Assembly (NCBI GenBank): GCA_021774785.1 | Contig: JAJFIQ010000026.1 | Span: 558,001 to 622,000 of the forward strand | Origin: Emcibacter sp. | Lineage (GTDB): Bacteria > Pseudomonadota > Alphaproteobacteria > Sphingomonadales > Emcibacteraceae | Direction: 5' to 3' | DNA length: 64,000 nt | Part shown: piece after piece, positions 1 to 64,000 of the stretch | Layout of the letters: every line of letters starts with the position of its first letter | How positions within the stretch are numbered: position 1 is the stretch's first letter | The notes under the pieces: generated by a model | Database searches by the model: none | What the model was told of the DNA's origin: nothing | The model's input: the letters and a program-made list of their open reading frames with translations, nothing else | Translations under genes and position numbers: made by a program

Positions 1-2359
1 GACCAACACCCTCAATGGCACTTTGGGTTTTGGTGAAATATTTCTCGATAAATTCACTATTGAGACCAACGGCATCAAAAATCTGAGCGCCGCAATAGGA
101 CTGATAGGTAGAGATACCCATCTTGGACATGACTTTCAAAATACCCTTATCAATGGCTTTAGTATAGCGTGTCCGTGCCACCCTCGGGCTAATCACTTTA
201 TTAGATTCAGGGGCAAGTTCTTTGGCCATTGCCGTGATGGTTTCAAAGGCGAGATAGGGATTGATGGCTTCGGCACCATATCCGGCCAGCACACAAAAAT
301 GATGAACTTCGCGGGCTTCACCGGTTTCCACCACCAGGCCGACAGAGGTTCGAAGTCCTTTACGGATCAGGTAATGGTGAACGGCCGATGTGGCCAGTAA
401 CGCGGGAATAGCTATGCGTTCTTCGCTAACACCCCGGTCAGACAGGATGATGATGTTATCGCCTTCAATCACCGACACTTCTGCCAGCAGGCATATGCTT
501 TCAATGGCATTATCCATGCCCTTAATGCCCTTTGCGGCATCATAGGTCACATCAATAGTGACGGTTCGGAAATTATTGTCGGGAATATCGCCGATGGTAC
601 GGATTTTTTCCAGATCTTCATTGCTCAGGATAGGCTGGCGTACTTCCAGACGTTTATGGGTACCGACCCCTTTCAGGTCCAGAAGGTTTGGCCGTGGTCC
701 GATGAAGGACACCAGCGACATCACAGCCTCTTCCCGAATCGGGTCAATGGGCGGGTTGGTCACCTGGGCAAAATTCTGCTTGAAGTAGCTATAGAGCAGC
801 TTTGATTTATTGGACAGGGCCGAGATCGGCGTGTCCGTTCCCATGGAGCCAAGTGCCTCTTGTGCGCTGGTGGTCATGGGCGGAAACAGGAGTTTGATAT
901 CCTCCTGAGTATAGCCAAAAGCCTGTTGCCGTTTCAATAGGGACACATCAGTATCATGATGAGGGGCAAATTCCGCCGGCAGGTCTTCCAATTTGATCTG
1001 GGTACGGGCAAGGATCGCCTCATAATTATGGGCGCTTGCCAGTTCTGTCTTGATTTCATCATCCCCGATGATCCGGCCTTGCTTGGTGTCGATCAGCAGC
1101 ATCTTGCCCGGTTGCAGGCGCCATTTCTGAACGATTTTATTTTCCGGTATGGGCAAAACCCCCATTTCGGACGCCAATACCACCATATCATCATCGGTGA
1201 CAAGATAACGGGCCGGACGCAGGCCGTTGCGATCAAGGGTTGCCCCGATCAGGTTGCCATCGGTAAAAGCCATGGCGGCAGGGCCATCCCATGGCTCCAT
1301 CAAGGCGGCATGATATTCATAAAAAGCCCGGCGTTTTTCATTCATCAGCGGGTTGCCGGCCCAAGCTTCCGGGATTAGCATCATCATGGCATGAACGATA
1401 CTATAATCGGCGGCCACCAAAAGTTCGAGCGCATTGTCAAAACTTGCCGTATCGGAAATGCCCTCTGGAATCAGGGGCCAGAGTTTTTCCAGATCATCGC
1501 CTATGACATCAGAATGCATACTAAAACGCCGTGATGCCATCCAGTTTACGTTACCGCGTACGGTATTAATTTCGCCGTTGTGGCAAACCATACGGAACGG
1601 CTGCGCCAAGCCCCATGTGGGAAAGGTGTTGGTGGAAAACCGTTGATGGACAAGAGCGAGAGCCGATTTCATACGTTCATCAGTCAGGTCTTTATAATAG
1701 ACCCCAACCTGTGTCGCCAGAAGCATACCTTTATAAAGTAAAGTGCGGCTTGAACAGCAACAAGCATAATAATGATCTGTTTCGGCGTCCATATCAAAGA
1801 CGATATTGGAAAGCTGTTTTCGAATCAGATAAAGCTTCAGCTCAAACTGCGCGTTGTTATTACAATTATCCCCAATACCGACAAATCCTTGCACGATGGC
1901 GGGCTCGGATGCTTTTACACCATCACTGAAGCCGCTGTTGTCAGTGGGTACATCCCGCCAGCCAAGAAACTGCTGGCTTTCCTGATCCACCAGACCCTCA
2001 AAGACTTTTTTGATCTTGTCGGCAAGGTCTTTTTCATGGGGCAGAAACATCATCAGAACGCCGTAATCCCCAAGTTTAGGCAAAACAATATTTTCCTGGC
2101 TGGCCACAACCTGCATGAATTCGTCGGGCATTTGCAACAGAATACCGGCACCGTCACCGGATAGGGGGTCGGCACCAACGGCACCGCGATGGGTCAGGTT
2201 TTTTAGAATTTTCAAACCATTGATCACAATGTCATGGCTTTTTACACCCTTGATATTGGCCACCAGACCAATGCCACAGTTATCATGCTCATTAATAGGG
2301 TTATAAAGGCCCTGAGGGGACGGCAAACCTTGCTTGCTTAAGGGTTCCTGTTTGGTCAT
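1..2359 (-). CDS. gltB: Glutamate synthase large subunit, 5' part (runs off the left edge)
   Basis: Makes glutamate from glutamine and 2-oxoglutarate together with GltD. About 786 codons of the N-terminal half are visible. Translating the minus strand from ATG at 2359 gives a short pro-sequence and then Cys28 in the context EHDNCGIG. This is the N-terminal nucleophile of the class II glutaminase domain, exposed by pro-peptide removal in this family. It continues through the glutaminase core (HQRFSTNTFPTW, CHNGEINT, DRNGLRPAR) into the central domain. The synthase/FMN domain lies beyond the window. An AGGA-like site sits directly before the ATG and a GGAG slightly further upstream. Divergent from nrdA across a 930-bp gap. 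Identification is secure; the 3' end is not visible. Confidence 0.95.
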   Translation of the reverse strand, partial: MTKQEPLSKQGLPSPQGLYNPINEHDNCGIGLVANIKGVKSHDIVINGLKILKNLTHRGAVGADPLSGDGAGILLQMPDEFMQVVASQENIVLPKLGDYGVLMMFLPHEKDLADKIKKVFEGLVDQESQQFLGWRDVPTDNSGFSDGVKASEPAIVQGFVGIGDNCNNNAQFELKLYLIRKQLSNIVFDMDAETDHYYACCCSSRTLLYKGMLLATQVGVYYKDLTDERMKSALALVHQRFSTNTFPTWGLAQPFRMVCHNGEINTVRGNVNWMASRRFSMHSDVIGDDLEKLWPLIPEGISDTASFDNALELLVAADYSIVHAMMMLIPEAWAGNPLMNEKRRAFYEYHAALMEPWDGPAAMAFTDGNLIGATLDRNGLRPARYLVTDDDMVVLASEMGVLPIPENKIVQKWRLQPGKMLLIDTKQGRIIGDDEIKTELASAHNYEAILARTQIKLEDLPAEFAPHHDTDVSLLKRQQAFGYTQEDIKLLFPPMTTSAQEALGSMGTDTPISALSNKSKLLYSYFKQNFAQVTNPPIDPIREEAVMSLVSFIGPRPNLLDLKGVGTHKRLEVRQPILSNEDLEKIRTIGDIPDNNFRTVTIDVTYDAAKGIKGMDNAIESICLLAEVSVIEGDNIIILSDRGVSEERIAIPALLATSAVHHYLIRKGLRTSVGLVVETGEAREVHHFCVLAGYGAEAINPYLAFETITAMAKELAPESNKVISPRVARTRYTKAIDKGILKVMSKMGISTYQSYCGAQIFDAVGLNSEFIEKYFTKTQSAIEGVG

Positions 2360-2409
2360 TCCTGAAAACACTCCTCGACTAAATTTCTTATATAATTTTT
2401 CGCGCACAA

Positions 2410-2441
2410 ATCCAATCCGTCTTAAAGAAGACAGACTGGAT
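2410..2441 (-). promoter_or_regulatory. Inverted repeat in the gltB leader
   Basis: Arms ATCCAATCCGTCTT (2410-2423) and AAGACAGACTGGAT (2428-2441) can pair at 12 of 14 positions around a 4-nt loop, 51-82 nt before the gltB start. No T-run follows on either strand, so it is not a plain terminator. It could be a leader stem-loop or an operator. The function is unknown. Confidence 0.4.
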
Positions 2442-2994
2442 ATTAATCCTTTGTTTTAAAGTCAGTATTTGATGCGCTCTTCGTACTGTTTTTTCACAAT
2501 TAACTGTGTTTTAGTATTATGGTCAATGTTTGCGACCAAGGCGAAGAATTTTTCTCACTCAATGCAAGTGAGGGCAAAAAACAATCTGACGTAAATTTTC
2601 TACAGTTTTTGATGTGATTTTCAAAATTAACTGCAGCGTTGCTCCGTACTTATGTGTTTTTCTACTGATTCTCTTGGTTAAAATCAAGCGGATCATGAGA
2701 AAAAATATAGTAATATAATAGGTAAAAAGAAGATAAAGCCTTTTATTACAAACCATTAGCGATAAATAAAAAAGTTATTATATTGTTATAATAACCCCCG
2801 TGTGATTATAAAAGCGGGTAAAATTCATATAATTATGAGATCCGGGCAGAAATGTTTACCATCAGAATGAGAGGTTTTGGCGAACAGCCTCCGTCACTTA
2901 ACCGGTTTAATTTTTTTTAGCCATGGTTTTACCAGAAATCGTGGTTTTATCACGGGTTTCTGAAAGTCAAGAGTAAAAGCTAAAATACTAGTTG

Positions 2995-3032
2995 TTGACA
3001 TTATACTGGGGCCTAAATACCATATCTTGTGT
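2995..3032 (+). promoter_or_regulatory. Candidate distal nrdAB promoter with NrdR-like box
   Basis: TTGACA (2995-3000), 17 nt, then TACCAT (3018-3023) form a sigma70-like promoter pointing to nrdA. The 16-mer at 3017-3032, read on the minus strand as ACACAAGATATGGTAT, matches the NrdR box consensus ACACWATATATWGTGT at 13 of 16 positions and covers the -10. NrdR normally binds two boxes about three helical turns apart. I find no second box at that spacing, which weakens the call. Confidence 0.4.
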
Positions 3033-3098
3033 CGAGGGAGATTACACGGGGTTTGGAACGGGATTGTTGTTATTCTATAAGGCTCTAGGGTAAAATTG

Positions 3099-3176
3099 AT
3101 GAAAAAAACTCTAGAAAATCAGCTGTATCGTTTAAGAATTTCTGAGCAAATCAACCCTCTACAATCGAACAAATAA
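3099..3176 (+). CDS. Possible 25-codon leader ORF before nrdA
   Basis: ATG at 3099 preceded by AGGG (about 8 nt away), 25 sense codons, stop TAA at 3174. It would lie inside a transcript from the distal promoter at 2995-3023 and end 113 nt before the nrdA start. The peptide begins MKKTLENQLY and resembles nothing I recognise. In AT-rich DNA such ORFs arise by chance, so this is only a candidate. Confidence 0.2.
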   Translation: MKKTLENQLYRLRISEQINPLQSNK

Positions 3177-3220
3177 TATTATTGCATTATATTGATATGG
3201 TCACGGTTAAGAAGATTATG

Positions 3221-3265
3221 TGGTATAATAATGGGTTGATTCATTCAATTTGTTGAATTGAATGA
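3221..3265 (+). promoter_or_regulatory. Proximal nrdAB promoter (extended -10) and adjacent perfect hairpin
   Basis: TGGTATAAT (3221-3229) is a perfect extended -10 element, predicting transcription from about 3236. Five bases later lies a perfect inverted repeat, TCATTCAATT (3241-3250) and AATTGAATGA (3256-3265), with a 5-nt loop. It would be a stem-loop at the mRNA 5' end or an operator at the start site. A GANTC site (GATTC, 3238-3242) overlaps its left edge; GANTC is the CcrM methylation site in alphaproteobacteria. The nrdA GTG follows 24 nt later. Confidence 0.55.
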
Positions 3266-3289
3266 TTGTGATCAGATGGAGTAGCTCAG

Positions 3290-5119
3290 GTGACGGGTAC
3301 GTTATTTAAAGAAGCAGTACAGGTTAAAGACCATTCACGGGTTGAAACGGTACCAGAACGGGACAGTTTGCTGACGGATTTTGGCAAAGCGACCCTGACG
3401 GACCGTTATTTGATGCCAGATGAGGGTTTTCAGGATCTTTTTGCCCGGGTGTCCAGCTATTATAGTGACGATCAGGCCCATGCCCAGCGACTGTATGATT
3501 ATATCAGTCAGCTCTGGTTTATGCCCGCAACACCTATATTGAGCAACGGCGGTACCAAACGCGGCCTGCCTATATCCTGTTTCCTTAATGAAGCCAATGA
3601 CAGCCTTCAGGGCATTGTGACCCTATGGAATGAAAATGTCTGGCTGGCGTCCAAAGGCGGCGGCATAGGCAGCTACTGGGGCAATCTACGCTCCATTGGC
3701 GAAGGCGTATCCACCAACGGCAAGACCTCGGGCATCATTCCTTTTATCCGGGTGATGGACAGTCAGACTCTGGCTATCTCCCAAGGCTCTCTCCGGCGTG
3801 GCAGTGCGGCGGTATATCTGCCGATCAATCATCCGGAAATTGAGGAATTCATTGAAATTCGCCGTCCAACTGGCGGTGATCCGAACCGCAAGGCGCTTAA
3901 CCTTCATCATGGGATTGCTATTTCCAATGCCTTCATGCGGGCAGTGGAAAATGATGAAGAATGGGCGCTCTTAAGTCCCCATGATAATTCAGTGCAGAAA
4001 ACATTATCCGCGCGGGCATTGTGGATTCGGATGCTGACGGCCCGTATTGAAACCGGTGAGCCCTATATGCTGTTCAGCGATCATGTTAATGATTCCATAC
4101 CAGAACATCATAAGCTGGCGGGACTGAATGTAAAAACATCCAACCTTTGTTGTGAGATAACCCTGCCCACGGGTGAGGATCATCTTGGGGGTGAGCGCAC
4201 GGCTGTTTGTTGCCTGTCATCCATCAATTTGGAAAAATACGAAGACTGGAAAGACAGTGAACTGTTCATAACGGACGTGATGCGCTTTCTGGATAATGTG
4301 CTGGAAGATTTCATTGAACGGGCACCCGACAGCATGTCGCGCGCAACCTATGCCGCCATGCGGGAACGCAGTGTGGGTCTTGGTGCCATGGGTTTTCACA
4401 GCTTTTTACAGGATAGAATGATCCCATTTGAATCCGTTATGGCACAGGTCTGGAACAAACGGATATTTAAACATATTCAGGATGGGGTCAATGGGGCCTC
4501 AAAATTATTAGCGGTGGAAAAAGGCGCCTGCCCTGATGCGGCGGATTATGGTATTAATGAGCGTTTTTCCAATAAAACGGCCATTGCGCCAACGGCGTCC
4601 ATTTCCATTATCTGTGGTGGGACCAGCCCCGGTATTGAACCCATAGCTGCCAACAGCTTTACCCAGAAAACCCTGTCCGGATCATTTAATGTCCGCAGTC
4701 AGGCTTTAACCCGCCTGTTGATGAAAAAGGGCAAAAATACGGATGAAACATGGTCGTCGATTACCATCAATGGCGGTTCGGTACAGCATCTTGATTTTCT
4801 GGCTGATCATGAAAAGGATGTTTTCAAAACCGCCTTTGAGCTGGATCAGCGATGGGTGGTTGAACATGCGGCTGATCGGGCACCCATGGTGGATCAGGCC
4901 CAGTCGATTAATTTATTCCTGCCTGCGGATGTTCATAAGCGCGACCTGCATCAGATACATTTTCAGGCCTGGAAAAAAGGTGTCAAAAGTCTTTATTACT
5001 GTCGTTCCTTGTCTATTCAGCGGGCGGAAAGTGTCGACAGTGCAAAAATGGTCAAGCCGCAGGCGGCGGTTAAAAAGCAAGAATCTATGGATTATGAAGA
5101 ATGTCTGTCTTGCCAATGA
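3290..5119 (+). CDS. nrdA: Class I ribonucleoside-diphosphate reductase, alpha subunit
   Basis: Reduces ribonucleotides to deoxyribonucleotides with NrdB. 609 residues. Visible catalytic set: Cys97 (PISCFL) and Cys307 (AVCCLS) as the redox pair, Asn285/Cys287/Glu289 (SNLCCEI) with the thiyl-radical Cys287, the radical-transfer pair Tyr569-Tyr570 (SLYYCRS), and the C-terminal shuttle pair Cys605/Cys608 (ECLSCQ). Cys97 is the counterpart of E. coli Cys225, so about 130 N-terminal residues including the ATP-cone are absent, as in other short alphaproteobacterial NrdA proteins. The start is GTG at 3290 with GGAG at 3278-3281. The nrdB gene follows after 48 nt in the same orientation, so the two probably form an operon. 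Confidence 0.96.
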   Translation: MTGTLFKEAVQVKDHSRVETVPERDSLLTDFGKATLTDRYLMPDEGFQDLFARVSSYYSDDQAHAQRLYDYISQLWFMPATPILSNGGTKRGLPISCFLNEANDSLQGIVTLWNENVWLASKGGGIGSYWGNLRSIGEGVSTNGKTSGIIPFIRVMDSQTLAISQGSLRRGSAAVYLPINHPEIEEFIEIRRPTGGDPNRKALNLHHGIAISNAFMRAVENDEEWALLSPHDNSVQKTLSARALWIRMLTARIETGEPYMLFSDHVNDSIPEHHKLAGLNVKTSNLCCEITLPTGEDHLGGERTAVCCLSSINLEKYEDWKDSELFITDVMRFLDNVLEDFIERAPDSMSRATYAAMRERSVGLGAMGFHSFLQDRMIPFESVMAQVWNKRIFKHIQDGVNGASKLLAVEKGACPDAADYGINERFSNKTAIAPTASISIICGGTSPGIEPIAANSFTQKTLSGSFNVRSQALTRLLMKKGKNTDETWSSITINGGSVQHLDFLADHEKDVFKTAFELDQRWVVEHAADRAPMVDQAQSINLFLPADVHKRDLHQIHFQAWKKGVKSLYYCRSLSIQRAESVDSAKMVKPQAAVKKQESMDYEECLSCQ

Positions 5120-5167
5120 TGACCACGAATATTCACTATTGCAATTTAAGTTAAGGTACCACCATCC

Positions 5168-6127
5168 ATGTCCCTTTTAGAGGAACGCATTGTTTATAAA
5201 CCCTTTCAATATCCGTGGGCTTATGATGCCTGGCTGACACAGCAGCGCATTCACTGGCTGCCGGAAGAAGTGCCCATGGCTGATGATGTCAAAGACTGGA
5301 ACATGAAAATTACCGAGGGGGAAAAACATCTGTTGATGCAGATTTTTCGTTTTTTCACTCAGGCGGATGTGGAAGTGAATAATTGCTACATGCGTCATTA
5401 TACCCAGGTCTTTAAACCGACCGAGGTACAGATGATGCTGGCGGCATTTTCAAATATGGAAACGGTTCATGTGGCGGCCTATAGCCACTTGCTGGATACG
5501 CTTGGTATCCCTGAATCGGAATATGAAGCCTTCCTCCAATATACGGAGATGAAGGATAAATATGATTATATGCAGATCTGGGGTGTGGAAACCAAGGCAG
5601 ATATTGCCAAAACGCTGGCGGTATTTGGCGGCTTTACCGAAGGTCTGCAATTATTTGCCTCTTTTGCCATTTTGATGAATTTTCCTCGCTTTAACAAGAT
5701 GAAGGGCATGGGACAGATTATCACCTGGTCGGTGCGGGACGAGAGCCTTCATACCAACAGCATCATCCAGCTGTTTCATACCTTTGTGCAGGAAAATCCG
5801 GAAATCTGGACCGATGAGCTTCAGGAAGAACTAACCGAGGCCTGCAAGACTATTGTCACCCATGAGGATGCCTTTATCGATCTTGCTTTTGAAATGGGTG
5901 ATATTGAAGGGTTGTCGGCAAGAGAAGTGAAGGATTATATTCGCTATATTGCCGACAGAAGGCTGACACAATTAAATCTGTCTCCGATCTATTTCGTTGG
6001 TATTAATCCCCTGCCTTGGATGGATGAAATCCTCAACGGGATTGAACATACCAACTTTTTTGAAAATCGATCAACGGAATATTCCAAAGCCTCCACCGAG
6101 GGAAGCTGGGAGGAAGCCTTCGATTAA
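5168..6127 (+). CDS. nrdB: Class I ribonucleoside-diphosphate reductase, beta subunit
   Basis: Di-iron, tyrosyl-radical subunit of ribonucleotide reductase; 319 residues. Ligands fall at the spacing of the E. coli protein: Asp67, Glu98 and His101, radical Tyr105 (METVHVAAY), Glu158 (FTEGLQ), Glu192 and His195 (RDESLH). Retention of Tyr105 argues for a tyrosyl-radical enzyme rather than the Tyr-less subclass Ic. No ATP-cone is fused at either end, so neither subunit carries the usual activity switch. Its TAA stop overlaps the stop of the convergent TPR gene by 4 nt. Confidence 0.96.
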   Translation: MSLLEERIVYKPFQYPWAYDAWLTQQRIHWLPEEVPMADDVKDWNMKITEGEKHLLMQIFRFFTQADVEVNNCYMRHYTQVFKPTEVQMMLAAFSNMETVHVAAYSHLLDTLGIPESEYEAFLQYTEMKDKYDYMQIWGVETKADIAKTLAVFGGFTEGLQLFASFAILMNFPRFNKMKGMGQIITWSVRDESLHTNSIIQLFHTFVQENPEIWTDELQEELTEACKTIVTHEDAFIDLAFEMGDIEGLSAREVKDYIRYIADRRLTQLNLSPIYFVGINPLPWMDEILNGIEHTNFFENRSTEYSKASTEGSWEEAFD

Positions 6128-9006
6128 TTCTGCCGCCATTGTTTGAGGGCTCGTTTTGCATCGGGTCTTTCCGGGAAATCGGCCTTGGATGCAATGGCCT
6201 CGATCATTAGTTTCAGGGCCTCACCGCGCCGCCCCAGCTTGTCGAGCGTTATGGCAAGATGATATTTAATTTCGGGATCACTGAATCTTAGCACTAAAGC
6301 TTTTCTAAGCAGGGGCAGTGCTGTTTCCGGATTTCCGCGCCGACTTTCAATCCATGCCAGTGTATCAAGTATATTGGCATTATCGGGCAGAAGCTCATTT
6401 GCCTTGCGGGCATATTCCAATGCCTTATCTTCATTGCCAAATAAGAAATTTACCGAAGCGGCGTTATTGAGCACAATTGGCCTGAGGGGGTATTTAGCCA
6501 ATAAATTCTCGTGAAATTCCACAGACTTTTTAATTTGTCCAACTTTTTTATAGGCATTGCCCAATGTCATGGAAAAGACCATATCTTTTGGATGTTTTCC
6601 ATGCCAGTCTTCCAATATGGTGATAGCATCCGCCATGCGGTCTGATTTTTGATATACTTGGTATAGCCCCATGACAGCCAGTGGATTGTTGCCAATTTTC
6701 TGAGCGGCAAAATAGGCATTTTCGGCCTGTTCAAATTCCTTCAGAGCCACATGCAGATCCCCGGTTAAAATATCTGGATAAGGGTTGTCCGCCTTGGTAA
6801 TGCGTCGCAAGTGGTTGATCATTTCAAAGCCATTTTTTCGGTTGGCATCTTTGACCGCCATTTTAATAAGCATAATATAAGCATCAGATAGTTCGGGGTC
6901 CCATGCGATGGCCTTCATAAGCGTTTTAGTTGCGGCTTTGCGGTTGTTACCTTTAATTTGTGCATTGGCTAAAGCCAGCAGGGCATCACCCCTTTTTACG
7001 GCATATTCAACAGCCAGTTGAAAATTTCTGATGGCTTCATTGGGGTTTCCGGCTTTTTGATATAATTTTCCCCGCAAGCTATAAGCTCTGGCATGTTTTG
7101 GAAAACGATCAATAAATTCCGATGTGACTTCTATGGCTGATCTTGTATTTTCATTTATCAAATAACCACTAATAAGATGATTCAGGGTTACAAAATCATT
7201 GCCATTGATTGAATGGGCTTTTTTGTACCAGAACAGGGCATTATTGCTGTCTTTGAGCAGTTTGTAGATATTGCCCAGTTCCAGCATCAGGGCATAATCA
7301 TTGGGAATTTTTTCCAATTGATTACGCAGACCCTCAATGGCGATGGCCGGTTTGCCTTCAATCACATCAAGACGGGATAAATGGATCAGACTGGCAATAT
7401 TATTTTTTTCGAGCTTCAGGGCCTGCATATAGTTTTTCCGGGCCCCAACAAGATCACCGGTCAGGCCGATGGTGGTCCCATATAGGTTAAGGAGGTAGAC
7501 ATTTTCCGGCTGCCTTTCAAGCAAAGATTTAACGATGGTCGCCGCTTTATCAAATTGATTGGATTGTTGGTATGCCTTTACCAGAAGCAGTTTCACATCA
7601 ATATCGTTCAGGTTATGCTGTTCTGCCTGCAGAAGGTTGTTTATGGCGGCCCCGAAAGATCCCGCAGCCATATTACCCCGGGCAAGATTGGTGAGTCCCG
7701 TTGATGATTTAGGCATTAATTTAGTGACACTTTCCAGATAAAAATTGGCCTTATCCACATTACCCAATTCCAGATATACCAGCCCAAGAAGGGTAAGGAT
7801 AGTCGGGTTATTCTGTTGGTTAAAGTCAGCCTTTAACAGAATAATATTGGCAGCAAGCGGGTCGCCGGATTGCAATTCCAATGCCCCGAGCAGTCTCATG
7901 GCCCCGATGTCATCTTTTTCAAGTTTCAAATATTGTTGCAGGCTTTCCCTTGCTGCGTCAAGATTGCCAAAATGGAAATTAGCCAGTCCCGCTAAATAAT
8001 GATAGGTGGGATTGGCATTCATAACTTTTGGTGGTAAAGACCTTAAAGTATTGATGATTTCTGTCATGTTGGATTTTGAAATCGTCATATCCCCACGGGT
8101 GGCGGCGATAATTGCCTTTAAGTATTTTGCACGTGGTTCCCTTGGATATTTGGTGAGGATAAAATCCACATCTTTTTCGGCGTCATCAAATTTCTTTGTG
8201 TCAATATATAGTGCCGCTCGGGTCAGGCGGGAAAGAATATTGGTATCATCCAACGTCATCGCTTCATTGATAGCTTCTATGGCGTTATTAATAAACCCGC
8301 GTTGTTTATAAATTTTTGCTTTCAGTATCCAGGCGTTTGGGTCGGGATCAGGGGCTGCAAGAACGCTATCAATATATTTCATAGCCAGAGGGAATTTTTT
8401 ATGAACGGCTGCGACCTGTGCCAGCCCTAATGTGGCTTTCTGAAGCTGCGGATTAATTTCCAGTGCCTGTTGGTAACTGTGTTTGGCATTGGCTAATCTT
8501 TTGTAACCAAAATATGCGAGGCCTCTAAGGTAAAAAATTTCTGCTTCAATATTATCATCGCGATTGCCGCTTCGGATATTATCAAGAAGATATTTATTTT
8601 TGTTTTGTAATATGTAGGCATATCCCAAAAAGACAATAAGGCTGTCATTGTCTGCACCCCGGTCCCGGGCAAAATTGAGATTAACTTCCGCTCCGGCGCC
8701 GTCACCATTTTTGATCAGAACCTCTGCCATGAGAATGCGCGACGACAGGTGACGGGGGTTTGCTTTCAGGGCGTTTTTCAGGTGGATTTTGGCTTCTGTT
8801 ACTTTACCGTTATGAAAGCTGATCAGGGCCTTTTCATAGGATTCTTCTGCCTGTCGGGATTCAGCAGTGGTAATGGCATATGCCCTTGGGGTGGAAAGCG
8901 GTGCTGTTAACATCAGGCAGGCACATATCGCGACCAGCCCGACGGAACTGAGTTTTAAGGACAGACCAGTTGGAATCTTGATTTTCTTATTATTATTCCG
9001 CCGCAT
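6124..9006 (-). CDS. prsT: PrsT-type TPR-repeat protein (XrtA/PEP-CTERM-associated family)
   Basis: 960 residues made almost entirely of tandem tetratricopeptide repeats (recurring A..Y..AL...P..). A basic N-terminus (MRRNNNKKIK) is followed by a hydrophobic export signal, residues 20-44, ending in AYA, a plausible signal peptidase I site. An ICAC tetrapeptide inside the signal could instead be a weak lipobox. Length and repeat layout fit the PrsT family, which accompanies exosortase and exopolysaccharide loci. No exosortase, PEP-CTERM substrate or polysaccharide gene is nearby, so the role here is inferred only from family likeness. Translation starts at ATG 9006 after AGGG. The 3' end interlocks with nrdB through a shared TTAA. 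Confidence 0.75.
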   Translation of the reverse strand: MRRNNNKKIKIPTGLSLKLSSVGLVAICACLMLTAPLSTPRAYAITTAESRQAEESYEKALISFHNGKVTEAKIHLKNALKANPRHLSSRILMAEVLIKNGDGAGAEVNLNFARDRGADNDSLIVFLGYAYILQNKNKYLLDNIRSGNRDDNIEAEIFYLRGLAYFGYKRLANAKHSYQQALEINPQLQKATLGLAQVAAVHKKFPLAMKYIDSVLAAPDPDPNAWILKAKIYKQRGFINNAIEAINEAMTLDDTNILSRLTRAALYIDTKKFDDAEKDVDFILTKYPREPRAKYLKAIIAATRGDMTISKSNMTEIINTLRSLPPKVMNANPTYHYLAGLANFHFGNLDAARESLQQYLKLEKDDIGAMRLLGALELQSGDPLAANIILLKADFNQQNNPTILTLLGLVYLELGNVDKANFYLESVTKLMPKSSTGLTNLARGNMAAGSFGAAINNLLQAEQHNLNDIDVKLLLVKAYQQSNQFDKAATIVKSLLERQPENVYLLNLYGTTIGLTGDLVGARKNYMQALKLEKNNIASLIHLSRLDVIEGKPAIAIEGLRNQLEKIPNDYALMLELGNIYKLLKDSNNALFWYKKAHSINGNDFVTLNHLISGYLINENTRSAIEVTSEFIDRFPKHARAYSLRGKLYQKAGNPNEAIRNFQLAVEYAVKRGDALLALANAQIKGNNRKAATKTLMKAIAWDPELSDAYIMLIKMAVKDANRKNGFEMINHLRRITKADNPYPDILTGDLHVALKEFEQAENAYFAAQKIGNNPLAVMGLYQVYQKSDRMADAITILEDWHGKHPKDMVFSMTLGNAYKKVGQIKKSVEFHENLLAKYPLRPIVLNNAASVNFLFGNEDKALEYARKANELLPDNANILDTLAWIESRRGNPETALPLLRKALVLRFSDPEIKYHLAITLDKLGRRGEALKLMIEAIASKADFPERPDAKRALKQWRQN

Positions 9007-9105
9007 TTATGTGACCCTTGCATATTATATATATTATTTTTTAGATACTATGCCGTTTATGGAGCAAAATATCTAACAAAATGTTGCAAAGGCAAAATAT
9101 TGCGA

Positions 9106-11210
<2,105 letters not shown>

Positions 11211-11216
11211 CACGTA

Positions 11217-11822
11217 ATGAGCAAAATAAAACCCACTGAAAAAAGTTATCACCATGATGATTTGCGCGGGAAGTTGATTGATGCAACCCGTGGCATGATT
11301 CGTGAAGGCGGGGTCGAAGCGGTATCTTTGCGTAAGCTTGCTGACCGGGTCGGTGTATCCCGCACGGCGGCCTATCATTATTTCAAGGATAAAAACGTCC
11401 TGCTTTGCACTTTGGCACAGGAAGGTTTTCGAATATGGCAGGAAGAACTGGATAATATATTTCAGGATGAAACCAAGCCGCCGGCGGATCGATACCGGGG
11501 TTATATCCGCTGGTATATGACCTATGCTGTGGAGAATGCTGAATATTATGACCTGATGTTTGGCCGCGCCATATGGAAACAGAATACCGCAACCGAGGGC
11601 CTGAAAAAAACGGCTTATGACGTATTTCAGAAACAGGTGACCATGACCCGCCAATGTCAGGACCAAGGATTTTTGCCAGCGACAGAGGACAGTCTTCGCT
11701 TGGCCCAGGTTACCTGGGGAACTTTGCATGGTTTGGCGCGGTTGCTCATTGACGGTATTTATACTGATGACAGCCATATGGATGAAATGTGTGATTGCGC
11801 CGCGAACCTGTTGATGCGATAA
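11217..11822 (+). CDS. TetR/AcrR family transcriptional regulator
   Basis: 201 residues. The N-terminal TetR helix-turn-helix spans about residues 16-60 (VSLRKLADRVGVSRTAAYHYFKDK). The ligand domain ends with WGTLHGLARLLIDG, the form seen in the WHG/TetR_C_13 group. There is no ribosome binding site upstream, and the -10 TAAAAT ends 6 nt before the ATG, so the mRNA is predicted to be leaderless. It probably represses itself and fadH through the palindrome at 11182-11194. ansA follows after 21 nt on the same strand and is probably cotranscribed. The ligand is unknown; an acyl-CoA is a reasonable guess from fadH. Confidence 0.85.
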   Translation: MSKIKPTEKSYHHDDLRGKLIDATRGMIREGGVEAVSLRKLADRVGVSRTAAYHYFKDKNVLLCTLAQEGFRIWQEELDNIFQDETKPPADRYRGYIRWYMTYAVENAEYYDLMFGRAIWKQNTATEGLKKTAYDVFQKQVTMTRQCQDQGFLPATEDSLRLAQVTWGTLHGLARLLIDGIYTDDSHMDEMCDCAANLLMR

Positions 11823-11843
11823 GATGCAAAAAGGAATTGGCAT

Positions 11844-12827
11844 ATGACGTTACCAAGGGTGAGACTGTTTTTACTGGGTGGCACCATCACCATGAAGGCG
11901 GGACCGGATTCTGCTTCTGGTGTTGTGCCTACGGTGGATGCTCGTGCCCTATGTCAGGCAGTACCAGGTCTTGACAGCGTGGCCTATGTGGATGCCCGAA
12001 CCGACAAGATGATTGCCAGCGGTAATTTGACCTATGGTCATGCTTTCGATCTGGCGGCAGAGATAAGGCTTGCGGAAAAAAATGGTGATGTGGATGGCTT
12101 TGTCATTGTTCAGGGAACAGATACGCTTGAGGAAATGGCTTTTCTGCTGGATTGTCTTCTGGATATAAAACGGCCGGTTGTTGTAACCGGCGCCATGCGA
12201 AATCCGGCACAATTAAGTTCTGATGGGCCAGCCAATATTCTGGCGGCGGTGACCTGTGCCGCGACTATGGAGATGGGTCTTGCGGGTGTGGTGGTTGTGC
12301 TCAATGATGATATTCATGCCGCGCGCTATGTATCAAAGCGGCATACGGGGAATGTGGGCGCGTTCCAATCACCAAATAACGGCCCTGTTGGGCGGATAGT
12401 GGAAGGGGAAGCGCATCTGTTTTCCGTACCCGTGACCGGGCCAAAGATAGCCATTCCGAAATCAGGGGATATACCCAATATAGCCCTCATAAAAGCCAGT
12501 TATGGTGATGATGGTTATCTGTTAAAATTACTGGAAACGTCGGATTGCGATGGTCTGGTGATCGAGGCCTTCGGCGCGGGACATCTGCCGGAAAAATATC
12601 TGGATAGCCTTGACCGTCTGGCCAGTAGAATCCCGGTGGTTCTGTCAAGCCGGGCTGGGGCGGGCCATATTTTCCGGAAAACCTATGGTTATAAGGGTGC
12701 AGAAATTGATCTGATCAAACGGGGATTGATATCGTCGGGCATTCTTGATGGCCTGAAAGCCAAAATATTGCTGACGCTCTTGATAATGTCCGGCGTGGAC
12801 CCTAGAGCATCACAATACTGGCAATGA
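11844..12827 (+). CDS. L-asparaginase/glutaminase family amidohydrolase
   Basis: Hydrolyses asparagine, or a related amide, to the acid plus ammonia. 327 residues. Both catalytic threonine motifs are present: LLGGTI (Thr14) and QGTDTLEE (Thr92-Asp93). The supporting lysine is in VSKRHT after the conserved GAMR and SSDGPANI stretches. No signal peptide is visible, so a cytoplasmic enzyme is likely. Start ATG has AGGA at a good distance. It sits in a probable operon with the TetR gene. The last 26 nt overlap the convergent antiporter gene. Substrate preference cannot be read from the sequence. Confidence 0.88.
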   Translation: MTLPRVRLFLLGGTITMKAGPDSASGVVPTVDARALCQAVPGLDSVAYVDARTDKMIASGNLTYGHAFDLAAEIRLAEKNGDVDGFVIVQGTDTLEEMAFLLDCLLDIKRPVVVTGAMRNPAQLSSDGPANILAAVTCAATMEMGLAGVVVVLNDDIHAARYVSKRHTGNVGAFQSPNNGPVGRIVEGEAHLFSVPVTGPKIAIPKSGDIPNIALIKASYGDDGYLLKLLETSDCDGLVIEAFGAGHLPEKYLDSLDRLASRIPVVLSSRAGAGHIFRKTYGYKGAEIDLIKRGLISSGILDGLKAKILLTLLIMSGVDPRASQYWQ

Positions 12828-14178
12828 CATAAAGTATCAGCGTGATACCGCCGGCGGTTAGGGCATAGGGTAATTGCGTTTTCACATGTTCCAGAAGATC
12901 ACAGCCACTGGCAATGGCAGAAACCGCCGTAGTATCTGAAATGGGTGAGCAGTGATCACCAAAGACCCCGCCCCCTAATATGGCTGATAGTGCCAGCGAC
13001 GGTGGCAGGCCCAATACCTGAATAAGCGGTACAGCTAACGGTATTAGGATAGCAAAAGTGCCCCAAGAGGTGCCTGTGGTGAAAGACATCATGGCACCGG
13101 CAAGAAACAGCATCGGCACCACCAGTACCATCGGCAAATGATCCCCCACCAGTCCGGCGATAAACACTCCAGTACCCAGTTGTTTCAGGCTTGCGCCCAA
13201 AGCCAGTGAAAGAAGGACAATTGTGACCAGCGGCAAAAGTTCCCCCATGCCACGAAAGCCGATTTCCACCAGTTTAATATGGCTAAACTTACGGCTCATG
13301 AGCATCATGACATAGGCCACCAGACAGGCAAGGGCCGTGGCATAGAGCACCGATTTTGATCCGCTGCCTCTGGATAACACGCCGTCCCCGGTCCAGAACA
13401 TGAAAGCAATCATGCCCAGAACCATGGTCGCGAGTGGTAGAACCATAAAACGGGCTTTGGTTGGTGGGTATTCGTGGGTGTGATCGGTGGCCGCCACTTC
13501 TGCTTTGGCCTCGCTATCTTTCATGGGGCCATGAACGCGGGTCGTGAATACCGTATAAAAGATAATGGCCATGGTCACTAGGGCATAGAAGTTGAGCGGG
13601 ACCGTTCCCCATAATATTGCCACTGAAGATTGTTCCAGTTCATAACCTTCGAGCAGTTGTAATACCAAGGCCCCCCATGCATTAAAGAGAATCAGAATGC
13701 TGATGGGGGCGCTGGTGCTGTCGATGATATAGGCGAGACGCGCCCGGCTCATATTATATTTATCAAATAGCCCGCGCGCTAAAATACCGGACGTTAGGAT
13801 GCTAAGATTAGTTTCAACGAAGATTGCAATGCCGGTAAATGAGGTCAACATTCCCACGGAACGCTTCCCTCTGGCGATACCGCTGTCCACCAGTTTCTCC
13901 ACCATGGCAGATACGCCACCGGAAACCCGGATATAGGCCAGCAGGGCACCGACCATCATGCTGAACACCAATATTCTGCTATTACCGGAATCAGTAAAAA
14001 CCTCAATGATGCGCTCTAACGTGCCAATAAATCCCGATAATGGGGCGATCATGCCCGGATCAGCAAGAAGCAGAAGTTCCGACGTAAAGACGGCCAATAA
14101 TAAAGCCAGTATGACTTCCTTGCGCCAGAGCACAACAATGATAGCCACCAGTGGCGGCAGGATGGTTGCCCAGGTCAT
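12802..14178 (-). CDS. NhaC-family Na+/H+ antiporter-like transporter
   Basis: 458 residues with about 11-12 hydrophobic segments and a charged cytoplasmic stretch near 225-245. The family motif GGGVFGDHCSPISDTT is present in the C-terminal half, with TTGTSWGTF before it. These are hallmarks of NhaC-type carriers, which exchange Na+ for protons or, in some members, amino or organic acids. Its 3' end overlaps ansA by 26 nt in convergent orientation. The ABC exporter operon starts divergently 87 nt away. The transported ion or solute is inferred from the family only. Confidence 0.82.
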   Translation of the reverse strand: MTWATILPPLVAIIVVLWRKEVILALLLAVFTSELLLLADPGMIAPLSGFIGTLERIIEVFTDSGNSRILVFSMMVGALLAYIRVSGGVSAMVEKLVDSGIARGKRSVGMLTSFTGIAIFVETNLSILTSGILARGLFDKYNMSRARLAYIIDSTSAPISILILFNAWGALVLQLLEGYELEQSSVAILWGTVPLNFYALVTMAIIFYTVFTTRVHGPMKDSEAKAEVAATDHTHEYPPTKARFMVLPLATMVLGMIAFMFWTGDGVLSRGSGSKSVLYATALACLVAYVMMLMSRKFSHIKLVEIGFRGMGELLPLVTIVLLSLALGASLKQLGTGVFIAGLVGDHLPMVLVVPMLFLAGAMMSFTTGTSWGTFAILIPLAVPLIQVLGLPPSLALSAILGGGVFGDHCSPISDTTAVSAIASGCDLLEHVKTQLPYALTAGGITLILYVIASIVML

Positions 14179-14265
14179 TATAGATTATCCCTCCCGATTT
14201 TATTTTTACTCTAAGGATGAAGAGCATGTCTTGCAAGCAGGACTTTAAAGTTATAGCTTCGGCAT

Positions 14266-14994
14266 ATGGCAAAGGTTGAAAAATTAAATGAGAAAATTAC
14301 TTTTCGTACAGAAGGCCTGACCAAGGATTATGTTACCGGTGAAACGGTGGTTCAGGCGTTGCGAGGAGTAACTCTTGAAATTCCTGAAGGTGACATGGTT
14401 GTTCTGCTCGGTCCGTCGGGCAGTGGTAAATCAACTTTCCTCAACATCATTGGTGGACTGGACAGCCCCACATCAGGGGAAGTTTATTTTAAAAAAGATA
14501 AATTATCAGATTATTCAGAACAGCAATTGACCCAATTCCGTCGCCATAATGTGGGGTTTGTTTTTCAGGCTTATAATCTGGTGCCGAGCTTGACCGCGCT
14601 CGAAAATGTTGCCCTTGTCACCGATATCTCCCTAAATCCCATTCCGCCAATAGAAGCTATGGAAGCGGTTAATCTTGGCGATCGGGCAAGACATTTCCCG
14701 TCCCAGTTGTCGGGTGGTGAACAGCAGCGGGTGGCCATAGCCCGCGCCATAGCCAAACGGCCGGAGATACTTCTATGTGATGAGCCAACCGGGGCTCTGG
14801 ATAGTGAAACCGGGATTGTGGTACTCAAAGCCCTGCAGGATGTTAATAAAAAATATGGTACTACCACCATCATCATTACCCATAATGCCGCTATTGCTAA
14901 TATGGCAGACCGGGTGATTTACTTCGGTGACGGGCAGGTGGTGGATATGAAGGTCATTGGTAACCCCTGTTCTGTGGAGGAGATAAGCTGGTGA
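14266..14994 (+). CDS. ABC exporter ATP-binding protein (MacB/LolD type)
   Basis: 242 residues. Walker A GPSGSGKS at 49-56, signature LSGGEQQR, Walker [13 protein letters not shown], and a switch histidine in IITHN. The sequence is typical of the ATPases that work with FtsX-like permeases (LolD/MacB group). The stop TGA is separated by one base from the ATG of the permease gene, so the two are translationally coupled. No clear ribosome binding site precedes the ATG. The substrate is unknown. Confidence 0.9.
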
Positions 14995-14995
14995 G

Positions 14996-17362
14996 ATGAT
15001 TGAGACGCTGAATAAAAAACTGGTTCGTGATCTGTGGAATATAAAGGGACAGATACTGGCGATCATCATGGTCATGGCCTGCGGTATTGCAACATTCATC
15101 ATGTCATTTGGGGTAATTGATTCCCTAACCCTCAGCCGGGATGTTTATTATGACCGCTATCAATTCGCCAATATCTTCGCCCAGTTAAAGCGGGCACCGC
15201 AAGGGATTAAACAGCAGGTTCTGGATATTCCCGGTGTCTCGGCAGTGGAAATGCGGGTGGTCTTTGGGGTAACAATTCAGGTGGACGACATGATGGAACC
15301 CGCTTCAGGTAAGTTGATTTCCTTGCCTGACGGTCGTGTGCCCCTGCTTAATAATATATACCTGCGTAGCGGCCGCATGCTGCTGCCCGATGAAGATGAT
15401 GCCATATTAAGCAGTGAAGCCTTTGCCATGGCCCATGGCTTTAGTCTTGGTGACAAAGTTAGCATGGTGATCAATGGTCACAGGCGGGCGTTAAAGATAG
15501 TCGGCATTGTTCTGTCGCCGGAATATGTATATTCGCTGGGGCCGGGGGCAATATTTCCAGACGACAAACGATTTGGCATCTTCTGGATGAGCCAGCGGGC
15601 ATTGGAAGCGGCGGTTGATATGGACGGAGCCTTTAATGATATCTCGATTCGCATGGACAGGGGCGCCAACGGGGAAAATATCAAACAGGAACTGGATATC
15701 GTCCTGAAACCATATGGCGGATTGATAGCCTATGACCGGTCTGAGCAGATGTCCAACTGGTTCGTGCAGAATGAAATGGACCAGCTTCGGGTGATGGGAT
15801 TTTTTGCCCCGGTTATTTTTCTGGCGGTATCGGCTTTCCTGATCAATGTGGTTATGACCCGTCAGGTGGCGACCCAGCGGGTACAGATCGGCATGTTAAA
15901 GGCGGTGGGATATACCAACGGGGAAATTTCCCGGCATTATCTTAAAATGGTATTGTTGGTGGTTGTGTTTGGCAGCATCATCGGTGTTGGGTCGGGGGTC
16001 TGGCTTGGGGCGGGCATGACTAATATGTACACCCAGTTTTTTCATTTCCCGATTCTGAAGTTTTCATTTTCAACAGAGGTGATGATATTTGCGGTACTTT
16101 TTTGTACCGTTTCCGCTGTAATCGGAACCCTGATGGCAATCCGGCAGGCGGCGATCCTACCCCCGGCAGAGGCTATGAGGCCGGAAAGCCCGACCAGTTT
16201 CCGGCGAACCCTGCTTGAACGGATAGGGGCAGAGAAGTTTTTTTCTTATCTGTTTCGCATTGTTATCCGTCATGTTGAGCGGCGCCCTGTGCGGACATTA
16301 TTTTCCACTGTGGGGGTCGGTCTTTCCATGTCGATCCTGATCTTTGCCTTTTTTATGGAAGACTCCATTGATTATATGATGGCGGTTCAGTTTGATATGG
16401 CCCAAAGAGAGGATATTAATCTGGGGTTTGTTGAACCCCGGGCCATTGGCGCGCTGGAGGAAATCCGTCTGATGCCGGGCGTTATCAAAGCTGAACCGAT
16501 GCGTTCTGTGGCGGTATTTCTGAAATCGGAACATTATGCCAAACGGGCAGCCATTATGGGGCTCAGGCCGCTACCGGACCTGCACCGTATTCTGGACCGT
16601 GACCTGAAAGTGGCACCAGTGCCGCCTGAGGGCTTGGCCCTATCCTCCAAACTGGCCGAAGTGCTTCATGTGGAGGTGGGCGATATGTTGATAGCCGAGG
16701 TCCTTGAAGACCGGAGACCAGTCTTAAAAATTAGGGTTGCCGAGATTGTCGAGGAATTTATCGGCCTCAGTGCTTTTATGGATATGGATCAGTTAAACCG
16801 TCATCTAAATGAAGGGACAGTGATCACCGGGGTGTCACTTATGGTGGACCCGCTGTGGAATGGGCCGCTGTTTCAGAAGATCAAAGATATTCCCGCCATC
16901 GCCGTCATGACTATACTGAAGAAAGCCCGGGAGATTTTTCGGGATCTTATGGCCGAGAATATTATGAAAATGGTGGTGATAAATGTGATTTTTGCAAGCC
17001 TGATTTCCTTTGGTGTGATTTATAATACGGCACGTATAGCCCTGTCGGAACGGGGTCGGGAGCTGGCCTCACTCAGGGTGCTTGGCCTGACCAAAGGCGA
17101 AGTTGCCTATATATTGTTTGGGGAAATGATCGTTATTATCCTGATGGCTATTCCAGTGGGGCTGTATCTAGGGTATCTGATGGTGCTGGGCATGGCGCAA
17201 AGCATGGATACGGAATTATTCCGGATACCAGTTATCATTGATAAGGATACTTATGGCCTGTCGGTTATCATTGTTGTTGTAAGCGCGGTTCTGTCCTTTT
17301 ATCTTGTCTGGCGACAGGTAGATAATATTGATCTGGTTAGTGCCCAGAAAGGGGTTGAATAA
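14996..17362 (+). CDS. FtsX-like ABC permease (MacB-type mechanotransmission family)
   Basis: 788 residues: an N-terminal transmembrane helix (about 16-40), a large periplasmic domain, three helices around 262-405, a second helix and periplasmic domain from about 440, and three C-terminal helices from about 650. This is the duplicated FtsX layout. It lies between its ATPase (1-nt gap) and an HlyD-like adaptor (its stop overlaps the adaptor ATG), so the three probably form one envelope-spanning export or lipid/lipoprotein-handling machine. No outer-membrane TolC-like gene is adjacent; the porin at 18760 is a different type. Confidence 0.88.
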   Translation: MIETLNKKLVRDLWNIKGQILAIIMVMACGIATFIMSFGVIDSLTLSRDVYYDRYQFANIFAQLKRAPQGIKQQVLDIPGVSAVEMRVVFGVTIQVDDMMEPASGKLISLPDGRVPLLNNIYLRSGRMLLPDEDDAILSSEAFAMAHGFSLGDKVSMVINGHRRALKIVGIVLSPEYVYSLGPGAIFPDDKRFGIFWMSQRALEAAVDMDGAFNDISIRMDRGANGENIKQELDIVLKPYGGLIAYDRSEQMSNWFVQNEMDQLRVMGFFAPVIFLAVSAFLINVVMTRQVATQRVQIGMLKAVGYTNGEISRHYLKMVLLVVVFGSIIGVGSGVWLGAGMTNMYTQFFHFPILKFSFSTEVMIFAVLFCTVSAVIGTLMAIRQAAILPPAEAMRPESPTSFRRTLLERIGAEKFFSYLFRIVIRHVERRPVRTLFSTVGVGLSMSILIFAFFMEDSIDYMMAVQFDMAQREDINLGFVEPRAIGALEEIRLMPGVIKAEPMRSVAVFLKSEHYAKRAAIMGLRPLPDLHRILDRDLKVAPVPPEGLALSSKLAEVLHVEVGDMLIAEVLEDRRPVLKIRVAEIVEEFIGLSAFMDMDQLNRHLNEGTVITGVSLMVDPLWNGPLFQKIKDIPAIAVMTILKKAREIFRDLMAENIMKMVVINVIFASLISFGVIYNTARIALSERGRELASLRVLGLTKGEVAYILFGEMIVIILMAIPVGLYLGYLMVLGMAQSMDTELFRIPVIIDKDTYGLSVIIVVVSAVLSFYLVWRQVDNIDLVSAQKGVE

Positions 17363-18570
17363 TGTCATTGAGGAAAATTAAAACAATTGTCAAATATGGC
17401 ATTTCTATTCTGCTGCTGGCCCTGCTGGTCTATGCTTTCATCCCCGAAGCGGAAAAGGTTGATCTGGTCAAGGTCGGGCGCGGGGATGTGCTGATCACCC
17501 TAGATGGGGAGGGCAAAACCAGAATCCGGGACATTTATGTGGTATCGGCTCCCATAGAAGGGCGGGTGATGCGCATTGGAAGTGAGCCGGGGGACGTGGT
17601 CAAGGCCGGGGAAACGGTTATCGCCAACATGGCACCCGCTGATCCCAGGTTTCTGGATAAACGATCCGAGACACAGGCCCGCGCCGATGTTCAGGGGGCT
17701 GAGGCCGCCAAGGGACTGTCGGCCTCAAAAGTGGACCGCGCCCGGGCGGAACTTGATTTTGCACTGGCGGAATATAAGCGATCAGAAGAGCTGTTTAAGA
17801 ATGGCAATGTGTCCATTTCCCGGCTGGAGCAGCAAGAACTTCAGGTTAAAATGCGTAAAGCAGAAGTGAAAACAGCATTGGCAGACCTGCAGGTTATGGA
17901 AAGCCGACTGGTGGCGGCCAAGGCCCAGCTGGTTCAACCCGGTGATGTTAACAATAATGATGATGGCGGCTGTCAGGTCTGTGTTCATGCACCGGTGGAT
18001 GGCAAGGTATTGCGTATTCTCCATGAAAGTGAAGGGGTGATTTCCATGGGAACCCCCCTGGTGGAAATTGGCGACCCGGAGGATATGGAAATCGTTATTG
18101 AAATGCTATCCCGTGATGCGGTTAAGGTCCGGTCAGGGGATATTGCCCTGATCAAGCGCTGGGGCGGCAGCCGCGATATTAGGGCGCAGGTGCGTATCGT
18201 GGAGCCAAGCGGCTATACTAAAATTTCGGCTTTGGGTGTTGAAGAACAGCGGGTGAATGTCATTCTTGACTTTATTGACCCACTGGAGAATTGGCGAACC
18301 CTTGGTGATGCCTTTCGGGTTGAGGCCAGCATCATTGTTGATCAGGCCGATAACGCACTTTATGTACCAGTCAGTACGCTGTTCCGCCATAATGAACAAT
18401 GGTCAGCCTTTGTGGTGCGCGATGGGCGGGCGGTATTGCAGCAGGTGGCCGTGGGTCGAAAAAATGATCGACAGGCAGAGATACTGGGTGGCCTCACAGA
18501 AAGAGATCAGGTCATTATCCACCCGGGAAATAACGTTGCTGATGGCACAAGAGTAGTCCTGCGCGATTAG
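17362..18570 (+). CDS. HlyD/RND-type periplasmic adaptor (membrane fusion protein)
   Basis: 402 residues. One N-terminal membrane anchor (about 10-27), a biotinyl-lipoyl half motif (APIEGRV), an alpha-helical hairpin from about 100 to 190, and the second lipoyl half (HAPVDGKVLRI) preceded by a CQVC pair. Beta-barrel and membrane-proximal domains follow (LGVEEQRVNV). It would bridge the FtsX-like permease to an outer-membrane channel encoded elsewhere. The ATG overlaps the permease stop (TAATG). The two cysteines just before the second lipoyl half are unusual for an adaptor, but no function can be assigned. Confidence 0.87.
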   Translation: MSLRKIKTIVKYGISILLLALLVYAFIPEAEKVDLVKVGRGDVLITLDGEGKTRIRDIYVVSAPIEGRVMRIGSEPGDVVKAGETVIANMAPADPRFLDKRSETQARADVQGAEAAKGLSASKVDRARAELDFALAEYKRSEELFKNGNVSISRLEQQELQVKMRKAEVKTALADLQVMESRLVAAKAQLVQPGDVNNNDDGGCQVCVHAPVDGKVLRILHESEGVISMGTPLVEIGDPEDMEIVIEMLSRDAVKVRSGDIALIKRWGGSRDIRAQVRIVEPSGYTKISALGVEEQRVNVILDFIDPLENWRTLGDAFRVEASIIVDQADNALYVPVSTLFRHNEQWSAFVVRDGRAVLQQVAVGRKNDRQAEILGGLTERDQVIIHPGNNVADGTRVVLRD

Positions 18571-18680
18571 TCCGGACCCCCACCCGAACTGGATTTCTTA
18601 ACAAAAGATTTATTTATTATACAACTTTTAACTTTTCTTTGCTCAAACAGAGGAAAGTCAGGGTGAGTTTTGGCAAAAAC

Positions 18681-18694
18681 TTGACCCGTATCAA
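18681..18694 (+). promoter_or_regulatory. FNR/FixK-type box upstream of the porin gene
   Basis: TTGACCCGTATCAA matches the alphaproteobacterial anaerobox TTGAY-N4-RTCAA. Its centre (18687.5) is about 40 bp before the start predicted from a weak -10 TATTTA (18716-18721), which is the class II activator position. It lies 66 bp before the porin ATG. The box is read directly; oxygen control is inferred. Confidence 0.6.
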
Positions 18695-18759
18695 GTCAAT
18701 TTAACGCCAGAGGAATATTTAAAAAGAGACTAAAAACACATATATAAGAGGAACAAATA

Positions 18760-20001
18760 ATGGCATTAACACGTAAAATATTCAGAAATTTACTTCTGAC
18801 TTCAACAGTGGCCCTTCTCACTACACCAACATATGCGCTGGCAGCAGACACGGAATCCGAAACATTGGCGGATGCCGTCACGGGCGGCAAAATGTATCTG
18901 AAAGTTCGCGCACGCTTTGAAGGCGTCGATCAGGCTAATTTGGTCGAGGATGCTTCAGCTTTCACCATCAACACCAAGTTTGGTTATAAAACGGGTTCTT
19001 ATAACGGCTTCTCCGGTGTTCTTGAATTTGAAGATTCCCGTAATCTGGCAAATGAGGATTATAATAATACCCTCAATGGCAATACAGCCTTTCCGGTAGT
19101 TGCAGACCCAAGCCATACGGAAGTAAATCAGGCTTATCTATCCTATAATTTTGAAGGCACCAAAGTCAGCGCGGGACGGCAGTCTGTAAATCTTGGTAAT
19201 CTGCGTTTTGTGGGTACCGTTGGCTGGCGTCAGAATGATCAGAATCTTGATGCCGTGACCGTGGTCAATAAATCCATGAAGGATACTAAATTCTATTATG
19301 CCTATGTGTGGAATGTGAACCGTATATTCGGTAACGACAGTCCGGCGGGCGATCATTCTTCCAACCATCATCTGTTTAATGCGGAATATAGTGGTCTGAA
19401 AGCGGGCAAGATTACGGCATATGCCTATTTGCTGGATAATAATGATCTGGCTGGATTTTCCAGCAATACCTTTGGCATCCGCTTTGCCGGTAAAACCAAG
19501 GTCGCAGATAAAACCAATTTTGTCTATGAGCTTGAATATGCCAATCAGACGGATGCAGCAAATAATCCCGGTGATTTTTCCGTGAATTATTTCCTCGGCA
19601 CTGCTGGTGTTAGTTTCTCCGGTGCGACTCTGAAGGCATCATATGAATCACTGGGCAGTGATAATGGTGTAGCAAGTTTCAAAACACCGCTGGCCACCCT
19701 GCATAAATTCAACGGCTGGGCGGATAAATTCCTTGCCACACCGGCCGGTGGTCTGGAAGATTTTTACATCACGGGCGCTTATAAGTTTAGCGGTGGTGCG
19801 AAGGGTCTGAAAGCGGCAGTGATCTATCATAAATTTACATCCCAGTTCGGTGATACGGATTATGGTACTGAACTTGATGCGGTGGTGTCCTATGCCATTA
19901 ACAAGAATTATAGTGTGGCTGTAAAATATGCCGATTATGATGCTGACACACATTCTGTAGACACACAGAAATTCTGGTTCACTTTGGCCGCAAAATTCTA
20001 G
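18760..20001 (+). CDS. Outer-membrane beta-barrel porin-like protein
   Basis: 413 residues. A Sec signal peptide ends at ALA before ADTES. The rest alternates polar and aromatic residues in short beta strands, with recurring SVNLGN, NLDAVTV and YEL/YEY segments, and ends KFWFTLAAKF with the terminal Phe typical of outer-membrane barrels. It resembles alginate-export/Opr-like porins found in marine alphaproteobacteria; the solute is unknown. AGAGGAAC precedes the ATG. An FNR-type box lies upstream and a strong terminator downstream, so it is a single-gene unit. Confidence 0.8.
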   Translation: MALTRKIFRNLLLTSTVALLTTPTYALAADTESETLADAVTGGKMYLKVRARFEGVDQANLVEDASAFTINTKFGYKTGSYNGFSGVLEFEDSRNLANEDYNNTLNGNTAFPVVADPSHTEVNQAYLSYNFEGTKVSAGRQSVNLGNLRFVGTVGWRQNDQNLDAVTVVNKSMKDTKFYYAYVWNVNRIFGNDSPAGDHSSNHHLFNAEYSGLKAGKITAYAYLLDNNDLAGFSSNTFGIRFAGKTKVADKTNFVYELEYANQTDAANNPGDFSVNYFLGTAGVSFSGATLKASYESLGSDNGVASFKTPLATLHKFNGWADKFLATPAGGLEDFYITGAYKFSGGAKGLKAAVIYHKFTSQFGDTDYGTELDAVVSYAINKNYSVAVKYADYDADTHSVDTQKFWFTLAAKF

Positions 20002-20029
20002 TATTTAGTCACAGACAATATTTTTTCTT

Positions 20030-20066
20030 CTGCTGCCGGCTTAATATCCGGCGGCAGTTTTATTTT
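20030..20066 (+). terminator. Intrinsic terminator of the porin gene
   Basis: A 10-bp stem, CTGCTGCCGG (20030-20039) with CCGGCGGCAG (20048-20057) containing one G-U pair, has an 8-nt loop and is followed by TTTTATTTTTG. It lies 28 nt after the porin stop. Confidence 0.9.
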
Positions 20067-20133
20067 TGTTCTTTAAAAATTACGCACCCAACCTATATAG
20101 CTATATGGTTCTCAAAACAAAAAAGGGTATGCA

Positions 20134-21183
20134 ATGAGATATAACAGGTTTGGACGGACGGACATCAGGGTTTCAAATATTTGCCTTGGCACCATGACAT
20201 GGGGCGAGCAGAATTCAGAACAGGATTCCTGGGATCAGATGGATTTTGCCATGGCGCAAGGCATAAATTTTATTGATACGGCAGAATTATACCCCGTACC
20301 CCGAAGACAAGAGACCTTTGGACGGACGGAAGAATATATTGGCAACTGGATGGCGATGCGCGGCGTGCGGGATAAAACCATCCTTGCAACCAAGGTCGTC
20401 GGCAGAAGTGGCGATGAGTGGTTTCGCACCAATGCCAATATCACCCGGCTCAATCGGGAACAGATTACAGAAGCGCTGGAGCAAAGCCTTAAACGGTTGA
20501 AAACGGATTATGTGGATATCTATCAACTCCATTGGCCGGACCGGCCCCTGAATATCTTTTCCAATTCGCGGGGCTATGTCCATTATGATATGGATGATAT
20601 CATCCCCCTTGACGAAACACTGGGTGTTTTGAATGATTTAGTGAAGCAGGGTAAAATCCGCCATATTGGCCTGTCTAATGAAACGGCGTGGGGTGTCATG
20701 AAATCTTTACATCATGCGGAGCAGGATGGCTTGCCACGGGTGCAGTCAATTCAGAATGCCTATAACATGCTGAACCGGTTGTTTGAACAGGATTTGGCTG
20801 AGGTATCCATGCGGGAAGACGTGTCTCTGTTGGCCTATTCCCCCATTGCGGGCGGGGCCTTGAGCGGCAAATATCTGGGTGGTAAATTGCCTGAGGGCAG
20901 CCGAATTCAGCTGTTTCCTGAGTTTGCGGACCGGACCCGGAAGCCTGGCGTAGATCCCGCCATTGAAAAATATCTGTCGCTTGCAGAGGATATGGGGCTT
21001 ACGCTGCTACAGCTTGCCCATAAATTTGTTGATAGTAGGCCCTTTATTACATCGTCCATCATCGGTGCGACGACCATGGATCAACTTCGGGAAAATATAG
21101 CGGCCTTTGATGTGGAATGGAATGATGAATTGGAGAAGGCGGTGAATAAAATCCACCTGGAAAACCCGGACCCGGCTCCTTAA
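20134..21183 (+). CDS. tas: Aldo/keto reductase, Tas family
   Basis: NADP(H)-dependent aldo/keto reductase. 349 residues, close in length and sequence to E. coli Tas (346): LGTMTWGEQNSE, GINFIDTAELYPVP, LKRLKTDYVDIYQLHWPDRP, SNETAWGVM and GATTMDQL are all family-specific. Catalytic Asp and Tyr lie in DTAELY and the active-site His in QLHW. AAGGG precedes the ATG. msrA follows after 76 nt on the same strand. The natural substrate is unknown. Confidence 0.88.
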   Translation: MRYNRFGRTDIRVSNICLGTMTWGEQNSEQDSWDQMDFAMAQGINFIDTAELYPVPRRQETFGRTEEYIGNWMAMRGVRDKTILATKVVGRSGDEWFRTNANITRLNREQITEALEQSLKRLKTDYVDIYQLHWPDRPLNIFSNSRGYVHYDMDDIIPLDETLGVLNDLVKQGKIRHIGLSNETAWGVMKSLHHAEQDGLPRVQSIQNAYNMLNRLFEQDLAEVSMREDVSLLAYSPIAGGALSGKYLGGKLPEGSRIQLFPEFADRTRKPGVDPAIEKYLSLAEDMGLTLLQLAHKFVDSRPFITSSIIGATTMDQLRENIAAFDVEWNDELEKAVNKIHLENPDPAP

Positions 21184-21259
21184 TAAAAGACGTCATTTGA
21201 GAAGGAATTGCAGTTTCCCAAACAATAAGATATATTTATAATAAATAAAGAGGAAGAGC

Positions 21260-21730
21260 ATGGAAAAAGCAATTTTTGCCGGGGGATGTTTCTGGGGGGT
21301 TCAACTGGACTTTGATCGGGTGGAGGGAATAGCTTTGTCTGTTGTCGGCTATATTGGCGGCCATAAAAATAACCCCACCTATGAAGAAGTCTGTACGGGC
21401 AAGACCAATCATGCGGAGGCCGTTGAGGTAACCTATGATCCTGAGATTGTTACCTTCGATGACCTGCTTGATCTTTTCTGGCAATTCCATAACCCGACCA
21501 CATTGAACCAACAGGGGCCGGATAGCGGCAGTCAATATCGGTCGGCCATATATTATCATTCAGAAGAACAGAAAACCGCAGCGGAAAACTCCCGTGAGGC
21601 GTGTGATGAAACGGCGTTGTGGCCTGACCCCATCGTGACAGAAATCACCAAAGCCGGCCAATTCTGGCCTGCGGAAGACTATCACCAGAAGTATCTGGAA
21701 AAACGGAACATAACCATTTCTTGTCATTAA
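21260..21730 (+). CDS. msrA: Peptide-methionine (S)-S-oxide reductase
   Basis: Repairs methionine S-sulfoxide in proteins. 156 residues, of the compact MsrA type. Catalytic Cys10 lies in GGCFWG, with YIGGH, NPTTLNQQGPDSGSQYRS and EDYHQKYL downstream as expected. Cys155 near the end (ISCH) could be the resolving cysteine. AGAGGAAG provides a strong ribosome binding site. The sensor kinase gene starts 12 nt downstream. Confidence 0.93.
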   Translation: MEKAIFAGGCFWGVQLDFDRVEGIALSVVGYIGGHKNNPTYEEVCTGKTNHAEAVEVTYDPEIVTFDDLLDLFWQFHNPTTLNQQGPDSGSQYRSAIYYHSEEQKTAAENSREACDETALWPDPIVTEITKAGQFWPAEDYHQKYLEKRNITISCH

Positions 21731-21742
21731 TATAGAAGGCCG

Positions 21743-23389
21743 GTGAATCAAATCAGACGACTTATCAAACATATCACCAAGCAACATGTTCAGAAAACAG
21801 GAATGTTTATGGCCTGGAGTGTGTTTGTGATAGTGACTATAATAAGTCTAACAATTTTCATTGAAGATCAGGAAAGAAATAATATTCAGCGCAAAGCCAA
21901 GCTGAATTCTTTACAGGCCCTTACGGTAATTCGGGCGGATATGGAACGGGAACTGAATAAAAGCCTTTTCCAGTTGGGGGCGTTGGTGGCGTATATCTCT
22001 GTGAATCCGGATATTGCCAGTGAGGACTTTAATATTTTCACGCAAAGTCTGTTTCGACAAAAATCTCATATAACCAGTCTGGGTGCTGCACCAGACCTGG
22101 TCATTAAATATGTATATCCCTATGAGGAAAATAAATCCGTTCTGGGTCATGATTATCGCCAGATAGAAGGGCAACGGGAATTGGCTTTTCAGGCCAGAGA
22201 CACTGGTCAAGAGGTTATGGCCGGACCGCTTGTCTCCCTACAAGGAAAATATGTATTGATTGCCCGGGCGCCGGTTTTTCTGGCTGAAGATATGGGTAGT
22301 CAAGCCGAGGGTAGTTTTTGGGGGCTGGTCTCTGTTTTGATTGATGCAAAGGGATTGTTTGAGCAGGTGGGTGTTCAAAATGAAGATTATATTATTTCCA
22401 TGCGCGGCAAGGATGCCAAGGGACAGAGTGGGGAACTTTTTTATGGAAACCCAGACTCCTTTGCGGCCGAAAACACTGTATTGTCAGTTGCCGTTCCCGG
22501 TGGCACATGGCAATTATCGGCACAACCCCGGAAAGCATTAAATATTCTTTCGCGGGAAATAATTACTATTAGAATGGTTGGCTTGTTTTTTAGTCTGGCC
22601 GTATTAACCTTCGCCACCTTCAGGCTAAGACATTTTCGCGAACGGGAAGTGGCGGATAAAAAGCTTTCACGCGCCCTGCTTGAAGCGGAAGGTGCCAATC
22701 GAGCCAAGTCTGAATTTCTGGCCAATATGTCTCATGAGTTGCGCACGCCATTGAATGCTATTATTGGGTTTTCTGATTTGATCACCAGTGTGAGCGAAAA
22801 AACACCACAGAAAGACAAAGTCTGTGAATATGCCGGTGATATAAATCAAAGCGGTCAGCATCTATTGAAAATTATCAATGAAATACTTGATTTGTCCAAG
22901 GTGGAATCCGGTAATTTTACAACCACCATTGAGACTGTTTATATTCAGGATATCGCAGAGAATGTGTTGCGGATGCTGCGCGGGGCTATTGATAAAAGTG
23001 GTCTGAAAGCCATTAACAATATTGCCGATGACCTGCCACCAGTAGAGTCCGACGAACGTATGATAAAGCAGGTGTTTCTCAATCTGTTTAGCAACGCCAT
23101 TAAATTTACGCCAAAAGGTGGCACAATTACCCTGTACGCAGATGTTCAAAAAGACGGCAAGATGAAAATTATTTTGACGGATACCGGGGTTGGCATGACC
23201 GAGAATGAACTGGTGATCGCCCTGCAGGCATTCGGTCAGACAGACAGTTATCTGGTACGTCGCCAACAAGGTACTGGGCTTGGGCTGCCGTTAGTCAAGG
23301 CTTTTGTGGAATTGCTGGACGGGGAGTTTCATATTCAAAGTGAAACCGGTGTTGGAACCGAAATTACTTTAATATTTCCCTTGGCTTAG
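21743..23389 (+). CDS. Membrane sensor histidine kinase with CHASE-like periplasmic domain
   Basis: 548 residues. Two transmembrane segments (about 22-40 and 273-294) enclose a periplasmic region that resembles CHASE domains ([10 protein letters not shown]..., [19 protein letters not shown]). The HisKA domain has phospho-acceptor His331 ([16 protein letters not shown]). The ATPase domain shows an N box [12 protein letters not shown]1 DTGVGM and G2 GTGLGLPL. The start is GTG at 21743, with AGAAGG before it. No response regulator gene lies nearby and no receiver domain is fused, so the partner is encoded elsewhere. Its TAG stop overlaps the tdh stop by 4 nt. Confidence 0.88.
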
Positions 23390-24429
23390 ACCCAGTCCAG
23401 AATAACTTTTCCCGACTGGCCGGATCGCATGATGTCAAAGCCCTGTTGGAAATCATCAACATTAAAAGAATGAGTCAGGATCGGACTGATGTCTAGCCCG
23501 CCTTCCAGAAGCGCGATCATCTTATACCATGTTTCAAACATCTTGCGGCCATAGATGCCGTGAATTTCCAATCCTTTGAAAATAACCTGCGTCCAGTCGA
23601 TGCCTGTGCCTTCGGGCAGGATTCCAAGCAAGGCAATCTTGCCACCATGATTGATGGTATCAAGCATATCCCCAAAGGCAGCGGCAACACCGGACATTTC
23701 TAACCCCACGTCAAACCCTTCGGTCATATGAAGATCATCCATGACAACAGTCAAAGATTTACGGGTTACATTAACGGCCCTTGTGGCGCCCATTTGTTTG
23801 GCAATGCCAAGGCGGTAATCATTGACATCGGTAATTACAATATTGCGGGCCCCCACATGACGGGCGATGGCAACCGCCATAATGCCGATAGGTCCGGCAC
23901 CGGTGATCAGCACATCTTCCCCCACCAGATCAAATTCAAGAACGGTATGGGCCGCATTACCCAGCGGATCGAGTATTGCCCCCATATCATCACTGATCCC
24001 ACTGGGAAGCGGGCAGATATTAACTGCGGGAATGGCGACATATTCGGCAAAACTGCCGGACCTGTTGACACCAACACCAGAAGTATTGCGACATAAATGT
24101 CTTTTACCCGCTCGACAGTTGCGGCAATGACCACAGGTAATATGACCCTCGGCAGAGACCCGCTGGTCAAGTTTCAGACCACGAACTTCAGAACCCATTT
24201 CCACAATCTCGCCGGAAAATTCATGACCGACGGCCATGGGGCTAGGGACGGTTATGGGGATGGTGCTGCGCGCCCAGTCATCCCAGTTATAAATATGAAT
24301 ATCCGTACCGCAAATGGCGGATTTTTTAACTTTTATCAGAACATCATTAGGGCCGATTTCAGGGGTGGGAATATCTTCGAGCCAGATGCCCTCTTCATCT
24401 TTTGATTTTACCAGTGCTTTCATTTTCAT
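23386..24429 (-). CDS. tdh: L-threonine 3-dehydrogenase
   Basis: Oxidises threonine to 2-amino-3-ketobutyrate with NAD+, the substrate of Kbl. 347 residues. Medium-chain zinc dehydrogenase: catalytic zinc site Cys40 (AICGTD) and His69-Glu70 (GHEF), the structural zinc cysteines 99, 102, 105 and 113, and Rossmann motif GAGPIG. The segment IHIYNWDDW is characteristic of Tdh. The ATG overlaps the kbl stop (ATGA), giving translational coupling in a kbl-tdh operon. Confidence 0.95.
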
Positions 24430-25619
24430 ATCACCTCAAGTTCCTGACCGATGTGGATGAAGGCCTCAATAGCCTTGTCAAGCTGTGCACGGGTATGGGC
24501 TGCTGACATCTGGGTACGGATGCGGGCCGCGCCCTTTGGCACAACGGGGAAGGAGAAACCCACCACAAAAATACCTTGTCCGAGCAAACGGTCAGCCATA
24601 TTAGCAGCGAGTTTGGCATCCCCCAGCATCACCGGAATGATCGGATGATCCTTACCGGCAAGACAAAATCCGGCCTGTGTCATGCGCTCACGGAAATACT
24701 GGCTGTTGTCGCGCAGTTTTTGACGCAAATCACTACTTTCGGTCAACATATCCAAAACCTTGCAGGTCGTGGCTGCAATGACCGGGGCCAGCGTATTGGA
24801 AAAAAGATAGGGCCGGGAACGGTTGCGAAGCCAGTCAACGACCTGATGAGAGGTCGCCGTATAGCCCCCCGATGCACCGCCCAACGCCTTACCCAGGGTA
24901 CCAGTTAAAATATCAATGCGGTCACTAACGCCAAAATGCTCTGGCGTTCCGGCACCAGTTTCGCCCATGAAACCCACAGCATGACTGTCATCAACCATGA
25001 CTAGGGCATCATATTTATCAGCAAGGTCGCAAATGGCGGGCAGGTTGGCCAGAATACCATCCATGGAAAAGACCCCGTCCGTGGCAATCAGGCGGAAACG
25101 GCATTCCTGAGCTTCCTGAAGACATTTTTCCAGTTCAGCCATATCGTTATTGGCATAGCGGAACCGCTTGGGTTTGGACAGGCGAATGCCGTCAATGATA
25201 CTGGCATGATTGAGGGCATCGGAAATGATGGCATCTTCCGGTCCGAGCAGGGTTTCAAACAGCCCCGTATTGGCATCAAAGCAACTGGGATAAAGAATCA
25301 CTTCTTCCTGACTTAGAAAATTCGCCAGACGCTTCTCCAGTTGCTTGTGAATATCCTGCGTACCGCAAATAAAGCGAACCGATGACATGCCGTAACCATA
25401 GTGATCAAGGGCATCTTTGGCCGTATCCACCAAGGTCTGATCATTGGACAGGCCCAGATAATTATTGGCGCAGAAGTTGATGTAAGGCTTATCGCCGCCC
25501 GTGGCAACCGTAACCTCAGCCTGTTGAGGACTGGTGATTGTCCGTTCAGATTTATACAGGCCCTGATCCTTCAGTTCCTGTAATTGTTCTTTTAAATAGA
25601 AGTTATATTTATCGGTCAT
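24426..25619 (-). CDS. kbl: Glycine C-acetyltransferase (2-amino-3-ketobutyrate CoA ligase)
   Basis: PLP enzyme that cleaves 2-amino-3-ketobutyrate with CoA to glycine and acetyl-CoA. 397 residues. The PLP lysine is Lys244 in GTLGKALGG, the same number as in E. coli Kbl, with [10 protein letters not shown] before it. First gene of kbl-tdh. A perfect 10-bp inverted repeat lies 22-53 nt before the ATG. The XRE-cupin regulator gene lies upstream on the same strand, 73 nt away. Confidence 0.95.
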
Positions 25620-25640
25620 ATATTTGGCTTTCTATGAATT

Positions 25641-25672
25641 CCGTTATATTGGAACATAGTTTAATATAACGG
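25641..25672 (-). promoter_or_regulatory. Perfect inverted repeat before kbl (candidate operator)
   Basis: CCGTTATATT (25641-25650) and AATATAACGG (25663-25672) are perfect 10-bp arms around a 12-bp spacer. The repeat lies between the XRE-cupin gene and kbl, where a regulator of kbl-tdh would bind. Similar TATATTGAA elements recur before the regulator gene (26291-26323). Confidence 0.6.
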
Positions 25673-25692
25673 TCAAATAAATAAATATTTTA

Positions 25693-26280
25693 TTATACTG
25701 GATAAATAACAACCATCAGCGCCCGGGCGGTCTTATCGCTATTATTTTCGATATAATGGGGGATATCCGCATCATAGCGGGCTGTGTCTCCTGCCGTCAG
25801 AATAATTTCTTCCAGGCCATTTCTGATGGATAGCTCCCCCGCAAGCAGGGTAAGATGTTCCTTGGTCCCTTCCGCATGGCCTTTTGATTCGAGCAATCCG
25901 CCGGTCGTCATGACCATATCGTACCATTCTGTTTTGGTGACAAGATCAATGGGGCTGAGTATTTTCAGCGTGCATCGGCCATCAGCGCTTTGTATTTCTG
26001 GTATCTGGTGGGTTTTGACAAGGTCAATCTTAGGCGTTTCATTACCCGTGTCCTGCGTGCTGTTCAACAGGTCAGAAATATCAATTTTCAGAGATTTTGT
26101 CAGGTTCCAGAGGATAGCCAATGTGGGATTGGTGCGTCCCCGTTCAATCTGAGAAAGCATGGACTTGGAAACACTGGACATGGCGGCCAACTGTTCCAGC
26201 GTCAGCTTTTTTTCTGTCCGCAGCAGCTTGATTTTCCGACCAACGTCTGGCGGTGAATTCTTTCTTGGTACCTTGGGCAT
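25693..26280 (-). CDS. XRE-type regulator with C-terminal cupin domain
   Basis: 195 residues. The helix-turn-helix covers about residues 10-70 (LTLEQLAAMSSVSKSMLSQI, ERGRTNPTLAILWNLTKSL). The second half is a cupin fold (EHLTLLAGELSI, GDTARYDADIPHYIENN) expected to bind a small ligand. This HTH-cupin pairing is common in regulators of amino acid and polyamine catabolism. Position upstream of kbl-tdh and divergent from a DASS transporter makes control of one or both likely. The effector is unknown; threonine or glycine is only a guess. Confidence 0.85.
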   Translation of the reverse strand: MPKVPRKNSPPDVGRKIKLLRTEKKLTLEQLAAMSSVSKSMLSQIERGRTNPTLAILWNLTKSLKIDISDLLNSTQDTGNETPKIDLVKTHQIPEIQSADGRCTLKILSPIDLVTKTEWYDMVMTTGGLLESKGHAEGTKEHLTLLAGELSIRNGLEEIILTAGDTARYDADIPHYIENNSDKTARALMVVIYPV

Positions 26281-26290
26281 ATCAAATCTT

Positions 26291-26374
26291 TATATTTTGA
26301 ATTAAATTCCAGTATATTGAATTTTTCGTTAAATGAAATGGAAAATTGACATTATCCACCGGGAATCTAATATC
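26291..26374. promoter_or_regulatory. Promoter and repeated elements between the XRE-cupin gene and the DASS transporter
   Basis: TATATTTTGAATT (26291-26303) and TATATTGAATT (26313-26323) are near-direct repeats resembling the arms of the kbl inverted repeat. TTGACA (26346-26351), 16 nt, then TAATAT (26368-26373) is a promoter-like pair facing the transporter gene. Shared operator use by the XRE-cupin protein is inferred. Confidence 0.45.
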
Positions 26375-26420
26375 CATTTCAAAAGGGAACGTAGATTATG
26401 AGTCAAATGGAGAGACAGTA

Positions 26421-27860
26421 ATGGGCAAGGCGCGTAATATGGGCCTGATTATTGGTCTGTTATTTTTCATGATACCGCTGGTCATACCAACACCGGAAGG
26501 TATGAGTGACCCGGCTTGGAAAACGGCGGGAATTGCCCTGTTACTGGCCTCATGGTGGGCGACAGAGGTTTTGCCAATTCCAATCACGTCCCTGCTGCCG
26601 ATGCTGTTATTTCCGGCCCTTGGCATTATGACCATGGGTGAAAGCACCGCCCCTTTTGCCCGGCCGACTATTTTTTTATTGCTGGGTGGCTTTATCATTG
26701 CCACGGCATTGGCGCGGTGGAACTTGCACCGGCGGTTGGCGCTGAATATTCTGGTGCGGGTGGGGGATAATCCGGCCGCGATTGTTGGTGGATTCATGGC
26801 GGCAACGGCGATCATGTCCATGTGGATCAGCAATACCGCCAGCACCATTATGATGATTCCCATTGCCCTGTCACTGGCGGGGGAAATTGTAAAAGACCGC
26901 AACATCCGCCATCAGGGCTTTATCCTGTGCTTGATTTTGGGTATTGCCTATTCCGCCAGTATCGGCGGTCTTGGCACCCCCATCGGCACGCCACCCAACT
27001 TGTTTGTGGTCAGTTTCATGAAGGAAACCTACGGCATAGAAATCAGCTTTTTCACATGGATGTTGTTCGGTATTCCTACCGTGATTGTCATGGTTCCTAT
27101 TGCATGGTACGTGCTGACCAAATGGGCTTATCCCTTTAATTTGTCCGATGCCCCGGTGGCTCAGGCAATATTGCAACAGAAACTGGCAGACATGGGACCA
27201 ATGAGAATTCCTGAAAAGCGGGTGGCAATGGTTTTTCTGACCGTGGCACTTTTCTGGATATTTCGGGTGCCGGTACAGCAAAACCTGCATGTCATGATGT
27301 GGTTGAATGATGCCATGATTGCCGTCGGTGGGGCTTGTATTCTATTCATGATTCCGTCCGGCTGCGCTACAGAAAAAGGTACAGCCTTGCTGGATTGGGA
27401 CAGTGCCAGTCAAATTCCCTGGGGTGTGCTGCTGCTGTTCGGTGGCGGGCTTAGTCTGGCGTCTGCGGTAAAGACATCCGGTCTTGCCATTTGGCTGGGC
27501 ACGGCCTTGTCTACCCTTGCTACGATGCCGCTTATTATGATGATCCTGTGTCTGGTGGCGATGGTTATATTCCTGACCGAACTTACCAGCAATACGGCGA
27601 CGGTGGCGACTCTGCTTCCGGTGCTTGGGGCCTTGGCGGTGACCACTGGAATTGACCCGATGATGTTATTTGCGCCGGTGGCTTTGGCGGGAAGCTGTGC
27701 CTTCATGCTGCCGGTGGCAACCGCTCCCAATGCGGTGATCTATTCCACGGGCGAAGTGACCATTCCCCAGATGGCCAATGCGGGTTTCAGGCTTAATCTG
27801 GTAGCCATCATAGCCGTGACCAGTCTCTCTTATGCTTTGGTTCCGGTTATTTTTGGCTAA
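26421..27860 (+). CDS. DASS/SLC13-family sodium:dicarboxylate (anion) symporter
   Basis: 479 residues from the ATG at 26421, which follows GGAGAG. A longer in-frame TTG start at 26346 would begin inside the -35 box, so it is unlikely. About 11 membrane segments. Both SNT motifs that bind sodium and carboxylate are present (WISNTAST and LTSNTATV), with GLGTPIGTPPN between them, all diagnostic for DASS carriers. Substrates in the family are succinate, malate, citrate or sulfate; none can be singled out. Its stop overlaps that of the RDD gene by 4 nt. Confidence 0.9.
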   Translation: MGKARNMGLIIGLLFFMIPLVIPTPEGMSDPAWKTAGIALLLASWWATEVLPIPITSLLPMLLFPALGIMTMGESTAPFARPTIFLLLGGFIIATALARWNLHRRLALNILVRVGDNPAAIVGGFMAATAIMSMWISNTASTIMMIPIALSLAGEIVKDRNIRHQGFILCLILGIAYSASIGGLGTPIGTPPNLFVVSFMKETYGIEISFFTWMLFGIPTVIVMVPIAWYVLTKWAYPFNLSDAPVAQAILQQKLADMGPMRIPEKRVAMVFLTVALFWIFRVPVQQNLHVMMWLNDAMIAVGGACILFMIPSGCATEKGTALLDWDSASQIPWGVLLLFGGGLSLASAVKTSGLAIWLGTALSTLATMPLIMMILCLVAMVIFLTELTSNTATVATLLPVLGALAVTTGIDPMMLFAPVALAGSCAFMLPVATAPNAVIYSTGEVTIPQMANAGFRLNLVAIIAVTSLSYALVPVIFG

Positions 27861-28468
27861 TTTTTGGCATATTTTATGTGTACAGGGCTAGTGTTGGTTT
27901 TTTTATCACACAATATTTCACCTTTTAATTGATCTATTGTCCTTGAAGGCATGATGAGTACAGTTAGAAATGACCATCCATATCGTTTCATACTTCTATG
28001 TAACGTCCAGTTTCCGCCGTTATTTGAGGTTTGGTATCCAAAGATATATTGCCCAATGGTGGGACAATTTAACTGAAGGTGCTTATGGTAATGATAAAAA
28101 TATAACGTAATAAGAAATAGTAGCTTTAGATATTTCATGTAACCATCAATAATTATAGGAGAGCCTTGGTAATTCTGCCATTGAAATACTTCTGTAAATA
28201 AATATTCAGAAAGGAGTAGCATAAAAAAGAATACTGCTGCTAAAGCATGGAAAATAACTACTAAATCAAAGTATCGTGCTCCGATTCGTCTAAAAAAACC
28301 GATTGGTTTTCTCTTATCTTTAATGGTTTCTTTTCGAGGTGAAAAAATAATCCATATAATAAAAGTGAGGGCGAAAAGTATATCATAAAGATCAAGCTTG
28401 ATTAATTGGCGCGTGTTGATTGCAAAGATAAATATAATTGAAATGATAAAAGTTAATAAGCGCTTCAT
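27857..28468 (-). CDS. RDD-like membrane protein, AT-rich
   Basis: 203 residues with an N-terminal hydrophobic pair (about 1-42) and two more segments near 65-90 and 112-130. RRIGARYFDLVV and CPTIGQYIFGYQ resemble the Arg-Asp and glycine motifs of RDD-family proteins, although the match is loose. Base composition is clearly more AT-rich than its neighbours, and codons favour A and T, which suggests acquisition or weak selection. It is convergent with the DASS gene (CTAA stop overlap). Function unknown. Confidence 0.6.
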   Translation of the reverse strand: MKRLLTFIISIIFIFAINTRQLIKLDLYDILFALTFIIWIIFSPRKETIKDKRKPIGFFRRIGARYFDLVVIFHALAAVFFFMLLLSEYLFTEVFQWQNYQGSPIIIDGYMKYLKLLFLITLYFYHYHKHLQLNCPTIGQYIFGYQTSNNGGNWTLHRSMKRYGWSFLTVLIMPSRTIDQLKGEILCDKKTNTSPVHIKYAKN

Positions 28469-28624
28469 ATTCGCCCCCTTAATAAATACTACATCATAAC
28501 CACTATATTATTGTAATTTAAATTTTTTACTATGCCTCTTATAAAAACCTTTAAGAAGCTGGCAACCTATATATCCAGTGATTTTTTTGTGGACTTTTCT
28601 TCAGATCGGCCCATATAAGTCAGT

Positions 28625-29467
28625 ATGACTATAGACAACAATGACCCTCTGCGTTCCTTTCGCAAGATGCACGGGCTGGGTAATGATTTTGTGATATTTG
28701 ATGGCAGGGCAGATCAGCTTGATCTGACCGAAGATCGTGCACGTCATATTGCCAACCGCAAGTGCGGCGTTGGTTGTGATCAGATTATAACGCTTTTGCC
28801 AAGCATAAAGGCTGATGTTTTCATGCGTATTCAGAATGCAGACGGTAGCGAAGTCGGTGCCTGTGGCAATGCCACCCGTTGTGTCGGCGATATTCTGATA
28901 CAGGAAACCGGAAGCTATAATGTCACCATTGAAACAACGGCTGGATTGCTTTCCGCCCGTCGCGATGGCGATCTGATCCGGGTTGATATGGGTGCCCCTT
29001 TACGGGACTGGCAGCAAATACCCTTATCCGGGAATATGGATACAGATCATGTGAATTTAACCATTGGACCGTTGTCTGATCCGGTGGCGGTCAATATGGG
29101 CAACCCTCATGTAGTATTTTTTGTCGCTCATGTTGATGATATTCCCTTGGCGGAACTGGGGCCGCAGGTTGAAAATCATGCCTTGTTTCCCGAACGGGTG
29201 AATGTGAGCATCATTGAAGACTGCGGCAATGGACATTTGCGTCAGCGGGTATGGGAGCGCGGCGCGGGAGTTACCGATGCCTGTGGTTCCGGTGCCTGTG
29301 CCGCCGTTGTGGCCGCCACAGTGCGCGGCCTTGTGGACCGCAAAGCCACCATTGAACTTGATGGCGGTATTCTACATATGCTTTGGGATGGGGATAATCA
29401 TGTGCAGATGACGGGGGCTGTGACCTATGTCTATGAGGGTGCAATCAATCTGGACCAGACCCCATGA
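28625..29467 (+). CDS. dapF: Diaminopimelate epimerase
   Basis: Converts LL- to meso-diaminopimelate for lysine and peptidoglycan synthesis. 280 residues. The two catalytic cysteines are Cys80 (GACGNATRC) and Cys220 (TDACGSGAC). The N-terminal KMHGLGNDFV is the family signature. No strong ribosome binding site is seen before ATG 28625. It is the first gene of a tightly packed operon dapF-mtaB-ftsY-ispZ; its stop overlaps the mtaB ATG (ATGA). Confidence 0.96.
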   Translation: MTIDNNDPLRSFRKMHGLGNDFVIFDGRADQLDLTEDRARHIANRKCGVGCDQIITLLPSIKADVFMRIQNADGSEVGACGNATRCVGDILIQETGSYNVTIETTAGLLSARRDGDLIRVDMGAPLRDWQQIPLSGNMDTDHVNLTIGPLSDPVAVNMGNPHVVFFVAHVDDIPLAELGPQVENHALFPERVNVSIIEDCGNGHLRQRVWERGAGVTDACGSGACAAVVAATVRGLVDRKATIELDGGILHMLWDGDNHVQMTGAVTYVYEGAINLDQTP

Positions 29468-30729
29468 AGAACAAGCCCCAAGTCGTCACCTTTGGCTGCC
29501 GACTTAATACTTACGAATCAGAAGTGATGAAGAATCACGCGGAACAGGCCGGATTGCTTGATACGGTGATTTTCAACACCTGTGCCGTCACCGCAGAGGC
29601 CACTCGTCAGGCCCGCCAGTCCATCCGGCGTATGCGAAAAGATAACCCGGACGTAAAGATTATCGTCACCGGTTGTGCGGCTCAGATCAATCCGAAAGAA
29701 TTCAGTGCCATGGATGAGGTCGATCAGGTGTTGGGCAATGAGGAAAAACTGCAGGCTGAAAGCTATTTCGGACAGGAGAGTACGGAAAAACTTCTGGTCA
29801 ATGACATTATGGCGGTTAAAGAAACCGCGAACCATTTGATTGAGGGCTATGAGGAACGTACCCGCGCCTTTGTTCAGGTTCAAAACGGCTGTGACCACCG
29901 CTGCACCTTCTGTATTATCCCTTACGGTCGTGGCAACAGCCGGTCCGTACCCATGGGCGAGGTCATCTCCCAGGTGCAGAAGCTGGTGGAAAACGGATAT
30001 CAGGAAGTGATTATCACCGGCGTGGACATAACATCATACGGCCCCGACCTGCCCGGCAACCCTACTCTCGGCACGCTGTGTCAGAAGATATTAAAACTGG
30101 TGCCGGACTTGCAGAGATTACGATTAAGTTCCATCGATTCCATTGAAATTGATGAGGCTCTGTTTCAGGTCATCACCGAAGAAAAGCGAATGATGCCCCA
30201 TCTTCATCTTAGCCTTCAGGCGGGTGATAATATGGTGCTCAAACGCATGAAACGACGTCATTCCCGCGAAGACAGTATTGAATTCTGCAGACGGGTTCGT
30301 GCCGCGCGGCCCGATGTGGTCTTTGGTGCCGATATCATTGCGGGCTTCCCCACCGAAAGTGAGGACATGTTCCAGAACAGCCTGAGGCTGGTTGAGGAAT
30401 GTGATCTAACCTATCTTCATGTCTTTCCTTATAGTGCGCGGGAAGGAACGCCCGCAGCCAAGATGCCCGCAGTAGCGGGTAATATCCGTAAAGAACGGGC
30501 GGCGCGGCTGCGTAGCGTGGGGAATGCGCAGTTTGACCGCTATATGTCAGCGCAGATGGGAAGCATAGTTTCTATTCTGGTGGAAAAAGAACAGGGTAAA
30601 TCCGTTATCGGTCATACGGAACATTTTGCACCGGCAAAGATTTTAGCGGATTTAAAGCCGGGTTTTGTTGCTAATGCGCGGGTAACAGGCTATGAAAATG
30701 GCATACTTATCACGGAACTTGTTGATTAA
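29464..30729 (+). CDS. mtaB: tRNA (N6-threonylcarbamoyladenosine-37 C2) methylthiotransferase
   Basis: Radical-SAM enzyme converting t6A37 to ms2t6A in tRNA. 421 residues. The N-terminal MTTase domain carries cluster cysteines in TFGCRLN, NTCAVT and TGCAAQ. The radical-SAM CxxxCxxC motif is CDHRCTFC. A C-terminal TRAM-like region follows. Position between dapF and ftsY is the usual alphaproteobacterial arrangement and supports MtaB over MiaB. Start and stop overlap both neighbours by 4 and 1 nt. Confidence 0.93.
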   Translation: MKNKPQVVTFGCRLNTYESEVMKNHAEQAGLLDTVIFNTCAVTAEATRQARQSIRRMRKDNPDVKIIVTGCAAQINPKEFSAMDEVDQVLGNEEKLQAESYFGQESTEKLLVNDIMAVKETANHLIEGYEERTRAFVQVQNGCDHRCTFCIIPYGRGNSRSVPMGEVISQVQKLVENGYQEVIITGVDITSYGPDLPGNPTLGTLCQKILKLVPDLQRLRLSSIDSIEIDEALFQVITEEKRMMPHLHLSLQAGDNMVLKRMKRRHSREDSIEFCRRVRAARPDVVFGADIIAGFPTESEDMFQNSLRLVEECDLTYLHVFPYSAREGTPAAKMPAVAGNIRKERAARLRSVGNAQFDRYMSAQMGSIVSILVEKEQGKSVIGHTEHFAPAKILADLKPGFVANARVTGYENGILITELVD

Positions 30730-31673
30730 TGTCTGAAGAAGAAACACCCAGGAAAAGAGGCTGGTTCAGCCGTCTGAAAGACGGATTAAAACGCAGCACC
30801 ACGGCACTGAGCGGTGGCATCAGCGATATTTTTGTCAAAAGAAAGCTGGATGCCACTACCATAGAGGAACTGGAAGACCTACTGATCATGTCTGACCTTG
30901 GGGTCAAGGTCAGTGCTTCGGTTTGTGACACCCTTTCCAAAAGTCGTTTTGATAAAGAAATTACGCCGGAAGAAGTGCAGGTGGCACTGGCGGAAGAGGT
31001 GGCGAATATATTGCGTCCCGTGGCGCATCCCCTTGAAATTGATCCCGCCCACAAGCCTCATATAATTCTTATGGTTGGGGTGAATGGCTCCGGCAAGACC
31101 ACCACTATCGGCAAACTTGCTCGAAAATTTCAGCAGGACGGCAAGTCAGTGATGCTGGCGGCGGGGGATACTTTCCGCGCCGCCGCCATTGAGCAATTGC
31201 AGGTCTGGGGCAGGCGCAACAAGGTTCCTGTGGTCTCTGGCAATGTTGGTGCCGATGCGGCGGGTCTGGCCTTTGACGCGATTCAGCAGGCGCGGGCTGA
31301 GAATATTGATGTGTTGATGATTGATACCGCTGGACGGTTACAAAATAAAAGCCATTTGATGGAAGAACTGGCCAAGATCATACGGGTGATCCGGAAACAG
31401 GACGTAGATGCGCCCCATTCAACCTTGCTGGTGCTGGATGCCACTACGGGGCAGAATGCAGTGCTTCAGGCGCAGGTATTTCAGGAAGCGGCCAATGTGT
31501 CGGGCCTGATTATGACCAAGCTGGACGGAACGGCAAAGGGCGGCGTTTTGATTGCCATTGCCGAAAAATTCAATTTACCGATCCATGCCATCGGTGTGGG
31601 AGAATCTATTGATGATCTGCAACCCTTTGATGCGGACGATTTTTCTAAAATGTTAGTGGGACTGGAAGTATGA
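30729..31673 (+). CDS. ftsY: Signal recognition particle receptor
   Basis: GTPase that receives SRP-ribosome complexes at the inner membrane. 314 residues: a short basic N-terminal region rather than the long acidic domain of E. coli, an N domain, and a G domain with GVNGSGKTTT, DTAGR and TKLDGTAKGG. Fourth-position overlap ATGA with ispZ and one-base overlap with mtaB show operon coupling. Confidence 0.96.
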   Translation: MSEEETPRKRGWFSRLKDGLKRSTTALSGGISDIFVKRKLDATTIEELEDLLIMSDLGVKVSASVCDTLSKSRFDKEITPEEVQVALAEEVANILRPVAHPLEIDPAHKPHIILMVGVNGSGKTTTIGKLARKFQQDGKSVMLAAGDTFRAAAIEQLQVWGRRNKVPVVSGNVGADAAGLAFDAIQQARAENIDVLMIDTAGRLQNKSHLMEELAKIIRVIRKQDVDAPHSTLLVLDATTGQNAVLQAQVFQEAANVSGLIMTKLDGTAKGGVLIAIAEKFNLPIHAIGVGESIDDLQPFDADDFSKMLVGLEV

Positions 31674-32260
31674 GCGAGACCAATGGTATGAGTGATACCA
31701 AAAAACAACTGATTAAACTTGTTATCGAGATGTTCCCCATCGTGTTGTTCTTTTATGCCTATGATGCCAAGGACATGGAGAGCGTTTATCTGGCGACAAA
31801 AGTATTCATGGGTGCCATGGTACTATCCATGATCGCCTCAAAATTTGTATTTGGGAAAATTGGGCTTATCCTGTGGATTTCCGGCGGTCTTGTGGCACTT
31901 TTGGGCGGGGCGACTATTTATTTTCATAATGACCTATTCATTAAGATGAAGCCGACAATTCTCTATAGTTTTTTTGCTATTACCCTGCTTGGAGGTCTCG
32001 TTTTTGGCAAGGCTTTCCTGAAAAATGTATTTGAGGCCGGCTTTCCGCCTATGCCTTATGAAGCATGGAAAACATTGTCTTTCCGCTTTGGCATATTTTA
32101 TATTTTTAATGCCATTCTGAATGAAATCATTCATCGGAATTTTGCCTTTGATACATGGATTGCAACCAAGCTGTGGCTGTTCATGCCGCTCAGCCTGCTG
32201 TTCATGATGGCACAAATGCCCATGCTGATGAAATATATGGATATTAAGGAAGACGGTTAG
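31670..32260 (+). CDS. yciB: Inner-membrane intracellular septation protein (IspZ/YciB family)
   Basis: 196 residues, about five to six transmembrane segments. The family pattern is clear: KLVIEMFPIVLFFYAY at the N-terminus, KPTILYSFFA and GKAFLKNVF in the middle, WKTLSFRFGIFYIFNAILNE and MPLSLLFM later. YciB proteins interact with cell-elongation and division proteins, though the mechanism is not settled. It is the last gene of the dapF-mtaB-ftsY operon. Confidence 0.9.
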   Translation: MSETNGMSDTKKQLIKLVIEMFPIVLFFYAYDAKDMESVYLATKVFMGAMVLSMIASKFVFGKIGLILWISGGLVALLGGATIYFHNDLFIKMKPTILYSFFAITLLGGLVFGKAFLKNVFEAGFPPMPYEAWKTLSFRFGIFYIFNAILNEIIHRNFAFDTWIATKLWLFMPLSLLFMMAQMPMLMKYMDIKEDG

Positions 32261-32300
32261 TTTTACATGTTGTTTTATCCGGAAAGTACTCAGTAACCGA

Positions 32301-32388
32301 AGCCCGTACAGGGCTGAGGCAAGGCCAAGTGGCCGCCCGAGCCTACGCGAGGAGGGGGAGCGCCCACGGCGCGGGGAAGTTTTCCCCC
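32301..32388 (+). repeat. GC-rich run of short hairpins after yciB
   Basis: Within AT-rich flanks, four stems follow each other: AGCCC/GGGCT (32301-32315), GGCC/GGCC (32323-32334), GCGCC/GGCGC (32360-32372) and GGGGAA/TTCCCC (32373-32387). No T-run follows, so it is not an ordinary intrinsic terminator. It could be a dispersed palindromic repeat or an mRNA 3' end structure. Confidence 0.45.
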
Positions 32389-32403
32389 ATCAACTAATAA
32401 ATT

Positions 32404-32772
32404 CTAAACCCTGATATCAATGATCTGACCGGGCCGTGTATCGACGGGCTTGTTGCTACTGCCAAAGCTTTCCCGCAGGTTGAGATTCACATTCCCGGAC
32501 GTGCTCTGGTTATCTAGATTTTCAAGCGATAATTCAGTTTTCAGCTTTTCAAGGTTATCCGCCTTCAGGCGTTCCTGAAGTTTTTTCAGGGCGGTGCGGT
32601 TGGCATCAATTCGTCCCTGCCGTTCAACCTTGCTGGCCTGTTCTGTGGACTTTTGTTCCTGTTGCTGGCGAAGGTTCTGTTGTTCTTGCAAGGCCAATTG
32701 CTGTTGGCGTTGATTGGGATCAATCAGTGACGTCAGTGAAGACAACAGTTGTGAATTATTCGTAACTTTCAT
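32404..32772 (-). CDS. Hypothetical Gln-rich coiled-coil protein
   Basis: 122 residues from the ATG at 32772 (an upstream in-frame TTG at 32802 would add 10 hydrophobic residues). Residues about 20-80 are rich in Gln and Glu with heptad-like spacing, predicting a coiled coil. The C-terminus ends RPGQIIDIRV. No signal peptide or known domain is recognised. It lies 117 bp downstream of ccmI on the same strand, but nothing links it to cytochrome maturation. Whether it is expressed with ccm cannot be told. Confidence 0.55.
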   Translation of the reverse strand: MKVTNNSQLLSSLTSLIDPNQRQQQLALQEQQNLRQQQEQKSTEQASKVERQGRIDANRTALKKLQERLKADNLEKLKTELSLENLDNQSTSGNVNLNLRESFGSSNKPVDTRPGQIIDIRV

Positions 32773-32889
32773 CGCAAAACCAAATGTAATGAGCAATAGC
32801 AAACATACTGCTAATTGCGTTAAAATCTATACCCGGTCTTTCTGAGGGGAAGGGATCGCTATTCTGTGATCCAACTGAATAAAAGTATT

Positions 32890-34026
32890 TTACTCTTGTT
32901 TTAGCAGGATTTCCAGTTGTTTTTTTATCTGGGGCTTTCTGTCATCGGGGGCATGCAGCAAAGCCTTTTTGAGAGAGTTTATCATATCATCCCGCTGGCC
33001 GAGTACTTCATAGGCTTTGGCGAGCCGAAACCAGCCTTCGATATTAGTCGGATTCTTATCCATTTTATCCTGAAGCCGCGCGACCATACTTTTTATCATG
33101 TTGGCCTGTTCCTGTGCTGACATATCCTTAATGGCGGCCCGTTCATCTTCATTTAAAGTCGGGGCAACGGTGTTTTCAATGCCCAAATCTTTTTCGGCCT
33201 GCCGTATCCAGCGTTTTAATGGGGGCAGCCACGGAACCCCTGGTTTGCTATCCTGTTCCAGGTTTTTCCAGCCAGCAAGCGCCTGGGCGATATTGCCGGA
33301 TTGATAATTAGCCAGTGCCAGATAATGTCTGGCTCCCGGATTGCGGGGCTGCATGTCCCGGGCGCGGTTCAGCACCAGTAACGCCGCCGGTCCAACCCGC
33401 CCTTCGCTCAGGATAATAAGGTTTTCTGCGTAAACTATCGCTGCATCAATATTGTTCGGTTCCAGTTCATACCAACGTTGGTAAGCCTGTGCGGCTTCTG
33501 CTTTATTTTGAAGCTGGCTTTGATATTGCCCCAAGGCGCGCCAGGCTTTGATGTTTGCGGGATTTATACTTAATTCAGCCTTTATTTCGGTCACTTCCCG
33601 CATGATTTCCTGGGAAGCCGCATTTTTTTCGGCACGTTTGGCAACAGAATGATCCTGATCCTTAAGGATAAAGTCAGGCATGGCCAGCATACCAATTTTC
33701 AGATAAAAACCCGCACTAAGCAAAAGAACAATCGTTGTTATTGCCCCCAAAAGCCCTAATGATGCGCCTTTGGTATTATTTGTTTTTTCCCCAATAGCGG
33801 CAATTTTTAAAAGCCGTCGTTCAATTTCGAGTCGGGCAGAGGCGGCTTCTGCCTCACTCAACACGCCGTTATTCTGATCCGTTTCGAGTTCCTGTAACTG
33901 TGCCTTATAAACCGCAATATTCTGGTTTTGATTTTGAGCATTGTCAGCCCGATACCGAAAGACCGGGATAAGGACCATGGCAATTGCGAGAAGTAAGAAA
34001 CCGATTAATAGAATCCAGACCATCAT
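32890..34026 (-). CDS. ccmI: Cytochrome c maturation protein CcmI (CycH)
   Basis: Apocytochrome c chaperone that hands substrate to the CcmF/CcmH ligase. 378 residues. Two transmembrane segments (about 3-23 and 92-112) flank a cytoplasmic loop with a leucine-zipper-like stretch (LQELETDQNNGVLSEAEAASARLEIERRL region). A periplasmic TPR domain follows from about 150. Its ATG overlaps the ccmH stop (ATGA). It is the last gene of the ccmC-I operon. Confidence 0.92.
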   Translation of the reverse strand: MMVWILLIGFLLLAIAMVLIPVFRYRADNAQNQNQNIAVYKAQLQELETDQNNGVLSEAEAASARLEIERRLLKIAAIGEKTNNTKGASLGLLGAITTIVLLLSAGFYLKIGMLAMPDFILKDQDHSVAKRAEKNAASQEIMREVTEIKAELSINPANIKAWRALGQYQSQLQNKAEAAQAYQRWYELEPNNIDAAIVYAENLIILSEGRVGPAALLVLNRARDMQPRNPGARHYLALANYQSGNIAQALAGWKNLEQDSKPGVPWLPPLKRWIRQAEKDLGIENTVAPTLNEDERAAIKDMSAQEQANMIKSMVARLQDKMDKNPTNIEGWFRLAKAYEVLGQRDDMINSLKKALLHAPDDRKPQIKKQLEILLKQE

Positions 34027-34487
34027 TTATTATTATCTCGTAAAATATGTTTCAGGCGTTTTTCTTCTTCCGGGCTTAGGGGCTCCGGTGTGGCTTTAAC
34101 TGGCGTTTGTCTTACATAACGAAAGACCAGAAACCCCCCGACCAGAAGTAAAAATAAGGGGCCAAGCCATAACAGTGCAGTGGCCATCTTAAAGGGCGGC
34201 TTCAGGAGCACCCAATCGCCGTAACGGCTGGTCATAAAGTCGAGAATTTGAACATCGGATTGTCCGGCCGTGATCTGTTCGCGGACAATGCGGCGAAGGT
34301 CCACGGCCAGTCCCGCATCGGATTCCACAATGGATTGATTCTGGCAGACCAGGCACCGTAATTGCTTCATGATTTGCTGGGCGCGGGCTTCCTGGGCCGG
34401 ATCGTGCAATCGGTCCTTATCGACGCCAATGGCGAAGACATTGAGGCTAAGGGCTATTAAGATAAACGGGACAAGAAGATATCTCAT
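34023..34487 (-). CDS. ccmH: Cytochrome c maturation protein CcmH (thiol oxidoreductase)
   Basis: 154 residues. An N-terminal signal or anchor, then Cys45 and Cys48 in LRCLVCQNQS, the CcmH motif that reduces apocytochrome disulfides. A second transmembrane helix lies at about 103-123. It is short, like the alphaproteobacterial CcmH/CycL, with the TPR part encoded separately as CcmI. It overlaps ccmG and ccmI by 4 nt. Confidence 0.94.
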   Translation of the reverse strand: MRYLLVPFILIALSLNVFAIGVDKDRLHDPAQEARAQQIMKQLRCLVCQNQSIVESDAGLAVDLRRIVREQITAGQSDVQILDFMTSRYGDWVLLKPPFKMATALLWLGPLFLLLVGGFLVFRYVRQTPVKATPEPLSPEEEKRLKHILRDNNK

Positions 34488-35011
34488 TGCTGAAGTTCCT
34501 TGATCACCGCAAGGATTTCTTCCATTTGAACTTCATGGATTGGGCCGATATGCTGATAACGAATAACACCATCCTTGAGAAAGAAAGTCTCCGGTGTGCC
34601 TGTGACGCCCCAGTCTATGGCATTGCGTCCCTTAAGATCGGCACCGATTTTAGCATAAGGATTGCCCAGACTTTTCAGGAAGCTGAGGCTATGAGAGGGG
34701 CGATCTTTATAGGCAATGCCAAATAATTTCACACCTTCGGTTTTGCCCAGATGCTCAAGTGCCGGATGTTCGATGCGGCATGGCCCACACCATGAGGCAA
34801 AGAAATTGACGATAATGATATGATCCGGATCGTTTAAGTCGGCGGTCTGCAAACCAATACCATCCCCTTGCAGGGGCGGCAGGGAAAATTCCGGTGCGGC
34901 CTTATTGATCAGGGCAGAGGGTATTTCGCGGGGGTTCAGGGTCAGGCCGACGGCAAAGGCGACGAAAATTCCGGCAAAAATAAACAACGGAAGGAATCTT
35001 TTAAATGGCAT
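34484..35011 (-). CDS. ccmG: Periplasmic thiol:disulfide oxidoreductase CcmG/DsbE
   Basis: Membrane-anchored thioredoxin of cytochrome c maturation. The ATG at 35011 gives 175 residues beginning MPFKRFLPLF, the usual start. An in-frame start at 35068 would add 19 basic residues that read through the ccmF end and is rejected. The active site is Cys75-Gly-Pro-Cys78 (ASWCGPC), with the DsbE acidic insertion and cis-Pro region (GVTGTPETF). It overlaps ccmF by 11 nt. Confidence 0.93.
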   Translation of the reverse strand: MPFKRFLPLFIFAGIFVAFAVGLTLNPREIPSALINKAAPEFSLPPLQGDGIGLQTADLNDPDHIIIVNFFASWCGPCRIEHPALEHLGKTEGVKLFGIAYKDRPSHSLSFLKSLGNPYAKIGADLKGRNAIDWGVTGTPETFFLKDGVIRYQHIGPIHEVQMEEILAVIKELQQ

Positions 35012-36998
35012 GGGCCGCACTCCTTGTATTCTTTTTACCCGCCGCTTTTTTACCTTGGGGGCTACCAATGCGGTAGCGGCGATCGCTGAGCGAGAATAGT
35101 CCGCCGATTACCATAATTGTGGAACCGATCCATAACCATACCTGCATGGGTTTGTAATAAACTCGGACACCCCAACGGCCGGAAGTCTGCGCATCACCAA
35201 TGACAATAAACAGGTCACCTGCCATGGTGGTTTCCACCGCGCCTTCTGTGGTGGTCATGGGCGATGAGATATATGTCCGGCTTTCGGGATGGGCCATAAA
35301 ACTTGCCCCGTCTTTCCCTGTGACCGTTATGATGCCGCGCACTGCACTGTAATTTGGTCCGGCAACGGCAATCACATCATCAAGCCTCAGGGTATAATCA
35401 CCAATGGTCATGCTCTCGCCAATGCGCATTACTTTCTGCTGTTCCAGGCTCCATGAAGAGGTGGCGACAATACCGATCAGGCCAATGGCAAAACCCAGAT
35501 GACCAAGGCTCATACCCCAGCTTGATCGTGGTTGTCGCTTGAGACGGCTAAGGCTATCCTTTAATGGCACCTGCCCCAGCTTGACCCGGCTGGACAGCTC
35601 CTGAAGCATGGACAGTAATAGCCAGATGCCGATACCCATCCAAACCACGGGCATAATGTCGCCGCCATAAGTGACATAAAGCGTCATCAGGGCCGCGAGC
35701 AGGGACAGACCGGTGATTGCTTTTAGCCGTTGGCTGATGCCTTTTATATCGGCCCGTTTCCATTTAAAATGAACGCCGAGACCCATAATCATCACCAGGG
35801 GGATCATCAGAAAGCCAAAGACCAGATTAAAAAACGGTGCGCCAACAGAGGATTTCACACCGAACAGGGCGTCGCTGAGCAGGGGATGCAGGGTGCCGTA
35901 AAGGACCACTGCCGCCGCCACCGACAGGAATAGGTTATTAATTACAAGACCACTTTCCCGGCTGATGGGAGCAAATAACCCACCCGCCTGTAATTTATCA
36001 GACCGGAGTGCGAACAGCAGGAAACTGCCGCCTATTACCAGTGCCAGAAACATCAGGATAAACAGGCCGCGTTCAGGGTCTGTGGCAAAAGCATGTACTG
36101 ACGTAATAATGCCGGAGCGCACAATGAAAGTACCGAGCAGACTGAAGGAAAAGGCAATGATCGCCAGCAATATTGTCCAGCTTTTCAGGGTATCTCGTTT
36201 TTCCACCACAATGGCCGAATGGAGCAGGGCGGTAGCCACCAGCCACGGCATGAAGCTGGCATTTTCCACCGGGTCCCAGCCCCACCAGCCGCCCCAGCCC
36301 AGCTCATAATAGGCCCACCATGAGCCCAGCACGATACCAGTAGTCAGGAACACCCAGGCCAGCAATGTCCATGGCCGGACCCATCTGGCCCATGCGGGAT
36401 CAACTCTTCCTTCGATCAGGGCGGCAATGGCAAAGGAAAAGACCACCGACAGGCCCACATAACCTAGATATAAAAACGGCGGATGAAAGGCCAGCCCCGG
36501 GTCTTGTAACAACGGGTTCAGGCCATTGCCTTCAAAGGGCACATTGGGCAGACGCTCGAACGGGTTGGAGGTGATCAACATAAACAGGTAAAAACCCACA
36601 CCGACCATCGCCTGAACGGATAACACCCTTGCGCGCAGGCTTTTGGGTAGGCCGCGCCCGAAATAGGCCACTAAAGCGCCAAACAGAGCCAGAAAAACCA
36701 CCCAAAACAGCAGGGACCCTTCATGATTACCCCAAACACCGGAAATTTTATAGAGCATGGGTTTAAGCGAGTGGCTGTTACGGGCAACAACGGCAACGGA
36801 AAAATCTGACACGATATAGGAATAGGTCAGGGATGCAAAGGCGGCAAGTGAAAATATAAACTGGCCGTAAGCGGCGGGCTGCCCGATCATCATCATGCGC
36901 CCATCTTGTCGGGCCGCGCCGATCATGGGAAAGACGGCCTGCAGGACGGCAAGCCCCAAAGCCAGTACCAGCATATAATGACCCAGTTCCGCGATCAT
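35001..36998 (-). CDS. ccmF: Heme lyase CcmF
   Basis: Heme-apocytochrome c ligase core. 665 residues with about 14-15 transmembrane helices. The WWD domain WGWDPVENASFMPW, flanked by WGGW, is intact and conserved histidines are present. It receives heme from CcmE and apocytochrome from CcmH/CcmI. Its ATG overlaps the ccmE stop (ATGA). Confidence 0.96.
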   Translation of the reverse strand: MIAELGHYMLVLALGLAVLQAVFPMIGAARQDGRMMMIGQPAAYGQFIFSLAAFASLTYSYIVSDFSVAVVARNSHSLKPMLYKISGVWGNHEGSLLFWVVFLALFGALVAYFGRGLPKSLRARVLSVQAMVGVGFYLFMLITSNPFERLPNVPFEGNGLNPLLQDPGLAFHPPFLYLGYVGLSVVFSFAIAALIEGRVDPAWARWVRPWTLLAWVFLTTGIVLGSWWAYYELGWGGWWGWDPVENASFMPWLVATALLHSAIVVEKRDTLKSWTILLAIIAFSFSLLGTFIVRSGIITSVHAFATDPERGLFILMFLALVIGGSFLLFALRSDKLQAGGLFAPISRESGLVINNLFLSVAAAVVLYGTLHPLLSDALFGVKSSVGAPFFNLVFGFLMIPLVMIMGLGVHFKWKRADIKGISQRLKAITGLSLLAALMTLYVTYGGDIMPVVWMGIGIWLLLSMLQELSSRVKLGQVPLKDSLSRLKRQPRSSWGMSLGHLGFAIGLIGIVATSSWSLEQQKVMRIGESMTIGDYTLRLDDVIAVAGPNYSAVRGIITVTGKDGASFMAHPESRTYISSPMTTTEGAVETTMAGDLFIVIGDAQTSGRWGVRVYYKPMQVWLWIGSTIMVIGGLFSLSDRRYRIGSPQGKKAAGKKNTRSAAHAI

Positions 36999-37486
36999 GG
37001 CGTATCATCTTTGCTGGCTTCGGTGCGTTGCCATTCACCGCGTTTTTTAAGGCTGTCGATAACCTCTTTGGGCATATAATTCTCATCATGTTTGGCGAGA
37101 ACCTCTGTGGCCACAAAAACCCCTGTCCCGTTCATGGCCCCTTCGGCGACAACGCCCTGTCCCTCGCGGAACAGATCAGGCAACAGGCCTTCGTATATGA
37201 CAGCCACGGTTTCATTGCCGTCTGTGACGGTAAATTTATTGACCAGAATGCCGCCCGTTTCTTGCGCTTCAAAGCTGTCATTTTCCACTAAACCGCCAAG
37301 ACGGAAATTCTGCCCGGGCTTGATGCCTTTTTCGGCAATTTCGGTCGGGTCATAAAACAGCCGAATACTGTCTTCCAAGGCGCTTAGAACCAACATTACC
37401 GCCAGCCCTAAAACGGCCAGTGACGTGAGCAGTAGATACATACGGCGCTTCTTACGCGCGCCAGCCTTTAGGCCTTTTTTTGTCAT
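36995..37486 (-). CDS. ccmE: Heme chaperone CcmE
   Basis: 163 residues. A basic cytoplasmic start, one transmembrane helix (about 17-37), and an OB-fold periplasmic domain. The covalent heme ligand His133 and axial Tyr137 sit in KHDENYMP, close to the E. coli positions 130 and 134. It lies between ccmD (no gap) and ccmF (4-nt overlap). Confidence 0.96.
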   Translation of the reverse strand: MTKKGLKAGARKKRRMYLLLTSLAVLGLAVMLVLSALEDSIRLFYDPTEIAEKGIKPGQNFRLGGLVENDSFEAQETGGILVNKFTVTDGNETVAVIYEGLLPDLFREGQGVVAEGAMNGTGVFVATEVLAKHDENYMPKEVIDSLKKRGEWQRTEASKDDTP

Positions 37487-37660
37487 TTAGGTAACCTGTT
37501 TATCTGATAATTCCCGCACCTGTTTTTCCAATGTGCGTAGAGCATTTTCATCTTGCCTTTTTGCCCGCCAGCTAGCCAGAGCAAGCCCCACTAGCACCAC
37601 TGCCCCGGCAAGATAGCTGGACAGAATATAAATATCATTCGCATTTTCGAATTCTGGCAT
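37487..37660 (-). CDS. ccmD: Small heme exporter subunit CcmD
   Basis: 57 residues from ATG 37660 (MPEFENAND...). One transmembrane helix followed by a basic segment and a coiled tail, as in CcmD, which releases holo-CcmE from the CcmABC complex. A longer frame from 37735 would run inside ccmC. The ATG shares one base with the ccmC stop (TGATG). Confidence 0.9.
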   Translation of the reverse strand: MPEFENANDIYILSSYLAGAVVLVGLALASWRAKRQDENALRTLEKQVRELSDKQVT

Positions 37661-38385
37661 CAACCTTGCCCCCCGCCAATTTGCATGCGTAACGAACGGA
37701 TGCGCCGCCGCAGGATCAGGCTTTGAATGCGCCACATCAGCAGGGTGATGAAGAACATATTAAAGGCACCGATCATAAGCAACAGGGCCGCTAGCATATC
37801 GCCGCCGATAGTTGGGCCGTCCATGCGCATCAAGGTTGCTGGCTGATGCAGGGTATTCCACCAGTCTACGGAAAATTTGATGATGATCACATTGACCAGA
37901 CCAACCATAGCCACGATGGACGCGATCTTGGCAGCTCTCACATGATCCTCAATGGTTTGCCAGACGGCAATATAGCCCAGATAAAGGAAAAATAATATCA
38001 GCATGGAGGTTAGCCGCGCATCCCAAATCCAGAAGGTGCCCCACATGGGCTTGCCCCACAGGCTGCCCGTCAGCAGGGCGAGGGCGGTGAAGGCCGCGCC
38101 CATGGGTGCCGTGGCCCGTGCCGCCTGATCGGCGAGTGGATGTTTCCAGATGAAACCGACCGCACTGGCCACGGCAATGACACCATAGCCAAATTGCGCC
38201 ATATAGGCGGCGGGCACGTGAATGAAAATTATTCGGTATGTATTGCCCATCTGGTAATCTTCCGGGGCAAGGACAAGGGCATAATATAAACCCACGGCAA
38301 ACAGCAATAATGTTAACCCTGTGGTCCAGGGCAGAAACATATTACTTAACCGCATGAAGCGGGCGGGGTTTGCGAACTTGTGCAT
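37660..38385 (-). CDS. ccmC: Heme transporter subunit CcmC
   Basis: Loads heme onto CcmE. 241 residues, six transmembrane helices, with the tryptophan-rich motif WGTFWIWDARLTS and conserved His in IFIHVPAA. First gene of the ccmC-D-E-F-G-H-I run. A perfect FNR-type box lies about 90 bp upstream. Confidence 0.95.
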   Translation of the reverse strand: MHKFANPARFMRLSNMFLPWTTGLTLLLFAVGLYYALVLAPEDYQMGNTYRIIFIHVPAAYMAQFGYGVIAVASAVGFIWKHPLADQAARATAPMGAAFTALALLTGSLWGKPMWGTFWIWDARLTSMLILFFLYLGYIAVWQTIEDHVRAAKIASIVAMVGLVNVIIIKFSVDWWNTLHQPATLMRMDGPTIGGDMLAALLLMIGAFNMFFITLLMWRIQSLILRRRIRSLRMQIGGGQG

Positions 38386-38472
38386 AAAAAAGGTCTATAG
38401 GTTACTTAACATTTTATCAAGTTAATTAGCATGATTTTCATCTTGTTTTATGGTGCTTTCATCGCAAATAAA

Positions 38473-38486
38473 TTGATATTTATCAA
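38473..38486. promoter_or_regulatory. Perfect FNR/FixK box between ccmC and a divergent small gene
   Basis: TTGATATTTATCAA is the exact TTGAT-N4-ATCAA consensus. On the minus strand a -10-like CATAAA (38452-38447) predicts a start near 38440, putting the box centre about 40 bp upstream, the class II activation position for ccmC. For the plus-strand gene the box is only 25 bp before the ATG. Confidence 0.7.
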
Positions 38487-38510
38487 GTAACGTTTTCTTG
38501 TGGTATTATT

Positions 38511-38813
38511 ATGAATAAATTAAAAAGACCTATAAAAATTGCTGTTGGCTGGTTATTTGTGTTGATTGGTATTATTTCAGCACCCTTGCCCCTGCCTTTG
38601 GGACAGTTGATTGCCCTGGTTGGGTTGAGCCTGCTGGTATCGGAAAGCTATGCCATTCGTATGTTTACCCGAAAGCTGCGGCGCAATTACCCCTTCATTA
38701 GCCGCATGATGGACAGGATAAAGCCTTATGTGCCGGCGTTTTTGAAATCAACAATTGAAGATACAGATCCCCGCCACTTAAACCAAGTGGCAATCATTCC
38801 AGACCGGACCTGA
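38511..38813 (+). CDS. Small membrane protein, PGPGW-like, inside the ccm cluster
   Basis: 100 residues. A hydrophobic core (about 9-45) with VGWLFVLIGIISAPLPLP and GQLIALVGLSLLVSES resembles the PGPGW-type transmembrane family, followed by a basic cytoplasmic tail. No clear ribosome binding site precedes the ATG. It is encoded opposite to the ccm genes and splits ccmAB from ccmC-I. Its last 20 nt overlap the end of ccmB. The shared FNR box suggests co-regulation. Function unknown. Confidence 0.65.
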   Translation: MNKLKRPIKIAVGWLFVLIGIISAPLPLPLGQLIALVGLSLLVSESYAIRMFTRKLRRNYPFISRMMDRIKPYVPAFLKSTIEDTDPRHLNQVAIIPDRT

Positions 38814-39462
38814 TGGCTGCGGCCGCCGCCCAGGGTGCTATCGCAGCACTGAATAAAGTAAACCCACTCAGAAGCATCACATGCCCCATAACCGGATAGC
38901 CGCCTATGGCGGCTTTTACCGCCAATACGCCAAATATAAGTACCGGAATATATAGCGGCAGAATCAACAGGGATAATAACACACCGCCGCGTCGAAGTGT
39001 TACGGTGAGTGATGCCCCGATTCCCCCAATGAAACTCAAGGCTGGCGTTCCGATCAGCATGGTATAGATCAGGGGTAAAAATCCTTGTCCCGGCAAATTC
39101 ATCATAATACCCAATATGGGCGCCACGACAATCAGCGGCAGGGATGTGGTCAGCCAATGGGCAATGCATTTTGCCATAACCACCAGTTCCAGCGGTACGG
39201 GGCTCAAGACAAACTGATCCAGAGAGCCATCCTCATAATCGGACTGGAATATACGGTCCAGCGATAACAGGCAGGACAGGAGGGCCGCGACCCAGATCAC
39301 ACCCACTGAGACCCGTTGCAAAATATTCTGTTCCGGTCCGATGGCAAAGGGGAACATGGTGACGACCATGACGAAAAAGCCCATGACCATGGTGGTCGTA
39401 CTGCCGTGGCGCATGGACAGGCGCACATCGCGGGCAATGATGGAAAGGGCGAGTTTTATCAC
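38794..39462 (-). CDS. ccmB: Heme exporter subunit CcmB
   Basis: 222 residues from GTG 39462, which overlaps the ccmA stop as GTGA and has GAGGA 7 nt before it. An ATG 18 nt upstream is the alternative. Six transmembrane helices; the segments QSDYEDGSLDQFVLSP and LPGQGFLPLI fit CcmB. It partners with the CcmA ATPase. The 3' end overlaps the opposite-strand gene by 20 nt. Confidence 0.93.
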   Translation of the reverse strand: MIKLALSIIARDVRLSMRHGSTTTMVMGFFVMVVTMFPFAIGPEQNILQRVSVGVIWVAALLSCLLSLDRIFQSDYEDGSLDQFVLSPVPLELVVMAKCIAHWLTTSLPLIVVAPILGIMMNLPGQGFLPLIYTMLIGTPALSFIGGIGASLTVTLRRGGVLLSLLILPLYIPVLIFGVLAVKAAIGGYPVMGHVMLLSGFTLFSAAIAPWAAAAAIRSGLE

Positions 39463-40130
39463 AACAAATCCTCTTCCCATATATCGGGCGCACGATAGGT
39501 AAAGTCGGACATATTCAAGGTTGCGCTTTTTTCGGGATCTAGCCCCAGTTCAATATGGGTTGCCGCAAGGATACATCCGCCCGCATTCAAATGATCATTC
39601 ATAAGACCCGCCAGCAGCTCAACCCCGGCACTATCCAGTCCAACCGTGGGCTCGTCCAACAACCAGAATTTAGCCGGATGGCACAATACCCGTGTCAGGG
39701 CCGCTCGTCTGGCCTGTCCTGATGACAGATAGCATACTGACAGACCAAGGCAATGGTCAATGCCGATTTTCATAGCTTCTTGTCTGATATCCCCGTCATG
39801 ATGTTCCATATTGGCCCAGAAGGCGAGATTTTCTGCCACAGTCATTTCCGGTTTCATACCGTTTTTATGGGCCAGATAACAGATGTTGTGGCTGATCCAG
39901 TCTTTATCGCCGAGGATATCCCGATCATTAAAAGAAATATTACCATTTTGAGCGGGCAGAAGCCCGGCAATGATTTTCATCAGGCTGGATTTCCCCGAGC
40001 CATTGGCGCCGCTTAAAATAAGAGCGCGACCCGGCGGTAATTCAAAGTTTAGACCTGAAAAGATCGGCCTGTCACCCCGAATACAGGTAAGATTATGTCC
40101 CCGCAATTTATCGCTCACTGAAAAATCCAC
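39459..40130 (-). CDS. ccmA: Heme exporter ATP-binding subunit CcmA
   Basis: 223 residues. Walker A GANGSGKS, signature SSGQARR, and Walker B FWLLDEPTVGLD. ATP hydrolysis by CcmAB releases holo-CcmE from CcmCD. It is cotranslated with ccmB through GTGA and preceded by a small membrane protein gene 45 nt upstream on the same strand. Confidence 0.95.
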   Translation of the reverse strand: MDFSVSDKLRGHNLTCIRGDRPIFSGLNFELPPGRALILSGANGSGKSSLMKIIAGLLPAQNGNISFNDRDILGDKDWISHNICYLAHKNGMKPEMTVAENLAFWANMEHHDGDIRQEAMKIGIDHCLGLSVCYLSSGQARRAALTRVLCHPAKFWLLDEPTVGLDSAGVELLAGLMNDHLNAGGCILAATHIELGLDPEKSATLNMSDFTYRAPDIWEEDLL

Positions 40131-40175
40131 ATTTTATTTTCAGGAAGCTATAGCATTTATTTTTGAGTGCGGGTA

Positions 40176-40436
40176 CTAGATATTTCTTGGTAATAACCTT
40201 CCGGCAGAAATCAGCAATATGGATGCCAGGCTGAAAATAGTGGTTCCGGCGATGATCTCACCCACATGATCGGTCCAGCTGGTAACTGTTTCAGTCCCAT
40301 TTGCGCCTGTGGTTGCAAAAATAAGAAATGTGCTGATCATCAAAAAAGGCAGGGTTATTTTTGACCATGGGAAATTCTGCCAAAGGCGCGCTTTTGAATA
40401 GGCGGTTGCCGCGTTGGGGTAAGTTAATGTTCTCAT
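40176..40436 (-). CDS. Hypothetical small membrane protein upstream of ccmA
   Basis: 86 residues from ATG 40436, which has GGAAAG 7 nt before it; an in-frame GTG lies 15 nt further up. Two hydrophobic segments (about 25-45 and 60-80) and an N-terminus rich in Tyr, Ala and Arg. No known family recognised. It lies 45 nt before ccmA on the same strand and could be the first gene of a ccmAB transcript. Confidence 0.55.
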   Translation of the reverse strand: MRTLTYPNAATAYSKARLWQNFPWSKITLPFLMISTFLIFATTGANGTETVTSWTDHVGEIIAGTTIFSLASILLISAGRLLPRNI

Positions 40437-40548
40437 GGGCTTTCTTTCCACTGTATAAATTCAATAAGGGGAATATAGGCGGCCAATAAGGTTTTACTTT
40501 GGCTTAAAGAAGGTAATTTATGGGCGAAATGCGGCAGATTTGCCATAT

Positions 40549-42162
40549 TTAACCAAACAATTCTACATCCTCCAAAAGCTCATTTTGTTCCTCAAGAGTA
40601 TTTTGAGAATGCAGAAAAACATTAAACATACGAATGAGTTCTTCTTCGTCGTCAAATTGGGCATTAATGATATCATCATGCATATTGCGGATTTCAAAAC
40701 TAATCTCGGCGGCACTGTCACCTGTTGAAATAGTACCTTTTTTAGAATTTGACGCTGGCATGGGACCAATCAGTTTCATCTTCATCCCCCCCATGGAGTA
40801 ATCCAAAATCTGAATGGCAATATTTTCATCATGACCTTCAATGCTAATGGTTGATGTGATGGCTGACATTATGCGTTCCGTACTGCGCCGTTCATTTTCA
40901 TCCAGCGCACATTTAACAATTTCCATCATGTGATTACGGATCGACAGTACTTGTATGGCCAGCCCTTCCGATATCTGGTTGATTTCTTCAACGGTGGCCA
41001 CGTTGCAGGTTGCTTCAACCGAAATGTCATGGGCACCCTCTGTCACCGTCTGGACACTGGTGCGGGCTTCGGCCACGCTGCTGGCGATGTCTCTTGTGGC
41101 CTCGCCCTGCCGATCCACTTCGTCGCGAATGATATCGGAAGATGCCTGTACGTTATCAATGCTGGTCTTGATCTGATCGATGTCTTTTACCGCGTTATCA
41201 ACTTTTGTCTGGATGCCATGAATATGCTTGGTAATCTCGTCGATGGAACGGGTTGTCTGGCTGGCTAGCTCCTTGACCTCTGATGCCACAACAGCAAAGC
41301 CTTTGCCCGCTGTTCCGGCACGGGCAGCTTCAATGGTGGCATTCAGGGCCAGCAGGTTTGTCTGATGGGCGATATTATTGATAAGGCCAATTATGCCTTC
41401 AATATCTTGTGCGGCCTCTTCCAGCCCGGAAATGGTTTCCTGAGTATGGTTGCTGATACTTACGGCCTTTTGGGTTAATTCGGTAGTCTGTTCCATCTGA
41501 CAGCTAATTTCCATTACTGCGGTGCTTAACATATCTGCGGCTTGCTGCACTTTGGTAGTATTCTCTAATGCCTGTGCGGCACCGTTGGCAACATCATCTG
41601 ATTTACCCCCGACAGCGGTTGCTGAATCTTTCAGTTGGGCGGCAATGTCATTGGCTTTTTCTGCCTGTACGGTGATGCTCTGAATATTTTCCTGCAGTTC
41701 AATATCAATAGAATCCGCCATTTTAAACAGGCTGGTTTTGGTCTGTCCGGCAAATTCCTTCAGATAGCATAATTCATCCTCAACCTGATGTTGTACCTCA
41801 GTAGCCAGCCCGGCTTTGAGTGTCATTTTGCGAACTTCTTTTTTCTGGCGGGCAATTTCCTGCTTTTCTTCCTGCAGCAGACCCAAAGCGTGCTCAAGAT
41901 CAGATTTTATTCCCGTGCTGACAAAGTTTACGGCTATTATGTTCTGGAACATCTGGCGCCAGAAAATAATTCCGACAGAGAAAATTACGCCTCCAATGAC
42001 TAAGGGGACAAGAAATAAGGGTGATAGCAGGGGAACGGTGAAAAGCAAACTGAATAGGGTCAGTGCCATATTTGCGCATAGGGCACCGAGTATGATATGC
42101 ATATTTCTTTGATCGGAATGACTTTTGGTGAACTTTTGGACGCTTTGAAAAATTATCTTCAT
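40549..42162 (-). CDS. Methyl-accepting chemotaxis protein with C-terminal PilZ domain
   Basis: 537 residues from ATG 42162, chosen because GGGGAGA precedes it. Two adjacent membrane segments (about 22-70) leave little or no periplasmic domain. The MCP signalling hairpin is intact ([38 protein letters not shown]). The C-terminal 110 residues look like a PilZ c-di-GMP receptor (ERRSTER with DYSMGGMKM). It would couple cytoplasmic or membrane signals and c-di-GMP to a CheA array. No che genes lie nearby. Confidence 0.85.
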
Positions 42163-42316
42163 GTGATCTCCCCAACTGTGGTTATATATCAATGAGTTGA
42201 ATGCGCTGAATTCTCTAGGGTCACTCAGAGCACGACAGAATATTAAAGATATAAACTTAATTCATTAATAAATTATTATATTCTAATTTACGAATATGCT
42301 TTCGGAGGTTGTTTTA

Positions 42317-42433
42317 GTGAAAACACCCTGCAATGCAACATTTTTGCTTGAGAATTCAGCCAATTTAGTGCAAAAAGCAGCTAACGAATTTCAGCATTTA
42401 TACCCAGAAGGAGAATCCCCGTGGCAACAGTAG
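42317..42433 (+). CDS. Possible 38-codon leader ORF overlapping the acnA start
   Basis: GTG at 42317 has a consensus GGAGG (42304-42308) 8 nt upstream. The frame runs 38 codons to TAG at 42431-42433, thereby covering the acnA ribosome binding site and ending 13 nt inside acnA in another frame. Translation of this ORF would bring terminating ribosomes directly onto the acnA start. The peptide has no known family. This is a candidate, not an established gene. Confidence 0.35.
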
Positions 42434-45126
42434 GTCAAGACACTCTAGGCACCCGCCGGACGTTAAACGTAAACGGCAAGGAATATGATTTTTATTCATT
42501 AAAAGCGGCTGCCGATAAGATGGGTGATATATCGCGCCTACCCTTTACCATGAAGGTGTTGCTGGAAAATTTATTACGCTATGAAGATGCTGTTACGGTT
42601 TCAACCGATGACGTTCAGGCCATTGTGGACTGGCAGAATAATCTGGGTAAGGAAACCCGCGAAATTCAATATCGTCCGGCCCGCGTCTTGATGCAGGATT
42701 TTACCGGTGTTCCCGCCGTGGTCGATCTGGCCGCTATGCGCAATGCTATGCAGGATATGGGCGGCGATCCCCAGAAAATTAACCCGCTCAGCCCCGTTGA
42801 CCTTGTCATCGACCATTCCGTGATGGTGGATAAAGCCGGAACCGCGACAGCGCTGGCAGAAAATGTTGATTTGGAAATGGCCCGCAATGCGGAACGCTAC
42901 CAATTCCTGAAATGGGGACAGGGCAGCTTTGATAATTTCTCTGCCGTTCCCCCCGGAACCGGTATCTGCCATCAGGTAAATCTGGAATATATCGCTAAAA
43001 CCGTATGGACGGCGGATATTGACGGGCGGACCGTGGCCTATCCCGATACCTGTGTCGGTACAGACAGTCATACCACCATGATCAACGGCCTTGCGGTATT
43101 GGGTTGGGGTGTTGGCGGTATCGAAGCCGAAGCCGCCATGTTGGGCCAGCCGGTATCCATGCTGATACCTGAAGTGGTTGGTTTTAAACTTACCGGCAAA
43201 TTGCAGGAAGGCATTACCGCCACCGATTTGGTGCTCAGGGTTGTGGAGATGTTGCGCGAACTTGGCGTAGTTGGCAAGTTTGTTGAGTTTTACGGCAGTG
43301 CGCTGGATGAATTGACCCTTGCGGATCAGGCAACCATCGCCAATATGGCCCCGGAATATGGCGCGACCTGTGGTTTCTTCCCCGTATCAAATCAGACCTT
43401 GGAATTCCTGAGGCTCTCTGGTCGGACAGAAGATAATATTGCGCTGGTGGAAGCCTATGCCAAAGAGCAGGGCATGTGGCTTGACGGAAATTCACCGGAG
43501 CCGGTTTACTCCAACAGGCTTGAGCTGGATATTTCCACAATTGAGCCAAATATATCCGGCCCTAAACGCCCCCAAGACCGGGTTGCCCTGAAAGAAGCTG
43601 TCAGTGCTTTTGATAATGTACTGGCGGATTTTGGCAAGCTGGGTGAGAAGGGAACAACTTTTGAGACCGAAGGTGCGGACCATGGTATTCGTCACGGTGA
43701 TGTAGTGATCGCCGCCATCACCTCCTGTACCAATACCTCTAATCCGGGTGTTATGCTTGCGGCGGGACTTGTAGCTAAAAAAGCCAATGCCCTGGGCCTG
43801 AACAAGAAGCCCTGGGTTAAGGCATCACTGGCACCGGGGTCACAGGTAGTGTCAGAATATCTTAACAAAGCCGGATTACAGGATCATCTGGATGCGCTTG
43901 GCTTTAATGTGGTGGGTTTCGGTTGCACGACCTGTATCGGAAACTCCGGCCCGCTGGCAGCCCCCATATCTAAGGCTATCAATAGCAATGATCTGGTTTG
44001 CACGTCGGTTTTATCCGGTAACCGTAATTTTGAAGGTCGCATATCACAGGATATTAAAGCCAATTATCTGGCATCCCCGCCATTGGTGGTGGCCTATGCC
44101 ATCGCAGGCTCCCTGACATGTGACATTATAAATGATCCCCTTGGACAGGACCAGGATGGCAATGATGTTTATCTGAAAGATATCTGGCCCAGCAATAGTG
44201 AAGTTTCTGATGCCATAGCCAATTCGCTTTCCCGTGAAATGTTCATTGACCGTTACAGTGATGTCTTCGCGGGCACCGCAGCATGGCAGGATATTAAGGT
44301 GGCCGAGGGTGAAACCTATTCCTGGGAAGAGGATTCCACCTATATTCGTTTGCCCCCGTATTTTCAGGGCATGAGCAAATCAGTGGAAGGCGGTTTTTCA
44401 AATATTGAAGGCGCGCGCCTGCTTGCCCTGCTTGGTGACAGTATCACAACCGACCATATTTCGCCGGCGGGCGCCATCAAGGGTGACAGCCCGGCGGGTA
44501 AATATCTTCAGGATCATGGTATTGAGCGACGTGATTTCAATAGTTATGGCTCCCGTCGCGGAAACCATGAAGTGATGATGCGCGGAACCTTCGCCAATAT
44601 CCGCTTACGGAACCTGATGGCGCCGGGGACAGAGGGTGGTTGGACCACCTATTATGCTTCTGATAATTCAGAGGGCGGCGATGTGATCAGCATTTATGAT
44701 GCAGCCATGCGTTATCAGGATAATGATACGGCACTGGTGGTTGTGGGCGGCAAGGAATATGGCACAGGATCCAGCCGTGACTGGGCAGCCAAGGGTACCA
44801 ACCTGTTGGGTGTGAAGGCGGTTTTGGTGGAAAGCTTCGAGCGTATTCACCGGTCAAACCTTGTGGGCATGGGCGTGTTGCCACTGCAATTTAAAGAGGG
44901 TGATAATCGTGAGACTCTGGGCCTTGTGGGTACGGAAATTTTTGATATTACCGGCATTGCCGATGGGATAACCCCACGTCAGGATGTGGCCGTGAAAGTG
45001 ACCTTTGCCGATGGTTCCAGCAAGGAGATTACCGTACTCTGTCGCATTGATACGGCCAACGAAGTTGAATATTATGCCAATGGCGGCATTCTGCATTACG
45101 TACTTCGGAACCTTGCCGCAGAATAA
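42421..45126 (+). CDS. acnA: Aconitate hydratase A
   Basis: Citrate to isocitrate isomerase of the TCA cycle. 901 residues. 4Fe-4S ligands lie in [10 protein letters not shown] and [10 protein letters not shown]. The swivel domain has [10 protein letters not shown] near the C-terminus. The start is GTG with AAGGAG 7 nt upstream. The IRP1/AcnA type is clear from the N-terminus ([14 protein letters not shown]). A possible leader ORF overlaps its start. The convergent membrane gene begins 8 nt after the stop. Confidence 0.96.
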
Positions 45127-45133
45127 CACGAAT

Positions 45134-45994
45134 TCAGATGATTGGGCTTTCCTTGCGGGGAAGGCCCGCATCTTCGCGGTGGGGGGTGTCACCGTCTCTG
45201 ATGCCTATCAGGACGCGGAAGGCTTCGGCATTAGCAGCTACCACAATGGCGAGCATCATGAACGTCAGAAACCCGGCTAGTGTTTCTATCAAAATGGTTG
45301 ATATTATGTAATTGACCGACAATTTGCTGGTTACCTCATGCAAGAACCAGGTCAGAATATAACTGTAAATACTGAGCGGCAGAAATCCCCGTATAGCTAC
45401 CCACCACAGGGTAACGGTATACCCCCGGGTTTGTTTCCACACTTGAGTGAAGCTGAGCGATGTTCGCCCTAACGCAAAACCAGCCGTATAAAGAGACAGG
45501 CGAACCAATATGGGTGAAAAAATCATCATGACGATGAATGTGCTTTTCATGGCCAGTTCCTGAAGGCCACTTTCGGAAAGCTGGATTCCCTGCCCCTGAT
45601 AATAGATCATCATGCCAATGGAAACCATCAGTGTCGGCACCAAAAGAGCCAGTGTGATCATGGCAATTCTGATAACGGCGCGTCCGATACGCTTCAGGGT
45701 AAATTTGTTGCCGGTAAATCCATTTTTTAACAGCGAGCGATAACTGGCAAAGTCCGCCCCCAGCAAAAACTGTCTGTACCAGACAATGGCGAAGGCGGCC
45801 GTGAACAGATGCAGGAAGTTTTTACCGTTTATTTGAATATTATATTCGTTGATGAGAATTTGTTCGGTGAGTTTTACCAATACCCACATGAAGAGCGGGC
45901 CATAAATAAGACGGAAGAAATGGGGTCTATGTCCGGCGAGGAAATGGTAACTTTCTGCGATTGATGACCCCGCTGTTAATTTTTGTGTTTGCAT
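45134..45994 (-). CDS. Hypothetical multi-pass membrane protein
   Basis: 286 residues with about five to six transmembrane segments (near 28-46, 62-80, 108-130, 150-175, 195-220, 235-262). No recognisable domain or motif. The 3' end contains a GC-rich hairpin (about 45144-45166) that may help termination for both convergent genes. No clear ribosome binding site. Function unknown. Confidence 0.65.
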   Translation of the reverse strand: MQTQKLTAGSSIAESYHFLAGHRPHFFRLIYGPLFMWVLVKLTEQILINEYNIQINGKNFLHLFTAAFAIVWYRQFLLGADFASYRSLLKNGFTGNKFTLKRIGRAVIRIAMITLALLVPTLMVSIGMMIYYQGQGIQLSESGLQELAMKSTFIVMMIFSPILVRLSLYTAGFALGRTSLSFTQVWKQTRGYTVTLWWVAIRGFLPLSIYSYILTWFLHEVTSKLSVNYIISTILIETLAGFLTFMMLAIVVAANAEAFRVLIGIRDGDTPHREDAGLPRKESPII

Positions 45995-46132
45995 AAATGC
46001 TTTTCTATTTTCGATTTTCCCGGGGGATGCCCCATGGTTATTTTATCATGGGCTGTGGGCCCTGTCCTGCTAAATCGTGACCTCACTATAGTGTGATTGG
46101 CACTTGAATTATTTGTAAGTTAACCTGAAGCC

Positions 46133-46903
46133 ATGAATATAGTTTTATATATAGTTAGAATTTTATCTGTTTTATGCATAATTTTGCTATCAGCGGTAAA
46201 ACTATCCTATGCGGAACCAGAAATGGTGAGCAGCGGTGGCCGGAATCTGGTCGTTGTGGAGTTATTCACATCGCAGGGCTGCAATCTATGCCCCCCGGCG
46301 GATAAAATCCTGACCGAATTCAGCAGACAAGAGAATATTCTGGCCCTTAGCTATTCCGTTGACTATTGGAATTACCTGGGCTGGAAGGATACGCTTGCCA
46401 AGCCGGAATGTACGGATCGACAGAAAAAATATAATATGTCATTAGGTAAAAATGGCGTTTATACACCGCAAATGATCATTCAGGGTGATCATGATGTTAT
46501 TGGGTCACGGCGCGATCTGGCACAGGAAATGGTGAGCAAGGCGCGCCTACATGCAACGGAGCATAAACTGGACGGTCTTGAAATCACCTTTGATATGACC
46601 GGTGATATGATTGATCTTAGAATCAGTGCCCGTGAGAAAGAAAGGCAGGCGACCATCTGGGTCATTGGTTATGACCATGAAAGAACTGTCAATATCATGG
46701 GCGGCGAGCTTGGCGGTCAGATTAGAAAATATCATAATGTGGTGCAAAGCATCAAGCGCGTTGGCAGCTGGACGGGGGAAGACGTCAAACTAACCCTGTC
46801 AAAACAGGATATTGGCGACGGGGCATATGACGCATATGCCCTTCTTTTGCAAGACGAAGAAACTGGCCCCATCATTGCTGCGGCAAAGTTAAACCGTAAA
46901 TAA
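46133..46903 (+). CDS. DUF1223 thioredoxin-like exported protein
   Basis: 256 residues. A signal peptide (about 1-27, ending SYA) precedes a thioredoxin-like domain with Cys50-Asn-Leu-Cys53 in ELFTSQGCNLCPPAD, the DUF1223 signature, and DYWNYLGWKD and GVYTPQMII further on. The family is widespread in alphaproteobacteria and often lies near acnA; its role is not known, although redox activity is likely from the CxxC. The stop abuts the htpG stop with no gap. Confidence 0.85.
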   Translation: MNIVLYIVRILSVLCIILLSAVKLSYAEPEMVSSGGRNLVVVELFTSQGCNLCPPADKILTEFSRQENILALSYSVDYWNYLGWKDTLAKPECTDRQKKYNMSLGKNGVYTPQMIIQGDHDVIGSRRDLAQEMVSKARLHATEHKLDGLEITFDMTGDMIDLRISAREKERQATIWVIGYDHERTVNIMGGELGGQIRKYHNVVQSIKRVGSWTGEDVKLTLSKQDIGDGAYDAYALLLQDEETGPIIAAAKLNRK

Positions 46904-48796
46904 TTACTTTAAGCCGTCTGCCATAATTGTGGATAGCCGCTGGACAAAAGCCTGCGGGTCCTCCGGCAAGTCACCTTCCATGATCCGCGCCTGATCCAAC
47001 AGCAGGTTCGAGGCATCTTTCAGGGCATCAATGGAGCCGTCACGGGTGGCGGCGGCCCCTATGGTTTTGATCAGGGCATGATCGGCATTAATTTCCAGAA
47101 CCCTGAGCGTGGTTTGATCCATTTGCTGGTGCTGTTGGAGAATTTTTTGCAGATGAATATCCATATCACCGTCATCGGCGACCAGACAGACAGCACTGTC
47201 AGTCAGGCGACTTGACAGGCGAACATCCTTTACCAATCCTTCCAGATTTGCTTTCAGCAGACCAATCAAGGCATCCATTTCGGGGGTGGTTTTTTTGTCC
47301 TTGGTTTCATCATCGTCTTTTTTGTCATCAAGGTCGGCGGTGCCACGGGTGACTGACTGGAATTTTTTATCCAAATAATCCGGCACCATCTGTAGCCAGA
47401 AATCATCGACCGCATCGGTGAGGAACAGAACCTCAATGCCCTTGGCCTTAAAGCCTTCCAGCTGCGGTGAGCGTTTGGCCACGGTGAGGTTATCGCCAGT
47501 AATATAATAGATATTCTCCTGCCCCTCTTTCATGCGGCCCACATAATCATCAAGGCTTTGCAGACCGTCTGCGCCCGTGCTTTCAAAGCGCGCTAATTTC
47601 AGCAGTTGGTCACGGCGTGCGAAATCCTCATAAATGCCCTCTTTCAGGACAGGGCCGAACGACTTCCAGAAAGCGGCATAGGCTTCGGCATCTTTATTGG
47701 CTTTCTTTTCCAGTTCGGACAGGATTTTTTTAGTGACGGCCCCGCGAATTTTGGTCATTACCGGATTATTCTGAAGCATTTCACGGCTGATATTAAGCGG
47801 CAGGTCTTCGCTGTCGACAATGCCGCGCATGAAACGCAGGTATCCCGGAATCAAATCTTCGCAATCATCGGTGATGAATACCCGCTTGACATAAAGTTTT
47901 GTGCGGGTTTTGCGGGCCGGATCAAACAGATCCATTGGCGGCTGGCTCGGTACATACATAAGTACCGAATATTCGATCATTCCTTCAGCCTTGTAATGGA
48001 GCGTCATCCACGGGTCATCCATGGCATGACCCACATGATGATAAAATTCTTTATATTGTTCATCGGTAATTTCCGACTTTGGCCGCACCCAAAGGGCGGT
48101 GCCTTCATTGACTTTTTCCGATGTTTCTTCATCATCCTTGGTAAAATTCAGGGTGATGGGAATGGCAATATGATCGGAATAGGTTTTGATGATTGACTTG
48201 ATGCGAAATTCTTCAAGAAACTCTTTGGCGTCTTCTTTGATATGAAGAATAATATCTGTACCGCGTGTTTCTTTGGTAGCGGGCGTCAGGGTATATTCCC
48301 CTATTCCGTCGGACTTCCATGCCCAGCTATCTTTTTCACCGGCTTTCATACTGATCACCTGAATATTGTCGGATACCATAAAGACCGAATAAAAACCGAC
48401 CCCAAACTGGCCGATCATATTGACGTCTTTCGTATCGTCTCCAGACATTTTATCCATGAAGGCGGATGTGCCAGAACGGGCAATAGTACCCAAGTGTGAA
48501 ATCAGGTCATCATGGCTCATGCCGATACCATTATCGGACAGGGTCAGAGTACCCGCCTTATCATCAAGGGTGATCGTTACTTTAAACTCGGGATCATCTT
48601 TGATCAATTCCGGCTTGGTCAGGGCTTCATAACGTAGCTTGTCACAGGCATCGGACGCGTTAGAGATCAATTCTCGCAGGAAAATTTCCCGCTCGGAATA
48701 GACCGAATGGACCATCATATGCAGAAGTCTGGAGACCTCGGCCTGAAAGCCATGTTTTTCAATATTTTCCGGATTGGTTTCTGTATCTGTCGTCAT
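46904..48796 (-). CDS. htpG: Chaperone HtpG (Hsp90)
   Basis: 630 residues (E. coli 624). GHKL ATPase motifs: ELISNASDACDKLR, DNGIGM, GTIARSGTSAF and GQFGVGFYS. Middle and C-terminal dimerisation domains are complete. A charged insert rich in Asp and Lys near 500-520 is typical. ATP-dependent chaperone in the cytoplasm. Adjacent to a GST gene on the same strand, 77 nt apart in the upstream direction. Confidence 0.96.
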   Translation of the reverse strand: MTTDTETNPENIEKHGFQAEVSRLLHMMVHSVYSEREIFLRELISNASDACDKLRYEALTKPELIKDDPEFKVTITLDDKAGTLTLSDNGIGMSHDDLISHLGTIARSGTSAFMDKMSGDDTKDVNMIGQFGVGFYSVFMVSDNIQVISMKAGEKDSWAWKSDGIGEYTLTPATKETRGTDIILHIKEDAKEFLEEFRIKSIIKTYSDHIAIPITLNFTKDDEETSEKVNEGTALWVRPKSEITDEQYKEFYHHVGHAMDDPWMTLHYKAEGMIEYSVLMYVPSQPPMDLFDPARKTRTKLYVKRVFITDDCEDLIPGYLRFMRGIVDSEDLPLNISREMLQNNPVMTKIRGAVTKKILSELEKKANKDAEAYAAFWKSFGPVLKEGIYEDFARRDQLLKLARFESTGADGLQSLDDYVGRMKEGQENIYYITGDNLTVAKRSPQLEGFKAKGIEVLFLTDAVDDFWLQMVPDYLDKKFQSVTRGTADLDDKKDDDETKDKKTTPEMDALIGLLKANLEGLVKDVRLSSRLTDSAVCLVADDGDMDIHLQKILQQHQQMDQTTLRVLEINADHALIKTIGAAATRDGSIDALKDASNLLLDQARIMEGDLPEDPQAFVQRLSTIMADGLK

Positions 48797-48873
48797 ATTT
48801 CTACACCCTACACTATAATTTAATCAGATATGGAACGTAGGGTGCAAAATTCAAGGGATAAAAACAGTTTAAT

Positions 48874-49560
48874 TTAACTTTTTGTCTTAATTACCTGACC
48901 CAAGCCGTTATAAAGTTGATCCATGCGTTGCCGCCAATCATAAAGTGGATCATCTGCGGTGAGAAGCACCAGGGGGCTAACCCCCTTGGCCCATTGAAAC
49001 AAACCATACATGATATAATCAACATATGCGGGATTGGCACCAGACAGAAACGCCTGCGTTTTCAGGGTTGCGTTATAGGGCCAAAGCTGTTTTTGGAAGG
49101 TGGTCAGGGATTTATCCTGATTTTCATGGGCCTCTTCCAGGCTTTTTCCAAGGCGTGCTTCCCGGCTTTTTCGAAAATAATCCCGGTCTTTTTCATCAAG
49201 CCCTTCAAAAATGTCATATACCAAGGACTGAAATAGGGGTACGAGGAGATTATAGAAACTGGTAAAATTAAAGAAATTGGCATAGGCCTGACCGGATTCG
49301 CCGCCAAACAGCGACGGACGGTCGGGAAATGTGTTTTCCAGATAGCAGGCAATAGCCCAGCTGTCGGAAATAAAATCGCCATCATGCTCCAAAATGGGCA
49401 CGGTTTTGAACTGCCCACTGGCAATAGAGGGAATCTCTGTGAAAGTGAGAGGAACCATTTCCACATCCAGACCCTTATGAGCCAGTGCCATTCGCGCCCG
49501 CCAGACATAGGGGCTGAAGCCTTGGGTTTTGTCCTTGCCGACAAGTTCATATAATTTCAT
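48874..49560 (-). CDS. Glutathione S-transferase family protein (LigE-like)
   Basis: 228 residues. An N-terminal thioredoxin-like GST domain (FSPYVWRARMALAHKGLDVE; cis-Pro in KTVPIL; SDSWAIACYLE) and an all-helical C-terminal domain. The N-terminal pattern resembles LigE/LigF beta-etherases and related GSTs of alphaproteobacteria. No lignin-degradation genes are near, so a general glutathione role is as likely. A long hairpin lies upstream (49606-49667). Confidence 0.82.
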   Translation of the reverse strand: MKLYELVGKDKTQGFSPYVWRARMALAHKGLDVEMVPLTFTEIPSIASGQFKTVPILEHDGDFISDSWAIACYLENTFPDRPSLFGGESGQAYANFFNFTSFYNLLVPLFQSLVYDIFEGLDEKDRDYFRKSREARLGKSLEEAHENQDKSLTTFQKQLWPYNATLKTQAFLSGANPAYVDYIMYGLFQWAKGVSPLVLLTADDPLYDWRQRMDQLYNGLGQVIKTKS

Positions 49561-49605
49561 GATGTTTTCCCTTTTCTTTCATACTATCAGGCGGGCAAAA
49601 GAATA

Positions 49606-49667
49606 GCCAGTTACCAGAAAATATACGGGGTGGAAGAGGTTGTATATATTTTTTTCCAGTAACTGGC
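49606..49667. repeat. Long imperfect inverted repeat between nadB and the GST gene
   Basis: Outer arms GCCAGTTAC (49606-49614) and GTAACTGGC (49659-49667) are perfect. Inside, an A-rich stretch faces a T-rich stretch and GTATAC-like ends pair again, giving a stem of roughly 20 bp with an internal loop and a 15-nt apical loop. No T-run follows on either strand. It is a candidate mRNA-processing or stability element. Confidence 0.5.
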
Positions 49668-49756
49668 CTAAGGGGATTTAGCAATTACGGATAGTAGCTC
49701 TACAATGCGGCAGAAGTGAGAAAGAAATAAGGCAACATTGTGGCAGAAAAAGCCAT

Positions 49757-51388
49757 TTACTTGGCTAGGGGCTGTCTGGGTGGTTTCAGGATCGTGTCCC
49801 GGTCTTCCATTGCGGGGTCGGTATCGGGATAGTCCAGCATATAATGCAATCCGCGACTTTCGGTTCTCAGCAGGGCCGAGCGGATGATAAGATCCGCAAC
49901 CACCACAAGGTTGCGAAGCTCCAGAAGATCTGGCGTCACCCGGAAATGACTGTAATATTCGCGGATTTCTCCGGCCAACATATCAACGCGCCGCGCCGCC
50001 CGCTCAAGTCGCCTCGTGGTGCGCACAATACCCACATAATCCCACATGAAATGGCGAAGCTCGTTCCAGTTATGGGACACGACAACATCTTCGTCACTAT
50101 CCATGACCCGGCTTTCATCCCATGGCCCAATATCGCCTGATATGCTGGTCGTTTCTATAAGAGATAAGATTTTAGTTGCCGCCCCATCGGCATAGACAAG
50201 ACATTCCAACAGCGAATTGCTGGCCATGCGGTTGGCCCCGTGAAGGCCTGTATGGGCCACTTCGCCCACAGCATATAAATTTGCCACATCGGTCTGACCA
50301 GACAGATCTGTCATAATGCCCCCGCAAGTATAATGGGCGGCTGGCACCACGGGTATGGGTTGTTTGGTAAGATCGTAACCCAGTTTCAGGCAGCGTTTAT
50401 AGATGGTCGGGAAATGCTCTTTGATAAAATCCTGATCCTTGTGGGAAATATCCAGATAAACGCAGTCCACGCCCAGTCGTTTCATTTCATGGTCAATGGC
50501 ACGAGCCACAATATCACGGGGTGCCAGTTCCAGACGTTCGTCAAACCGTTCCATGAATCGCTCACCGTCGGGTAGGCGCAGGTAAGCCCCTTCCCCGCGC
50601 AGGGCTTCGGTCAGAAGGAAGGTTCTGGTTTCTGGGTGATAAAGACAAGTGGGGTGGAACTGGTTAAATTCCATATTGGCCACCCGACAGCCAAACCGCC
50701 ATGCCATGGCAATGCCATCGCCGGTGGACCCGTCCGGGTTTGAGGTATAGAGATACACCCGGCTCGCCCCGCCCGTGGCCAATACCGTGGCCTTGGCCCG
50801 AAACACATCCATATGACCCTTTTGGGTATCAAAGACATAGGCACCGACACATCGGCGCTTATCCGGATCAGGATTACGGTCACTGATCAAGTCAACGGTC
50901 ATATGATGTTCAAACAGGGTGATATTGGGATGGGCCCTTGCTTGCGCTTCCAGAGATTGTTGCACTTCCCGTCCAGTGGCATCGGTGGCATGAACCACCC
51001 GTCTGAAGGAATGACCGCCTTCTTTGGTCAGGTGATAATCACCATCAACAAAGACATCTTTTTTGACACCCGTATCCTTGGTGAAGGCTACCCCTTGCTT
51101 TACCAGCCAGCTAATGGCATCGCGGCCTTTTTCAACCACAGTTTCCACGGTATCCCGGTGGCAAAGACCCGCGCCTGCAATCATAGTGTCTTCGATGTGG
51201 GAACTTGTGGTATCGCGATTGTCTAGCACGGCGGCAATGCCGCCCTGCGCCCAGGATGTGCTGCCCTCATTCAGCTTGTTTTTTGACAGGATGGCAACCT
51301 TGGCATGGTCTGCCACTTTCAGGCCGAGGGTCAGTCCCGCAGCACCGCTTCCGATCACTAGAACATCAAAATCATGGAATTCAGACAT
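49757..51388 (-). CDS. nadB: L-aspartate oxidase
   Basis: First step of de novo NAD synthesis: oxidises aspartate to iminoaspartate using FAD. 543 residues. FAD motif GSGAAGLT, then [18 protein letters not shown], the active-site HPT in FHPTCLYH, and the C-terminal helical domain. The partner genes nadA and nadC are not in this window. It starts 7 nt after the stop of the upstream ABC ATPase gene, so the two may share a transcript. Confidence 0.95.
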
Positions 51389-51395
51389 ATGGCCC

Positions 51396-52340
51396 CTAAG
51401 TCTTTTTATGTGAGGTAATCTGCAGGAATATATCCTCCAGATCGCTTTCCTGTGTTGAAAGATCAGCTATTTCAATAGAAGCATTTTGCACTTTCTGCAG
51501 AATTTTGCCAATGGATATATGGCTTGGGCTGAATTGAAGTACGATGTCACCGCCCTTATTCAGACGGGCACCGATTTTTTTCAGGACTTCCGGCATCTGC
51601 GACAGGGGCGACGTAGGCCGGATGGTGATCACCTTTTCATCCAACTGGCTCAGTAGATTCGCTGTGCTGTCACAAGCAACAACCTCGCCGTGATTGATGA
51701 TGGCAATTTCATCGCATAGCTCTTCGGCCTCTTCCAGATAATGGGTAGTGAGTACGATAGTCACGCCAAGGGTATTTAATTTTCGAACGTAATTCCATAA
51801 ATTTTGTCGTAGCTCCACATCGACACCCGCCGTTGGTTCATCCAGCACCAGAATGGGCGGGTTATGGACCATGGCCTTGGCCACTAGCAGCCGCCGTTTC
51901 ATTCCACCGGACAGGTGGCGGGTATAGCTGTCGGCTTTGTCCAGCAAGCTCATGGCTTCGAGAATTTCGTCGGTCCGGCGGTCTGATACCGAAATGCCAT
52001 AAAAGCCCGCTTGTAACTCCAGCATTTCGCGGGGTGAGAAGAAGGCATCAAAATATATTTCCTGAGGTACTATACCGATGCTGGCCTTGGCATTGCGGGG
52101 CTGATCGTCAATATCAAAACCCCAAACGGACGCGGTGCCGGCGGATTTCTTTACCAGTCCGGCCAGAATATTGATCGTGGTTGATTTGCCCGCACCATTG
52201 GGGCCGAGCAGTCCGAAAATGCTGCCGCGCCTAACCGAAAGATCAATGCCTTTCAGCGCGTGCTTGGCCGGCTCTCCCTTGCTGCTGGCATATATTTTTT
52301 TCAGGCCCTGAATTTCCAGAGCCAATTGCTGATCCGTCAT
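51396..52340 (-). CDS. ABC transporter ATP-binding protein (ABC-2 type, orphan)
   Basis: 314 residues from ATG 52340 (an upstream start at 52436 would run into the polA start and is rejected). Walker [10 protein letters not shown]-loop [11 protein letters not shown], signature LSGGMKRR, and Walker [13 protein letters not shown], with a C-terminal extension typical of drug or polysaccharide exporters. No permease gene is adjacent; nadB follows directly. Divergent from polA with 60 bp between starts. Substrate unknown. Confidence 0.85.
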
Positions 52341-52400
52341 AAAAATACCTTGTCTATCGGTCCCGCGCGCATTAGATTTCCATATTTGGGTCGTAAACTT

Positions 52401-55184
52401 ATGACAGATTCTATTGCCAGCGCAAGTGCCAAACATCTTTATCTCATAGATGGCTCCGGATTCATTTTCCGGGCTTATTATGCTTTGCCCTATATGAGCC
52501 GTGACGATGGTACACCAACCAATGCGGTGATGGGCTTTTGCAATATGCTGTTCAAGTTAATCAAAGACCTTAATGATGGTGAGCGGCCCAGCCACCTGGC
52601 CTGCATATTTGATCGGGCGCGTAAGACATTCCGCAATGACATTTACCCCGAATATAAAGCTCACCGTCCACCGGCACCGGAAGATTTGGTTCCCCAATTT
52701 CCTATCATCCATGAAGCGGTTACGGCTTTCAACGTACCGGCCATTGACGCGCATGGCTTTGAAGCCGATGACATTATTGCCACCTATGCCCGTCAGGCCG
52801 AAGCACAGGGCTTTCAGGTGACCATCGTATCGTCCGATAAGGATCTGATGCAGCTGGTCGGTGATAAAATCGATATGTTTGATAGCATGAAGAACCGCCA
52901 CATCGGACCGGAACAGGTACTAGAGAAATTTGGTGTTGGTCCGGAAAAAGTGATCGAAATACAGGCTCTTGCCGGGGACAGCGCTGACAATGTACCGGGT
53001 GTACCGGGTATTGGTCTCAAGACAGCGGCACAGTTGATCACAGAATATGGTGATTTAGACAGTCTGTTGGACCGTGCGGGTGAGATCAAACAACCCAAGC
53101 GGCGGGAAAAACTTATCGAATTTGCAGACATGGCGCGGGTCAGCCGGGAACTGGTGACGCTGAGCACGGATGTGCCGGACCTGCCGGATATTGATACGCT
53201 CAAACTCAAAGATATTGAAGCGGAAACAGTGCTGCCTTTTCTGGAGGAACAGGGCTTCAGAAGCCTTGCCGTGAAGGTTTTGTCCCACATGGGGAACGAT
53301 GCGCCCGCCATATTACAGGCGGCACCGGAGCCTGCGGAAGTTGACTATGAGACCGTAACCACATTGGACCAGCTTAAGCACTGGATCAGAGATATTTCGG
53401 CGGCTTATCAGGTGACCATAGATACGGAAACCACATCGCTCAACGCCATGCGCGCCAAGCTGGTCGGCATTTCTCTCTCTATTGAAGCCGGTAAGGCCTG
53501 TTATATTCCCCTGGGCCACACAACTGCGGTTGCCGGGGAACTTGATTTTGGCGATAACAGTGCGCCGGAACAATTACCGAAGAATCAGGTTCTTGGCCTT
53601 CTAAAGCCGTTGCTTGAGAATTCGGCAATCCTGAAAATCGGGCAGAATATCAAATATGATTATTTGATTCTGTCCAAGCATGACATTCATATCAGCCCGC
53701 TGGATGATACCATGTTGATTTCCTATGCTTTGGATGCGGGGGTGCATCATCACGGGATGGACGAGCTGGCCAAACTGCATCTGGATCATGACTGTATCCC
53801 GTTCAAGGAAATTTGCGGAACGGGAAAAAACAAGATCACCTTTGATCAGGTGCCACTGGATAAGGCAACCGACTATGCGGCGGAGGATGCCGATATTACG
53901 GGCCGCCTACATCGCTTGCTAAAGCCGCGTCTGGCTGATGAGGGCATGACCACTGTATATGAAACGCTTGATCGGCCGCTTGCGGCTGTGTTGGCGGGTA
54001 TGGAAAAAGAAGGCATTTTGGTTGACCGGGCGATGTTACATCGCCTGTCCAATGATTTTGCCGAACGGCTGGCCGTGTTGGAAAAAGAAATTCACGATCT
54101 CGCCGGACATGAATTTAACATCGCATCACCCAAACAACTGGGCGAAATTCTGTTTGGCGAGATGGGACTGCCGGGTGGAAAGAAAAACAAGAGCGGTGGT
54201 TATAGCACCAATGTGGATGTGATGGAGGGACTGGCCGCAGAAGGTCATGAGATGCCCGCGCGGGTTCTTGACTGGCGGCAATTAGCCAAACTGAAAAGCA
54301 CCTATACGGACGCATTACAGAATGAAATAAATCCGGATACGGGGCGGATACATACGTCATATTCACTGGCCTCCACGACCACGGGGCGGTTGTCGTCCAA
54401 TGATCCCAATCTACAGAATATCCCCATTCGCACCGAAGAAGGCCGCAAAATAAGACAGGCTTTTATCCCCAAAGAAGGCCATAAATTCCTTGCCGCTGAC
54501 TATAGCCAGATCGAGCTGCGCCTGTTGGCCCATATTGCGGGTCTCGATAGTTTGAAGCAGGCTTTTCACGATGGCATTGATATTCATGCCATGACTGCTT
54601 CGCAAGTGTTTGGCGTGCCGATCGAAGGCATGGACCCCATCGTGCGCCGACAGGCCAAGGCCATTAACTTTGGCATTATTTACGGCATCAGCTCTTTTGG
54701 TCTAGCGCGCCAGCTGGGCATTGGCAGGACGGAAGCCAAGCAATTCATCGATACTTATTTTGAACGATTCCCCGGCATTCAAACCTATATGGAGGAGACC
54801 AAGGATTTCTGTCGTACGCACGGTTATGTGGAAACTATCTTTGGTCGCCGCTGTCATATTGCCAGCATAAATGACAAGAACGGCATGCGCCGCTCGTTCG
54901 GTGAACGGGCTGCCATCAACGCCCCCATACAGGGTGCTGCCGCTGATGTGATTCGCCGTGCCATGATAAAAATGCCCGGCGCGTTAAGAGACGCCGGACT
55001 GGACGCCAAGATGCTTCTTCAGGTTCATGATGAACTGGTATTTGAAGTGCCGCAGAATCAGATGGAACAAACCATCCCGCTTGTCAGACGTATCATGGAA
55101 AATGCCGCCCTGCCCGCCATTGAAATAACGGTTCCCTTAACGGTGGATTGTGGGGCCGGCGATAACTGGGATGAAGCCCATTAA
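52401..55184 (+). CDS. polA: DNA polymerase I
   Basis: 927 residues from ATG 52401, chosen because the protein then begins just before LYLIDGSGFIFRAYYAL, the start of the 5'-3' nuclease domain. The 3'-5' proofreading domain is intact (DTETTSLNA, NIKYDYLIL, YAAEDADITG). The polymerase domain has DYSQIELR, RRQAKAINFGIIYG and VHDELVFE. Fills gaps and removes primers. A weak ribosome binding site precedes the ATG. The 47-codon upstream extension overlaps the divergent ABC gene and is not credible. Confidence 0.96.
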   Translation: MTDSIASASAKHLYLIDGSGFIFRAYYALPYMSRDDGTPTNAVMGFCNMLFKLIKDLNDGERPSHLACIFDRARKTFRNDIYPEYKAHRPPAPEDLVPQFPIIHEAVTAFNVPAIDAHGFEADDIIATYARQAEAQGFQVTIVSSDKDLMQLVGDKIDMFDSMKNRHIGPEQVLEKFGVGPEKVIEIQALAGDSADNVPGVPGIGLKTAAQLITEYGDLDSLLDRAGEIKQPKRREKLIEFADMARVSRELVTLSTDVPDLPDIDTLKLKDIEAETVLPFLEEQGFRSLAVKVLSHMGNDAPAILQAAPEPAEVDYETVTTLDQLKHWIRDISAAYQVTIDTETTSLNAMRAKLVGISLSIEAGKACYIPLGHTTAVAGELDFGDNSAPEQLPKNQVLGLLKPLLENSAILKIGQNIKYDYLILSKHDIHISPLDDTMLISYALDAGVHHHGMDELAKLHLDHDCIPFKEICGTGKNKITFDQVPLDKATDYAAEDADITGRLHRLLKPRLADEGMTTVYETLDRPLAAVLAGMEKEGILVDRAMLHRLSNDFAERLAVLEKEIHDLAGHEFNIASPKQLGEILFGEMGLPGGKKNKSGGYSTNVDVMEGLAAEGHEMPARVLDWRQLAKLKSTYTDALQNEINPDTGRIHTSYSLASTTTGRLSSNDPNLQNIPIRTEEGRKIRQAFIPKEGHKFLAADYSQIELRLLAHIAGLDSLKQAFHDGIDIHAMTASQVFGVPIEGMDPIVRRQAKAINFGIIYGISSFGLARQLGIGRTEAKQFIDTYFERFPGIQTYMEETKDFCRTHGYVETIFGRRCHIASINDKNGMRRSFGERAAINAPIQGAAADVIRRAMIKMPGALRDAGLDAKMLLQVHDELVFEVPQNQMEQTIPLVRRIMENAALPAIEITVPLTVDCGAGDNWDEAH

Positions 55185-55219
55185 ATTTATCTGTGCATTG
55201 CACCCGTATTATTCTGGTA

Positions 55220-55297
55220 CGTCATGTTGAATTTGTTTCAGTATTCATTTTAGTTATTTACATCCAGAATTGACCCTGAAGCAAGTTCAGGGTGACA
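55220..55297. repeat. Pair of REP-like palindromic elements after polA
   Basis: The stretch 55273-55293 is a perfect hairpin: ACCCTGAA, 5 nt, TTCAGGGT. Read on the minus strand it resembles the dispersed alphaproteobacterial repeat of the form GTCATCCTGAACTTGTTTC. A degenerate copy in the opposite orientation lies at 55220-55246. Two inverted copies side by side resemble a BIME. Only these copies are seen in the window. Confidence 0.55.
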
Positions 55298-55327
55298 ATA
55301 TAAGGGAGGCTCATTTAGCTTGGATAT

Positions 55328-55358
55328 AAAAAAGGCGGCCATTAATCTGACCGCCTTT
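55328..55358 (-). terminator. Terminator of the TonB receptor gene, possibly bidirectional
   Basis: AAAGGCGG (55331-55338) and CCGCCTTT (55351-55358) form an 8-bp stem with a 12-nt loop. On the minus strand six T residues follow. It sits 22 nt after the receptor stop and 144 nt after the polA stop. Confidence 0.8.
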
Positions 55359-55379
55359 AATATTAAAAATATTTATACC

Positions 55380-57935
55380 TTAGAAATCAAAGGTTGCCTG
55401 GAAGGTAACTGTCCGTCCACGGTTCAGGAAGTTATAGTTGGCAACAGCACCAAATGTAGAACCGGACAGGGGCGCATCGGCGGCAAATAATTTCACCGTA
55501 TGGTCTGTCAGATTTTCACCCAGAACAGCCAGTTCCCAACCGTCATCACTTGCCAATGATATCCGCGCGCTAATGGTAGCATAAGCAGGCTGAATCAATT
55601 TTGGGTCAAGCTGGGGTGAGGCATGATATGAACTGGTATAGAACATATTGGCAGAAGTATTAACCGTCAGGCCATCGGAAATATCATAAAAATGATTAAA
55701 GCCGAAGGTGCCCTGAAACTCTGATACCAATTGTTGTGTCAGGCCGGAATAATCACAATCGCCGTTGGCTGCGGATGGCCCGTTTGGCGCCTGTCCGAAG
55801 AAACACTGACCATTGACAAAATCTTTAAATTCGAAATCTGTATAGGCCAATGACCCGTGGAACGTCAGACCTTCAGTAGCCTGCCAGCGACCATCAACTT
55901 CAAGTCCCTTAACCTCGGCCTTGGCGGCGTTACCAACGTTAAAGCCTAGTGAGCCATCAAATACGGATACCTGAAGGTTGCTGAATTTTGTGAAGAAAGC
56001 AGCGAAATTAACTTCCGCAGCCCCTTCTGCTAATATCAGCTTGCCGCCGACTTCATAATTGGTGGCATCTTCATCTTCAAACTCAAAGGCTTCTTCCATG
56101 GTCGCTTCACGACCCCGGTTGTTAGCACGGAAGTCAAAGCCACCAGATTTGCTGCCCTTGACCCAACTGGCATATACCATCGCTTCGTCGGACATGTCAT
56201 ACGTCAGTTTCACGTCAGGGGAGAATTTGGTTTCGGAGCGGCTCGCTGAAACAGGGTGGATACCTGTCAGGAATTGACTGCCCGCGAATGTTGGGCCAAA
56301 TCCAGCGGCCAATGCTGCGGCTGTTGGTGGGCCAAAAATTGGACCTAATGTATCGGTCAGGATACCAGTAAGTACAGGCGCAAGGTTAGCACCAGCGGCA
56401 TTATCTGTTCCAATATCAAAGGCAAAACCGTAAAAATCCGGTGCCAGTAGTTTGGCCCCGCTCAAGGCTGAGCCATCCAGATTTGTGATGGAAAGATTAC
56501 GGGATCCATCCTTGGTTTCATGGGTCAGTCGTCCCCCTAATTGCAAGGTCAACTGGTCTGACATATGCCAGGATACTTGAGCAAAGGCAGAATATACCTT
56601 GGCGTCAACTTGCGCTTCACGAGGCCCTTTGGTGTCAGCAAAAAGATCGCCAGCGCCTGTGACACCCAAAGCACCAAAGAGTGGCGCGAAAGCGGCAAAG
56701 TCAGGATTTCCGTTTAACAGGGGCACCAGAACTGATGTGCTGTTAATCTCAATGGCATCCTGATAACCATGATCACTTGTCTGGAAATAGGCACCAAGAA
56801 TATAATCAACTGTTTCACCGCCGGGAGACGTCAGGCGAATTTCCTGAGAGAATTGCTCATATTGTTCTGACAGGGGAAGTGTGAAGATATTGGCCCCGGT
56901 AAAGTCACAATCGCAATTGTCATCGAAGCTGAAATCAGAATAGCCGGATGTGGATGTCAGGACATGCTCGCCCAACTGCCAGTCCAGTGTCAGGACAATC
57001 TCGGTCTGTTCATTATTACTGAAATCACCGTTAGCATGACGCTTACCGTCCAAAGTATTATTATTTACCGATGCATCCTGACCAAATATTCCAAGAATTT
57101 GTGAATAGAGCAGGCCAGCAAAAGGGCCCGCTGCTGCCGGTAGTTCGCCGTCAATTTCAATATTGCGGCCAACCACGTCAAACTCACTGCGTTCAACTTT
57201 CAGGGTGGCTGTCATATTGTCCGACACATCCATTTCGATCGTACCACGAAGAGTATAGTCTTCCTGTGCCGGCTCATCCTGATTCAGGGTAAGATTTTCC
57301 AGATAGCCGTCCAGATCATGGTAACGACCGGCAACACGGACACGTACTTTGTCGGATATGGGGCCGGAAAGAACCATTGTGGCTTCTTTTTCGCCGTCCG
57401 TTGGTTCGTAGGAAACGCTGACGGAGCCTTCAAATTCTTCTGTAGGTTTTGCCGTGGTGATATTAAGCGCACCAGCCACAGAGTTTTTACCAAACAAGAT
57501 GGACTGTGGTCCACGCAGCACTTCGACCCGGGCCAGATCAAGGAATGGCGCACGGGATTGCTGGGCACGGCCATGATGGATACCATCCACATAGATACCG
57601 ACAGATTGTTCAAAGCCCTGATTATTACCGCTACCGATACCGCGAATAAAGACGTTGGTACCGATGCCGCTTTCCGCCATTGTGAAGTTGGGGACCGAAA
57701 ACTGCAGGTCAGCCATTTTGTCAATGGACTGTTTTCTCATAAAGTCGCCGCTGACAACAGAAACCGAAATCGGAACATCCTTGAGGCTCTGTTCACGATA
57801 TTGTGAGGTGACGACAATCTCTTCAAGGGTGATGGTTTCATCCGCAGATACAGCATTGGATGTGGTCAAAACACCGGACATTAGAGAAAGTGAGATAAGT
57901 GCGGATGTAGTTTTTAAATAGTTGAGTTTGGACAT
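55380..57935 (-). CDS. TonB-dependent outer-membrane receptor
   Basis: 851 residues. A signal peptide ends at VSA, followed by a TonB-box-like ETITLEEIVVTS. The plug domain shows FIRGIGSGNNQGFEQSVGIY and RVEVLRGPQSILFGKNSVAGALN. A 22-strand barrel follows, ending in NRGRTVTFQATFDF with the terminal Phe. Sequence style matches the large receptor group in marine alphaproteobacteria used for sterols, glycans or siderophores; the ligand is unknown. GGAGG lies 5 nt before the ATG. An 18-bp palindrome lies upstream (58151-58168). Confidence 0.9.
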   Translation of the reverse strand: MSKLNYLKTTSALISLSLMSGVLTTSNAVSADETITLEEIVVTSQYREQSLKDVPISVSVVSGDFMRKQSIDKMADLQFSVPNFTMAESGIGTNVFIRGIGSGNNQGFEQSVGIYVDGIHHGRAQQSRAPFLDLARVEVLRGPQSILFGKNSVAGALNITTAKPTEEFEGSVSVSYEPTDGEKEATMVLSGPISDKVRVRVAGRYHDLDGYLENLTLNQDEPAQEDYTLRGTIEMDVSDNMTATLKVERSEFDVVGRNIEIDGELPAAAGPFAGLLYSQILGIFGQDASVNNNTLDGKRHANGDFSNNEQTEIVLTLDWQLGEHVLTSTSGYSDFSFDDNCDCDFTGANIFTLPLSEQYEQFSQEIRLTSPGGETVDYILGAYFQTSDHGYQDAIEINSTSVLVPLLNGNPDFAAFAPLFGALGVTGAGDLFADTKGPREAQVDAKVYSAFAQVSWHMSDQLTLQLGGRLTHETKDGSRNLSITNLDGSALSGAKLLAPDFYGFAFDIGTDNAAGANLAPVLTGILTDTLGPIFGPPTAAALAAGFGPTFAGSQFLTGIHPVSASRSETKFSPDVKLTYDMSDEAMVYASWVKGSKSGGFDFRANNRGREATMEEAFEFEDEDATNYEVGGKLILAEGAAEVNFAAFFTKFSNLQVSVFDGSLGFNVGNAAKAEVKGLEVDGRWQATEGLTFHGSLAYTDFEFKDFVNGQCFFGQAPNGPSAANGDCDYSGLTQQLVSEFQGTFGFNHFYDISDGLTVNTSANMFYTSSYHASPQLDPKLIQPAYATISARISLASDDGWELAVLGENLTDHTVKLFAADAPLSGSTFGAVANYNFLNRGRTVTFQATFDF

Positions 57936-58261
57936 GGTTCCTCCCTTAGGATGGTTATATATAGGCGAATTAAAGACATGATATAGACGTTCCGGGAGAT
58001 ATAAATGGGAAACCCAGCGTCTTAATTATTATATTATTTATCAGACTTAAAGCGCAGCCACAGATCGTAACACACGATTCTATCGCGTTTGACTATACAA
58101 ATAAAGTCTTAAATGGCAACAAAGAACGTACGTTTGTTTTAAATAACCATACTATTTGATCAAATAGTTTATTGGCCGACCGTTCTGTAAATTATAAAGA
58201 ATACAGTCACAACCAGCCAAAAATGCTATTGGGGGCAAGGTGTAATTATAGGGATGGGTTA
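57936..58261. other. Intergenic region upstream of the TonB receptor
   Basis: 326 bases. It contains the receptor ribosome binding site near 57940, AT-rich leader sequence, and an 18-bp perfect palindrome at 58151-58168. I see no ORF with coding character and no terminator. Confidence 0.5.
58151..58168. promoter_or_regulatory. 18-bp perfect palindrome (candidate operator)
   Basis: ACTATTTGATCAAATAGT is identical to its reverse complement. It lies 216 bp before the TonB receptor ATG and about 94 bp after the end of the FliL-like gene. Both are on the minus strand, so it most likely concerns the receptor. The cognate regulator is unknown. Confidence 0.5.
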
Positions 58262-58690
58262 TTATTTGTTGACGATAACATCGGAAATAAACACGCGGGC
58301 CTGCTGGTGCCCCAGAACCCTATTGGTGATTATCTGAAAGGCATCCCCTAACAACGCCACGCTTACGGGTTGATTAACATCAAAGTAATCATGGGACAGT
58401 CGACTGGCCTCTATGACATAGGCGCTATTGAGCCGTGGCAGGTATTTTCTGGCCATGGCGCGTTTTTCACTATCGACCAATTTTACCAACACCGATACCG
58501 TCATATTGCCCTTTGGCCGACCTTTATGATACATGGTGACCACAAGGGGCGGAACATTAATATAGCTTTCCTTGGTAGCCTCACTATCGGCTTTTTTTTC
58601 TTCTGTTGCCACGGCATGGCTAAATGGTGTGGACCCTAATATTATCACAGTCAAGGTCATTAGAAATGTTCTGAATATATTGTCAGTCAT
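58262..58690 (-). CDS. Small exported or anchored protein with FliL-like C-terminus
   Basis: 142 residues. An N-terminal signal or anchor (about 8-26), then an acidic linker and a domain containing YINVPPLVVTMY, VSVLVKLVD and the terminal VFISDVIVNK. The pattern of an initial beta strand, a long helix and a final strand resembles FliL (flagellar basal-body associated) C-termini, but the similarity is weak. It is next to the flagellin-related propeller gene, which supports a flagellar or envelope link. Alternative: unrelated hypothetical protein. Confidence 0.5.
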   Translation of the reverse strand: MTDNIFRTFLMTLTVIILGSTPFSHAVATEEKKADSEATKESYINVPPLVVTMYHKGRPKGNMTVSVLVKLVDSEKRAMARKYLPRLNSAYVIEASRLSHDYFDVNQPVSVALLGDAFQIITNRVLGHQQARVFISDVIVNK

Positions 58691-58944
58691 GTATATTTTG
58701 CCTAAATGATAGCCCTATCGGAGGTTGTTTTCTTGCTCAGGTAGAAATTTACCCTAAGAAAGTCATTATTTCGTTAACGGATAATTTGCATTTTGCAATG
58801 CTTTTTTCAAAACTTAGTGAGATTTTTATACAATTTGCAACAGTAATAATCCTGAAGATATGAACCTTTGGTTGAAAAGGTACGTTTTCTGCCATAAACA
58901 AAAGTTGGCATATTTAATGCATAGTATTAATTGCCTCTGGAGCA

Positions 58945-59177
58945 GGGGCGGAGAACAGGTCTTTATCCGACCCCCCCAACGGGATTGATCTTACTTCGCC
59001 AACTCCTAAGCTTCATCCGATGAAGTGGAGTTAGGCGGCCCAGTTGATTATTGGTCGTCTCCTCATCGGAGGGAATATTGAGTTTAAGTATTTCTTTTAT
59101 GTGATTCGAGTTTAGGTATAAAATAACATAACTGTGTAAGAAGTGCCCCAAGTTGCGTAACGGGCACTTTTTTTTAT
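58945..59177 (+). ncRNA. Candidate structured small RNA ending at an orphan plus-strand terminator
   Basis: No plus-strand ORF precedes the terminator at 59141-59175. Upstream stems are: GGGGCGGA (58945-58952) with TCCGACCCC (58966-58974, one bulge); and a long hairpin 58998-59036 with GCC/GGC, AACTCC/GGAGTT and CTTCAT/ATGAAG around a CCG loop. An alternative helix pairs TCCGATGA (59016-59023) with TCATCGGA (59063-59070) and excludes the CTTCAT/ATGAAG stem. Both flanking genes are on the minus strand. I find no convincing sigma70 promoter, so the 5' end is uncertain. No known RNA family recognised; 6S RNA was considered but not supported. Confidence 0.45.
59141..59175 (+). terminator. Strong plus-strand intrinsic terminator without an upstream gene
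   Basis: AAGTGCCC (59141-59148) pairs with GGGCACTT (59162-59169) around a 13-nt loop, followed by a run of eight T (59168-59175). There is no A-run on the other side, so it does not serve the minus-strand gene at 59190. Confidence 0.85.
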
Positions 59178-59189
59178 GTTTTTCTGATG

Positions 59190-61988
59190 TTAAATAATTA
59201 ATCCGCCAGTGCCGCTACTAAATACAGACAGTCTGGCTAGGCCATCCTGATAATTGGCCAGCTGTTTTGCCAGATGAGGCGGAACGGGACCGCTGTTTAA
59301 TTTGGAATCTTTGAGTATTTGAGCCTTTACGGGATCAAAGGTCAGCGACCGGAAGGCGCGTTTGATGGTTTCCAGAGCTGTATCAATCTGTGCGCTGACA
59401 AATTCGGCTTCTTTTCGGGAGCGAAGGGAAAAACCAGATAAAAGTTTCAAGGCAAAAATGCCGCCCAATTTATCAGGGTTCGTTCCAATATCATCATCAT
59501 CCAGATTAAAAAGTTTTTCAGTCGATAAAATTTTGGTGGGCTGCATGCCGAATTTAACCAAAGCGTCACGCGCACCCTTGCCGGCAATTACCTCAACAGT
59601 AGACCCGTCTTTAGTTTCGATTTTGAGTTCCGGTCCATTGGTCCCCGTAGATTGCGTTGCTTTAATAAAGCGGAATGACAGACGCTGGATTTTCTTTGCC
59701 AGGCTGGTGAAGTCATCGCCTGAGCTGATGGTGACTTTTTGTGCGGCCTCGCCATTAACAGAAATAAAGAAATGATCACCGACACGGGCAGATGTCTGGG
59801 TTTCTATATCGCGGGTCTGGCTATTATCATAAAGGCCGGTTGGAAGACCCAGCTTGGTCAAAATGGATGATCCCGCGGCTGAAAAGGTAAGGGCTGTACT
59901 GCCGTTTGTACCGGTAATACCACCAAATTGTCTGATGAAGTCCGCAGTTCCTGTCGTGGCATTAATTTTGGCGGCAAAGCCGTCCGTGGTTCCGGTAAGG
60001 GTTGCTCCGGGCAAAGTGCCATTGGTTTTTCCGGCCACATAAATGGATCCGTTTTGTACGCTTAAGCCTTCTATGCGGTCTGTGCCGCTAGACCCAATAA
60101 AATGGGTAAAGCTGGCACTGAATGAGGCCCCACCGTCACTTAATTTGGTGATAAAGCCGTCTGCGCCACCGCTATGGCTATTAGTTATGGTACCACCGGA
60201 CAGAGAAGCATTAAATGAAGTACCAGCCACATATATATCGCCCGACGCATCAACGACAATGTCAGAAATACTGCCACCGCCCAGGTCCCCCAAATCAAAT
60301 GTCGCGAGTTCGATTGTGGGGTCTGTAACATCAAGTTTGCGAATGATAACCCGTCCGTCTTCTCTGGCGGCAACCAATATATTGCCATCGCCTGCTATGG
60401 CGACGGCCTCGCCAAACTCGGAACCCGCACCGCCAATTTGGGCAGAGGCAGTGAGTGCGCCATCGGTGCCATTAAGTTTTGTAACAAAAATATCTGATCC
60501 GCCACCATATGTGGTGGTGCTGTTCAGGCGCCCTGAAATTGTTCCGGTGACAATGACATCACCATTGGCATCAATAGCAAGGCTGTTGGCCTGATCAGTA
60601 GCAGAGGTATCCTGCTGATGGGTCCAGAGTTCCAGGCCACTGCTGTCAAATTTAGTGACAAAACTGTCCAGACCCGTAAATACGTCTGACGTGACCAATT
60701 CATCATTCACTTGACCTGCAATATAAATATTATCACTGCTATCCACGACAATATCAAAGGCTTCTGCATGATCAGAAGCTCCGAGCAGGCGACTAAACAA
60801 CAGATTGCCGGAAGCATCAAATTTGCTCAGGAAAACATCCTGGTCTGTGGCGGCATTAATCTGATTTTGAAAATCACCCTGTGAACTGCCAACCACATAG
60901 ACATTACCCAAGCTGTCAACGGCGGTACCATTGGCATGGGTTTCAAATAATTCGTCAGCAGATTCTATAATTTTGCCATCGTCATCAGTTAGGGGCGGCA
61001 AGATACTTGCTTGATCAGTTCCGGCGATAACGTTAGAAAATTCTGTGATTGGGGATGTGGTGGAAAGATCCCGCACTTTTGTCAATGTCGCTGTTTCAGT
61101 TTCACCAAATCCGACATCTTTATGGGCGCCCGTGATATAGAGCGATGGCTCTGAAGCCTGCGCTGTCAGGGTGATGGTTTCACCTGAATTGACGTTAACT
61201 TTCAGAGCAAATTTTCCATTACTTACCTCTTCGGCGGCAAAGCGGGTACTATATTTACTGACGGGATCACCATTGCCATCCAGGACGGTGACCGCATTGA
61301 TCTGCTGATTAATGAAAGATACCAGATTGGTCAGGTCCAAAGGTTCCGTCATTTGAGACAGGTCGATGGTGATATTATCATTGTCAGTTATTTTATTCAG
61401 GTTCACCGTGAAAACTTCGTTGCCGACAAGTCCCGGAATGACTTGGGTTTTGGAGCTGACGGGAAGGGTTGCCCCTAAAATATCGGAATTATTTTTACCA
61501 AGGCTGATATCGCTGAGTAAGCTGGGTTTCTTTTCCCCGAACATTAATGTGAGCTTTTCAAGTTCGGCCTCCCGCACGAAATCTTGAACCTGATTAAGCC
61601 CGCCACGGAATTGGGTGCTTAAATTGGCCAGCAGGGCTGACGGCGTTGTGTCATCTGCGGCATAATCAGCAATGGTTTTTAAATCATTGAGAGCAGTGAA
61701 GAGGGCAAAGAGTGCTTTTTCATCCTTACTTTCGGTTTGCTGGATGCTTTTTACATTCAGGTCAATGAAATCAGTTTTTCCCCGGACCGCATTGAAGCGG
61801 CCGGCCAATGTCCGAGCTTCCTTGCTGTCTAACAGATCCCAGGGCGTGATAACAGACGGACCTCTTTCAAAAGGGCGGGCTGAATTTTGAATGGCAGCCA
61901 CAGTTCTGGTCACCGTCCGGGCATTGAAATATGAACCCAGAAGATTAGCATCAAAATTGATTAAATTAAAATCACTAAAGTCAGCCAT
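59190..61988 (-). CDS. Flagellin-related protein with embedded SBBP-type beta-propeller (FlaEY-like)
   Basis: 932 residues. The N-terminal about 180 residues are helical (FSDFNLINFDANLLGSYFN, RTVAAIQNSARPF) and resemble a flagellin or hook-associated coiled end. A middle stretch near 195-300 has flagellin-IN-like repeats. From about 345 to 700 at least six blades follow the pattern AxDxxGNVYVVGxxxG, the SBBP beta-propeller repeat. A second flagellin-like C-terminal helix region with a hook-IN-like segment (FISVNGEAAQKVTI) closes the protein. Length and layout recall Caulobacter FlaEY. No signal peptide is visible. Flagellin glycosylation, secretion or regulation is inferred only from that likeness. 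Confidence 0.65.
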   Translation of the reverse strand: MADFSDFNLINFDANLLGSYFNARTVTRTVAAIQNSARPFERGPSVITPWDLLDSKEARTLAGRFNAVRGKTDFIDLNVKSIQQTESKDEKALFALFTALNDLKTIADYAADDTTPSALLANLSTQFRGGLNQVQDFVREAELEKLTLMFGEKKPSLLSDISLGKNNSDILGATLPVSSKTQVIPGLVGNEVFTVNLNKITDNDNITIDLSQMTEPLDLTNLVSFINQQINAVTVLDGNGDPVSKYSTRFAAEEVSNGKFALKVNVNSGETITLTAQASEPSLYITGAHKDVGFGETETATLTKVRDLSTTSPITEFSNVIAGTDQASILPPLTDDDGKIIESADELFETHANGTAVDSLGNVYVVGSSQGDFQNQINAATDQDVFLSKFDASGNLLFSRLLGASDHAEAFDIVVDSSDNIYIAGQVNDELVTSDVFTGLDSFVTKFDSSGLELWTHQQDTSATDQANSLAIDANGDVIVTGTISGRLNSTTTYGGGSDIFVTKLNGTDGALTASAQIGGAGSEFGEAVAIAGDGNILVAAREDGRVIIRKLDVTDPTIELATFDLGDLGGGSISDIVVDASGDIYVAGTSFNASLSGGTITNSHSGGADGFITKLSDGGASFSASFTHFIGSSGTDRIEGLSVQNGSIYVAGKTNGTLPGATLTGTTDGFAAKINATTGTADFIRQFGGITGTNGSTALTFSAAGSSILTKLGLPTGLYDNSQTRDIETQTSARVGDHFFISVNGEAAQKVTISSGDDFTSLAKKIQRLSFRFIKATQSTGTNGPELKIETKDGSTVEVIAGKGARDALVKFGMQPTKILSTEKLFNLDDDDIGTNPDKLGGIFALKLLSGFSLRSRKEAEFVSAQIDTALETIKRAFRSLTFDPVKAQILKDSKLNSGPVPPHLAKQLANYQDGLARLSVFSSGTGGLII

Positions 61989-62118
61989 TCGGTACCTATA
62001 AAGCGTCTATGCTTAAAACTTATATCTCCGATCTGTAAGGATATAAAGAATCAGTTAATAATTTGTAACGCAAGTATACCATTTTACCTTTGTCACACCA
62101 ATAGGGCGAATTTGCCTA

Positions 62119-62158
62119 GTAAACCCCTATAAATACCCGTAAACTCCCATAAATATCA
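62119..62158. repeat. Imperfect tandem 20-bp repeat upstream of yggT
   Basis: GTAAACCCCTATAAATACCC (62119-62138) is followed at once by a second copy, GTAAACTCCCATAAATATCA (62139-62158), identical at 16 of 20 positions. It lies in the promoter region between the FlaEY-like gene and yggT. Confidence 0.6.
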
Positions 62159-62271
62159 GGAATTATAGCTATTCTTGCCCACTTTATGAGATCACATCTA
62201 AACTAGCTATTGAACTCCTGCCCTATCCACATTAAATCTTATGTTCAGTCTTAACAAAATTTGGAAGAAAA

Positions 62272-62571
62272 ATGGGCGGTTTCGCGTATGATTTGGCTTG
62301 GTTGGTGGATGCCGTTTTTGGCGTTCTTACCTTTGGTCTGTTTGTTTATATTATCCTTGGTCTTTTGGTGTCTTTTGCGGTTGTAAATAGTCATAATCAG
62401 GTTGTTGGCATGGTTATGGGAACCCTGCATCGCATTTTTGAGCCTATGCTGCGCCCGATCCGAAATCTGTTGCCCAGTCTTGGCGGTATTGATATTTCAC
62501 CTGTTTTTCTGTTTATCGCCCTTGAATTTTCCAGTCGAATTCTGGTCCGATTTCTTGTTTCCCTAGCCTAG
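62272..62571 (+). CDS. yggT: YggT family membrane protein
   Basis: 99 residues with two transmembrane segments (about 17-40 and 75-95). The YggT motif is present (FEPMLRPIRNLLPSLGGIDISP). Family proteins are linked to osmotic stress or to cell-division and thylakoid protein assembly; the exact role is unknown. GGAAG lies 5 nt before the ATG. It heads a yggT-yggU-folD operon with gaps of 6 nt or less. Confidence 0.9.
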   Translation: MGGFAYDLAWLVDAVFGVLTFGLFVYIILGLLVSFAVVNSHNQVVGMVMGTLHRIFEPMLRPIRNLLPSLGGIDISPVFLFIALEFSSRILVRFLVSLA

Positions 62572-62577
62572 ACGACA

Positions 62578-62895
62578 ATGCCCGTAACACCCCATGATGA
62601 TGGTGTCCGGCTGGCGATTCGTCTGACCCCAAAGGCGTCAAAAAACAGATTTGGCCAGATGGCGCGCGCTGCGGATGGCACCCGTCACCTCAAGGCCTAT
62701 GTCACCACCGTTCCCGAGGGCGGAAAAGCCAATAAAAGCCTGATAAAAATGCTGTCCAAGTCATTGAGGATGCCTGCGGGCAAATTTTCTGTTGCATCGG
62801 GAGCAACAAATCGTAATAAACAGTTATTAATTAAAGGTGAGGCCCTGACGCTCACCCAGAAACTTGAGCAATGGATAAAGGAATTAAACCCGTGA
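62578..62895 (+). CDS. yggU: DUF167 (YggU) family protein
   Basis: 105 residues. The DUF167 pattern [16 protein letters not shown], ... [22 protein letters not shown], ... [12 protein letters not shown] is clear. Function unknown; the fold is small alpha/beta. It lies between yggT (6-nt gap) and folD (GTGA overlap), the common alphaproteobacterial order. Confidence 0.9.
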
Positions 62896-63788
62896 GTGCA
62901 GATGTGATTGATGGCAAGGCTTTCGCCGCAGCTTTAAAAGTGGGTGTAGCCGGACAAGTGAATATCCTGAAAGAAAAATATGGTTTGATCCCCGGTCTTG
63001 CCGTAGTGCTTGTGGGAGAAGACCCGGCAAGTCAGGTTTATGTGCGCAATAAAAATAAATCCACCAAGGAAGCGGGCATGAACAGCTATGAGCATCGTAT
63101 GGAACCGAGCGTCAGTGAGGCAGAATTGTTAAGTCTCGTGGCAGAGCTGAATCATGATCCGGCGGTTCATGGTATTCTGGTGCAATTGCCATTGCCCAAG
63201 CATATTAACGAAGCCGCTGTCATTGATGCTATTGCCCCGGAAAAGGATGTGGATGGTTTTCATGTGATCAATTCGGGCTTGCTAGCCACCGGTGGGCGCG
63301 GCATGGTTCCCTGCACGCCATTGGGCTGTGTGATGATGCTTAAAGACCGTTTGGGCGATATGAGCGGTCTGAATGCGGTAATCGTTGGCCGGTCAAATAT
63401 AGTCGGCAAGCCCATGGCGCAGTTGCTGCTCAATGAGAATTGCACCGTCACCATGGCCCACAGCCGGACAAGGGAATTGGACGCGGTTGTCAGACGGGCG
63501 GATATTGTGGTTGCGGCAGTTGGGGTTCCGGAGCTGGTCAAGGGTAATTGGATCAAGCCCGGTGCTACGGTCATTGATGTGGGTATCAACCGTGTTGAGA
63601 AAGAAGACGAGCAAGGTGTAAAGAAGACCAGACTGGTCGGCGATGTGGAATATGACAAGGCGGTACAGAATGCGGGTGCTATCACCCCGGTTCCCGGTGG
63701 TGTCGGTCCCATGACCATTGCGGTTCTGCTGAAAAATACCGTGACGGCGGCTTGTCGTCAGACCGGGGTTGAAGAGCCGGAAATTTAG
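62892..63788 (+). CDS. folD: Methylenetetrahydrofolate dehydrogenase/cyclohydrolase
   Basis: Bifunctional one-carbon enzyme. 298 residues from GTG 62892, which overlaps the yggU stop as GTGA and has AAGGA about 9 nt upstream; an ATG at 62871 would add 7 residues but overlaps yggU further. Motifs: [14 protein letters not shown] with catalytic Lys, [43 protein letters not shown], and [16 protein letters not shown]. Complete. Confidence 0.95.
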
Positions 63789-63897
63789 GTTATTACCCGT
63801 TTAATGGGATTAATTCTGGTGGCCAAGGCGCGCGATAAGCGCTCCCCATTCACAAAAAAAAGATGACAATATCTTTTCTTCCCCCTATGAAGAAATC

Positions 63898-64000
63898 ATG
63901 GCAAATTTACAGGATGAACATAACCCCTCATGGGTGAGGGAGCGGACGGCTCGGCAGTTCTCGGAACTGGTTCGGTTATCCTTTCCTATTGTACTACAGC
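63898..64000 (+). CDS. Probable MATE-family efflux transporter, 5' end only
   Basis: 34 codons are visible from ATG 63898. The segment FSELVRLSFPIVLQ resembles the first helix of MATE (NorM-type) transporters. The ribosome binding site is weak (GAAGAAA). The call rests on a short stretch and could be wrong; the rest lies beyond the window. The 109 bp between folD and this gene hold no clear terminator. Confidence 0.5.
   Translation, partial: MANLQDEHNPSWVRERTARQFSELVRLSFPIVLQ

Follow-up and report, generated by a model that had tools for sequence, protein, structure and literature searches.

The window, a 64-kb stretch of Emcibacter sp. DNA, probably encodes a small RNA that is free-standing and acts in trans; sigma-54 RNA polymerase would make it with the help of a LuxO-like regulator, and its C-rich loop would pair with mRNAs. 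Sequence comparison establishes the conservation of the gene, its promoter architecture, its structure and its co-occurrence with a luxO-like gene.

The proposed gene would work as follows. An active LuxO-like response regulator would bind TTGCAWWWTGCAA boxes ~100-170 bp upstream, and sigma-54 RNA polymerase would then transcribe the RNA, which would fold into a long hairpin exposing a nearly fixed C-rich loop, CGACCCCCAA, and end at its own terminator. The loop would most likely pair with G-rich stretches of mRNA and alter their translation or stability. In this way the gene would convert a phosphorelay signal into control at the post-transcriptional level, in the manner of LuxO and Qrr in Vibrio. 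Transcription, LuxO-like binding, pairing and the input signal are what we infer here; a quorum-sensing input would be an extrapolation from Vibrio.

Predicted gene and its parts

The initial annotation had pointed to an orphan plus-strand terminator preceded by stem-loops, and offered either an independent small RNA or the remnant leader of a lost gene. Read from the sequence, the 8-bp terminator stem AAGTGCCC/GGGCACTT (59141-59148 with 59162-59169), the eight T (59168-59175) and the upstream stems are where it had placed them. The list of open reading frames holds no plus-strand ORF of at least 60 aa between 58640 and 59361, so the terminator indeed has no plus-strand gene before it back to 58640. 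The remark that no promoter is clear was wrong, as there is a sigma-54 box at 58906-58921. The gene had escaped both simple scans because the promoter scan covered sigma-70 only and the terminator scan had a loop limit of 8. The features are:

58262..58690, minus strand: divergent neighbour, 142 aa, earlier called FliL-like; no family match
58786..58798, plus strand: upstream enhancer box 1, TTGCATTTTGCAA; matches the 13-bp LuxO UAS exactly and lies 147 nt ahead of the conserved RNA 5′ end
58828..58840, plus strand: upstream enhancer box 2, ATACAATTTGCAA; matches at 11/13, 105 nt before the conserved RNA 5′ end
58906..58921, plus strand: sigma-54 -24/-12 promoter, TGGCATATTTAATGCA; predicted transcription start ~58932
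58932..59175, plus strand: predicted small-RNA gene, ~244 nt, from the predicted start to the last T of the terminator T-run
58933..59000, plus strand: conserved 5′ core, leader GCCTCTGGAGCAGGGGC plus hairpin (58947-58953 with 58994-59000); from models R1 and R2 and covariation
58970..58979, plus strand: C-rich apical loop ACCCCCCCAA, closed by TCCG/CGG; candidate seed
59001..59032, plus strand: genus-specific hairpin with palindromic TTCATCCGATGAA; includes 59016-59023 of the proposed switch
59034..59059, plus strand: genus-specific hairpin GGCGGCC-CAGTTGATTATT-GGTCGTC; loop similar to the terminator loop
59141..59175, plus strand: Rho-independent terminator; from sequence, fold and covariation
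59190..61988, minus strand: convergent neighbour, a 932-aa SBBP beta-propeller protein, earlier called FlaEY-like

The plus strand folds better than its shuffles (z -2.70, 1 of 200 shuffles as good); the values for the minus strand are z -1.91 and 9 of 200.

Distribution and synteny

A DNA search of 40 genomes gave strong matches (E<1e-9) in 10 of the 15 congeners of the window's genome and in one further genus; another two genera gave weaker matches (E ~4e-5). Their alignment shows a conserved RNA 5′ end, GCCTCTGGAGCAG, the C-rich loop, and an upstream TGGCAY-N-TGC. We built two covariance models, R1 from the 5′ core of 14 sequences and R2, a joint model, from 28. At E<1e-10, R1 finds the RNA in 14 of the 32 genomes belonging to the window's family. 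The window's genus accounts for 11 of these, out of its 16 genomes, and three other genera for one each; genus g5 has none in 13 genomes. Matches at E 0.03-0.08 in three more genomes of the family are taken as chance. R2 extends the range to every one of the 29 Kordiimonas-type genomes at E<=0.1, with E<=1.5e-5 in 26, and finds 44 genomes at E<=0.02 among 296 of the order, including one from each of two further families. In a draw of 385 genomes of the class, the window's own genome was the sole match.

DNA matches at E>0.01 and R1 matches at E 0.0099-0.1 were treated as chance, except those f5 and f8 matches that R2, neighbour genes or promoter later confirmed. Of the 35 stretches given by a pattern scan, 12 had neither neighbour gene, and 11 of these were set aside as chance; one of the 12 (L083) is the same RNA as L138, lying at the edge of its stretch.

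A homologue of the 932-aa protein is convergent behind the RNA in 42 of the 43 model loci of two families, the exception being G003, and the 142-aa neighbour is found by tblastn in 14/14 loci of the first family (that of the window) and 10/29 of the second (Kordiimonas-type). The third and fourth families also have both neighbour genes beside the RNA. Of the 14 relatives that lack the RNA, 13 (G009, G012 and 11 g5 loci) have the neighbour genes at most 140 bp apart with no RNA between; the other, G007 of the same genus, is missing the 142-aa neighbour too. As RNA-less loci keep the paired protein genes, the RNA behaves as a discrete, losable gene. These results support a free-standing small-RNA gene conserved in four families of marine alphaproteobacteria, and with promoter, core and synteny all conserved across them, the first suggestion of the initial annotation, an independent small RNA, is supported.

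Its second suggestion, that a lost plus-strand gene left behind its 5′ leader or a riboswitch, finds some encouragement in a possible alternative pairing within the RNA (see below) and is nevertheless extremely unlikely: no same-strand gene follows in the window, in those 42 of 43 model loci the RNA is followed by a gene of the opposite strand, and the RNA has its own promoter and usually a T-run, the promoter and loop being conserved across four families.

The same convergent arrangement, and the closeness of the two neighbours in the 13 RNA-less relatives, could be read as the mark of a cis-antisense RNA, whose opposite transcription would hinder read-through between the flaEY-like and fliL-like genes or which would pair with their joint mRNA. 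We consider this quite improbable, as antisense action has no need of a fixed C-rich loop and covarying hairpins, G003 (64% complete) has the RNA without a flaEY-like match, and G052 carries a second copy of the loop elsewhere.

Family searches detected SBBP beta-propeller repeats in the 932-aa neighbour, whereas the 142-aa one had no credible match; the names FlaEY and FliL given to them are therefore unconfirmed. Four g5 genomes (G021, G023, G041 and G043) carry the flaEY-like beta-propeller gene with no Flagellin_N match, which makes a flagellar role of that gene doubtful.

Sigma-54 promoter

In 44 of 45 loci the RNA is preceded, at a distance of 25-28 nt, by a sigma-54-like motif (TGG[CT]A, 6-8 nt, TG); in 39 of them the distance is exactly 27 nt. 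Composition-only shuffles have the motif at the same position in 0.4% of cases. The 45-locus counts here and below leave out a tandem copy (L147) and a second copy (L189). Chance alone would give isolated sites of this type in the window, so it is the fixed position that serves as evidence; from it, transcription is predicted to start no more than ~2 nt from the conserved end of the RNA. The sole exception is the locus of G018 (L011), where by eye a sigma-70-like TTGTCT-17-TATATT takes the place of the sigma-54 site. This locus keeps the RNA core and lacks the sigma-54 site and the enhancer boxes, and the LuxO-like gene is missing from the genome. An rpoN gene was present in all 15 genomes tested, with or without the RNA.

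Enhancer boxes

The range from -230 to -40 was searched for the 13-bp consensus TTGCAWWWTGCAA, the published LuxO UAS, which belongs to the sigma-54 qrr promoters of Vibrio, overlaps SypG sites, and occurs twice in the V. fischeri qrr1 promoter (PMC10162802, partial text). Loci with sites have one to four palindromes of this type upstream of the RNA. Sites matching at 10/13 or better are present at 43 of 45 loci, 41 of 45 having two or more and 12 having an exact one. Such a site appears in 24% of shuffles, which keep composition only, and the motif was first noticed in these same sequences. Positions are regular, usually ~-167, -148 and -125 in the Kordiimonas-type family and ~-147 and -105 in the window's genus. 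With up to one mismatch allowed, the whole window matches only at 58786-58798, and exactly there, against 1.2 matches expected by chance; the argument for the enhancer rests accordingly on conservation.

G018 and G107 have no enhancer site and G101 has one weak site at -89. At the G107 locus (L142) the RNA and its sigma-54 box come without LuxO boxes, and another palindrome, TTGTCttaaatagaGACAA, stands at a similar distance (by eye). The exact box of the window also lies ~95 nt upstream of the divergent 142-aa gene, and control may be shared.

LuxO-like activator

A PF00158 search of nine genomes gave 73 bEBPs. One reciprocal-best-hit group, with 7 members, occurs only in G000, G011, G017, G030, G033 and G060, all of which have the RNA with boxes. 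Among the nine genomes it is absent from G018, whose RNA has neither boxes nor a sigma-54 site, and from G009 and G019, which have no RNA; G018 and G019 are both 100% complete, and the absence from G009 is less sure because that draft is 95% complete. Presence of a LuxO-like protein thus tracks boxed RNA promoters in these nine genomes, as a co-occurrence seen in sequence. When 64 of the 73 proteins were placed in a tree (the 9 of at most 380 aa being left out), the 7 members grouped with two further G060 proteins, a cluster of 9 supported at 100/99; one of the two, L262, has a long branch and its placement is unsure. G060 has four LuxO-like bEBPs, two of them outside the orthologue group.

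For all 7 members LuxO (NF041946) is the best NCBIfam model, at 524-625 bits, below its curated cut-off of 800. The own-genome copy scores 586.6 bits against 380.2 for the next model, and in a PDB search, run for this copy only, its best match was LuxO 5ep0 (E 1.9e-120). An alanine scan of V. cholerae LuxO identified eleven residues needed for DNA binding (PMC11407668, partial text). The 7 LuxO-like proteins keep 7-10 of these, the own-genome copy 10; the other 66 bEBPs average 5.1 and reach no more than 8, a number seen in the two G060 relatives from the same tree group. Of four LuxO-like sequences, three have the sigma-54 contact motif GAFTGA and one (L215) has GSFTGA.

A PAS hybrid kinase with an Hpt domain adjoins the luxO-like gene in G030, and a lone receiver-domain protein adjoins it in G000. 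The own-genome luxO-like gene (L263:9163-10604) adjoins a lone receiver-domain protein and an N-formylglutamate amidohydrolase gene, the latter described as the usual neighbour of alphaR8 sRNAs (PMC12559287, partial text). Rfam gave no match at E<=0.1 at this locus.

The initial annotation had also raised a link to motility, which is unproven: the neighbours are unconfirmed as flagellar, and the boxes point to a LuxO-like activator and not to FlbD. Put as an explanation, the RNA would belong to a flagellar checkpoint, made by sigma-54 and FlbD along with hook and flagellin genes and tuning flagellar mRNAs. The sigma-54 promoter, the neighbour called FlaEY-like and an FlbD in the own genome (L205, 754.5 bits against a cut-off of 750) would suit such an RNA, as would the use of sigma-54 and FlbD by Caulobacter middle and late flagellar genes (PMC3930126, partial text). 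Yet the enhancer matches that of LuxO, and among nine sigma-54-like sites in nine stretches around flagellin genes, themselves putative as flagellin promoters, only one has a box (>=9/10). FlbD does not track the boxes, since its orthologues occur also in G018 and G009, which lack boxes or RNA; seven g5 genomes have flagellin without the RNA, and the four named above have the flaEY-like gene without Flagellin_N. We judge the flagellar explanation unlikely, and favour control by the LuxO-like regulator.

Relation to known RNAs

Qrr RNAs, driven by LuxO and sigma-54, are the well-known quorum-sensing device of Vibrionaceae, and are themselves short structured RNAs with their own terminator. The RNA described here resembles them in its sigma-54 -24/-12 promoter, its upstream TTGCAWWWTGCAA boxes and its putative LuxO-type activator, and in being likewise short, structured and self-terminated. 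It differs in having no Rfam sequence match, in its one long hairpin with a CCCCCAA loop, and in its place in another phylogenetic class, beside a beta-propeller gene. By its promoter, the predicted gene would work like a Qrr gene, and by sequence it is not a member of the Qrr family. Rfam 15 reported no family at gathering score, Qrr included, for the window and eight loci; at E<=10, 58691-59189 drew five chance-level matches, none to Qrr. A 6S assignment was dropped because the 6S RNA of this genome sits elsewhere, and other Rfam families gave chance-level matches only. We found no earlier description of the RNA in Rfam 15 or in the open-library literature searched. One paper brings together LuxO, Qrr and Alphaproteobacteria, with Qrr, in the part of its text available, only for comparison (PMC12559287).

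The LuxO-like proteins share with LuxO (NF041946, 5ep0) the Receiver-AAA+-HTH architecture and the GAFTGA motif, with 7-10 of the eleven DNA-binding residues in place, and differ from it in scoring 524-625 bits against the 800 cut-off and in an input by phosphorelay that is putative; SypG-type proteins or other LuxO relatives are not separable from them here. Taken together, the comparison leans, by a modest measure, towards a Qrr-like circuit of Emcibacter- and Kordiimonas-type bacteria, in which a phosphorelay-fed LuxO-like regulator, sigma-54 and LuxO boxes would drive an unrelated mRNA-controlling small RNA. If so, the LuxO-to-sRNA wiring is either much older than Vibrio or has moved between classes with the RNA replaced, and would outlive the RNA it drives. 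For these little-studied marine bacteria it offers a specific candidate sRNA, activator and seed.

The exposed C-rich loop also recalls GsrN, an alphaproteobacterial sRNA of Caulobacter, in which such a loop pairs with the G-rich katG mRNA leader (PMC5869019, partial text); GsrN differs in being part of the sigma-T stress response.

Structure of the RNA

The terminator and the stems are genuine. Comparison with relatives shows the terminator to be more than chance, and the core hairpin covaries as well. For the core hairpin HP2, 89.7% of cells are paired and none of 500 shuffles reaches the covariation score; 9 of 15 pairs are changed on both sides, a number reached by 16 of 500 shuffles, and the number of pair types, a weak measure, is reached by 438 of 500. 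The alignment used had been fitted to part of the structure, and two of five measures are weaker. For the terminator, in 11 same-genus RNAs (one without letters there), 4 of 11 pairs are changed on both sides and no shuffle in 500 reaches the score. A T-run of at least five follows the RNA in 41 of 47 rows within the stretch read.

At least 5 of the first 16 nt pair with the far side of the loop in all 32 minimum-energy folds computed, which cover the 29 RNAs of the second family, one tandem copy, and the RNAs of the third and fourth families. The two strands of this outer stem pair at -20.1 kcal/mol with their own partners and at -16.8 kcal/mol when swapped between species (0 of 5000 permutations), though relatedness inflates such tests. 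The 16-nt loop ACTCGACCCCCAATCG is identical in 29/29 Kordiimonas-type RNAs; its core recurs with small variation in the window's family, the exact CGACCCCC missing in 3 of 14.

The window's genus has extra hairpins between core and terminator, of which the third hairpin (59001-59032) has hardly any covariation and the fourth (59034-59059) has none. This is the region where the initial annotation saw two mutually exclusive folds. The segments, TCCGATGA at 59016-59023 facing TCATCGGA at 59063-59070, are present and may switch in this way. The alternative helix has 85% of cells paired in the genus, 17 of 500 shuffles reach that figure and the covariation score, and 2 of 8 pairs are changed on both sides; the local hairpin uses the same palindromic letters. 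Hairpins of the switch region were not seen in the RNAs of other families (47 rows read). A loop motif, CAGTTGnGTA, recurs in the fourth hairpin, in the terminator (59141-59169) and in further stretches of G011 (L004).

Candidate targets of the loop

Pairing of the loop with the leaders of seven luxO-like genes and of the window's flaEY-like and fliL-like genes was no better than with shuffles. A flagellin mRNA target, read through the codons (C/T)TG GGG GTT, was rejected as it fitted only 2 of 18 flagellin ends. We counted 173 sites in 7 genomes with TTGGGGGT 1-13 nt before an ATG. Among the 110 of these matches listed there are six plausible starts, with no gene common to the six, and all the ORFs together give two between-genome similarities, one of them with an RTX-repeat protein. 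An excess of TTGGGGGT sites over the reversed pattern was set aside because reversing the pattern controls poorly for codon use.

The RNA might instead bind a protein, through the C-rich loop or through GGA motifs as a CsrA-type sponge, rather than pair with mRNA. Loop invariance and a GGA in the same-genus 5′ leader would fit, but the leader GGA is missing in most Kordiimonas-type RNAs (by eye; L144 has one), and we give protein binding a low probability. A CsrA sponge as such, which would call for several conserved GGA motifs in loops, was rejected, as most second-family RNAs are missing the GGA in the leader. Pairing with mRNA remains our preferred reading of the loop.

Two genomes carry a further copy. 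In G086 (L147/L054, C1:34294-34462) a single promoter is followed by two tandem RNA hairpins, of which the second is closed by a stem of its own, and G052 has a second RNA-like copy (L189, C1:1298649-1298714) with the same 16-nt loop and without a sigma-54 site at the usual place.
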